Below, piece by piece: positions 1 through 38,490 of a stretch of DNA of 38,490 nucleotides. Under the pieces are notes generated by a model. That model saw nothing but the letters and a program-made list of their open reading frames with translations. It made no database searches and had not been told where the DNA came from. The position numbers and the translations under genes are program-made. How positions within the stretch are numbered: the stretch's first letter is position 1; every line of letters begins with the position of its first letter. The stretch lies in the IMG/VR virus record IMGVR_UViG_3300006919_009379, positions 1-38,490 of that record; one strand, written 5' to 3'. Source of the DNA: a virus.

Positions 1-101
1 TCGTTTATCCACACACAAGGTCTAACTATACCTTTAGAAGTAATGTAGAGTTGATCTCCATTTGCACATTTTGGATTTATATCAATTTGCCACTGTTTCA
101 T
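1..101 (-). CDS. Partial small protein with SPASM-like Cys pattern (3' end outside window)
   Basis: Reading leftward from an ATG at 101, 33 codons stay open to the window edge. The visible peptide begins MKQWQIDINPKC, continues with an ITSKG stretch and then RPC. The spacing Cys12, then 'Y-I-T-S-K-G-x-V-x-P-C', resembles the core of SPASM-type iron-sulfur domains that follow radical SAM domains, where a Cys sits just after a 'G-x-v-x-P' turn. No radical SAM motif is visible in this piece. The gene diverges from the nitroreductase gene and would share the palindromic promoter at 127-140. No clear ribosome binding site precedes the ATG. The family call is tentative because only about 33 residues are available. 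Confidence 0.45.
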   Translation of the reverse strand, partial: MKQWQIDINPKCANGDQLYITSKGIVRPCVWIN

Positions 102-126
102 TATATAAAAAATTATAAGCTTTTCT

Positions 127-134
127 TATAAATA
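127..134 (+). promoter_or_regulatory. T4-type late promoter TATAAATA, rightward
   Basis: A perfect match to the T4 late promoter octamer, recognised in T4 by the phage sigma gp55. If T4 spacing holds (octamer at -13 to -6), transcription would start near 140. The AAGGAG at 140-145 would lie right at the 5' end, 9 bases before the ATG at 155. This would drive the ten-gene pathway operon late, together with virion genes. Confidence 0.6.
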
Positions 135-140
135 TTTATA
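133..140 (-). promoter_or_regulatory. T4-type late promoter TATAAATA, leftward
   Basis: The opposite-strand half of the perfect palindrome TATAAATATTTATA (127-140). It is positioned to transcribe the partial leftward gene with a leader of about 26 bases. Two octamers share their central bases, so two polymerases could not use both at once. Confidence 0.5.
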
Positions 141-154
141 AGGAGTAATGTGTA

Positions 155-1024
155 ATGGAAGATGATAGACGTACAAGAATAATGAATATGTTTTATGATT
201 GGACTCAAGAGAGAGAAATCATGTACAAAATTCAACAATGCCAAAGAAATTGGGATTACTCTAAGTGGGATTCTTCTGTAGATACTTTTCAAGAAATGAT
301 TAACGAGTTGTTATGGACTGCAGAGCAAGCTCCTTCTAAACAACATGAAGGTAATTATGATTTGTATTACACAGCTGATAGAGATGTTATTCAAGAGATT
401 TCTAGATATACATGGGGCAATACAAACAGAAGAGAACCTCCTTCCAACTGGCGCAACGCTCAATCAAATGCAAGCCTATACATTATATGGGTAGCTAAGT
501 ACCCAGAGACAGAAAGAAATTGCAACGCTGATGGTACTATAAAGAAGAATGGTCACCATGAAAGGTGGCTTAATGGTTATGTTAGTATAGGTATTTCTAT
601 AGGGTTAACTATGAGAGCTGCGGCTAAAATGGGTTTAGCTACAGGTTGTAATAAAAATCATAATGATATTAATGGTAATGATTTTTGGGGCAAACGTTTA
701 GGTATTATGGATGAGATTAAAGCAGGTACTAAAAAAATTACATATGGTTTGGGAGTAGGTTTCCCTCAAGAAGGTAGACCAAGATGGGAACAAGATGAAA
801 CAGAAATTATGATTGGCGCATCTAACGGAAGTAAAATTACTTTAAATGATCAAACTAATCATCCTAGAACAGGTCACCCAATGCGTAAAGCAAAGATAGT
901 TGATATTAGGACTACAGATAAAGCTGTAGACCCGTATGGTGTTACTCACATGATTCCTGATATGTCAAAAGCTGCAGTGAATTCTTTTCAACCCAAAGGT
1001 ATAAAAATTATAGAAATTATATGA
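155..1024 (+). CDS. Nitroreductase-like flavoprotein 1
   Basis: This 289-residue protein has the layout of the FMN-dependent nitroreductase fold. An N-terminal helix leads to 'LLWTAEQAPSK' (residues 52-62), matching the usual 'A-P-S-x-x' FMN-binding start. A long helix with 'GISIGLTMRAAAKMGLATG' (about 149-167) matches the family's dimer and FMN helix. A 'GVGFP' turn (about 208-212) matches the usual 'G-x-P' loop. Such enzymes use NAD(P)H to reduce nitro, quinone, enone or similar groups; the substrate here is unknown. AAGGAG at 140-145 supports the start at 155. It is the first gene of the operon and ends with an overlap into the next gene. Two further nitroreductase-like genes follow downstream. 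Confidence in the fold is good and in activity low. Confidence 0.7.
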   Translation: MEDDRRTRIMNMFYDWTQEREIMYKIQQCQRNWDYSKWDSSVDTFQEMINELLWTAEQAPSKQHEGNYDLYYTADRDVIQEISRYTWGNTNRREPPSNWRNAQSNASLYIIWVAKYPETERNCNADGTIKKNGHHERWLNGYVSIGISIGLTMRAAAKMGLATGCNKNHNDINGNDFWGKRLGIMDEIKAGTKKITYGLGVGFPQEGRPRWEQDETEIMIGASNGSKITLNDQTNHPRTGHPMRKAKIVDIRTTDKAVDPYGVTHMIPDMSKAAVNSFQPKGIKIIEII

Positions 1025-1845
1025 TAAACATTGTGTGTACAAGTAAGCCGTGTGATGGTTTACTTTATTATAGTTATGAATATTGTTGTTATTTAAATTC
1101 TATTGGTGTAATTACTGATTTAATAATTATTACTCATCCAAGATTTTTAAAAGAGGACTATTTTGATGCTATTACAAATAAGTATGGTACAATCGAAAAT
1201 GTTATCTTTAACGACTTTACAAGAACATCTCCCACTTTAGTTTTAGGTCGTAGCATGATTACTCTACCTTACATAGATAGAGAATCATATTCTATGGATC
1301 AGTTACTTACTTTACACCTGCTCTTTAAAAATAAAATTATTGCTGTTTATTCTGAAAATCATACTATAGAATATTTAAACGCTTTAAATTATTTTTACCC
1401 AGAAGAAGTTATAGATTTATGTGACTATGATATTTACCCTCACGGTGAAGGAGCGCATTTTGAAAAAAAGATTTGGTTTGATGTTTTTAAACCTATAGAA
1501 AGAAACGAATCTTTTAAGTACCTTTTTAACGGTACAAATAATAATTATTACAAAGCAGCTAGATCGGTTATTAGCAAATATAAAAATCACGGTATTATGA
1601 TTTATGATATAGGAAGTATAGACACTAGATACAATAATATAATAGTACCTGTAGATAATTTAATGGGCATTTTTGATACTTACGTATACACCAAAAAGAA
1701 AATAGATCCTGCTCCTAGATTAATTCAAGAGTGCAAATACTATAATAAAAAAATAATTTTTGAAAACACTAATATTGGAGCTGAAGTTTATATGAAAAGA
1801 GATCTTTCTAATCCTAATGTGGAGCCTATTTTAAATGCAATATAA
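1021..1845 (+). CDS. Putative GT-B-type glycosyltransferase
   Basis: This 274-residue protein resembles short GT-B glycosyltransferases encoded by marine phages. The best evidence is near the C-terminus: 'YVYTKKKIDPAPRLIQE' (about 221-237) and 'KKIIFEN' match the acceptor-independent nucleotide-sugar half of GT-B enzymes, where a 'D-P-x-P-R-x-x-x-E' helix precedes a 'K-x-x-I-x-E-N' strand. The middle has 'YPHGEGAH' (139-146). No transmembrane segment is visible. The ATG overlaps the previous stop (ATGATAA region at 1021-1024). It lies directly upstream of a sugar aminotransferase, which fits transfer of an amino sugar. Donor and acceptor cannot be read from sequence. Confidence 0.5.
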   Translation: MINIVCTSKPCDGLLYYSYEYCCYLNSIGVITDLIIITHPRFLKEDYFDAITNKYGTIENVIFNDFTRTSPTLVLGRSMITLPYIDRESYSMDQLLTLHLLFKNKIIAVYSENHTIEYLNALNYFYPEEVIDLCDYDIYPHGEGAHFEKKIWFDVFKPIERNESFKYLFNGTNNNYYKAARSVISKYKNHGIMIYDIGSIDTRYNNIIVPVDNLMGIFDTYVYTKKKIDPAPRLIQECKYYNKKIIFENTNIGAEVYMKRDLSNPNVEPILNAI

Positions 1846-2890
1846 TGGATGGGATAGAGAATATTTAGAAAATAAAGAATCTTATTATAAACTATTTGAT
1901 AAGATAATGCAACAAGATAATGAAAAAAATGTAGAGTTTTTAGAAAAGAAAGTAGCATTACTAGCAAATAGAGAATATGGAGTAGCTGTTAATAGTGCTA
2001 CTGATGCTTTATATTTTTCTCTTATGAGCTATAACATTGGCACAGGCGATGAAGTCTTAGTAAGTGACTTTTCTTGGATATCTTCTGCCTCAAGTATAAG
2101 TATGACAGGAGCCTCTCCAGTTTTTTGTGATATAGATCTAGAATCATATCATATTTCTTTTGAAGAAATTAAAAAGAAAACTACTAGTAAAACTAAAGCT
2201 ATTATTTACACACATTTATTTGGTAACATGGTTGATGTTAGTCCCATATTAGACTACTGTAAAGATAATAATATAATTTTTATAGAAGATGCAGCACAAT
2301 CATTAGGTTCTAGTTTGAATGGTATTGTAGCAGGGTCAATAGGTGATGTTAGTTCTTTTAGCTTTAATAATAATAAAGTAATAGCTGGTATATCAGGTGG
2401 TGGTATTGTAGTAACAGATAATAAAGACGTCGCCAGCTACATTAAAAAAATTAGAAGGCATGGTAAAGATAAAGATTTTGAAATGTTAGGTTACAATTCA
2501 AAAATGTTTTACTTTAATGCTGCAGTAATAGATTTTAGATTAGATAAACTTAAAGAGTGGCAATTAAAAAGACAAGATATAGCAAGACGTTATAATGACG
2601 AATTTGTTGATTTACCAATCCATATTCAGATAGCTACTAACGGTTTAAATCATAATTATCACAAATATGTAGTAAGGTTTGAAGATGAAACTTCTAGAAA
2701 TTTAGCTAAAGAAAAACTTAGTGCTAGTGTTCATTACGACAGAACTATATCAGAAAATTCTATGTATAAAGGCGCAGGCTGTGTTAATGCTAAACAAGTT
2801 AGCAGAACAGTATTGTCTCTACCTATTCATCCCTGGCTACAAAAAGAAGAAATAGAAAAAATTATTAACGTTATGTGGTTAGTTTCCTAA
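1835..2890 (+). CDS. DegT/DnrJ/EryC1-type PLP aminotransferase
   Basis: This 351-residue protein is a fold-type I PLP aminotransferase of the DegT/DnrJ/EryC1/StrS family, which converts nucleotide-keto-sugars to amino sugars using glutamate or glutamine. 'AVNSATDALYFSL' near residues 50-62 matches the PLP-phosphate binding turn. 'IEDAAQS' contains Asp152, the residue that contacts the pyridine nitrogen. 'SFNNNK' ends in Lys181, the expected Schiff-base lysine, followed by the typical 'G-x-x-G-G-G-x-V-V-T' segment. Length is slightly short for the family (usually 360-400). The start overlaps the previous gene by 11 bases. It strongly suggests that the operon makes a modified sugar. Confidence 0.85.
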   Translation: MQYNGWDREYLENKESYYKLFDKIMQQDNEKNVEFLEKKVALLANREYGVAVNSATDALYFSLMSYNIGTGDEVLVSDFSWISSASSISMTGASPVFCDIDLESYHISFEEIKKKTTSKTKAIIYTHLFGNMVDVSPILDYCKDNNIIFIEDAAQSLGSSLNGIVAGSIGDVSSFSFNNNKVIAGISGGGIVVTDNKDVASYIKKIRRHGKDKDFEMLGYNSKMFYFNAAVIDFRLDKLKEWQLKRQDIARRYNDEFVDLPIHIQIATNGLNHNYHKYVVRFEDETSRNLAKEKLSASVHYDRTISENSMYKGAGCVNAKQVSRTVLSLPIHPWLQKEEIEKIINVMWLVS

Positions 2891-3579
2891 TGAGTTATAC
2901 TTTTAATCTTTTAGAATCTAGACATCATGTTAAAGATTATACAGATGTTATTCCAGATAAAGTCCTATTAGAAGAAGCTTTATGGTGTGCATGGAAAACA
3001 ACTCCTTCGAAGAACAATGCAATGCCTTGGAAAGTATTTGTATATGGTCCAGATAAAATAGAAGAAAAAATTAAAGTATGGAAAATAGTACATGGCAATC
3101 ATATGAGAAGAGAAGTAAAAGCACTTGAAGAAGGAGAAGCTACAACTACAGAAAAAGGAAGAATAAATCCTTTTTATTCTCATATTAAAGATAACCCATA
3201 TCTTATTTGTGTTCATGCACAACCTAGAAATCCTAACAAATATTATGAACAAAAAGTAAGACTAGGAATGTATTTTGATCAAGCATGGGAAAGTCAAGTA
3301 GATAATTTTATAGATACATCTGCTATAGAAGTTGGTATGTTTATACAAAATTTATCTTCCTATTTACTAGAAAAAAATATAGACGTTTCTTATACATCTT
3401 GTTTTTATAGAGATATTAAAAAATGGCATGAGTATGGTTTAACTTACTCTAACTTTAGACCTATAATACTAATGTCATGTGGATATAAAAAAGTATTTCG
3501 AAATGAGATAATTAAAGAATGGGGTAGTGATAAAGAAGATATTAAGCCTAATTATAAAGATATAGTAGAATGGATTTAA
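2890..3579 (+). CDS. Nitroreductase-like flavoprotein 2
   Basis: I start this gene at the ATG at 2890, which shares one base with the previous TAA (TAATG); a GTG at 2875 is in frame but less likely. The product is 229 residues. 'ESRHHVKDYTD' near the N-terminus matches the nitroreductase 'R-R-S-x-R-x-F' start. 'LWCAWKTTPSKNNAMPWKVF' matches the FMN-binding segment, and 'SAIEVGMFIQNLSSYLLEKNID' matches the long central helix. It shares 'AWKTTPSKN' exactly with the next gene, so the two are paralogues. The usual C-terminal Gly-x-Pro loop is replaced by 'SCGYKK'. The fold call is fair and the substrate unknown. Confidence 0.65.
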   Translation: MSYTFNLLESRHHVKDYTDVIPDKVLLEEALWCAWKTTPSKNNAMPWKVFVYGPDKIEEKIKVWKIVHGNHMRREVKALEEGEATTTEKGRINPFYSHIKDNPYLICVHAQPRNPNKYYEQKVRLGMYFDQAWESQVDNFIDTSAIEVGMFIQNLSSYLLEKNIDVSYTSCFYRDIKKWHEYGLTYSNFRPIILMSCGYKKVFRNEIIKEWGSDKEDIKPNYKDIVEWI

Positions 3580-3580
3580 A

Positions 3581-4252
3581 ATGTTTAATGTAATGGATAA
3601 ATGGAGATATGTACATAAATTTAAATCAGGTAAAAATATTAATTATGAAGACTTAAAAGAAGTGTTGTGGCAAGCTTGGAAAACTACCCCGTCTAAAAAC
3701 AGTTTTATGCCTTACAGTATTCACGTTATAGGTCCTAATCAACCTGAACTTAAACAAATAGTCTATAACACAGCAGCTGAAAAAGAATTTTTATCTAACA
3801 AAAGAAATAGTTTACACGAAAATGAATGGCCAGTAAATGTATGTAAAGAAACGATACTTAATGCTGAGTATGTTATTGTATTTACATCTAGACTAGAAGA
3901 TGAACCTAGCTTATGGCAGTTACATTTACATAGAGGTGGTTGTTACATGGATGCTTGGTCTATATATGAAGACAATATTGAAGATTATTTGTCTACTATC
4001 TACGTTGAAGTAGGTTTATTTGCACGAGCAGTTAATGCATTACTTTTAAATAAAGGTATAGATTCTAATTATATTATCTCTTTTGATAAGAAATCAAAAC
4101 AATGGAACAAATTACCGTTTATTAAAATGGAACCTTGTTTAATAATGCCCGTTGGTGTAGGCGAAGTGTTTCGCAGAGATGAAATGAGTGAGTTGCATTC
4201 AGAATGGGATGTTAAACCCGACTTCGAAAGAATTGTTAATTTTCATGTATAA
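3581..4252 (+). CDS. Nitroreductase-like flavoprotein 3
   Basis: This 223-residue protein is a diverged paralogue of its upstream neighbour. It shares 'LWQAWKTTPSKNSFMPYSIHV', the FMN-site segment, and 'VEVGLFARAVNALLLNKGID', the central helix. 'MPVGVGEVFRRDE' near the C-terminus fits the final strand and loop. It lacks the N-terminal 'RR/RH' segment of its neighbour (here 'KWRYVHKF'), so FMN phosphate contacts may differ. The start lies one base after the preceding stop. Nitroreductases act as homodimers or heterodimers; three adjacent paralogues raise the possibility of a mixed assembly or of inactive partners, which is inference. Confidence 0.6.
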   Translation: MFNVMDKWRYVHKFKSGKNINYEDLKEVLWQAWKTTPSKNSFMPYSIHVIGPNQPELKQIVYNTAAEKEFLSNKRNSLHENEWPVNVCKETILNAEYVIVFTSRLEDEPSLWQLHLHRGGCYMDAWSIYEDNIEDYLSTIYVEVGLFARAVNALLLNKGIDSNYIISFDKKSKQWNKLPFIKMEPCLIMPVGVGEVFRRDEMSELHSEWDVKPDFERIVNFHV

Positions 4253-5060
4253 AAATATTCGCCAATTAAACGAAGAAGGATATTTAGGTATTGATTTTTA
4301 TCTATCAAAATCATGTAACAAGTCTTGTCACTATTGCACTGCATGGACTTTAGATATGCGTAATCTAGACGTTGATATGGACTTTACAAGAAAAACTTTA
4401 GAGTACTTATCACCATACAAAGCTAGAATTCAATTGTTGGGAGGTGAACCAGGTTTAATTAAAAACCTAGATGAAGTTTTAAACGAAATAAAAAAGCATA
4501 AGAATTTAGTACCTTCTGTACTTTCTAATTCCTTTGTAAGAAAAAGATACCCTCACATCTTAGAAGATCCAAGTATTATATATCAAGAACATTTAGTGTT
4601 AGATTTTTATGAAGATAAAATAGAAAAGTTGGGTAACTTTAACTTCTTTGAAGAGAATGAAAATAATAATTATAATGTTATTATTATGACACCAAATTAT
4701 TTTAAGTATAGAATAAATCATGACCTTTCTATTTTAGACCATACTAACACTCAGTTTAAGCAGTTTAATTCAAGAGCGCCTGATTATAATTTTATAGATC
4801 AAGCGCCTGAATTTGATAGAAGAATATGTGCAGCGTTTCCAAAAGTACCTGTAGTAGATTTTGAATTACAAAAAATTAGACATTGTAGTAAAAAAGTTAT
4901 TAATGGTTCGCGACAGTTTGAGGTTACAAAAGAAAATATAGATAAAATGATGAACTTTGAATTGTTTGAGTTTGAAGAATATTGTAAGAAATGTACAGAG
5001 CACATTGAAAAAAGATCTCAAGATCATATACTTAATGTAATGGCAGCGGGTAATGTTTAG
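4245..5060 (+). CDS. Radical SAM protein
   Basis: Reading from the ATG at 4245 gives 271 residues and an 8-base overlap with the previous gene (ATGTATAA), in the style of this operon; an ATG at 4188 is possible but would overlap by 65 bases. 'SKSCNKSCHYCTAW' places Cys24, Cys28 and Cys31 in the radical SAM Cx3Cx2C motif that binds the catalytic 4Fe-4S cluster. 'LLGGEPGL' matches the SAM-binding 'GGE' motif. A C-terminal 'YCKKC' and an earlier 'RHCSKK' could bind an auxiliary cluster, as in SPASM or Twitch domains. Radical SAM enzymes open difficult C-H or C-N bonds; with aminotransferase and nitroreductase neighbours it may tailor a sugar or small molecule. The substrate is unknown. Confidence 0.8.
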   Translation: MYKNIRQLNEEGYLGIDFYLSKSCNKSCHYCTAWTLDMRNLDVDMDFTRKTLEYLSPYKARIQLLGGEPGLIKNLDEVLNEIKKHKNLVPSVLSNSFVRKRYPHILEDPSIIYQEHLVLDFYEDKIEKLGNFNFFEENENNNYNVIIMTPNYFKYRINHDLSILDHTNTQFKQFNSRAPDYNFIDQAPEFDRRICAAFPKVPVVDFELQKIRHCSKKVINGSRQFEVTKENIDKMMNFELFEFEEYCKKCTEHIEKRSQDHILNVMAAGNV

Positions 5061-6429
5061 TGTAGCATTAGGTCCTCATGACCACAATACATATGACGGT
5101 GTCTTTCATAACCAATTAGAAAGACATAATAGAATAAAACATAGCTTTGGTCAGACAAAATACTTTTACGATAAGTATTTTAAGCCAGAAGAACATGATA
5201 TGTTTTTGTTTACTACTACCGTTGGTGGTATTGAACAGTCAAATTTTAATCATAAAGCTCTATCTTTTAAACCTAATCACTTATGGGATTATTGGTTAGA
5301 AGGTAATACATATTATATAGATCACCATCAATCTCATGCAGCTTATGCTTTTTTAAGTTCTGGTTTTTTAGAATCAGATATACTTGCTATTGATGGCAGA
5401 GGGTTGAACTACAATTGTATATTCATTGATAAAGATGGAAAAATTACTGATCTGTCAGATAAAATTAAAATAGGTTTACAATGGAATCATTTTTCTAAAT
5501 TATTAGGTTTTAGTGATCTAGGAGCTGGTAAGCTTATGGGGTTATCAGCTTATGGTGAATATAATATTGCAGTACACCTTGCTTTAGAAAATATGCAATA
5601 CGATTTTATTATGAATTCTAAAAAAGAAGACATAGCTTATACATTACAGCAGCACACTTTAGAACTAATAGAAAGATATGTACACACTTTAAAAACTAGT
5701 GATAATATATGCATAGCTGGTGGTGTTGCTTACAATGGTTATATGAACGAAGAATTTACTAAACTATATAAAAACGTACATGTTCCTCCAGCTGTAGGTG
5801 ATGAAGGACAATCTATTGGTACATATATGCATGCAGATTTTACACTGAATAAAAACATTCACATACCTAACGTTTACAGTGGTAAAGAATATAGTTATGA
5901 AGGTAATAATTTAGATTTATCTTTTATTGCTAAATCTATTTCAAAAGGTAAAATTGTAGGGTGGTTTCAAGGTAAGTCTGAAAGTGGTAACAGAGCTTTA
6001 GGTAATAGAAGCATACTAGCTGATCCAAGAAACTCAAACATTAAAAATATTATTAATAGTACAATTAAGAAAAGAGAAGACTTTAGACCTTTTGCTCCTT
6101 CAGTATTAGAAGAAAATTATAAAGAGTATTTTGATACTAATCAACCTAGCCCTTATATGTCTCGTATTGTACCAGTTAAGTCTAAATTAATTCCAGGTGT
6201 AACCCATATTGATAATACAGCTCGTATTCAAACAGTTACTAAAAATCAAAACGAAAAATATTTTAATTTAATAAAAGAGTTTGCTAAAGTAACAAATATT
6301 CCTATGTTGCTTAATACAAGTTTTAACTGTCAAGAACCTATAGTAGAAACACCAGAAGAAGCAATAAACACTTTTAATAATACAGCTTTAGATATTCTAG
6401 TTATTAATAATAAAATGATAGTAAAATGA
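5053..6429 (+). CDS. NodU/CmcH/TobZ-family carbamoyltransferase
   Basis: This 458-residue protein carries the signature blocks of O-carbamoyltransferases, which transfer a carbamoyl group from carbamoyl phosphate through carbamoyl-adenylate to a hydroxyl. 'HHQSHAAYAF' (91-100) supplies the metal-binding histidines of the Kae1-like domain, followed by 'LAIDGRG', 'GKLMGLSAYG', 'GGVAYNGYMN' (about 223-232) and a 'VGDEGQSIG' block. The C-terminal domain begins near 'GNRALGNRSILADPR' (about 312-326), followed by 'REDFRPFAPSVLEE' and 'LLNTSFN'. It is shorter than TobZ or NodU (about 550-600). Known acceptors include sugars, antibiotics and, in some phages, hydroxymethylated cytosine in DNA. Here a glycan is the simplest acceptor given the neighbours. 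It overlaps the previous gene by 8 bases. Confidence 0.9.
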   Translation: MFSVALGPHDHNTYDGVFHNQLERHNRIKHSFGQTKYFYDKYFKPEEHDMFLFTTTVGGIEQSNFNHKALSFKPNHLWDYWLEGNTYYIDHHQSHAAYAFLSSGFLESDILAIDGRGLNYNCIFIDKDGKITDLSDKIKIGLQWNHFSKLLGFSDLGAGKLMGLSAYGEYNIAVHLALENMQYDFIMNSKKEDIAYTLQQHTLELIERYVHTLKTSDNICIAGGVAYNGYMNEEFTKLYKNVHVPPAVGDEGQSIGTYMHADFTLNKNIHIPNVYSGKEYSYEGNNLDLSFIAKSISKGKIVGWFQGKSESGNRALGNRSILADPRNSNIKNIINSTIKKREDFRPFAPSVLEENYKEYFDTNQPSPYMSRIVPVKSKLIPGVTHIDNTARIQTVTKNQNEKYFNLIKEFAKVTNIPMLLNTSFNCQEPIVETPEEAINTFNNTALDILVINNKMIVK

Positions 6430-7139
6430 TTAACATAGTATGTGTAAAATGGGGTGATAAATTTCACAATGATCATGTTAATAGATTATATGACATGGTT
6501 AAGAAAAATTTTACTTTAAAATACAACTTTATATGTTTTACTGATAACGCTAATGATCTAAACAGAAATATAATTATTGAACCTCTATTAGGAAACGAAT
6601 TAGATAAATGGTGGTGGAAGTTATTTTTATTTAAAAACCCAACTAATATTCCTACAATTTATTTTGATTTAGATGTAGTAATACAAAACAACTTTGATCA
6701 CTTTGTTTTTTATGCTAAGAAAGATATTATTACAACAATAGATTGTATATGGAAGCCTCATAAAAGAAATATGAAACCTGAACCTCCTAATTATGATATG
6801 AGCTTAAATTCTTCTATTATGATATGGAAAGGAGATTTATTTAATGTGTGGTGGCATTTTTATTCCGACAGTAATTATTATATGTTAAAATATAAAGGTA
6901 TAGATTCTTATCTTTACTTTAATCATTATGATAAGATAGATTGGTTACCTTCTAAAGAAGTTTATTCTAGAAAATATGGTATAGATGAATATAATTATTA
7001 CATAGATGGTCAAGATTTTAAAGATTTTTTCTATAGTGACTCTCACACTGTTTGCATTTTTAACGGATGGAACAAACCTACTAAATGGACAGTTTTAGAT
7101 AACAAAGGCTATGAAGGTTATGAAAAGTATTGGGATTAA
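6426..7139 (+). CDS. GT-A glycosyltransferase with DLD motif
   Basis: This 237-residue protein starts 'MINIVCVKWGDKF', a strand-turn common to phage and bacterial GT-A glycosyltransferases. It has 'ICFTDN' (about 36-41) and the nucleotide-sugar and metal-binding DxD motif as 'YFDLDVVI' (DLD at 81-83), preceded by 'WWWKLFLF'. 'SLNSSIMIWKGD' further on matches the acceptor-side strand. No signal peptide or membrane helix is visible, so it should act in the cytoplasm. Start and previous stop overlap as ATGA. It is one of two DxD glycosyltransferases in the operon; they are only distantly alike, suggesting successive sugar additions or different acceptors. Confidence 0.75.
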   Translation: MINIVCVKWGDKFHNDHVNRLYDMVKKNFTLKYNFICFTDNANDLNRNIIIEPLLGNELDKWWWKLFLFKNPTNIPTIYFDLDVVIQNNFDHFVFYAKKDIITTIDCIWKPHKRNMKPEPPNYDMSLNSSIMIWKGDLFNVWWHFYSDSNYYMLKYKGIDSYLYFNHYDKIDWLPSKEVYSRKYGIDEYNYYIDGQDFKDFFYSDSHTVCIFNGWNKPTKWTVLDNKGYEGYEKYWD

Positions 7140-7749
7140 AGTCTTCCGTAATATGTTGGAAGAAGGTAGAAATAATTACGATTTATTAGATTCACTTAGC
7201 CCTAACCAATTTAATGCTAAGCTTGCTTTAGTTGACAATATAAAAAAACTTAATATACTAACTAAAGAATCTAAGATTGTTATTTTTGGCTCTTGGTATG
7301 GTAGTATACTAGTTCCGGCTTTTTATAAAGACGTTAAAAAAATTATTTTAGTTGATATGGATAGTAAAGTTATTGATATAGCTAAGAATAGATTATTTAA
7401 CCATCTAACTAATATAGAGTACTTTGTATCAGATATATTTGAAGGGTTTAAAGATCAATACTTAGACACAGATCTTTTTATAAACACTTCATGTGAGCAT
7501 ATGCTTCCTATGAAAGAATGGGGCCCTTGGCCAAAATATGCTAACCCTTGGTGGGGTAGAGTTTCACCTAGTTACTTTGCTTTTCAATCAAACGATATGT
7601 TTGATATACCCACTCATATCAATTGTGTACATACTATAGAACAGTTTAAAAGCCAACTACCTTTAAATGCTTCTGTAATTCATGAAGAAGAAATAGAAGA
7701 TACTAGAGGGGTTAGATTTACACTTATAGGTAAGTTATGCGAAGAGTAA
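7111..7749 (+). CDS. Class I SAM-dependent methyltransferase-like protein
   Basis: This 212-residue protein has a Rossmann-type methyltransferase core. 'KIVIFGSWYGS' (55-65) is the glycine-containing SAM loop, 'IILVDMDSKVIDIAK' (78-92) gives the acidic residue (Asp82) expected to bind the SAM ribose, and 'NTSCEHM' lies after the fourth strand. The SAM loop 'G-S-W-Y-G' differs from the standard 'G-x-G-x-G'. The ATG at 7111 overlaps the preceding gene by 29 bases; in-frame ATGs at 7120 and 7153 are alternatives, and none has a strong ribosome binding site. In context it may methylate a sugar hydroxyl or amino group. The target is unknown. Confidence 0.6.
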   Translation: MKVMKSIGIKVFRNMLEEGRNNYDLLDSLSPNQFNAKLALVDNIKKLNILTKESKIVIFGSWYGSILVPAFYKDVKKIILVDMDSKVIDIAKNRLFNHLTNIEYFVSDIFEGFKDQYLDTDLFINTSCEHMLPMKEWGPWPKYANPWWGRVSPSYFAFQSNDMFDIPTHINCVHTIEQFKSQLPLNASVIHEEEIEDTRGVRFTLIGKLCEE

Positions 7750-8567
7750 TATTTAGCCTATACATAGACATACCTAAAGAAAATTTAGTATCTCATTTTG
7801 AAAGTAAAAATAAGTTTGAAAAAAATTATGAGTGGCTGTTTAGTAAAAAATTTACATACGCAAAAAAATTAGGAATAGATTTTAGATTTTTCTCTTATGA
7901 TGAAAAATATGAAAATTATTTAAAAGAATTTAAACAGAGTTTTCCTCAAGTTCCAGAATATAATATTGTTAATTTCTATAAAATTTTTTTAATGTATGAA
8001 TTATCAAAAGAATATGATGAGATACTTTATTTAGATTTTGATGTAGTACCTTTAACTAATAAAAATTTTTTTAATGAATGGAATTTAGAAAATGGAATAG
8101 TTATTTTTTGTCCTACGGAAAGAATAGATAAAAAAGTAAATGAGTTAGATACTTTAAAATTAAACTACTCGCCTAGATCTCCTTTAGCTAAGTTTTGGAC
8201 TACTAAGTGTTTGTTAATGGAAAACAATATTAAAGCAGAGCCGCAAGTCTTTAATACTGGGATTATTGGAATTAATAAAAAACATTTATTAAAATTAAAC
8301 TATTTTGAAAATTTTTCTGATATACTTAACACAATATCTAATTTAATGAATGATGATTTTTACCCAAATAGTATTAGAAAACTTTTTAGTCATAATAATG
8401 AAGCTATATGGGCTTATAATACTATTGCTAAAAAAGTAAAATGGCAAGAGATAGGACCAAGCTGGCATCATTTCTTAGATAAATGGGACTATATACCTAA
8501 AGGTACTAATTTAGTACATTGTATTAATAAAAATTTTGAATATGTAAAAGAATGGTGCTCTAGGTAA
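7737..8567 (+). CDS. GT-A glycosyltransferase with DFD motif
   Basis: This 276-residue protein has a nucleotide-binding N-terminus ('RRVIFSLYID'), the DxD motif as 'ILYLDFDVVP' (DFD at 100-102), and 'QVFNTGIIGINKKHL' (about 170-184), the usual block following the donor site in GT-A enzymes. 'EAIWAYN' and 'WHHF' near the C-terminus may supply the catalytic base and a metal ligand. It overlaps the previous gene by 13 bases and is the last gene of the rightward operon. Its stop lies inside the end of the convergent leftward gene. It was probably transferred with, and works with, the other sugar genes. Confidence 0.75.
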   Translation: MRRVIFSLYIDIPKENLVSHFESKNKFEKNYEWLFSKKFTYAKKLGIDFRFFSYDEKYENYLKEFKQSFPQVPEYNIVNFYKIFLMYELSKEYDEILYLDFDVVPLTNKNFFNEWNLENGIVIFCPTERIDKKVNELDTLKLNYSPRSPLAKFWTTKCLLMENNIKAEPQVFNTGIIGINKKHLLKLNYFENFSDILNTISNLMNDDFYPNSIRKLFSHNNEAIWAYNTIAKKVKWQEIGPSWHHFLDKWDYIPKGTNLVHCINKNFEYVKEWCSR

Positions 8568-9060
8568 TATTACCTCTATCTACAATGTCCATAGCCACTC
8601 TTGTAGCATCACATATTGTAGTAGTTTTTCTTAGCTTAGCTTTCAATTCTTTTTTATCAGAATTTTTAATAGGCTCTGATTCAAAAAGAGCAAGTTTATA
8701 CATAAACAATCTTTCAATATCAGAGTCGTCTCCAAACAAAATATTATCTACAAAAACTTTATAAAATCTGCTATTGATAGAATCTACATCATAAATGAGA
8801 CCTCTCTTTTTAGCTATTTCAATAACGTCTTTTTCGAAAATAGTATTCTGTTCTCTTATATATTTGTAAGTTGTTTCATGTAATTCATCTTCTGACATAT
8901 GAGACAAAAGTCTATTCCAAGCTGCATCACCTTCTTTAGCTTCAACTACTTCAATTTGAAATACTCCGCTTTTGTCTAGCCATTCTACTTGTGCAATACT
9001 TCTTTCGTTATTAATAAAATATGCAGTAATAAATTCAAATTCATCGTATTCTTTTATCAT
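8560..9060 (-). CDS. Conserved T4-like marine phage protein of unknown function
   Basis: This 166-residue protein resembles a family I know only as hypothetical proteins of T4-like cyanophages and related marine phages. Recognisable blocks are 'EFEFITAYF' at the N-terminus, 'WNRLLSHMSEDELHE' in the middle, 'FEKDVIEIAKKRGLIYD' and 'LKAKLRKTTT' at the C-terminus. It is mostly helical and charged, without membrane segments or enzyme motifs. GAGG precedes the start. It is the last gene of the leftward structural block and carries one Asp-Ser-Asp tripeptide. Position suggests a virion or assembly role, but no function is established. Confidence 0.6.
   Translation of the reverse strand: MIKEYDEFEFITAYFINNERSIAQVEWLDKSGVFQIEVVEAKEGDAAWNRLLSHMSEDELHETTYKYIREQNTIFEKDVIEIAKKRGLIYDVDSINSRFYKVFVDNILFGDDSDIERLFMYKLALFESEPIKNSDKKELKAKLRKTTTICDATRVAMDIVDRGNIT
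8562..8575. repeat. 14-base perfect palindrome at convergent gene ends
   Basis: AGGTAATATTACCT is its own reverse complement and spans the overlapping stop codons of the two convergent genes. As RNA it could fold only a short 5-bp stem with a 4-base loop and has no U-tract, so it is a weak candidate for a bidirectional terminator. Confidence 0.4.
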
Positions 9061-9068
9061 AATTGCCT

Positions 9069-9968
9069 CTAAATAATAGTTTGTCTAAGAAAATATGTAT
9101 CTGCAGTAACAGCAGTACCGTTAGGAAACTCTTGAGCTCTATAATCATCTGTATTAACATATCTAGTCTGATAGTTTCCACCACCGTTTAAAATTGTGTT
9201 AATCATACCTGTACCTTGATTACTTCCTGCTCCATTAATATTGTATGAAACCTGACTACCTGATTGTGTAGCATAATATCTCATAAATTCTTGCAACAAA
9301 GTTTCAAACTGAGCATAAGTATACTCTCTAACACCTGACGTACCATCAATATATAATGGTAGGTTAAATGAACCACCATCAGTTGCTGCAGATCTATACA
9401 CTAAAGAATAGTTACTAATAGTTGTAGGTTGATCTCTTGTTTCATTAATACCACCTGCAGTGTAAGCTCCTACGTTTGCTCTAGTGTCTGTAAATACAAT
9501 ACCTAATCCTGTATTACCTTGTGCAATATAATAAGTACCTTGAGCGTAAGTGTTAGCTATCATAGCTTGAATAGAAGGTAAAACAAAAGTATCAAAAAAA
9601 TCTTGGGTGGACATTTCTCTTAACCCACTTGTACCGTCTCTATAAACAGGCAGTCCTTGAGGAGTAGATGGTGCACTTACAGATTGTATACCCATAGTAA
9701 TTTTTGAGTAGCCTACAGTAACTGTTGAAACGTTTCCAGCTTCAGCTTGAGTAGGAAATCTATCTACTCTAGTGCTTCCGGCACCAGCTTTTTTTCTAGT
9801 ATCGTTTATCGTACCCAAATTACCACCTGAGCTTACTACAGCTAAAGTGATTGACGGATTAAGAGCGTATTGATAGGTTGATTCAAGTTTTATATTATCA
9901 ATGTCTACAGAAGACATCTCTATGAGACCGGATGTACCATCTATTTTAACTGGTGTGCGCACAGTCAT
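9069..9968 (-). CDS. Putative virion structural protein with three DGTSG repeats
   Basis: This 299-residue protein contains three copies of a block reading Asp-Gly-Thr-Ser-Gly, hydrophobic, (Arg/Ile)-Glu, each followed by an acidic helix: near residues 10-23, 110-123 and 208-221. Spacing is about 100 residues, so it appears to be built of three similar domains. The rest is rich in Gly, Ser, Thr and Asn, as in fibre or tail-surface proteins. It lacks any Asp-Ser-(Asp/Glu) tripeptide, unlike the genes just upstream of it in the operon. AAAGGTAG precedes the start. I know similar proteins only as structural or hypothetical proteins of marine T4-like phages. Confidence 0.55.
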   Translation of the reverse strand: MTVRTPVKIDGTSGLIEMSSVDIDNIKLESTYQYALNPSITLAVVSSGGNLGTINDTRKKAGAGSTRVDRFPTQAEAGNVSTVTVGYSKITMGIQSVSAPSTPQGLPVYRDGTSGLREMSTQDFFDTFVLPSIQAMIANTYAQGTYYIAQGNTGLGIVFTDTRANVGAYTAGGINETRDQPTTISNYSLVYRSAATDGGSFNLPLYIDGTSGVREYTYAQFETLLQEFMRYYATQSGSQVSYNINGAGSNQGTGMINTILNGGGNYQTRYVNTDDYRAQEFPNGTAVTADTYFLRQTII

Positions 9969-9979
9969 AATAACTACCT

Positions 9980-11227
9980 TTAGTTGTTGCCTGGTTTAGG
10001 TACGTCAGCGTCCTCTTGCAATAAGTGTCCAGATATTATAGTAGAACCGGCAGCGTTTTTAACAGTAAATCTTGTAGTGTCTTCAAATCTATGACCAAAA
10101 GCATAGATATCACTATCTACATGAAGATCACCTCTTATGTATACATCATTTTCAAAAGTAGCATCGCCTTTGACTAATAAATCTGAATCAATAGTAACAT
10201 TACCTTCAATAATAACATTACCTTCAAAAGTGTTACCTGAATCAGAACCTAATAAAGATGTAGAAATTAAAGCACGCCATTCACCATATAATAAATTACC
10301 ATCACCATCTGAGTCTACTACAACAGCATTCTTACTTACTCTTTCATCTGAATCCATAGTTCTAATTACATCTTGGAAATCAGAATCATCCATAATAGAT
10401 GTGTCTAACCAATACAGTTTACCTGATTCAGAATCTCTATTTTGAATCCAAAAATTACCAGCTGCTAAAGCTTTTTCTGGAGCTGTTGGTTTAATAGTAG
10501 GTATGTTGTTTATTTCAATAATTTGATATTCATCTCTAGGATTTCTTTGAGCAATCTTATAACCAATTTCTACTCTTCCAGAAAAATCTTTTAAATATAA
10601 TTTTGATGTAACATGGCTAATTAATCTACCAGTACCAAAAGTTCTTCTAAAACCTGTTGTTGCTAAATCAAATTCAATGATAGTAGAAGCATTAGAAGAG
10701 TTTAAAGCAACAGCCGAACTCATTTCAACTCTAATTACTGGCTGGTAAAAGAAATCAATATATCTTACAAAATCAGAACTAAAGGTTAAGGAAGAAGAAC
10801 TACCTGTAGTTTTATAAAACGTAACACTATTAGCATTTGATGTTACTTGGCTGGCACCTACTTCAGCAATAGCGGCGTTTTTAATTTGAGAAATAACATC
10901 TGATATTAAACTATCTGAATCTAATACTAAAGATTTACTACTACCATTAATAGTATAACCTATTGTAGTAATATCAGAATCAAAATCAAGATCATTTATA
11001 GTAATAATAAAACCAGCGTCTTCATCAAAACTTGTAACCGTTTGACCAAAAGTATACGTATCAAACATTTGACGTTTGGTGTATAATTTTCTTGTTTCAA
11101 GGTTAATAGCAATTTCACCTTCAAGAATTTGACTTGCTAAAGGTTGACCTTCACCGTTAACACCGCTAATTCTAGATCTACGGTGCTGAACAAAACCTCT
11201 TTGTACTTGAGTATCACTATCAATCAT
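9980..11227 (-). CDS. Tail fibre-like structural protein
   Basis: This 415-residue protein has an N-terminal segment 'FVQHRRSRISG' and 'LEGEIAINLETRKLYT' (about 36-51), a block common at the start of phage tail fibre and tail appendage proteins ('GELAINxxDxKLY'). The C-terminal third ('NVIIEGNVTIDSDLLVKGD', then further V-x-G-D turns) is a short-period beta repeat like a triple-stranded fibre shaft. Nine Asp-Ser-(Asp/Glu) tripeptides occur. The start overlaps the upstream stop by 8 bases. A distal tail or whisker role is likely; the exact T4 counterpart is not clear. Confidence 0.6.
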   Translation of the reverse strand: MIDSDTQVQRGFVQHRRSRISGVNGEGQPLASQILEGEIAINLETRKLYTKRQMFDTYTFGQTVTSFDEDAGFIITINDLDFDSDITTIGYTINGSSKSLVLDSDSLISDVISQIKNAAIAEVGASQVTSNANSVTFYKTTGSSSSLTFSSDFVRYIDFFYQPVIRVEMSSAVALNSSNASTIIEFDLATTGFRRTFGTGRLISHVTSKLYLKDFSGRVEIGYKIAQRNPRDEYQIIEINNIPTIKPTAPEKALAAGNFWIQNRDSESGKLYWLDTSIMDDSDFQDVIRTMDSDERVSKNAVVVDSDGDGNLLYGEWRALISTSLLGSDSGNTFEGNVIIEGNVTIDSDLLVKGDATFENDVYIRGDLHVDSDIYAFGHRFEDTTRFTVKNAAGSTIISGHLLQEDADVPKPGNN

Positions 11228-12620
11228 CTACTCGTGCTCCTGGAACTAATAACTGCACCATACCAGGAAATGGTTCGTCAGTAATTAAAAGTATATTACC
11301 AGTCTGGTCAACAATAGAACCAGTAGTAACTTGTTTAAAGACTTGAGCAGGAGAAGCATCAGCAAACCCATTATAGATTTTTGGTCTACCTTGACCATCA
11401 GAATCTAAATCGGGTGAGTTAGAAAACGCTCCGTCTGAATCTCTACCAAATACTGCTTTAAGTCTTTTAAACGTATTTCTGTTTGATGCTGTTTCTGGTT
11501 GCGTGTTAATGTAGTCATATAAGAAACTATTAATTTGAATAAGAGCTTCTGAATCATACATTGAATTTGTCATTCTTCTGTATACTTGAAACACAGGTTG
11601 TGATACAGCATCATCTATATCACTTTGTTGAGTGGATGGAGCTACCGGTAAAACATATTGTCCGTTTCTTAATTCCAGCTCGCCACCTACTGTAAGGTCT
11701 GGTTTGTTCCATTCAATCCAATCACCTGCTTCAAAATTATCTTGTCTAGCATTCATAATTTGTTGAGTACTAATTAAAGTAGTTCTTCTTAACACCCAAC
11801 CTTTATCTGGACCTTGATATGTAAAAATTAAAGTATTGTCTTGTGCAGTGCTAAAGTTAACAAAAGATTTACCATCATCAATATCAAATTTTTGCCACAA
11901 CTTAGGATAATTTGTATTTACTTCTGAATCAAACTTAGCGTGATCAAAATTAACTCTCTTATATACCGGGTAGTGTTTTACGCCTAAATGATCAGTTAAA
12001 GCAACTGCATCTGAGTCCGGATAAAGATCTAATGATTCTGGCGTGTGAGTTTTCCATTCAGTAATTTGTGCCGCATTTCTAAACTCATAAGGTGTGGTCC
12101 ATATAGATATATTTTTATGTTGCCAACTAGAAAAAGAATCTCTTACTTCAATTACATCTCCAGCTCTAGCTAAAGGTAATACTAAGTGTATTGTTCTACC
12201 TTGAGAAACTTCTCTAAGATCAGCTGTAATTCTTTCTCCTCTAGATAAAAAATACCATTCGCTATCTCTAAAAATATCTGGAATGCCACTTGCTGTCGAA
12301 TCAACAAACTCGCTCTCGCTGTCTACTCCATAACCAAAATTATTAATTGTATCTCTAGGAGTTGTAGGTCCCCCTGACTTAAAATTAACAATTGTGTATT
12401 TACCAGCTGGATGTAATTCACCTACTTTATATTCATAATCTTTAAAAGGTCTTCTGTAACCATAAAAGGCATTATTTGGATCATTACCAATTGGGTTGTC
12501 TCCAAAGTTAGAATACAAGTCAGCAAACAAGTTATTGATCTTAAGACCACCTTGTCTAGCTGAATCTCCTGTACCCGAATCTGGTGTGGTACCTAAGTTA
12601 ATTAAATCTTTTGAAGCCAT
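11220..12620 (-). CDS. Structural protein with 'NLGTTPDSGTGD' N-terminal motif
   Basis: This 466-residue protein begins with 'INLGTTPDSGTGDSARQGG' followed by 'LKINNLFADLY', a motif widespread in T4-like marine phage structural proteins and also present in modified form in the 255-residue protein at 14553-15320. The remainder is beta-rich without enzyme motifs. Seven Asp-Ser-(Asp/Glu) tripeptides are present. The 14-base gap upstream contains AATAAATA but no Shine-Dalgarno next to the ATG (an AGGT lies about 15 bases upstream). It follows gp15 and is likely a baseplate- or neck-associated virion protein. The counterpart in T4 is uncertain. Confidence 0.6.
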   Translation of the reverse strand: MASKDLINLGTTPDSGTGDSARQGGLKINNLFADLYSNFGDNPIGNDPNNAFYGYRRPFKDYEYKVGELHPAGKYTIVNFKSGGPTTPRDTINNFGYGVDSESEFVDSTASGIPDIFRDSEWYFLSRGERITADLREVSQGRTIHLVLPLARAGDVIEVRDSFSSWQHKNISIWTTPYEFRNAAQITEWKTHTPESLDLYPDSDAVALTDHLGVKHYPVYKRVNFDHAKFDSEVNTNYPKLWQKFDIDDGKSFVNFSTAQDNTLIFTYQGPDKGWVLRRTTLISTQQIMNARQDNFEAGDWIEWNKPDLTVGGELELRNGQYVLPVAPSTQQSDIDDAVSQPVFQVYRRMTNSMYDSEALIQINSFLYDYINTQPETASNRNTFKRLKAVFGRDSDGAFSNSPDLDSDGQGRPKIYNGFADASPAQVFKQVTTGSIVDQTGNILLITDEPFPGMVQLLVPGARVDD

Positions 12621-12624
12621 ATTT

Positions 12625-12632
12625 TATTTATT
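12625..12632 (-). promoter_or_regulatory. Late promoter-like AATAAATA directly before a start codon
   Basis: Leftward AATAAATA ends four bases before the ATG at 12620. With T4 geometry, transcription would begin at or within one base of that ATG, giving a leaderless mRNA. The DNA is AT-rich, so chance is a real alternative. Confidence 0.3.
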
Positions 12633-12634
12633 AC

Positions 12635-13504
12635 CTAAATTGTACTTAGATCTCTAACGATCTTAACTATATTACCATCAGAATCAGACATATTAAGTAC
12701 GGTAGGACTAAGATTTGAATCATTACTTAATGTAGCATCTGAATCAGGTTGTGTTACATTAGCCCATCCAACCTCTGAGCCTTCAATGGGTTTTAAACCT
12801 CTAGACAATTGATACAATTCAGGTATATTGCCGTCAGAATCTTTAGCTGGCGTGCCTAAAATAACTCTAGAATCATAGATAATACTTGTTGTTACAGCAG
12901 GACCATATAACCATATTTTAGAAGTAAATTCTAAGTTCCATTCAACCATTCTTCTATCACCTACATCACCCGTCCAATCATCTGCCCAGGTAGCTGCAGT
13001 AAGAATAAAAGGCATATCGTATGTATTTGTAGGTAATGGTGTATCACTATCAGCATCTAAAGGAAAATTTCTTACCTTGACTGTATATGCAGGAGTAAAG
13101 AATGGTAAAATTTGCTCCATAATTTGCCAACCATCATTTAAATTTTTTGTAGTTACATACATTGTAAAATCTAAATTGTATGGTGTTGGGGAATGAACTC
13201 TTTGTCTTGGTAGAGATAAACTATCCGGTGTTCTTATAATAGATTGTTTATTAGTTATTTTTCTATCGGTATCATAATTCATAGCAACAATCTCATATGA
13301 GATTCTAGGCAGCAATTTTTCAAACATTTCTTCTTCACGTTTAAATTGCTTTTGTGCTTCTAACCATTTTACTCTTGGGCCATAAGAAATGGGAACAGGA
13401 AGAAATTTTCCGTCTCTTCTTTTTATTACAATATTATTAAACAAGCTGCCAAATACTGCGACAGCCGTCTTAATAGTTTCATTGTAAAAATGTTGACCAA
13501 TCAT
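12635..13504 (-). CDS. gp15: gp15-like tail sheath stabilizer and completion protein
   Basis: This 289-residue protein matches T4 gp15 in order of motifs: 'HFYNETIKTAVAVFGSLFNNI' at the N-terminus, 'VPISYGPRVKWL', 'LPRISYEIVAMNYD', 'PTPYNLDFTMYVTTKN', 'IMEQILPFFTPAYT' and 'DRRMVEWNLEFTSKIWLYGP'. T4 gp15 forms a hexameric ring that caps the tail and joins it to the neck, and has 272 residues. The C-terminal tail after residue 210 is variable and contains three of the four Asp-Ser-Asp tripeptides. Its ATG shares one base with the stop of gp14, in the T4 order 14-15. Confidence 0.88.
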   Translation of the reverse strand: MIGQHFYNETIKTAVAVFGSLFNNIVIKRRDGKFLPVPISYGPRVKWLEAQKQFKREEEMFEKLLPRISYEIVAMNYDTDRKITNKQSIIRTPDSLSLPRQRVHSPTPYNLDFTMYVTTKNLNDGWQIMEQILPFFTPAYTVKVRNFPLDADSDTPLPTNTYDMPFILTAATWADDWTGDVGDRRMVEWNLEFTSKIWLYGPAVTTSIIYDSRVILGTPAKDSDGNIPELYQLSRGLKPIEGSEVGWANVTQPDSDATLSNDSNLSPTVLNMSDSDGNIVKIVRDLSTI

Positions 13505-14553
13505 TAAATATCATCTAAATTATTAATTATCCCAGAGTAACCAAAAGCTTCAGCTGTGTAATCTTTTGTAATTACATCACCTTTATCTCTTAATGGTTCT
13601 CCTTGACTGTCATATTTTGTTTCTTTTTGTGAACGTTCTTCTAAAGCTTTATTATCTGCCCAAGTATCAAAATGATCATCACTGTCATCAGCAATATTGA
13701 GATTCTTAGATTCTGAATCTGTTAATTCTAATCCAGTCTTGGCTCGTGCGATAGGTCCTGTATCTGAATCAATAAGGTTTTTCTGAGTTCCGTCTTTATT
13801 ATACTCAACAACTCTTGGATTAAATTCAAGGTCTTCTCCACTAAGTTCAAATAATCTACATCTTAATTTATATTGGTAGTTATCACCTATTTGGTAAAAC
13901 GCACCATCATGATAAGTAGTTACGCGTAAAATTTCAAACACTTTAGGAATATATTGCTCTTTATTCTGAGCAGATCTACCAAAAGGAATAACAACTAGAT
14001 CGCCTTCTAAAGGTCTTACTCTTTTAAAAGCTTCTGATTCTGTAGGATTGACTGCTGCTAAATCTGAATCCCAATTATCATATAATTCTTCCCATTTAGG
14101 AATAGCAATAGATAAAATAACTTCTTCCCGGAATTCAATTCCGTAAGTAGTCATTACGTCACCTTCACCTTCAAAACCAGCTGCAGCAACTAGCAATACA
14201 TCTGCTTGGAAACCTCTATGAAATCTACTTTCAGGTCTTTCATTCCACACTTCATCTGTATAGGAAGAAGAACGAGGCATATACCTAACAGTAATACCGT
14301 TAATATTAATTGATTCTCTAATCAAGTTTTGAACTAATCTTTGTTCGTTAGTTGAGAAGCGAGAAGAGGCACCGAATTGGTTGATATAACCATCAATGTA
14401 AGTATTTCTAATACCTGAAGAGATGGCATAATCGTCGTTGACTTTTTGGATTGATCTGTTAAGATTGACACCGAAGTCTGAGTCATTATCAGCGTTGTTG
14501 TAATCTGTTGTTGACGCTACTGTAAAGCCAGAATAATTGTTTTTGATTGCCAT
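13504..14553 (-). CDS. gp14: gp14-like neck protein
   Basis: This 349-residue protein resembles T4 gp14 (256 residues), a head-tail neck protein. Shared blocks include 'NLIRESININGITVRYMPR' (T4: 'ESIQMRGVECYYVPR'), 'YGIEFREEVILSI', 'PLEGDLVVIPF' (T4: 'PKEGDLIYFPM'), 'FEILRVTTYHDGAFYQIGDN' and 'YKLRCRLFELSGEDL'. The extra length lies in an acidic C-terminal region with several Asp-Ser-(Asp/Glu) tripeptides. It directly precedes gp15, as in T4. gp14 and gp13 form the neck to which the tail attaches; no gp13 is recognisable in this window. Confidence 0.82.
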   Translation of the reverse strand: MAIKNNYSGFTVASTTDYNNADNDSDFGVNLNRSIQKVNDDYAISSGIRNTYIDGYINQFGASSRFSTNEQRLVQNLIRESININGITVRYMPRSSSYTDEVWNERPESRFHRGFQADVLLVAAAGFEGEGDVMTTYGIEFREEVILSIAIPKWEELYDNWDSDLAAVNPTESEAFKRVRPLEGDLVVIPFGRSAQNKEQYIPKVFEILRVTTYHDGAFYQIGDNYQYKLRCRLFELSGEDLEFNPRVVEYNKDGTQKNLIDSDTGPIARAKTGLELTDSESKNLNIADDSDDHFDTWADNKALEERSQKETKYDSQGEPLRDKGDVITKDYTAEAFGYSGIINNLDDI

Positions 14554-15320
14554 TAGCCATAATACCCTGAATCGAACCCTCTTTGATTAAAGCGTAAGTG
14601 AGCTTCAGTAATTGCATCATTAACGTTTCTAGCTTTAATATCCATTGTCTGTCTAGCACCAGCTTCAGTTTCAATAAAATTATCATAGAGAGCTTGTTGT
14701 TGTGCAGCAGTTAAATCAGTATCAGCATTTCCGTCTCTATATCTAGCTAAAGCAGTTTTGTAATCGAATTGTAAATTATCACCTGAATTTTGGTATATTA
14801 CATCATACTGGTTGTTAGCTTTGTTATATTGTATTAAGGAACCTTTATGAAGTACAACATCTCCTTCACTTGTGTCTATTCCAAAATCATTAATGTTAGG
14901 GTAAGTTATTCTCCAGCTTGAAAAACCTTCTGCTCTAAGAGTGGATTTAACTACTGCTACATTTTGATCACTAATCATATTTAAAGGAAGATCAGTGTAC
15001 TCTTTAATACCTAAAAACGGTCCGAAGAATTCAAGTCTGTTAAGTTCTTGATCAATAATTTCATTCGTGAGATATTCCGCCTCAATGAAATTATTAATCT
15101 TGATAAACGAAGTACGCAATGGATCACCATCATTAGAATTAGGAGCAGTACCAATATCAACCACTGTTGACTCAGTAGTAATTCTATTGGAGCTAGTATA
15201 TTGTACAATATTTCCATCTGAATCCTTTACGTTAGGAATTAAGTCAGGTTCACTTGCAGATCTACCTTTTGGATAAAGGTGATAATCTAATCTTCGGTTT
15301 AACGATGCATACCTAGCCAT
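14553..15320 (-). CDS. Structural protein related to the 466-residue neighbour by N-terminal motif
   Basis: This 255-residue protein contains 'DIGTAPNSNDGDPLRTSF' followed by 'IKINNFIEAEY' (about 54-82), a version of the motif at the start of the 466-residue protein at 11220-12620. An N-terminal segment 'MARYASLNRRLDYHLYPKGR' is basic and aromatic. The C-terminus is helical ('AITEAHLRFNQRGFDSGYYG'). It sits just before gp14, where T4 has gp13, but I see no gp13 similarity. The start overlaps the upstream small gene by 8 bases (ATGGCTAG). A virion neck or tail role is inferred from position. Confidence 0.55.
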   Translation of the reverse strand: MARYASLNRRLDYHLYPKGRSASEPDLIPNVKDSDGNIVQYTSSNRITTESTVVDIGTAPNSNDGDPLRTSFIKINNFIEAEYLTNEIIDQELNRLEFFGPFLGIKEYTDLPLNMISDQNVAVVKSTLRAEGFSSWRITYPNINDFGIDTSEGDVVLHKGSLIQYNKANNQYDVIYQNSGDNLQFDYKTALARYRDGNADTDLTAAQQQALYDNFIETEAGARQTMDIKARNVNDAITEAHLRFNQRGFDSGYYG

Positions 15321-15492
15321 TTTGTTCCACTAACTTCTCTAATAAACTTTCTATTCTATTTATTTTATTTTCAAGTTGATCTAATCTTGACTTTTCTTCT
15401 TTACGTTTTTTAGCTGCTTCGTACACTTTCCAATTAGTATTAATAACAGCTCCGTTTCTTTTTTCTAAACCTGAATGACCTTTTATTCTCAT
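15313..15492 (-). CDS. Small coiled-coil protein (59 residues)
   Basis: I translated this reading frame directly: ATG at 15492, TAG at 15313. The product begins MRIKGHSGLEKRNGAVINT and continues as a highly charged helix from about residue 21, with Leu and Ile at heptad-like spacing in its C-terminal half ('LDQLENKINRIESLLEKLV'). Its ATG overlaps the TGA of the Cys-rich gene (ATGA), and its stop lies inside the start of the next gene, so translation is probably coupled. Together with its neighbour it fills a 300-base space that would otherwise look empty. Function is unknown; a small assembly factor or virion component is possible. Confidence 0.65.
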   Translation of the reverse strand: MRIKGHSGLEKRNGAVINTNWKVYEAAKKRKEEKSRLDQLENKINRIESLLEKLVEQNG

Positions 15493-15617
15493 TCTATGTC
15501 ATGACAATCACAAAGTTTGCAATTGCATCCTTCTTCTGTACATTCATTACGTGGCTTGTTGTTTTCATCACAATGACAAGGATGATTACAATGGGAACAT
15601 GTTTGTCCTTCTGCCAT
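15489..15617 (-). CDS. Cys-rich 42-residue peptide, likely metal-binding
   Basis: I translated this frame directly: ATG at 15617, TGA at 15489, with GAGGT a few bases upstream. The peptide has nine Cys in 42 residues, at positions 7, 10, 14, 16, 26, 31, 33, 36 and 38, with His9, His12, His15 and His39. CxxC and CxC spacing ('CSHC', 'CHC', 'CNC', 'CDC') is typical of metallothioneins or of two small zinc sites. It lies between a giant structural gene and a coiled-coil gene in the late operon and is translationally coupled to the latter. No family is recognised; metal binding is inferred from composition. Confidence 0.65.
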   Translation of the reverse strand: MAEGQTCSHCNHPCHCDENNKPRNECTEEGCNCKLCDCHDIE

Positions 15618-15625
15618 AATTACCT

Positions 15626-18600
15626 CTAAATATCTGCTATAATTCTCAAATCTTTTATACGAGGAATTTGAGCTTCATTGTTGGTTATCATTCTAATTCT
15701 AATCTTAAATGATGTAAATTCAAAAGGAACATTTGCATTTACGGTGTACTCTTTAATATCTGTATCTGAAGAGAATGGACCGTCATTAGCTTCTGTAATA
15801 AATTCTCTAGCTTTAAAGTCTTCCCAAGAAATGTCTTCAAAAGGAGTTTGATCACCTTTAGCTCTTGCTTTGTATGAAAACTCTAACTTAGAACCTGGTT
15901 CCATATCTGCATCAAACTTAATAGTAAATCCGTCAGCAGGTATTTCTAAATCGATTTGTTTTGTACAATAAGCAGAAAATTCTGTTTCTGATTGCACTGC
16001 AGACAAATAAGAAGTATATTCTTGTAAAGTATTATCTGTACTTCCGGAAGTAATAATTCTAGTTGTTAAACCTTCTATATCAGAATCGTTAAGTAAAGTG
16101 CCAGTTAAGTTTCTAAACACTACAGGGTATAAAGAATCGTTATTATTAAACATCGGTGAACTGTATTCACTGAAACTGTCTAAAGTAATTCTAGTTGTTA
16201 AATCGTTAGTGCTAGAATTAAGAAGGTTTCTAACAATATGAGGATCTTCTAGTTCTACATATTCATTAACTGGAATTTCTACTTCTATACCAGGAGTAAC
16301 ATTAGCAATAGAATCGTTTTTAATTTTATTAGAATCTACAACTAAGTTAAGTGAGTTAGTAGTTGCAGAATTAATAAACACTTTCACTTCATCATCTTCT
16401 TCTGTCTTAAAGAACGGTACCTGTTGCACTAAACTATCAAATACAATAGGCTGAGTTGCAAACGTATCAAAAATAGGAACTGGTGGAGTACCTGATGAAG
16501 TAGCTTTAGTGGTTGTTTTAATAAAATAAGTATCTATAGTTGCGTAAAGTACATCATGAACACCGTTTAATTCTGAATCTGGTATTCCATTATAATTGTT
16601 AGGTGTACCAAAAGCATCAAATCCCATAAGTCTTACTTGAGCACCGTTATAATTCATTCCATGATTTGGGTGAAGCACTCTTACATAATTACTATATTCA
16701 AATGTCTCAATAGCTAACCCTCTGTTAAAAGCTCCAATATCTGCTTTGAAAGTTTTTAGGTTAGATAACTCGTTTTTCAAAGTAAGTGTAGATGTAGGTG
16801 GTGAACCATCACCGTTAGTATCAAAGTTAGCTCTGTTAAGTCTAAAAGTCATGTCAGTGTTTTGTTCTGCAGACCATGTTGTTTGATTTTGCGATACAAA
16901 GAAAGAACCAAAATAACCTCCAACGTTAGGTTGTTCATCGTGTACACCAGAACCATCTAACAATTGAGCTCCAATTTCTGCTACAAATACTTCAGTAGCA
17001 TCTGAAGGCGATTTAAGTACTATAGCATATTCTGTTTCACCTTTAAGAGATACTGGTTGTCTAAACTTAAAATTAGTACCATTAGTAGCTGTAGGGGTTT
17101 CTACTTCCATAGATTTATCTAAAACAACCCATCCTGTAGATCCTATAATCTTATTTGGACCTGCAGGATACCCATTTACAGTTTCTCTAATTTCTGCAAT
17201 CATAGTATTCATTTGTGGTCTTTCATCTACATAACATATCCACAAATCGATAGATGTAATAATTGCATTAGGTATAGTTGCTCCAACTTCACCTGCTAGA
17301 ACCTGAGCCGCTGTTGGAGTACCTTTTGTAGGTAATCTAAACAACTGTGCAATTGGATCACCAGGGCTTCCAGGTCCGTCATCTCCTCTACCCCCACCTT
17401 GTGGCTCTGGTGGTCTTGGAGGCGGTAGCGTAATCGTTGATCTTGATCTTACCTGAACTCCTAAATTAAGAGTATCAATTCTTTTGTTATCTGTTTGAGC
17501 AAGAATATCAAAGAAATCTCTATGACCTATTGATTTAAATACAGCGCTTGCAGATGAAGCATTACCATCAACAATAGTATCTTTTAAAGAAACAATTTCT
17601 TCACCTGCTTTAAAAGTTTGATAAGGAACATTAAACGTGCCAGACACAAAACCGTTTTGGTCCGTAGTTACTGAACTATCAATTACTACTTCACCCATTG
17701 TAAGCTGATGTTCTGTATTAGCTTTAAGATTTGCTGCTTCGTACTTAATACCACCGGCAGGGTTTCTCATCCAATAGTCTTGTAAATTTTCAATTACTTC
17801 GGAACCAGTATGAGTTTCAGTAGGCTTAGTACCAGCAATTACTCTAGGCTTACCAAATGTTGTAGTAGTAATTCTACGTCTAGCTTGTCTAGTTGTGGTA
17901 GTAACAGTACGACCACTTTGAGATCTGGTTGTGCTTTGAGCACCAAACCATTCTAATCTAGATGTAGATGAACCACCTGGTGATGCAGTAGTAACTCTCA
18001 AGAACTGGCTAAACGTATCTGAGTCGCCTGAGAACGGTCTAACTCTACCATTAAATTCTGTAAAGTAACTATTTACTTTATCTCTCCAATGATGCTCGCT
18101 AGGAGTAAGAGTCATATCACCAATGTAAATCCAAGTAGCAAAAGGATTAATTCTATGACATCCAGTAGCTTGAGTCATTGCTACTAATTGTTCTTCTGTA
18201 AAATCTTTAATTACAATTCCACGCTGAGTGAAATAATAGTCATTAATATTATCTTTAGAAGCTACTTCCATAGTAATAGGTATACCATCCGTTTGACCTG
18301 GTATAAGTATATTATCTACTACATCAATACTAGCGTTATATTCAGGGTGTGCAGGATCAGCAGAACTGTTAGGATTGTTTTCAGATAAAGAGAAGTCATC
18401 TACAACAAAACCAGACTTAGCTCTTTCATTTATATTATCGTGTAAAGCTTGAGATTCCAATAAAGATAAAGCTACTGATTCTTCTAGCCTATTAATTCTA
18501 TCTTCTATCTTTCCTATATCTCTCATAGTATAACGTTTGTTATCTATAATCTCTAATTCAATTTCGGTTTCTGGATATCTAACTCCACCTGGTATAGTAA

Positions 18601-21358
18601 TATAAGCAATAGGCATTGAATCAGGAGTTACTTCTGGTCTCTTAAAATTCTTAACAGACGGTTGACCTTTTTTAGAAATATAACTGCCCTTTTCATCCAA
18701 ACTTAAAAGAGTTATATTACCTAGATATTCATCCATGTCAGTAGTAAATACAGTGTCTGGTTGAATTCTAGGTTGATTATAATAATTTCTACTTGAGAAA
18801 ATAAAAGGTGAAGAAGTAATATCTGTTACAATATCTTCTACTCTAAATCTAAAGTCAATTGAGTTTCTTAAATCTCTGCCTTCATTTCTAATATTAGTAC
18901 CTATAGGTTGAGGCTCGCTAAAGAATCTTACATCATCATTATAATAATTTAAATTACGATAACTATCTGCACTATAAAAGAAATTATTCACCGGTGATGC
19001 TGTAAAATAAGAATAGAATACAATAATATCTCCAGTAGGAGGAGCTTTTCTGTTACCTACTCTAACTAGTCTTCCGATATCATAAAATTCATTTCTTTGT
19101 CCGTTATCCAAATTGTATAACGCAGAAATATTTTTACCTGTAGCTGGTGTAGCGCTTGTATAAGTAATAGGACTGGTGTAAGCAGAAACACCAGCAGGTG
19201 ATGTTACTTTAAGTACTTCGCCAACTGTAAAAGCTGTATTTTTTTGATAGATAACTTCCAGTGTGGTATTAGAACCAGTACCAGTTAAGAAGCTATGATA
19301 ACCAGAAGTTGATGCTATATCTCCTGCACCTGTAGCAGTTGCATTTTGCAAAGCTACAATTGCTTCTGTTCCCGAACTTAATCCTTTTACAATAGAACCA
19401 ACTGGAACCAATCCGGTAGTATTAACTTCTATTCTAGTAAATTGACCTGCAGTAAATGTACTATCAGAACTTTGATTAATTCCGTAAACTTGTAACACGT
19501 CTGGATAAGCTAAAGAAAGGTGTTTATCTTGAGCAGACCATCCAAAGTTTACTCCTGTGCGAGCTGCGCTGGCTCCTGTATTCTTAATTTTTAAATATTT
19601 AAATCTTAAAACTTTTTCAATCTCTTCTTGATCATCTACTCTTGATGCATTCCAATAACCGTTTATAGTACCAGAAGATAGCCCTGTATCTTCTACTATT
19701 GTAAAGTCGTTATCAAATACTGTAGATGATCCTCTTAAAGTCTTTACTTCATTTGTTAAAGTTGTTATCAAAGAAGGATTAGGATTGAGTAAACTCAATT
19801 CTTGTACAGATGCTGTAAATCCTCCAGCTCCTGTAATAGTAACAACATCATCTAATTCATAGACTTGAGATTTAGAAATAGTTATACTAGACCCTATAGA
19901 AGCTACAGTAGATGAAACTTCTTGTGCTCTTGGTAACCTAGCTGACCAGTTAATAAGAGTAGTAGCATTACCAGATGCTCCTGCTTGACCATCTGCATTA
20001 TAAACATAGCCTACAGCTTTACCTGCAATTATATCGTTACCATCTGATACGGTTAAAGATGAACTTGTGGTAATAACTTGAAACATTTTTGTATCGTAAA
20101 TATACAAGCTGTCGTTATAAAAACCATAAGCTCTAGCAACACCAATTGTATCACCGTCAGAATCTTTTAATAATAATCTGTTAGCGTACGTGTAAGGGTC
20201 ACTTCCAGTTTGACCAGGTAAAGTACCAGATGAAGATAAAACTAAAAAGTTGGAAATGTTATTAAATGGAACTTTAAAATTAGAAGTTCTTTTGAAGTCT
20301 GAATTTTTTTCATATGCTAAAATTTGAGGGTTTCTTTTTGTTATTTCGTAACCCTTTACATAAGCTTTAGCAGGTCCTATTTTTAATTTATAGTTATCAC
20401 TGTCACCATCACTTACTGTAATAGAAAAAGGCTTAACGGCATAATTTCCAGATTCGTCAAAAGTTCTTCTAGCTAAAGTATCTCCCAAAGCATTGTATTG
20501 AGCATTACCTTTTGTTTGATTTACAATAACGCCATTTTCAATAGTCAAAGCTCTAAAGAAAGTTTCATCTTCTGTTGAATCTATAGGAAGAGCAACAAAA
20601 GATAATGTCTGTTTTAATCTATGAGAGCCTGGAGCTCCTTCGTTAGTTGTACCTCTTGCATTATCATATAAAGTTGAATCATCGTTTTGAGTTGTAACAG
20701 CTTGTTCTGCTCTAAAGCCTAGTTTAACAGAAGGCGTTTGCGTAGTTGTACTAATAATAACTGTTTGTGCAGGTACTCTAGTAAAAAATCCGTTTACGTA
20801 ATACACACCTTCTGCAACTTCACCTATACAAGCTGGCGATAGTGCGTTAAATGTGTTTACTAATTCTACTGTTAACCCTGGGTTGTCTCCAAGAGTTGCA
20901 TAAATGTAATCACCTGTAGAAGAAAATTCTTTAGCGGTAATGTATTGAAAATATAAAGCACCGACATTAGCGGTACCCACACTACCAGTAGGCTGTTTCA
21001 TTACTCTAGCTCTAACAGTACCATCAGAGTTAGTAATAATCTTTCCTTCTAAAGTATTAAGATCAGCTACAGCTGTACCTGCTCTTGCATTACTTATAGG
21101 TAAACTTGCATTACCTGTGCCTGTTAGGAACATATAATTAGAACCGTTTACAACATTAATTGTACCTTCAGATACTCTTGCTCCGTTTTTAAAAATATGA
21201 TTACCAAATCTTCTAACTTGGTTAGTCATAAAGCTTTGTAGTGTTGTTAATTCTCTAGCTTGTACTGGAAAACCAGGACGGAAAAGCACACGTAAAAAGT
21301 CTTTGTCCGGATCAAAGTCATCAAAGTAAGGAGATACATTTAAGTTTAAATTAGCCAT
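15626..21358 (-). CDS. Giant DUF4815-like baseplate or tail structural protein
   Basis: This 1910-residue protein starts with 'NVSPYFDDFDPDKDFLRVLF' and 'RPGFPVQARELTTLQS', the hallmark of DUF4815-type phage structural proteins common in T4-like marine phages. A short coiled coil lies near residues 938-960 ('KIEDRINRLEESVALSLLESQ'), and a Pro/Gly-rich hinge ('PPPRPPEPQGGG') near 1310-1325. The C-terminal part is beta-rich, resembling carbohydrate-binding or fibre domains. Only five Asp-Ser-(Asp/Glu) tripeptides occur, far fewer per residue than in gp7 or the adhesins. It follows gp8 in the place where T4 has gp9 and gp10, so it may form the pin and fibre-connector region; that equivalence is inference. 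GGTGA precedes the ATG. Confidence 0.7.
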   Translation of the reverse strand: MANLNLNVSPYFDDFDPDKDFLRVLFRPGFPVQARELTTLQSFMTNQVRRFGNHIFKNGARVSEGTINVVNGSNYMFLTGTGNASLPISNARAGTAVADLNTLEGKIITNSDGTVRARVMKQPTGSVGTANVGALYFQYITAKEFSSTGDYIYATLGDNPGLTVELVNTFNALSPACIGEVAEGVYYVNGFFTRVPAQTVIISTTTQTPSVKLGFRAEQAVTTQNDDSTLYDNARGTTNEGAPGSHRLKQTLSFVALPIDSTEDETFFRALTIENGVIVNQTKGNAQYNALGDTLARRTFDESGNYAVKPFSITVSDGDSDNYKLKIGPAKAYVKGYEITKRNPQILAYEKNSDFKRTSNFKVPFNNISNFLVLSSSGTLPGQTGSDPYTYANRLLLKDSDGDTIGVARAYGFYNDSLYIYDTKMFQVITTSSSLTVSDGNDIIAGKAVGYVYNADGQAGASGNATTLINWSARLPRAQEVSSTVASIGSSITISKSQVYELDDVVTITGAGGFTASVQELSLLNPNPSLITTLTNEVKTLRGSSTVFDNDFTIVEDTGLSSGTINGYWNASRVDDQEEIEKVLRFKYLKIKNTGASAARTGVNFGWSAQDKHLSLAYPDVLQVYGINQSSDSTFTAGQFTRIEVNTTGLVPVGSIVKGLSSGTEAIVALQNATATGAGDIASTSGYHSFLTGTGSNTTLEVIYQKNTAFTVGEVLKVTSPAGVSAYTSPITYTSATPATGKNISALYNLDNGQRNEFYDIGRLVRVGNRKAPPTGDIIVFYSYFTASPVNNFFYSADSYRNLNYYNDDVRFFSEPQPIGTNIRNEGRDLRNSIDFRFRVEDIVTDITSSPFIFSSRNYYNQPRIQPDTVFTTDMDEYLGNITLLSLDEKGSYISKKGQPSVKNFKRPEVTPDSMPIAYITIPGGVRYPETEIELEIIDNKRYTMRDIGKIEDRINRLEESVALSLLESQALHDNINERAKSGFVVDDFSLSENNPNSSADPAHPEYNASIDVVDNILIPGQTDGIPITMEVASKDNINDYYFTQRGIVIKDFTEEQLVAMTQATGCHRINPFATWIYIGDMTLTPSEHHWRDKVNSYFTEFNGRVRPFSGDSDTFSQFLRVTTASPGGSSTSRLEWFGAQSTTRSQSGRTVTTTTRQARRRITTTTFGKPRVIAGTKPTETHTGSEVIENLQDYWMRNPAGGIKYEAANLKANTEHQLTMGEVVIDSSVTTDQNGFVSGTFNVPYQTFKAGEEIVSLKDTIVDGNASSASAVFKSIGHRDFFDILAQTDNKRIDTLNLGVQVRSRSTITLPPPRPPEPQGGGRGDDGPGSPGDPIAQLFRLPTKGTPTAAQVLAGEVGATIPNAIITSIDLWICYVDERPQMNTMIAEIRETVNGYPAGPNKIIGSTGWVVLDKSMEVETPTATNGTNFKFRQPVSLKGETEYAIVLKSPSDATEVFVAEIGAQLLDGSGVHDEQPNVGGYFGSFFVSQNQTTWSAEQNTDMTFRLNRANFDTNGDGSPPTSTLTLKNELSNLKTFKADIGAFNRGLAIETFEYSNYVRVLHPNHGMNYNGAQVRLMGFDAFGTPNNYNGIPDSELNGVHDVLYATIDTYFIKTTTKATSSGTPPVPIFDTFATQPIVFDSLVQQVPFFKTEEDDEVKVFINSATTNSLNLVVDSNKIKNDSIANVTPGIEVEIPVNEYVELEDPHIVRNLLNSSTNDLTTRITLDSFSEYSSPMFNNNDSLYPVVFRNLTGTLLNDSDIEGLTTRIITSGSTDNTLQEYTSYLSAVQSETEFSAYCTKQIDLEIPADGFTIKFDADMEPGSKLEFSYKARAKGDQTPFEDISWEDFKAREFITEANDGPFSSDTDIKEYTVNANVPFEFTSFKIRIRMITNNEAQIPRIKDLRIIADI

Positions 21359-21376
21359 TGTTCACCGTATTTTAAT

Positions 21377-21384
21377 TATTTATT
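21377..21384 (-). promoter_or_regulatory. Late promoter-like AATAAATA before the giant structural gene
   Basis: Leftward AATAAATA lies in the 25-base gap after gp8. T4 geometry predicts a start near 21371, leaving a 13-base leader that includes GGTGA before the ATG at 21358. Spacing is good; AT-rich context lowers certainty. Confidence 0.4.
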
Positions 21385-22823
21385 TAGAAGCTCAATACAA
21401 AATTTATCGATTCTATTTGATCTTCTGATCTAATAAGAGGTTTTAATTTCCAATCTGAAACGATTAATTCTCCTGAATTAAAAATTAAATCTCTATTAAA
21501 TGTTTTTTGAATTCTATGAATTTTATTAATACCATCATCCAATGAAACTTGCTCACTGTCTGTAAATTTATCTTGCTCTTTATCATTAACAAAATTAATA
21601 TAATAAACTCTATCTAGATCAACAGCTACAACTCTAGCTCTTCTTCCGTCATCAACAGGATAAGGTTTAATAATATCGTTAACGTTATAAGTTGCGGTAA
21701 TACTATCAACTTTAAAACTTTTACATGCTACATAAAAATCTTGAGTAGCAATATCTTCAGTAGTAATGTCTATAGGATTTCTTAACAAGTTAGCCATTTG
21801 ATACTGATTTTGAGCTAAAGGTAGAAATTCATCTTGAGGTATATTTCTAGCAACTAACATAATATTTACAGCGTTTAGATCAGAAGGAGCATCAGATCCA
21901 TGACCTAATCCTCCTGCAATTCTAGATGTTACTCCTGCTACAGCTTTACCGTCTTGATCTACTACTTTAAGTACACCAACATATCCCAAACCATTTTCTT
22001 CTATCGCAGGTCTAAAACTATTAGAATCAGAATCAAATGAAATACTAGCTTTAAAATGTTTTTGTATAAGATCACTATCAAATCTAGAATCTGTAACTCT
22101 TAATTGAACTGAATTGCCTAATACCCAGTCACTGTCTCTACTAGTTTTTAATATATCACTATCATAAGCAAAACCATATACAGCACCAAGCTCTGCATTC
22201 TCTTGAACTGAGTATTGTAAATATCTAGTAGTACCTGGTACTAATGTAGATGCTTCTTCTTTAGTAACTCTTTCAGGTACAGGCATGTATTCTGAGTTTA
22301 AAAATCTAACTGCATCAGAATTAGAAATTGTGTACAAGTATTGCCAAACATAACCGTCAGCCATTGTAACAGGAGTAGCAGATGTACCTGTTGGAGCATT
22401 TAAAGAAGGTTTATTAGGAGAAAATAAACATTTATAAACATTAAGTCTACCTACTCCAGAGACAAACTCTCTTACTAATACGTAAAACCTACTAGTAGAA
22501 GGCCAAGCATTATAAATTCTGTTTTGTATCCAATCAATTCTAGGTACACATCTACTTACACCGCCAGGTAAAATTCTATGCATTGTTAAAGAATTTTGAT
22601 AATAGAAAGCTTGATCACCTATAGAAAATTCTGAATCGCCTTCAGCTCCTGTAGCGAAAAATTCTGATTCGCTATCAAAACTTAAAGAGTAGTTATAATA
22701 ATCACTATCTTTTGTAAAAGCGGTTACTGCATAAAAAGATTCATCATTAGTTGCATCTTTTAATGAATCAAACATCGCTTTAGCTAATAATAAATTAATG
22801 TTACTTGTTACTTTTGCTGTCAC
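21384..22823 (-). CDS. gp8: gp8-like baseplate wedge subunit
   Basis: This 479-residue protein resembles T4 gp8 (334 residues), a baseplate wedge component. Matching landmarks are 'CVPRIDWIQNRIYNAW' (T4: 'VIPRRDW...'), 'YKCLFSPN', 'DGYVWQYLYTISNSDAVRFL' followed by 'EYMPVP' (T4: 'DGYVWEYLFEIP', 'EYIVVP'), and the C-terminal 'ESINFVLSF' (T4: 'EEINILFTF'). It starts with GTG, which overlaps the TGA of gp7 as GTGA. Eight Asp-Ser-(Asp/Glu) tripeptides are present, six of them with AGY serine codons. Extra length relative to T4 lies between the YVW block and the C-terminus. Confidence 0.82.
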   Translation of the reverse strand: MTAKVTSNINLLLAKAMFDSLKDATNDESFYAVTAFTKDSDYYNYSLSFDSESEFFATGAEGDSEFSIGDQAFYYQNSLTMHRILPGGVSRCVPRIDWIQNRIYNAWPSTSRFYVLVREFVSGVGRLNVYKCLFSPNKPSLNAPTGTSATPVTMADGYVWQYLYTISNSDAVRFLNSEYMPVPERVTKEEASTLVPGTTRYLQYSVQENAELGAVYGFAYDSDILKTSRDSDWVLGNSVQLRVTDSRFDSDLIQKHFKASISFDSDSNSFRPAIEENGLGYVGVLKVVDQDGKAVAGVTSRIAGGLGHGSDAPSDLNAVNIMLVARNIPQDEFLPLAQNQYQMANLLRNPIDITTEDIATQDFYVACKSFKVDSITATYNVNDIIKPYPVDDGRRARVVAVDLDRVYYINFVNDKEQDKFTDSEQVSLDDGINKIHRIQKTFNRDLIFNSGELIVSDWKLKPLIRSEDQIESINFVLSF

Positions 22824-25800
22824 TTTACTTTTCTACCCTTCATAGATGATAAAGGATCTCTCCATTCTTCTAAATTAGGTCTTTGATTTACATCATACCA
22901 ATCAAACAATATACCTTCACTACTATTTAATAAAGAATCGTCACCTGTTACATAATGAGCATTCCAAACTATATTATCCGAATCTATATTATCCCATACA
23001 ATTTCTTTAAAAGGGGTTTTTAATTTTCTATATTCTGGTGTTCTTTTTTCAGCATATGTTGTATACAAAAATCTAGGTTTAACTTTTATATTTTGTATAA
23101 AAGAACTATAACCGTTTATTTCCCAACCATCACTATCTGCTCTCCAAGAATTAATCTCATTCCATTTTCTTTCGAAAGCATCAAAATCTGTTAGTATGGT
23201 ACCGTCTTGTTCAGTAAAAGTTAAAGAACCATTTAATCTCATAGCTTTGTTAAAGTCATTAGCTTTTTTAAACATCATTTCTTTTTTACGGTCTGTGTTA
23301 TACCATTTAAATGTTCTTGGGTCTTGACCTGTTTTTAATCTGTTATAATCAATAGCAGAATAAGTTCTGTTTTCACTATCAGTCCATCTTAAATGAAAAC
23401 CTACAGGCAAATCAGAATCATAAACAGTGTACAAATCGTTTATTGGATCTATAAATTTAGTAGACGCTACATGTACTGGATCGTAACTTCTTCTTGTCCG
23501 TGATTCTTTCTTATACAAATCTTGAATTGTTCCATCATATTTTTTGTAATTAGTAAACAATACTTTTACATAACCACTTCCATCGGAATCTTGTGTAGTC
23601 ACATTTCTGTTAAAAGTTTCAGAATCAAAATTAAGATAGTTATTGTAAAAATTGTCATGATTTACTTTTTCTTTTCTTACTAAGCCCATAGGTTCAAAAT
23701 CAAACCAAGAAGCGCCTTTTTCTGAAACTAAAGCTTCATCATAACCTCTTTCAAAATTACTTGCAGTAATGGCATACAAATTAGGTTCTGTTTGATTGTA
23801 AAATAAAAAAGCGTTAGATTCATATCTAGTATTATCTGCAGAAACTCTATTAGGGTTTTCTGGATTTGTATAATGATCTAACATAGTATCAAAAGTGTAT
23901 TTTGTATCTAATGTTTCTCTAAAGGATGTACTTTTGATGTTTAAAGGAACTTTACCGTTTTGGTTAAGGTTAGTCTCTCCAAACATTAACAAGCCAGCTG
24001 GATGTAACGTTTCTTTTATTTTGTTACGCCACAAATTGATAGAAAGATTACTTTGAATAATATAAGTATAGAAAGAATAAAAATAATTATCTTGAATAAC
24101 CCCGCCAGACAAAGAGTTTAAAAACCCGTCTTCATTTATAAAAGTCTTACTTGTAGTTCCAGAAGAAGTCAATACAGGAATATATTTTGCTCTGCTATGA
24201 AAAGCAACAAAATTTACTAATGGTTTTTTTTCTCTAATAATTATGTTATCAGAAGCAACGTTAAAAGCTGCAACTCTAAGTAATCTATTTTTAACTATAT
24301 CAATAGCTTCTAAATCACTATCAGTAGGAAACTCTCTATTAATAGCTGGTAATAAAGATATTACTTTTTTTGTTGGGCTTATTCTGTTTACTATACCAAA
24401 ATAACTAGTATTTTTCCATTCAGCTATCTCGCTGTCAACACCTAATTGTGGATCTGTAAAATCATTATACCATTTAAACTTATAATCAGAGTCGTTAGAT
24501 GTATAATTATTCAATAAGTTAAAATGAAAAGAATCTAATTGATTTAAAAATCTGTTATAAAGTCTAACTTTAAATCCTTGATCGCTGTCTTTCATAATTT
24601 CATAATTAAAATTATCTTCGCTATCAACTAATTGTTTCCATAAAGTGGTAGCCGTAGTTAACCCGTTATCAGAATCTATAACAAAATCAGAATCTTGCCA
24701 CTGAAATAATTCACTATCAAAACCATATGGTAATCTTATATTTTTTATATTATATTTTGAACCATTATCAACAGTTTTATAAGCTTTAATACTTACATCT
24801 AATCTATCTGAATCGTTATAGAAAGCTTTATTTTTTTGATCTAAATATTGAAAGACTACTAACTGCCCTTTTAGAAACTCACATCTACCTTCAACGGTAA
24901 CATTCATAGGAGCTTGAATTAGTACATCATTAGCATCTGCAAAATAACCTCTATCAAAGATACTTATATCAGCAATAGTACCTATTTCAGTTGATATAGG
25001 AGAAAATATAGCTCCTTGAGAATTAGTAGGTTCTTTTGAATATGGTAAACCTTGTTGAATTGTGTTTATACTATTAACTGTAACGTCAGGTAAGACAGTA
25101 TAACTACCACCACTTATTATTGGTACTATAACATTCTCAAAATCATCAGAAAGAAAACCGTTATTAAGTTTTCCGGTTCTTACATTATAACCATCAACTT
25201 GTAATATTCTACCATTCTTATCAACTTGAGTTACTGTGGCACTACCACCAGAACCTTGACCAGGGACGTTAGGTGTGAATACAAAATTGTCACCTTGTTT
25301 GAAAAACTCTCCTCTATCTCTAAAATGAAGCCCAGTAACAGGACCGTTATTTACACTATCTACAATTACGTTAAAAGTTCTATTTAGAGACTTAGATTTT
25401 ACTTGAATAATATCTCCTTCAATATAACCTGGAGCATTATTTGTAGCTATTAATCCAGATAAAGATAAGAAAGGTTGTACTTCAATAAAAATTCTACTAT
25501 CGTTTTGATCTGTTATTCTGTATATTTGTGTTGTGTCAGGTGCAAAAGCAAAGTTTAATTGAACGTTTATTACAAAAGCTTTATCACTATCACCTGTTTT
25601 ACCTAATATAGTACCATTTAAAACAATAGCTACATCTGAATCTGTAACAAAATTATCATCACTATGACTTAAAGTTGCTAAGGAAAAATTTAAACTATCA
25701 ATATTGTTACTGTAATTAACAACTTTAAAAGTAGCTATTGGAAAAGAAAGGTACTTACCTTCTGAAGCTTCAATAATATTATCTCTTGTTTCGTATATGT

Positions 25801-26185
25801 CTATTTCTTCATTGTATAACATACGGAACAATAATTCAAAAGATTTAGGAGAGCCTTTAGCTAAATACACATCTCTTATTTTTTTAATTAACACTCTATC
25901 CGTTACGGAAGATGTTTCTACAGCTATAGGTAAAAATTCTCTTTTAAAATAATTTAAGAAATGATCCAGTGTACTGTCAATATCTTTATATGCACTAGAA
26001 TTACTTACAACAGCCATTGGATTGTCAATGGCTTTAAACATTTCTTTAACATTTAAAGATTCTGAATCGTTTCTTTTTTCTAGAAATTCATAATAAGCTT
26101 CTATAAAAAGTTTAAAAGTGCTGTTATCAGAACTTATAAACTCTGGTAAATTATCGCTTATAAAAGATTTTACATGTTTTTCCAT
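22820..26185 (-). CDS. gp7: gp7-like baseplate wedge protein
   Basis: This 1121-residue protein has the N-terminal pattern of the large wedge protein found between gp6 and gp8 in T4-like marine phages: 'FISDNLPEFISSDNSTFKLF', 'EAYYEFLEKR', 'DIDSTLDHFLNYFKREFLP', 'IRDVYLAKGSPKSFELLFRM' and 'LYNEEIDIYETRDNI'. T4 gp7 has 1032 residues and initiates wedge assembly with gp10. Gene order 25-6-7-8 supports the call more than direct similarity to T4. Eighteen Asp-Ser-(Asp/Glu) tripeptides are spread from residue 38 to the C-terminus, with three within 20 residues near 490-510. Its ATG shares one base with the stop of gp6. Confidence 0.7.
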   Translation of the reverse strand: MEKHVKSFISDNLPEFISSDNSTFKLFIEAYYEFLEKRNDSESLNVKEMFKAIDNPMAVVSNSSAYKDIDSTLDHFLNYFKREFLPIAVETSSVTDRVLIKKIRDVYLAKGSPKSFELLFRMLYNEEIDIYETRDNIIEASEGKYLSFPIATFKVVNYSNNIDSLNFSLATLSHSDDNFVTDSDVAIVLNGTILGKTGDSDKAFVINVQLNFAFAPDTTQIYRITDQNDSRIFIEVQPFLSLSGLIATNNAPGYIEGDIIQVKSKSLNRTFNVIVDSVNNGPVTGLHFRDRGEFFKQGDNFVFTPNVPGQGSGGSATVTQVDKNGRILQVDGYNVRTGKLNNGFLSDDFENVIVPIISGGSYTVLPDVTVNSINTIQQGLPYSKEPTNSQGAIFSPISTEIGTIADISIFDRGYFADANDVLIQAPMNVTVEGRCEFLKGQLVVFQYLDQKNKAFYNDSDRLDVSIKAYKTVDNGSKYNIKNIRLPYGFDSELFQWQDSDFVIDSDNGLTTATTLWKQLVDSEDNFNYEIMKDSDQGFKVRLYNRFLNQLDSFHFNLLNNYTSNDSDYKFKWYNDFTDPQLGVDSEIAEWKNTSYFGIVNRISPTKKVISLLPAINREFPTDSDLEAIDIVKNRLLRVAAFNVASDNIIIREKKPLVNFVAFHSRAKYIPVLTSSGTTSKTFINEDGFLNSLSGGVIQDNYFYSFYTYIIQSNLSINLWRNKIKETLHPAGLLMFGETNLNQNGKVPLNIKSTSFRETLDTKYTFDTMLDHYTNPENPNRVSADNTRYESNAFLFYNQTEPNLYAITASNFERGYDEALVSEKGASWFDFEPMGLVRKEKVNHDNFYNNYLNFDSETFNRNVTTQDSDGSGYVKVLFTNYKKYDGTIQDLYKKESRTRRSYDPVHVASTKFIDPINDLYTVYDSDLPVGFHLRWTDSENRTYSAIDYNRLKTGQDPRTFKWYNTDRKKEMMFKKANDFNKAMRLNGSLTFTEQDGTILTDFDAFERKWNEINSWRADSDGWEINGYSSFIQNIKVKPRFLYTTYAEKRTPEYRKLKTPFKEIVWDNIDSDNIVWNAHYVTGDDSLLNSSEGILFDWYDVNQRPNLEEWRDPLSSMKGRKVK

Positions 26186-27990
26186 TAGATACTACGTGAT
26201 AAATTTAAATTCTTAATTACATCTGTTTCATTTTTTTCTAATACATCTACAAAAGAGCCTTCAGTGTCTGTTTGTAATATAATATTTTCCGTCGCTTGTA
26301 CATCAAAAGAATCAGGAACAGCTGTAAAAGATATAATTCCATCAACAGGATTAAAGTCTTGTAACTCTACTATACCTTTTTCATAATCAACAGTGCCTGA
26401 ATAAGGTTCTACAGTTATTTTTTCATCATCTATAAAATCAAATAATCTTATGTTACCAAATCCATCATCGTCAAAACCAGATCTTACATCTCTTCCCGTT
26501 CTAAAAAACAAATTAGAAGTTACTACACCGCCATTAGCAGCATTAAAACCTACAGTAGGGTGGTATAATTTATTAGCAAAATTCAACTTATATTTGTCTA
26601 AAGTACCGTTTAAAGCGGTAGTTGTAATTTTTAGTGACACTCTAGTATTAGAGCTTAATATGGAAGTGTCTAAATCTTCAATCTGTTTAGAAAAGTTTGA
26701 TTCAGTAAAATTAGCTAAAAAATCTCCAATGTAAGCATTGTTTAAATTTTTAATTAAAGATATTACTTTAGACTTTATTACATTTCTGTTAGTAACAAGT
26801 TTAGTCTCATCATAAATTACTACGCTTTTTAAAACTAAATTAATTATTTCTGGATCAACAAAACTAGGCCTAATAGTAACAACACTAGATTTATTTAAAA
26901 CTTCTGACAATAATAAGTCTTTAGTAGCATTAGTCAACTTATCTCCAGATTTAGGTTTAATAGCTATAAAGACTTTACCCGGCTGGTTAATTTTTTCACC
27001 ACCATAAACATTAATTGATTGTATATCTGCAAACTTATTAATTAAAAATGTTTTGTAATCGTTTTCAGTTACAGCTCTAAATTGAGATTGAAACCAATGT
27101 GGAGCATTGTCTTTAATAGATTGAATACTTTCTGGTGACTGTCCACCTTGAGAGCTTGAAGGAGTACCAGATATAGTTATATCTGTTCTACCTGGAATAT
27201 TTACACTAAAAGTTCTAGCTCCATTAGCTAAAGTTCCAGAAGACTGAACAAATGTAGCTAATATTATACTACCAATAGATGGTTTGTTTCCTAAAACTCC
27301 ATTACCTAATAAAATTCTATGAGAGCTATCTTTAGTTTCTTCTACAAAGTAAACTCTAGAGTTGTTATTTACAGCAGTTAGACCTTCAGTTTCAGGTGTA
27401 ATTTGAGTATATTTTAACCCGTCGACACTTACGTTAAGTGTCGTAGTATCTATGTTACTTAAATTTAAATCAAATGCAGGAAACTCTTCTAAGGAGTTGT
27501 TGAAAACAAATCTTTGTGTAAATAGTTTACCCTCATACACATCTACATCAATAGTATTATTTGATTGACCTGATGTGAAGCTAACTGTGTAGTCTTGAAT
27601 TGTATAAAAATTAAATTTAGTGCTTCCAGATGAAGACGAGAAGAAAGAACCCGCTGGTATTACATAAAATCCTTCTGAACCTAATCTAGGAACATTTAAT
27701 TTAATTCTAGTTCTAGAGCTTCTTGCTGATCTTGGCATATAATTTAAAGTTTTAGCTAAAGATACAACATTACTTCTTATTAATGAAGTGTCTAAAAAAG
27801 ATTCATTAAGTTGAAAGTTAGCTGTTAAAGCATTGTAATGAGTATTATATGCTAAAATATCCATTAACAGGTTTAAACTAGAACCTGTAAATTCGTAATC
27901 AGCAAACTCTGGTCTTTCTTTAAAATAATTTACTAGATCATCTTTAATAGATTGAAAATCTAAATCGCTTACTACTGGTCTTTGATCCAT
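26185..27990 (-). CDS. gp6: gp6-like baseplate wedge subunit
   Basis: This 601-residue protein matches T4 gp6 (660 residues), a baseplate J-type wedge protein that forms the inner ring. The N-terminus is diagnostic: 'LDFQSIKDDLVNYFKERPEF', 'YEFTGSSLNLLMDILAYNTH', 'NESFLDTSLIRSNVVSLAKT' and 'YMPRSARSSR'. 'APHWFQSQFRAVTENDYKTF' (about 290-310) is the conserved core block of baseplate J proteins. No Asp-Ser-(Asp/Glu) tripeptide is present, unlike gp7 and gp8. It starts at the stop of gp25 (TAATG). Confidence 0.92.
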   Translation of the reverse strand: MDQRPVVSDLDFQSIKDDLVNYFKERPEFADYEFTGSSLNLLMDILAYNTHYNALTANFQLNESFLDTSLIRSNVVSLAKTLNYMPRSARSSRTRIKLNVPRLGSEGFYVIPAGSFFSSSSGSTKFNFYTIQDYTVSFTSGQSNNTIDVDVYEGKLFTQRFVFNNSLEEFPAFDLNLSNIDTTTLNVSVDGLKYTQITPETEGLTAVNNNSRVYFVEETKDSSHRILLGNGVLGNKPSIGSIILATFVQSSGTLANGARTFSVNIPGRTDITISGTPSSSQGGQSPESIQSIKDNAPHWFQSQFRAVTENDYKTFLINKFADIQSINVYGGEKINQPGKVFIAIKPKSGDKLTNATKDLLLSEVLNKSSVVTIRPSFVDPEIINLVLKSVVIYDETKLVTNRNVIKSKVISLIKNLNNAYIGDFLANFTESNFSKQIEDLDTSILSSNTRVSLKITTTALNGTLDKYKLNFANKLYHPTVGFNAANGGVVTSNLFFRTGRDVRSGFDDDGFGNIRLFDFIDDEKITVEPYSGTVDYEKGIVELQDFNPVDGIISFTAVPDSFDVQATENIILQTDTEGSFVDVLEKNETDVIKNLNLSRSI

Positions 27991-28397
27991 TATCTAAGCC
28001 TTTTAAGTACTGTTTCAAATGTATTAACTGTTTTGTTATTTTTTAAATTGTAAATTATTGAAATATTGTAAGCGTTACTGTCTGATAAATCACTTACTTT
28101 AATTTCTATCAAATTTATTCTTGGTTCATAATTAGTCAAAACATCATTAATAACTGTTTTAATATCATTGACAACAACTGGGGATGATAATTCAAATAGT
28201 AAGCCTCTAATATTACACCCTAATGTAGGTTGAAAAGGTCTTTCGAAAAAATTAGTATTAATTAATGTTTTAATACTTTGTTGAATTGAATTTACATCAC
28301 TTTTAGTGCCTAAATCTCCTGTTATAGGGTTTACACTAAAAGACAAATCAAAGTCTTTAAAAATATTGCTTTTTTCATATGTTTGTTGTAGTGCCAT
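27990..28397 (-). CDS. gp25: gp25-like baseplate wedge protein
   Basis: This 135-residue protein matches T4 gp25 (132 residues), which ties the baseplate wedge to the sheath. 'NPITGDLGTKSDVNSIQQSI' (24-42), 'ERPFQPTLG' (52-60), 'LLFE' and the core 'YEPRINLIEI' with EPR at 91-93 are the family's hallmarks. No lysozyme activity is expected despite older annotations of this family. It is the first gene of a leftward run gp25-gp6-gp7-gp8. AATAAATA lies directly upstream, and no Shine-Dalgarno is seen next to the ATG. Confidence 0.93.
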   Translation of the reverse strand: MALQQTYEKSNIFKDFDLSFSVNPITGDLGTKSDVNSIQQSIKTLINTNFFERPFQPTLGCNIRGLLFELSSPVVVNDIKTVINDVLTNYEPRINLIEIKVSDLSDSNAYNISIIYNLKNNKTVNTFETVLKRLR

Positions 28398-28401
28398 GTT
28401 T

Positions 28402-28409
28402 TATTTATT
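28402..28409 (-). promoter_or_regulatory. Late promoter-like AATAAATA for gp25
   Basis: Leftward AATAAATA ends four bases before the gp25 ATG at 28397. T4 geometry would place the transcript start at about 28396, on the ATG itself. It lies back to back with the rightward GATAAATA at 28413-28420 in a 52-base divergent gap, which supports a real promoter role. Confidence 0.45.
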
Positions 28410-28412
28410 CTA

Positions 28413-28420
28413 GATAAATA
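28413..28420 (+). promoter_or_regulatory. Late promoter-like GATAAATA for the adhesin pair
   Basis: Rightward GATAAATA in the divergent gap. Predicted start is near 28426, leaving a leader of about 24 bases with AGGT just before the ATG at 28450. It matches the NATAAATA form known from T4-like cyanophages. Confidence 0.5.
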
Positions 28421-28449
28421 AGTATATGATAGATAACCTGTAGGTAAAC

Positions 28450-30426
28450 ATGTCCGGAAGAAAAAACCACGGAAACAATTCAAAACGTTTTGACGTTAAT
28501 TCTTTTTACGCTTACATTAAAAAAGCTCATATTGAAGAGCTTTTAGACGCAAGTGGTAACACTCCTTATGATTCTGATTCTATAGATAAAAGTGTATGGG
28601 AATATGCTGCTTATCTATACAAAGATATTCAAAACTATGGTGGTCTGTTATCTTATTTCGATTCCGAAACATTTAGAGCTGATAGTGACGGCTCAGGTAA
28701 TAGTACTTGGACACCAATTACAAAAACAGATGCAGTAACTCAAGTTTATAAACCTTTAAGAAGATGGTTGTATTCTCTTGATTCAGAAGAAGGTATTAAT
28801 AATACTATGGATCTCATTACTGGAGGGTTCAATAGGCGTTATTATACTTTACCTTTATCTGATTCAGAAGGTACTTTAAGACATGTTAACGTCTATACAT
28901 TTCTTAAATCACATTTTGATAGATGGTTACAATTTGATCCGTATGAAAGACGTAAATTATCTTCTAGACTAATTGATAATTTAGAAGAAGATTCAGATCA
29001 AAGATATCTTTATGCTAATCAAATAATGATTGCTATGGAAGAAGATTCTGATCTTCAGCGTAGATTAGTTGAGCTTGTAAGTAATGTATTACAAACAGAT
29101 TCTGAAGTTAGAAATGAAATTTTAAGAACAACTATTACTGCTCTTCAAAACGATTCAGATAGAGCTAGAGAATTAGTAGAAATTATTAGCGCTGTATTAG
29201 AAACAGATTCAGAAATTAGAAATGAGTTTACAGATCATTTCTTAGTTTCATTGAGAGAGGATTCTGATCAACAAGTAGAACTAGGTTACATTTTATCTAG
29301 TCATGATTTTACAGAACTTAATACTGAAGTTTTATACGCTAGACAAGTACTACCTATGGATAGTGATGATACCGGAAACATAGGTGACTCAGAACAAAGA
29401 TGGGCTTTTGGTAACTTTACTACAGCTAGAACCGACACTTTAAAAGTAAGAAACTTAGATAAAGATAGAATAGTATATGTTAGTGATTCAGAAGGTACTT
29501 TAGCTACTCATTCAGGTTTACAATGGCAAAACGATTCAGAGTTAGTTACAACTAGATTTAGAACCACTGTTGATACAACACTAGCTTCAACAAGAGTTAC
29601 TGATCTTAATCCTACAGGCGTAGTATTTGTATCTAACGATTCTGAAAATCGTTTAATGACTAGTAATAAGCTTACTTTCTCAGATGATACTTTGTATTAT
29701 GATGGAAGAGCTATACTTCCTATCGACTCTGATTTACTTTACAGCCTATTAGTAGAAAATATTGATTCAGAGTTTAGACAATTTGTTGGATTAGATTCTG
29801 AAGCTGTTGAAAAAATTATTGGTGAATCAACCGTACTTTCTAGAATAGCGGTACCTGTAGGTGATAGAGGTAACATTTATTACATTGATTCTGATAATAC
29901 TAATAAATTAGTTAACGATCCTTTAATTAAAGTAGGTACTGATAGAGAAAATTATTATGTTTCTTCTGACGAATTAAATGAAGCATTATCTAGACACAGT
30001 GAGCATGAAAAAGGTGATATAATCTGGGATCTAGATTTACAAAACCCAGATATAGGTGGCGCGGCTTATGTGCATGATTCAGATGGAGCAGGAAACAAAT
30101 CTTGGACGATAGATAATGATATTACAATAAATGGTGGTATTAACCCGGGTAGAATCGTACACAATCCAAACACAAAGAAAACATTTTATAATGATGGAAG
30201 TAATAAAATCCATGAAATAGGAACTGCTAGATACTTCTCTGATGTTATTGTAATGCAACCTCTTACTAGTAGTCCTGATTCTGATACTCTTGGAAAAGAA
30301 GGTTTACGTCCAGGTACTATTGCAGTAGCTGATGGTACAAATTGGGATCCTGGTTCTATTGGAGGAGCTACTCCTTATCCAGTTTTCTGGGATGGTGGAC
30401 AATGGCTATACTTCTCAATGTTCTAA
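28450..30426 (+). CDS. Adhesin or tail fibre-like protein A with 18-residue DSD repeats
   Basis: This 658-residue protein and its downstream neighbour are paralogues. They share an N-terminal region ('KRFDVNSFYAYIKKAHIEELLD', 'NRRYYTLPLSDSEGTLRHVNVY'), a helical repeat region and a C-terminal domain ('GLRPGTIAVADGTNWDPGS', ending in 'YPVFWDGGQWLYFSMF'). Residues about 181-273 contain six Asp-Ser-(Asp/Glu) tripeptides exactly 18 residues apart. In all there are 22 such tripeptides, 20 with TCN and 2 with AGT serine codons. The ending resembles the terminal domains of phage fibres. It lies on the strand opposite to the baseplate genes with its own late promoter. A host-binding role is inferred. 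Confidence 0.6.
   Translation: MSGRKNHGNNSKRFDVNSFYAYIKKAHIEELLDASGNTPYDSDSIDKSVWEYAAYLYKDIQNYGGLLSYFDSETFRADSDGSGNSTWTPITKTDAVTQVYKPLRRWLYSLDSEEGINNTMDLITGGFNRRYYTLPLSDSEGTLRHVNVYTFLKSHFDRWLQFDPYERRKLSSRLIDNLEEDSDQRYLYANQIMIAMEEDSDLQRRLVELVSNVLQTDSEVRNEILRTTITALQNDSDRARELVEIISAVLETDSEIRNEFTDHFLVSLREDSDQQVELGYILSSHDFTELNTEVLYARQVLPMDSDDTGNIGDSEQRWAFGNFTTARTDTLKVRNLDKDRIVYVSDSEGTLATHSGLQWQNDSELVTTRFRTTVDTTLASTRVTDLNPTGVVFVSNDSENRLMTSNKLTFSDDTLYYDGRAILPIDSDLLYSLLVENIDSEFRQFVGLDSEAVEKIIGESTVLSRIAVPVGDRGNIYYIDSDNTNKLVNDPLIKVGTDRENYYVSSDELNEALSRHSEHEKGDIIWDLDLQNPDIGGAAYVHDSDGAGNKSWTIDNDITINGGINPGRIVHNPNTKKTFYNDGSNKIHEIGTARYFSDVIVMQPLTSSPDSDTLGKEGLRPGTIAVADGTNWDPGSIGGATPYPVFWDGGQWLYFSMF
28990..29268 (+). 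repeat. 18-residue (54-base) tandem repeat in adhesin A
   Basis: Asp-Ser-(Asp/Glu) codons begin at 28990, 29044, 29098, 29152, 29206 and 29260, a spacing of exactly 54 bases. Between them lie amphipathic helices with Arg near the start and Leu or Ile near the end. Eighteen residues equal five alpha-helical turns, or one short helix plus a turn. Confidence 0.85.
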
Positions 30427-30435
30427 GAGGTTATT

Positions 30436-33400
30436 ATGCCAGGTAAATTTCATTATAGAAATCAAGCACAACGATTCGATCTTTATTCTTTCTATTCTTT
30501 AATAACAAAGTGTAAAATTGTAGAACTATTAGATAAAGATGGACATTCGCCATTTGATTCTGATACGATGAATGACAGTGTGTTTGATTATGCTGTGCAA
30601 ATTTATAAAGATATATTAGATAATGGAATTGTTTCTTATTTTGATTCTGACTCTTTTAGACACGACTCAGATGGTGATGGATCTAATAGTTGGAACGGAA
30701 TAACTAGAAATGTGGCTACAGCAAGAGTGTATGAACCACTAAGAAAATGGTTATACTCTCAATCAGATAATGGTGGTATAGATAATACTGATGATGAAAT
30801 AACTCCCGGGTTTAATAGACGTTATTATTCTTTACCTGTATCTGATTCTGAAGGCACAATAAGACATGTTAATGTTTATTCATTCTTGAAATCACATTTT
30901 GATAGATGGATAAGATATGATAGCTTTGAAAGATATAAACTAACCACTAATATTTTAACAGCGTTACAACAAGATTCAGATATTAATAATCTATTCGCAG
31001 ATAAGTTTTTAAAAGCTTGTGAAGAAGATTCTGATCTATCTAGAAGAGCTGTTGAAATGTATAGTAACAGACTTCAATCTGATTCTGATATTAGACAAGA
31101 AATAGTTACTACAGCTATTGAAGCTTTATCTGGATTAACACCAGGCGGTGATTCAGATAGAGCAAGAGAATTAGCTGAAGTTGTTAGTGCAGTATTAGAA
31201 ACAGATTCAGAAATAAGAAACGAATTTGGCGATTATCATATCACTTCACTTAAAGAAGATTCAGATCAACAAGTTGAATTAGGTTCAATTATAAGTAATA
31301 TTGATTTGGTCGCTCTTAATTCACCTATAGTTAAGACTAGACAATTGTTACCTATGAATGGTGACGACACAGGTAACATAGGCGATTCAGAACAAAAATG
31401 GTCTTTAATTAATCTTACAGGGCTAGAAACAGACTCTACTAAAATTGATAATGCTAGAAAAACTAGTTTAATTTACATAAACGATTCCGAAGGTATTATG
31501 TATTATTCTACCTTCACATCTTTTACAGATGATTCAGAATTAGTAATTAGTAGATTCAAAGCAACTACAGATAGCAAGTTTCCTACATTAAGAGTCAAAG
31601 ATTTAGAATCACAAGGTATTGTACATGTATCTAATGATTCAGAACAAACTGAAATAGATAGACTAATAACTACAGATAGATTTAAGTTTAATGATTCAGA
31701 TGGTATTATCTACAGAGGTAGAAAATTAATAGCTATTGACTCTGATGTATTTTTTAACCTACTGTTAGAAAATGAAACATGGTATACATTAGACTCTGAT
31801 GGAGTAAGAAGTACAATTCTTGAAACTCCAATTAAGTCTGAATATTCTTGGTTTATAGGACAACGTGGTGATGTATATGTTATTGGAGAAGATCCACCTG
31901 ATTCTGATTTTACAACAATATATGATTCTGAATTAGATAGCTATTTTGCTGATGCACATGGAACAAATCTTAACTGGACTTCAAGGGATGCTACATACGG
32001 AAACATGATAGACATGTGGTCTAACCCTGGAACAAATGATTTTAGAGAAGCTAATACTACAAAGCCTGGCGGTTTTACTGGTGCTACTGAAATTAGATTT
32101 AACATAAATGGTTATGGGTATCACGGATTTTTAATGTTACCAACTAATGCTAATTTAGAAGCAAGTAATTCTTATGCAAATTCAATGCCTGGAAGTCCTG
32201 CTTATATTTGGACTAAAACGGAACCTGGATCTGGTGGTTTTTACTGTTATTTTGCTAACGGAGCTGGTGCTACATCTGGTGCGGTTTATATTCAAGGATA
32301 TTGGGAAGGTACAGGTGGTGCTACTTTTACAGTTCCTGGTGTAACAGCTGGCTATTATGGTGCTACTTATTATGTTAGATTTGTAATAGGTAGAGATGCA
32401 GACGGAGCTATATGGGTTCAAACTATAGGTGATGGAAGCACTAATACAACTGCAGTATCCTCTAAATATTATATGGATTCTTCTAACAATCTTACAGCAA
32501 CAAAATCAGCTACAGTTAGAAAAATGAATCCTGACATAGGTGTTCAATATGCTTACGGAAACTATGATGGTGGTCCACCTGAAAAGATGACTGATATAAT
32601 AGTTAGAGATACGAACACAATTATTAATAAAGCTAACACTTTACTTACAAGAAAAATAGTCTTTACAAGTGACAAAGTTGTAGACACACAAGCAGAATTG
32701 TCTAGAGCTTTAGGTGATGTGGTTACAAAAGACCAAATTTTTAATACATGGTACAGATTCTCTCATGATTATAATTCTGGTGGATCTGTTTTTAACTATC
32801 CCGCTGTATCTTCAGAATTAAACGGTTGGGCTTATAACAGCTCTAATGATGTAATTTATACTACAATTAACTCTGTAGCGTTTTCTGGTTTTGTTTCTTC
32901 TGATGCTTATGATGATTTTACTTTCAACTCAGTAGTAAGAGCTCACTATTCGTTAGCTAGTCCTACGTTTAATGATGATGACGCTGTTGTTACTATTATT
33001 GGTTTTGTTACTGAGGGTATATTTGGTCAACCTGGTTATAGAGAACATACATTATCAGTTATAAGAACAGCTGGTGGTTTTCCAATGACTGATCAAGGTT
33101 TCGGAAACGTTACATGGGGATTAGTTTATAACTATTCACAAGACGATGTAAGATTATTAGTTGACGGTACAAGTCTAGGTTCTGCTTCAACTAATATTAC
33201 GATTGGCGGTAACGCATGGGTTAATTATCCTAACGGCACTAAAGTCTTTATTAGACGTAAAGGTGATCAAATAACATGTTATTGTTCTACTATGAACGAT
33301 GCAACACACACATTAGATTCTGATACGGAAATAACTTGGGACTTAGCTTCAGATTCTGATACGTTAAAGTTTAGAGGACCTGTTAGATATGGTTATGGTG

Positions 33401-33861
33401 CACATAGCCAAAACGGATCTTATTGGTCTGATATCTTCTTTGCACCTGACGAAGGTTCTTATTTACATTATGTTAATGAAGGTAATATATCTAGTATTGG
33501 AGGTAATGTATATCAATATGATCCTGATACTGTTGCATGGGTTATGGATAGTGATCTTACTGTAGATAATACTGCTGGTGAAAGAATGTTACATAACGCT
33601 AACACCCACAAAACATTTTATAACGATCCTATCTCTGATACTACTTTCCAGATAATGACAGCTAGAAAGTTTACGGACGTATTTAATTTACCACCTTTAT
33701 CATCTTCACCGGATTCAGACACTTTAGGTAGAATGGGACTAAGACCTGGTACATTTGCTATGGCGGATGGTACTAGCTGGGATCCAGGTTCGTTATCTGG
33801 TACTACACCATATCCTGTATTTTATGATGGAACTGCTTGGCGTTACTTTAGTTTATTCTAA
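30436..33861 (+). CDS. Adhesin or tail fibre-like protein B with inserted beta domains
   Basis: This 1141-residue paralogue of the preceding protein has the same N-terminal and C-terminal parts but carries about 480 extra residues (roughly 510-1010). The extra part appears to hold two beta-sandwich-like domains, rich in Gly, Tyr and Trp ('FNINGYGYHGFLML', 'YYVRFVIGRDADGAIWVQTI'; then 'FIRRKGDQITCYCST'), like carbohydrate-binding jelly rolls of phage adhesins. Twenty-three Asp-Ser-(Asp/Glu) tripeptides occur, mainly outside the insert. GAGGT lies just before the ATG. Its TAA (33859-33861) overlaps the TAG of the convergent lysozyme gene. It is likely a receptor-binding protein; the inserted domains would set specificity. 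Confidence 0.6.
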   Translation: MPGKFHYRNQAQRFDLYSFYSLITKCKIVELLDKDGHSPFDSDTMNDSVFDYAVQIYKDILDNGIVSYFDSDSFRHDSDGDGSNSWNGITRNVATARVYEPLRKWLYSQSDNGGIDNTDDEITPGFNRRYYSLPVSDSEGTIRHVNVYSFLKSHFDRWIRYDSFERYKLTTNILTALQQDSDINNLFADKFLKACEEDSDLSRRAVEMYSNRLQSDSDIRQEIVTTAIEALSGLTPGGDSDRARELAEVVSAVLETDSEIRNEFGDYHITSLKEDSDQQVELGSIISNIDLVALNSPIVKTRQLLPMNGDDTGNIGDSEQKWSLINLTGLETDSTKIDNARKTSLIYINDSEGIMYYSTFTSFTDDSELVISRFKATTDSKFPTLRVKDLESQGIVHVSNDSEQTEIDRLITTDRFKFNDSDGIIYRGRKLIAIDSDVFFNLLLENETWYTLDSDGVRSTILETPIKSEYSWFIGQRGDVYVIGEDPPDSDFTTIYDSELDSYFADAHGTNLNWTSRDATYGNMIDMWSNPGTNDFREANTTKPGGFTGATEIRFNINGYGYHGFLMLPTNANLEASNSYANSMPGSPAYIWTKTEPGSGGFYCYFANGAGATSGAVYIQGYWEGTGGATFTVPGVTAGYYGATYYVRFVIGRDADGAIWVQTIGDGSTNTTAVSSKYYMDSSNNLTATKSATVRKMNPDIGVQYAYGNYDGGPPEKMTDIIVRDTNTIINKANTLLTRKIVFTSDKVVDTQAELSRALGDVVTKDQIFNTWYRFSHDYNSGGSVFNYPAVSSELNGWAYNSSNDVIYTTINSVAFSGFVSSDAYDDFTFNSVVRAHYSLASPTFNDDDAVVTIIGFVTEGIFGQPGYREHTLSVIRTAGGFPMTDQGFGNVTWGLVYNYSQDDVRLLVDGTSLGSASTNITIGGNAWVNYPNGTKVFIRRKGDQITCYCSTMNDATHTLDSDTEITWDLASDSDTLKFRGPVRYGYGAHSQNGSYWSDIFFAPDEGSYLHYVNEGNISSIGGNVYQYDPDTVAWVMDSDLTVDNTAGERMLHNANTHKTFYNDPISDTTFQIMTARKFTDVFNLPPLSSSPDSDTLGRMGLRPGTFAMADGTSWDPGSLSGTTPYPVFYDGTAWRYFSLF
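30973..31266 (+). repeat. 18-residue tandem repeat in adhesin B with one 5-residue insertion
   Basis: Asp-Ser-(Asp/Glu) codons begin at 30973, 31027, 31081, 31150, 31204 and 31258. Spacing is 54 bases except for one step of 69, where five extra residues ('GLTPG' region) are inserted. The order of units matches adhesin A. Confidence 0.85.
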
Positions 33862-34304
33862 GATAGAAATAAAGATTTTTCGTCAGCTCTACGTTTAACT
33901 AATCCTGGTAAGATTTTGCCGCCTGCTCTTCTCCACTTCCAGAATTCGTCTGCCGCACCTTCGTAGTCACCCCTGTTGAGTTTTGCCCTGAGCGTACTCG
34001 ATTGAAAGTTTCCAAGACCCACGTTAAATGAAAAAGACACCAAAGCGTCAAATTGACCCTGCGAAAGATAGACTTTCGAGAGTCTTTCAATACCAATTTC
34101 AAAACGCTCAAGATCTTCGAACAACAATTCATCGACTTCTTCATCTGTGAGCACCTTACCTTTCCATTCCTTTGGAAGAGATTTACCATCACCTATCAAA
34201 TGACCAACACCTACTGTCCACAAACCAATTGGGTCTTGATAAGGCTTCCTAACAAAACCCTCATGGTGTTTGATCATATTGACACACTTGTCACTTACCT
34301 TCAT
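33858..34304 (-). CDS. GH24 (T4-type) lysozyme, endolysin
   Basis: This 148-residue protein is a glycoside hydrolase 24 muramidase that cleaves peptidoglycan between N-acetylmuramic acid and N-acetylglucosamine. The catalytic triad spacing Glu15-x8-Asp24-x5-Thr30 is exact ('HHEGFVRKPYQDPIGLWTVG'), followed by 'VGHLIGDG'. 'GQFDALVSFSFNVGLGNFQ' and 'WKWRRAGGKILPGLVKRRADE' are standard C-terminal lobe blocks. There is no signal peptide, so release depends on the adjacent holin. Its ATG overlaps the holin stop as ATGA. Confidence 0.95.
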   Translation of the reverse strand: MKVSDKCVNMIKHHEGFVRKPYQDPIGLWTVGVGHLIGDGKSLPKEWKGKVLTDEEVDELLFEDLERFEIGIERLSKVYLSQGQFDALVSFSFNVGLGNFQSSTLRAKLNRGDYEGAADEFWKWRRAGGKILPGLVKRRADEKSLFLS

Positions 34305-34753
34305 TTTTTGACCGCTCTAGACCCAAACCAGAACGCAATAATTGCAGCAAAGATAGATTGCGTTTCTTCTGACCAGAGTGTGTTTGCGACTGTTGTGACA
34401 TCACCACCATCACGGAGGACCACATAGACAGCTACTCCCTCTACAAAGAAAAATAATAAAAAGAAAAGATATGTAATCATAGGTCTTACAGAAGATCTCA
34501 TATTGTTAACCCATGTAGATGCATGCTCAGCTGATTTTGCATCATGCTCTAATAAAGATGTCTCTCTTTGAATTTCAGCTTGTAACAACATAGCCTCTGC
34601 TTTTTGAGACTGTAACTTCTCTTCTCTTTCTATTTGGAGTTTCATTACCTCCAACTCATGTGATTTATCTTTAGCATCTTGTGCATAATCTAAAAGTTTA
34701 GGAACAAAAGATGTACCAAAACCTAAAGCTGTACTAATAATAGTTGAAATCAT
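34301..34753 (-). CDS. Holin of the three-helix GTA type
   Basis: This 150-residue protein resembles the family of three-TM holins first described for gene transfer agents. A weakly hydrophobic N-terminal helix (1-22) is followed by a long charged coiled-coil stretch (about 25-80, 'KSHELEVMKLQIEREEKLQ'). A strong membrane segment follows (about 91-115, 'MITYLFFLLFFFVEGVAVY'), then a short C-terminal one (about 131-145, 'SIFAAIIAFWFGSRAVKK' including the basic tail). AAGGAG at 34760-34765 and a late promoter match precede it. It is coupled to the lysozyme gene and should form the membrane lesion that releases lysozyme at lysis. Confidence 0.8.
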   Translation of the reverse strand: MISTIISTALGFGTSFVPKLLDYAQDAKDKSHELEVMKLQIEREEKLQSQKAEAMLLQAEIQRETSLLEHDAKSAEHASTWVNNMRSSVRPMITYLFFLLFFFVEGVAVYVVLRDGGDVTTVANTLWSEETQSIFAAIIAFWFGSRAVKK

Positions 34754-34769
34754 AATTAACTCCTTTTTA

Positions 34770-34777
34770 TATTTATC
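34770..34777 (-). promoter_or_regulatory. Late promoter-like GATAAATA for the lysis cassette
   Basis: Leftward GATAAATA in the gap and at the very end of the upstream gene, followed by AAGGAG (34760-34765) and the holin ATG at 34753. T4 geometry places the start near 34764, close to the Shine-Dalgarno. This would let the lysis genes be expressed independently of the gp5 operon. Confidence 0.5.
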
Positions 34778-37004
34778 CTGTTAACTGGCCACCAAAAGCT
34801 AGTTTATCTACCACACCATCTTTATAAAGTATTTTTTTATCATAAACTTTCATATTTTCTACTAAGAAATCTACAGTGTTGTTTGCAAACTGTGTTGAAT
34901 CTTTAAAACCTTTTTTGTTCCATATACCTACTCCATCCGGTAGCAAATCATATAGGTCAGTTACTGGCAAACTTCCCGGTACTCTTACAGGTACTTTATA
35001 ATTTGTATCTTCGAGAACAAACAATTGAGCTTTATATCTAGATTCAGCGGCTGGAGACCTTACACCTAGATATAAATCTCTAGCATAAGGAATAGCGTAA
35101 TCCATAATTAATGTTTTCATATCAGATCCAAAACGACTATAAGCTCTTTTAATTCCTATTTGATAAACCATTTCTTCGATAGCTTCTCTTTCTTCTTGTG
35201 AACCAAAGCCTTCTTCGTAGTATATTATACTTTGTCTTACACCTCTCCTGCTTCGTGGTTCTTTAGGAAAACGTGTAGACAAAGGATATTGAGGACCTGC
35301 TTTAAATTCTTTCCAGCTAGGTAACCATTCTTCATCTTTTAAATCTAAAAATGCGTTTAATCTATTTTTCCAAGCTTGTCTAAAAGTATCAAAGTCTGCT
35401 AAGACTGTCTCTGTAGGTTCTTTAACAAAACCGGAAGAAGATGCAGTAGCTTGTGCATTTGCTAAAGTAGGACTTTCAGCTACATTGTTTTCCGGTTCAG
35501 CTTTTATTACCGGTTCTTTTTTAGGTTGAGGTTTGTTTTCTTTATTTTTAATAACTTTTTCTTCTATTTCACCTGTTGTAGGATTTTTAAATTCTTCCTT
35601 AACAATCTTTACACCAATAGCAGGTAGCTTACAAGGATCTAATGGAGTATTTTCTGTTGGGTCAATTGGTGGGACACCTGCAGTTGCTGGTGGATCTATT
35701 TCTTTTTTATATTTTACTTTTACTTCTGCTCTTACTTCAAACAAATATAAATCAGTACCTTCGACTCTCCAACCATTTAAATCACTTTTATTCATATTAG
35801 AAAAAAAGTTATTACCTTCTTTCTTAGTCATAACTTCGATAACACCATTAGCCCCGCCAGCTAAGTCTGGTAAAGCTATAGCATTAGTAGCTGTACTTCT
35901 TACTGTAGTTTCGACTGTATAAACTGCAGGTTCTTTGTTTGCGTTAGCTAACGCTGTGTTTAATAAATCGCCTGATTGAGCTGAACCTAGTAGAGCAGTA
36001 AAATCGTTACCAAATTGACTAGCTGCAGAATTAATTTCATTAGCTATATTACCTACTACTCCACCAGCACTAGCAAAAGCATTGTTAATATCATCTAAAA
36101 TATTCTGTGTGGTAGGAAACTTACCTGTTGTAGCGCCATCAGCTGCTGCTTTAGAAGTTTCACTACCTTCACCTTTATATTCTACTTTATATTCTTCATA
36201 TAAATTATCTGCTATTATAGAACTATTATCTTTTAAAAATTTATATTGCACAACATTAAAGAAAAAATTGGTTCCTTTTTTTCTAGCTTGAACTTTTTTA
36301 ATAGATGTTGCTTTCTCTAAATTAATTACATTAGACCCTTTATGGTACTTTACTTTATCTACAATAACTACAGCATCTGTTGCTTTTGGTGGGATATTGG
36401 CATCTTTTCTTACTTTATCTATAATAGAATTAGTACCATCAAACACCCCTTCAAAATTATCTTTAAATTCTGCTATTTTTTCATCTAATAATTTTTGTGC
36501 TGCTGATGTATCACCGCTTTGAATACCTTTAAAAGCAGCCGCGGCTTTTTTTAAATCTGCTGTTGATGTTCTTAAATCTTTTCTCTCAGCATCATCTTCT
36601 TTGGTGTATGTTACTTTAATTTTTTTATAATTAAAGTTTTTACCAGCTTTTTTGACATATACAACAGGTTGAGCTTTTTCATTTTCTCCAACTGTCCAGC
36701 CATCTGTAACACCTTTATTTTTACTACTATAAAAATTAGAACCTGGAGACATAACTTTTACATTTTTTACTTCTACGTAATCTAAAGGTAACAATACATT
36801 ATCTCCTGATCCTACGATAGATCTTGTAATATAATTCTTTTTACCATTAGCTTTTTGTTCAGCCATAAGTTTATCGACATCAATACCATTAGTAAGAATA
36901 TCATTTAATTTAGCTTCAGCTTTTTTAAATCGAGAATCGTTTTTAATTTGTTTAAACAAATCTCTCTGTTGGCCAACGGATGGTGTTTTAATAGTACATG
37001 CCAT
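34773..37004 (-). CDS. 743-residue putative virion protein with three internal repeats
   Basis: I do not recognise a named family. The protein begins with a helical segment, then shows three similar beta-rich blocks near residues 78-135, 212-277 and 362-436. Each has a 'G-x-N-F' turn ('PGSNFYS', 'KGTNFFF', 'EGNNFFS') and ends in 'V-x-Y-K/T-x-E' ('VTYTKED', 'VEYKGEG', 'VKYKKEI'). Pro/Lys/Glu-rich linkers follow (about 437-510), then a mostly helical C-terminal domain of about 220 residues with 'FDTFRQAWKNRLNAFLDL' and 'EEWLPSWKEFKAGPQYPLS'. No Asp-Ser-(Asp/Glu) tripeptides are present. GGAGG precedes the ATG. Its place after gp5 and PAAR suggests a tail-tip, hub or peptidoglycan-interacting protein; this is inference. 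Confidence 0.5.
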   Translation of the reverse strand: MACTIKTPSVGQQRDLFKQIKNDSRFKKAEAKLNDILTNGIDVDKLMAEQKANGKKNYITRSIVGSGDNVLLPLDYVEVKNVKVMSPGSNFYSSKNKGVTDGWTVGENEKAQPVVYVKKAGKNFNYKKIKVTYTKEDDAERKDLRTSTADLKKAAAAFKGIQSGDTSAAQKLLDEKIAEFKDNFEGVFDGTNSIIDKVRKDANIPPKATDAVVIVDKVKYHKGSNVINLEKATSIKKVQARKKGTNFFFNVVQYKFLKDNSSIIADNLYEEYKVEYKGEGSETSKAAADGATTGKFPTTQNILDDINNAFASAGGVVGNIANEINSAASQFGNDFTALLGSAQSGDLLNTALANANKEPAVYTVETTVRSTATNAIALPDLAGGANGVIEVMTKKEGNNFFSNMNKSDLNGWRVEGTDLYLFEVRAEVKVKYKKEIDPPATAGVPPIDPTENTPLDPCKLPAIGVKIVKEEFKNPTTGEIEEKVIKNKENKPQPKKEPVIKAEPENNVAESPTLANAQATASSSGFVKEPTETVLADFDTFRQAWKNRLNAFLDLKDEEWLPSWKEFKAGPQYPLSTRFPKEPRSRRGVRQSIIYYEEGFGSQEEREAIEEMVYQIGIKRAYSRFGSDMKTLIMDYAIPYARDLYLGVRSPAAESRYKAQLFVLEDTNYKVPVRVPGSLPVTDLYDLLPDGVGIWNKKGFKDSTQFANNTVDFLVENMKVYDKKILYKDGVVDKLAFGGQLTG

Positions 37005-37006
37005 AA

Positions 37007-37297
37007 TTAACCTCCAGCAAACACATTAGATGAACCAGCAGCTACTGATGTACAACCACTAATACCATCTCCTACTCTACCAGCTCCTTTACCGTTTACA
37101 AATACTGTTGAAGAACCAGACGCGATAGGAGCAGAATGGCCAGGGCAAGGAACAGGAGGTAACAAGTGACCAGTGTTATTATCTCCTTGTCTTGACCAAG
37201 GGATTGCATTTACAAATACATTAGGACTACCTGCAGCTCTTGTCATTCCTGAGCAGTGTGGAACATCTGCGTCACCAATTCTTGTTGCAGCTGGCAT
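37007..37297 (-). CDS. PAAR-domain tail spike tip protein
   Basis: This 96-residue protein is a PAAR-repeat protein that sharpens the tip of the gp5-type spike. It has the repeated 'V-F-V-N' and 'R-x-G-D' blocks ('NVFVNAIPWSRQGD', 'TVFVNGKGAGRVGD', 'NVFAGG') of the family. Candidate ligands for the bound metal at the tip are His14, Cys15, His44, Cys51, His54 and Cys82. It lies two genes downstream of gp5, as expected for a partner of the spike. Its ATG shares one base with the stop of the preceding gene. Confidence 0.93.
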   Translation of the reverse strand: MPAATRIGDADVPHCSGMTRAAGSPNVFVNAIPWSRQGDNNTGHLLPPVPCPGHSAPIASGSSTVFVNGKGAGRVGDGISGCTSVAAGSSNVFAGG

Positions 37298-37494
37298 TAT
37301 TTTGTCTCCCTACTCATTAACATTTGTAAAGTTGAATTGAACATGGCTATCTCTTCGTGTTGTTCTTCTGTGTGTGGTTCTGGGGGATATATTGGTTCAA
37401 AAGAAATTAAATTATCAAACGAATCAGGAATATCAGATACGTTGTTGTATTCTTGTAATTTACCATTCAATAAAATAACAAATTTTCCTGTCAT
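37297..37494 (-). CDS. Small acidic protein between gp5 and PAAR
   Basis: This 65-residue protein starts 'MTGKFVILLNGKLQEYNNV' and ends in a helical, Glu-rich segment ('EEQHEEIAMFNSTLQMLMS'). No domain is recognised. One-base overlaps on both sides (TAATG) show it is part of the gp5 operon and make it very likely to be real. Small genes occur at this site in other T4-like marine phages, as far as I recall, without known function. Confidence 0.6.
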   Translation of the reverse strand: MTGKFVILLNGKLQEYNNVSDIPDSFDNLISFEPIYPPEPHTEEQHEEIAMFNSTLQMLMSRETK

Positions 37495-38490
37495 TAGTTC
37501 AAATCAATCCTTGCTGCATCAACATCTAAGTTACCTGTAATAGCTGTAGTTTGGTTTCCTTCAAACGATTCAGATACATCACCTTTTACGTGTTCAGTTT
37601 TTGTGCCTTGTTTAACATCTATACTTACATTACCTTCGTTTACATTAACTGTTTTATTTAAATCAACATCAGTTATCATATTTGATTCTGTTTCCATTGT
37701 AAAGTCTTTGGTTGACTTAATATCTAAAGTACCTGTAATAGCTTTGTTTTCATTACCTATGGTAATTAGATCTGTATTACCAATTACAACTCTTCCGTAA
37801 TCTTTTTTAATTGTTCTTTCTTCATTACCAGTAATTGTAGTTCTCATATCTGAATCAACAATTCTTAATTCCATGCCACCAATACGTTGTGTATAATCAT
37901 CTGTAACATTACTCACAAAATCATTTCCTGTTTCCTTAAACTCAGAATTTTTAATTTTAGTTTGTTTTGATCCTTTAATATTTTGTGTATAATCACCTTC
38001 TACCTCTAAATGATAGTTACCTTTAACTAACATTCTTACATCTTGATCTACGGTAATATTCATATTACCTTTCACATATAAATTATTACCTTTTAGTATA
38101 AGTTGATAATTGTCTCCTACAATAGTTTCAGTTTTGTTTCCAGAAGCATTAATTTCGTAATTTGTACCTGATGTATGAAATTGTGCAAGTCTTTCATTAG
38201 TAGGAGTATCATCCACTTCAATAGTATGACCTGACTCTGAAGCTAAAACTTTATTAAATGGATAACTAGTAGACGCTCCTTCCATAACTTCTGGAGTTGA
38301 CCAAGTAGGTCTATTGTAATATGATTCATCCTTATCTTCTGCTACAGTTGTGACTTTAGGAGGTACAGCTGTTTCAATATCTTCTACTCTTATATCTGCT
38401 CTGGTAAAATAAGAAGGATGTTCTTTGTAATTAAAAGTTGCTGAAAAAGGTTGATCATTATCATATATTGTACTGTAAGGATGCACACCA
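37494..38490 (-). CDS. gp5: gp5-like baseplate hub spike protein, C-terminal part (cut at right edge)
   Basis: The frame is open to the right edge, so the N-terminus is missing; a GTG at 38486 is probably internal. Visible parts are a linker, then 'FNKVLASESGHTIEVDD' followed by 'TPTNERLAQFHTSGTNYEI', the end of the OB-like domain shared by T4 gp5 and VgrG proteins. About 220 residues of repeats follow with V-x-G-N/D turns ('ETIVGDNYQLILKGNNLYVKG'), the triple-stranded beta-helix of the spike. A lysozyme domain is not visible in the part present. The spike pierces the outer membrane, capped by the PAAR protein encoded downstream. Confidence 0.88.
   Translation of the reverse strand, partial: GVHPYSTIYDNDQPFSATFNYKEHPSYFTRADIRVEDIETAVPPKVTTVAEDKDESYYNRPTWSTPEVMEGASTSYPFNKVLASESGHTIEVDDTPTNERLAQFHTSGTNYEINASGNKTETIVGDNYQLILKGNNLYVKGNMNITVDQDVRMLVKGNYHLEVEGDYTQNIKGSKQTKIKNSEFKETGNDFVSNVTDDYTQRIGGMELRIVDSDMRTTITGNEERTIKKDYGRVVIGNTDLITIGNENKAITGTLDIKSTKDFTMETESNMITDVDLNKTVNVNEGNVSIDVKQGTKTEHVKGDVSESFEGNQTTAITGNLDVDAARIDLN

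Follow-up and report, generated by a model that had tools for sequence, protein, structure and literature searches.

Gene content and promoters of the operon

The DNA analysed here, called the window below, is a whole virus record of 38,490 bases (GC 32%) that covers part of a genome. It encodes T4-like tail proteins (gp25, gp6, gp8, a VrlC-like protein, gp14, and gp15) together with tail fibres, a baseplate hub lysozyme, and an endolysin. The closest matches of its gp6 are found in Methylophilales phage Melnitz (36%) and in the Pelagibacter phages Mosig (34%) and HTVC008M (33%), from which we judge the window to be a contig of a marine T4-like (Kyanoviridae-type) phage. Ten open reading frames are tightly packed on the plus strand at positions 155-8567 (Table 1). 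The successive junctions are overlaps of 4, 11, and 1 bases, a gap of 1 base, and overlaps of 8, 8, 4, 29, and 13 bases, when the homologue-supported starts of NTR2 (ATG 2890) and rSAM1 (ATG 4245) are used.

Table 1. Features of the operon and its flanks (viral relatives are counted in IMG/VR).
Feature	Positions	Strand	Assignment	Role	Evidence or remark
SPASM-like ORF	1..101	-	Truncated SPASM-like ORF (MKQWQIDINPKCANGDQLYITSKGIVRPCVWIN)		Start only, cut by the contig end; by-eye likeness to stand-alone SPASM ORFs of relatives
Late promoter	120..141	.	Palindromic late-promoter element (CTTATAAATATTTATAAG)		TATAAATA on + at 127-134 and on - at 140-133; between two divergent genes
NTR1	155..1024	+	Predicted nitroreductase-fold flavoprotein, phage subfamily	Accessory	Pfam nitroreductase E=0.004, below cut-off; model and fold search; 52 viral relatives
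GTB	1021..1845	+	Putative GT-B-like glycosyltransferase	Core	GT-B fold matches of model; at least 123 viral relatives
DegT	1835..2890	+	DegT/DnrJ/EryC1 PLP aminotransferase	Core	PF01041 2.7e-82; catalytic-lysine motif
NTR2	2890..3579	+	Nitroreductase family	Accessory	PF00881 9e-8; profile against PDB; ATG 2890 preferred, GTG 2875 possible
NTR3	3581..4252	+	Diverged NTR2 paralogue	Accessory	31% to NTR2, E about 1e-25; joint profile
rSAM1	4245..5060	+	Radical SAM (CxxxCxxC) with Cys-rich C-terminal region like a twitch/SPASM domain	Core	PF04055 3e-6
CarbT	5053..6429	+	NodU/TobZ-type O-carbamoyltransferase, Kae1-like and YrdC-like domains	Core	PF16861 6e-66; PF02543 1.5e-19
GTa	6426..7139	+	DxD glycosyltransferase		phrog_1962 (phage glycosyltransferase PHROG) 1.8e-10; DLD motif
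MT	7111..7749	+	SAM-dependent methyltransferase	Core	NF011529 1.5e-5 (weak profile match); alignment of relatives
GT8	7737..8567	+	GT8-family glycosyltransferase, DFD motif	Core	PF01501 4.5e-8
flank166	8560..9060	-	Conserved protein, convergent end against the operon in many relatives		Named-phage match only in Mosig
fib9069	9069..9968	-	Conserved fibre-like structural protein, candidate acceptor or acceptor's neighbour		At least 372 viral relatives

An AlphaFold model of NTR1 built on 28 relatives (pLDDT 85) retrieved 193 PDB matches at E<=0.001, and those listed are nitroreductase or flavin-oxidoreductase folds; on this prediction, we regard the nitroreductase fold of NTR1 as settled. NTR2 belongs to the FMN nitroreductase family by its Pfam match, and NTR3, which alone has no Pfam match, only through its homology to NTR2; a joint profile of the two reached nitroreductases in the PDB (3.6e-5). 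No sequence family was found for GTB, and a PDB sequence search with NTR1 and GTB as queries gave nothing usable. The GTB model (pLDDT 92) matched BshA, LanGT2, OGT, and UDP-GlcNAc 2-epimerase (E 1e-4 to 1e-3, TM about 0.45), which predicts a GT-B enzyme at the fold level only.

DegT combines the family profile with the PLP-lysine motif (SFNNNKV), and its best solved relatives are 7b0d (5e-64) and QdtB (2e-49). The top PDB match is named scyllo-inositol transaminase; a role as an aminocyclitol enzyme was not adopted because nucleotide-sugar aminotransferases come next in the PDB list and the name may be automatic. rSAM1 scored 27.9 bits against PF04055, just under the cut-off of 29.5, and has the CxxxCxxC motif, while C23, C27, C30, C194, C213, C246, and C249 are invariant in its alignment with relatives. 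CarbT has the domains of the NodU/TobZ enzymes, with HHxxHA and ESGNRALGNRSILADPR conserved. No transmembrane segment was detected in the ten operon proteins by a simple hydropathy test (maximum 19-residue value 1.36), and all ten look soluble; the operon thus lacks the flippase and membrane transferase of O-antigen conversion.

Overlapping TATAAATA boxes separate the operon from the divergent SPASM-like ORF, and these are the only two copies of the box in the 38,490 bases (127 on +, 140 on -), against 9.4 +/- 3.9 expected under a first-order Markov model. The palindromic element is identical in a close relative, L009. Late promoters are also present at the cassettes of Mosig and other relatives; the box was found upstream of 16 of 45 cassette heads versus 15 of 722 internal cassette genes, and 5 of 39 divergent junctions of relatives have overlapping late boxes. 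At about 19 of the 45 heads, a sigma70-like promoter replaces the late box, which would suit early or middle expression but not a role limited to structure, thereby keeping modification of the host surface in play. On the left, the SPASM-like ORF was too short to give any family match, and an exact 30-base search for an extension of the contig returned only two contigs, both breaking at the window's own end base.

The initial annotation of this DNA had described ten genes on one strand, with overlaps of 1-29 bases or a gap of 1 base, headed by a perfect late promoter and without the early sugar steps. The ORF coordinates, the TATAAATA box at 127 (+), and the absence of early NDP-sugar steps from the window agree with this description, and the gene families named there were borne out by profiles, homology, and the two structure models, GT-B at the fold level and the methyltransferase by a weak match.

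Core and accessory genes among relatives

It had also been suggested that the same gene combination be sought in marine viral contigs, and we found it in dozens of IMG/VR contigs and in the cultured Pelagibacter phage Mosig, at the hypervariable tail-fibre region known as the host recognition cluster. Among 50,697 phage records, NTR1, GTB, rSAM1, flank166, and fib9069 each match this one virus only, all within one region, and the matches of NTR2 and NTR3 are likewise in Mosig only. Like the window, Mosig EXVC030M (MT647606, Mosig_00082-00094) encodes nitroreductases, GTB, radical SAM, DegT, carbamoyltransferase, methyltransferase, GT8, and GTa in a single plus-strand run adjoining flank166, a fibre gene, and VrlC, where the genes have been annotated one by one only. 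It differs from the window in protein sequence (50-60% identity), in the order of the accessory genes, and in having an extra split radical SAM/SPASM pair, an SGNH protein, and an epimerase.

The consensus order of the relatives is GTB, (rSAM2, SPASM), SGNH, DegT, rSAM1, CarbT, NTR2, MT, GT8, GTa, NTR1, GTa, followed convergently by flank166, epimerase, fib9069, and VrlC. The extras are SGNH proteins, split radical SAM/SPASM pairs, and a nearby NAD-dependent sugar epimerase; a sugar-nucleotide epimerase/dehydratase adjoins flank166 in many relatives and lies inside the cassette once (L012). In L009, whose core genes and NTR1 share about 85-96% identity with those of the window, NTR2 is absent and a radical SAM/SPASM pair stands in its place. 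A host origin of the pathway was considered and rejected on searches of host genomes: rSAM1 orthologues were absent from 297 genomes of the order of a Pelagibacter MAG and GTB from 398 genomes of its phylum, except in both cases for the same phage contig in that MAG bin, a pattern scan of GTDB gave three matches that look like phage contigs, and NTR1 was not found in the 297 genomes by a search run without a positive control.

Using GTB or NTR1 as queries, we collected 32 complete cassettes, which represent 20 distinct gene orders. GTB, DegT, rSAM1, CarbT, MT, and GT8 are present in 18-20 of the 20 orders, and their relative order is constant throughout. The presence counts of GTB and NTR1 are biased because both served as queries, whereas the other core genes (DegT, rSAM1, CarbT, MT, and GT8) did not, and these occur in 18-19 orders. 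In the complete cassettes, 93% of 357 junctions overlap. Pairs of contigs that have diverged more in one core gene tend to have diverged more in another (Mantel rho 0.45-0.81, p=0.001, for the main core pairs tested), whereas the divergences of NTR1 do not follow the core (rho -0.09 to 0.22, p 0.05-0.88) at similar identity ranges, indicating that NTR1 is a swappable tailoring enzyme. The CarbT-GT8 correlation was low (rho 0.20) in a subset chosen for epimerase carriage, which counts against our preferred explanation.

The cassette is thus a coherent six-gene core around which nitroreductases, split radical SAM pairs, and the epimerase come and go as exchangeable modules. Independent variation of neighbouring genes, which the initial annotation would have held against one pathway, applies to NTR1 and not to the colinear, co-inherited core. 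The three nitroreductases, singled out there, turn out to be a variable accessory feature and not the signature: of the 20 complete orders, 11 contain NTR1 and 15 contain NTR2 (9 and 5 lack them). As for the suggested sugar or small-molecule tailoring, the sugar part is supported by the core and by the epimerase of the relatives, and the small-molecule part found no support. The statement that the combination was not recognised from a described phage has to be narrowed, since the genes are singly annotated in Mosig and glycosyltransferases with radical SAM cassettes have been described for this region (PMC7029224).

Tail-fibre neighbourhood, proposed pathway, and rival targets

The window fibres, fib9069, and the operon all lie in the VrlC/gp14/gp15 region. 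Here the neck genes gp14 and gp15 sit towards VrlC, so that the island comes after them, and the contig ends before the island's far border. Using fib9069 as the query, which does not select for the cassette, we obtained 65 loci in which 2.5 kb or more of downstream sequence is available, and GT8/GTa genes adjoin it in 61 of them; the sample leans to closer relatives because it comes from the best 80 of at least 372 matches. The two fib9069 loci without flank166 have no glycosyltransferases and run straight into neck genes. This pairing speaks for a virion target, as do the absence of membrane proteins and the late promoters of the window and Mosig cassettes. Adjacency to fibres, on the other hand, may only reflect a hypervariable region that collects host-interaction genes.

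With a probability of roughly 0.48, we propose that the operon is a member of a widespread phage glycan-tailoring cassette, by which a modified amino-sugar glycan would be built and attached, likeliest to a tail-fibre or virion protein. A nucleotide-sugar or glycan intermediate would be aminated by DegT, altered through radical SAM chemistry, and also O-carbamoylated and methylated; in some phages, nitroreductase-fold enzymes, split radical SAM/SPASM pairs, and SGNH proteins may make further changes. The GT-B-like, GT8, and GTa glycosyltransferases would build the resulting short glycan and attach it to a protein of the tail-fibre/host-recognition module encoded on site (fib9069, flank166, or an adjacent fibre), where it might alter receptor binding or shield the virion. 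Because the core steps are fixed and the accessory enzymes exchanged, each phage would carry a different sugar. A bolder form of the proposal is doubtful, namely that abundant ocean phages possess a system dedicated to glycosylating their virions, in which a fixed six-enzyme core makes a carbamoylated, radical-SAM/flavin-modified amino sugar new to biology and exchangeable tailoring gives each phage its own fibre sugar.

In a close rival reading, the sugar pathway would instead act on the cell surface of the host, at the lipopolysaccharide core or O-chain, and would block re-adsorption and superinfection by competing phages. Soluble glycosyltransferases are able to act on the lipopolysaccharide core in the cytoplasm, and the sigma70-like promoters at about 19 of the 45 heads suggest pre-late expression. 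Host-surface modification is also how the region's glycosyltransferases are interpreted in the pelagimyophage paper, in an argument that rests on GT8 families and on restriction systems being nearly absent from SAR11 (PMC7029224). The near-obligate pairing of the cassette with the fibre-like fib9069 and flank166 and the late promoters found in the window, in Mosig, and elsewhere speak against a surface target, as does the lack of a membrane or flippase gene: phage O-antigen conversion (gtrABC) uses a membrane flippase and a membrane glucosyltransferase, and none of the ten proteins has a transmembrane segment.

Another reading is maturation of peptide or protein side chains (RiPP-like), in which a phage peptide would be the substrate of the radical SAM/SPASM and flavin enzymes and would receive additional tailoring from the sugar enzymes. 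This would suit the resemblance of rSAM2 to SPASM maturases (TIGR04317 3e-8), the inclusion of peptide oxidases such as AlbA in the nitroreductase fold, and the Asp-hydroxylase-like genes nearby; it is improbable in that DegT, CarbT, and the glycosyltransferases belong to sugar families and no conserved small precursor ORF was seen, the ORFs of roughly 100 aa in relatives encoding either a SPASM domain or an extension that is joined to DegT elsewhere among the relatives. DNA can be a substrate of phage glycosyltransferases, as in T4, and aminotransferases and carbamoyltransferases occur in base hypermodification, so protection of phage DNA by glycosylated or carbamoylated bases has some appeal; we nevertheless consider it improbable as well, given that the cassette sits in a structural region, that no pyrimidine hydroxymethylase is annotated in all but the last 1.5 kb of the Mosig record, and that restriction systems are rare in SAR11 hosts according to PMC7029224. 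A gathering of unrelated cargo in a hypervariable island, for which the separate histories of NTR1 and the epimerase and the exchange of NTR2 in L009 could be cited, was already disfavoured by the conserved order and co-inheritance of the six core genes and is very improbable. Least credible of all is a defence or counter-defence locus with a viperin-like radical SAM enzyme making chain-terminating nucleotides. The N-terminal half of rSAM1 does match prokaryotic viperin models (6e-10; NCBIfam 6e-8), but the match is limited to the generic radical SAM core, scores 32 bits against a curated full-length cut-off of 180, and leaves out four additional invariant C-terminal cysteines; we rejected the viperin assignment on score and architecture, and apart from a generic methyltransferase match there is no other defence gene.

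Relation to known systems

The cells infected by SAR11 T4-like phages are among the most numerous on the planet, and most of the phages' host recognition region still lacks an explanation. Since a conserved pathway is encoded there and a phage that carries it is in culture, it becomes testable what these phages put on their fibres or their host. The core/accessory pattern suggests that sugar chemistry has diversified as fibres have, and the split radical SAM/SPASM pairs offer an unusual enzyme architecture for study.

The host recognition cluster of pelagimyophages, as presented in PMC7029224, is a hypervariable stretch in which glycosyltransferases and radical SAM cassettes occur among tail fibres. 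The window cassette likewise has glycosyltransferases and radical SAM genes by tail fibres, and differs in the position of the neck genes, which separate VrlC from the fibres. The main text of that paper makes no mention of a nitroreductase, carbamoyltransferase, or aminotransferase, and its passages considered here describe no conserved pathway; a literature search on the gene combination found nothing relevant beyond this paper. The Nol-like carbamoyltransferases, which are common in cyanophages and also present in HTVC008M (138 phage records in all), belong to the same family as CarbT, with about 30-32% identity among the matches listed; in three inspected records they are solitary among capsid or nucleotide genes or belong to a different small cluster, and the rest of the core is missing.

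Deoxyaminosugar and nodulation-factor pathways combine DegT, a NodU/TobZ carbamoyltransferase, glycosyltransferases, and methyltransferases. The cassette shares their enzyme logic (aminate, carbamoylate, methylate, transfer) and differs from them in being phage-borne, in the addition of radical SAM enzymes and nitroreductases, and in the absence of the early NDP-sugar steps from the window. It is new as a described conserved pathway and ordinary as a kind of thing, since glycan-modification genes are familiar in phages.

Split radical SAM genes and the left contig end

Among the relatives' cassettes, a separate SPASM-only ORF (~121 aa) adjoins 70 of the 85 core ORFs of rSAM2, the radical SAM gene distinct from core rSAM1, indicating split radical SAM enzymes. 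Both gene orders occur in these pairs, and natural fusions were found in three contigs. By eye, the SPASM-like ORF of the window is similar to the separate SPASM-only ORFs of this set. The window (at position 1), L001 and L009, three contigs from two metagenomes, end at a common base within the SPASM-like ORF, a pattern suggesting that assembly stopped there at a repeat or a variable site. Cassette heads of relatives carry a late box or a sigma70-like promoter, seldom both together.

Gene clusters in Pelagibacter phage Mosig

Mosig_00083 is labeled as a molybdenum cofactor enzyme in GenBank but belongs to the GT-B-like family. A divergent operon within the same island, also seen on the left side of many loci, encodes Asp/Arg hydroxylase-like, fatty acid desaturase, TauD, acetyltransferase, aminotransferase, and FMN reductase proteins. 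A second Mosig cluster contains glycosyltransferases, one sulfotransferase, and methyltransferases.

Coordinates of features in the window and in relatives (Mosig regions: L005, L157)
Feature	Location	Strand or detail
SPASM-like ORF	window 1-101	-
Late-promoter box	window 120-141	palindromic, bidirectional
gp14 + gp15	window 12635-14553	between VrlC and fibres
Split radical SAM/SPASM examples	L004, L005, L007 and others	
Mosig_00083	L005 16563-17429	GT-B-like family
Divergent second operon	L005 9702-15955	
Second Mosig cluster	Mosig 124832-130666 (= L157 34833-40667)	near ribonucleotide reductase

Fibre-side flank and neck genes

In L197 and L192, relatives of the fibre-like protein fib9069 occur without flank166, the conserved protein ending convergently against the cassette in many relatives; adjoining glycosylation genes are absent and neck genes come next, an arrangement that is a candidate ancestral or reduced state. 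In the published gene order, the pelagimyophage island lies between VrlC and gp14 (PMC7029224); the window differs from that order in the placement of its neck genes, gp14 and gp15.
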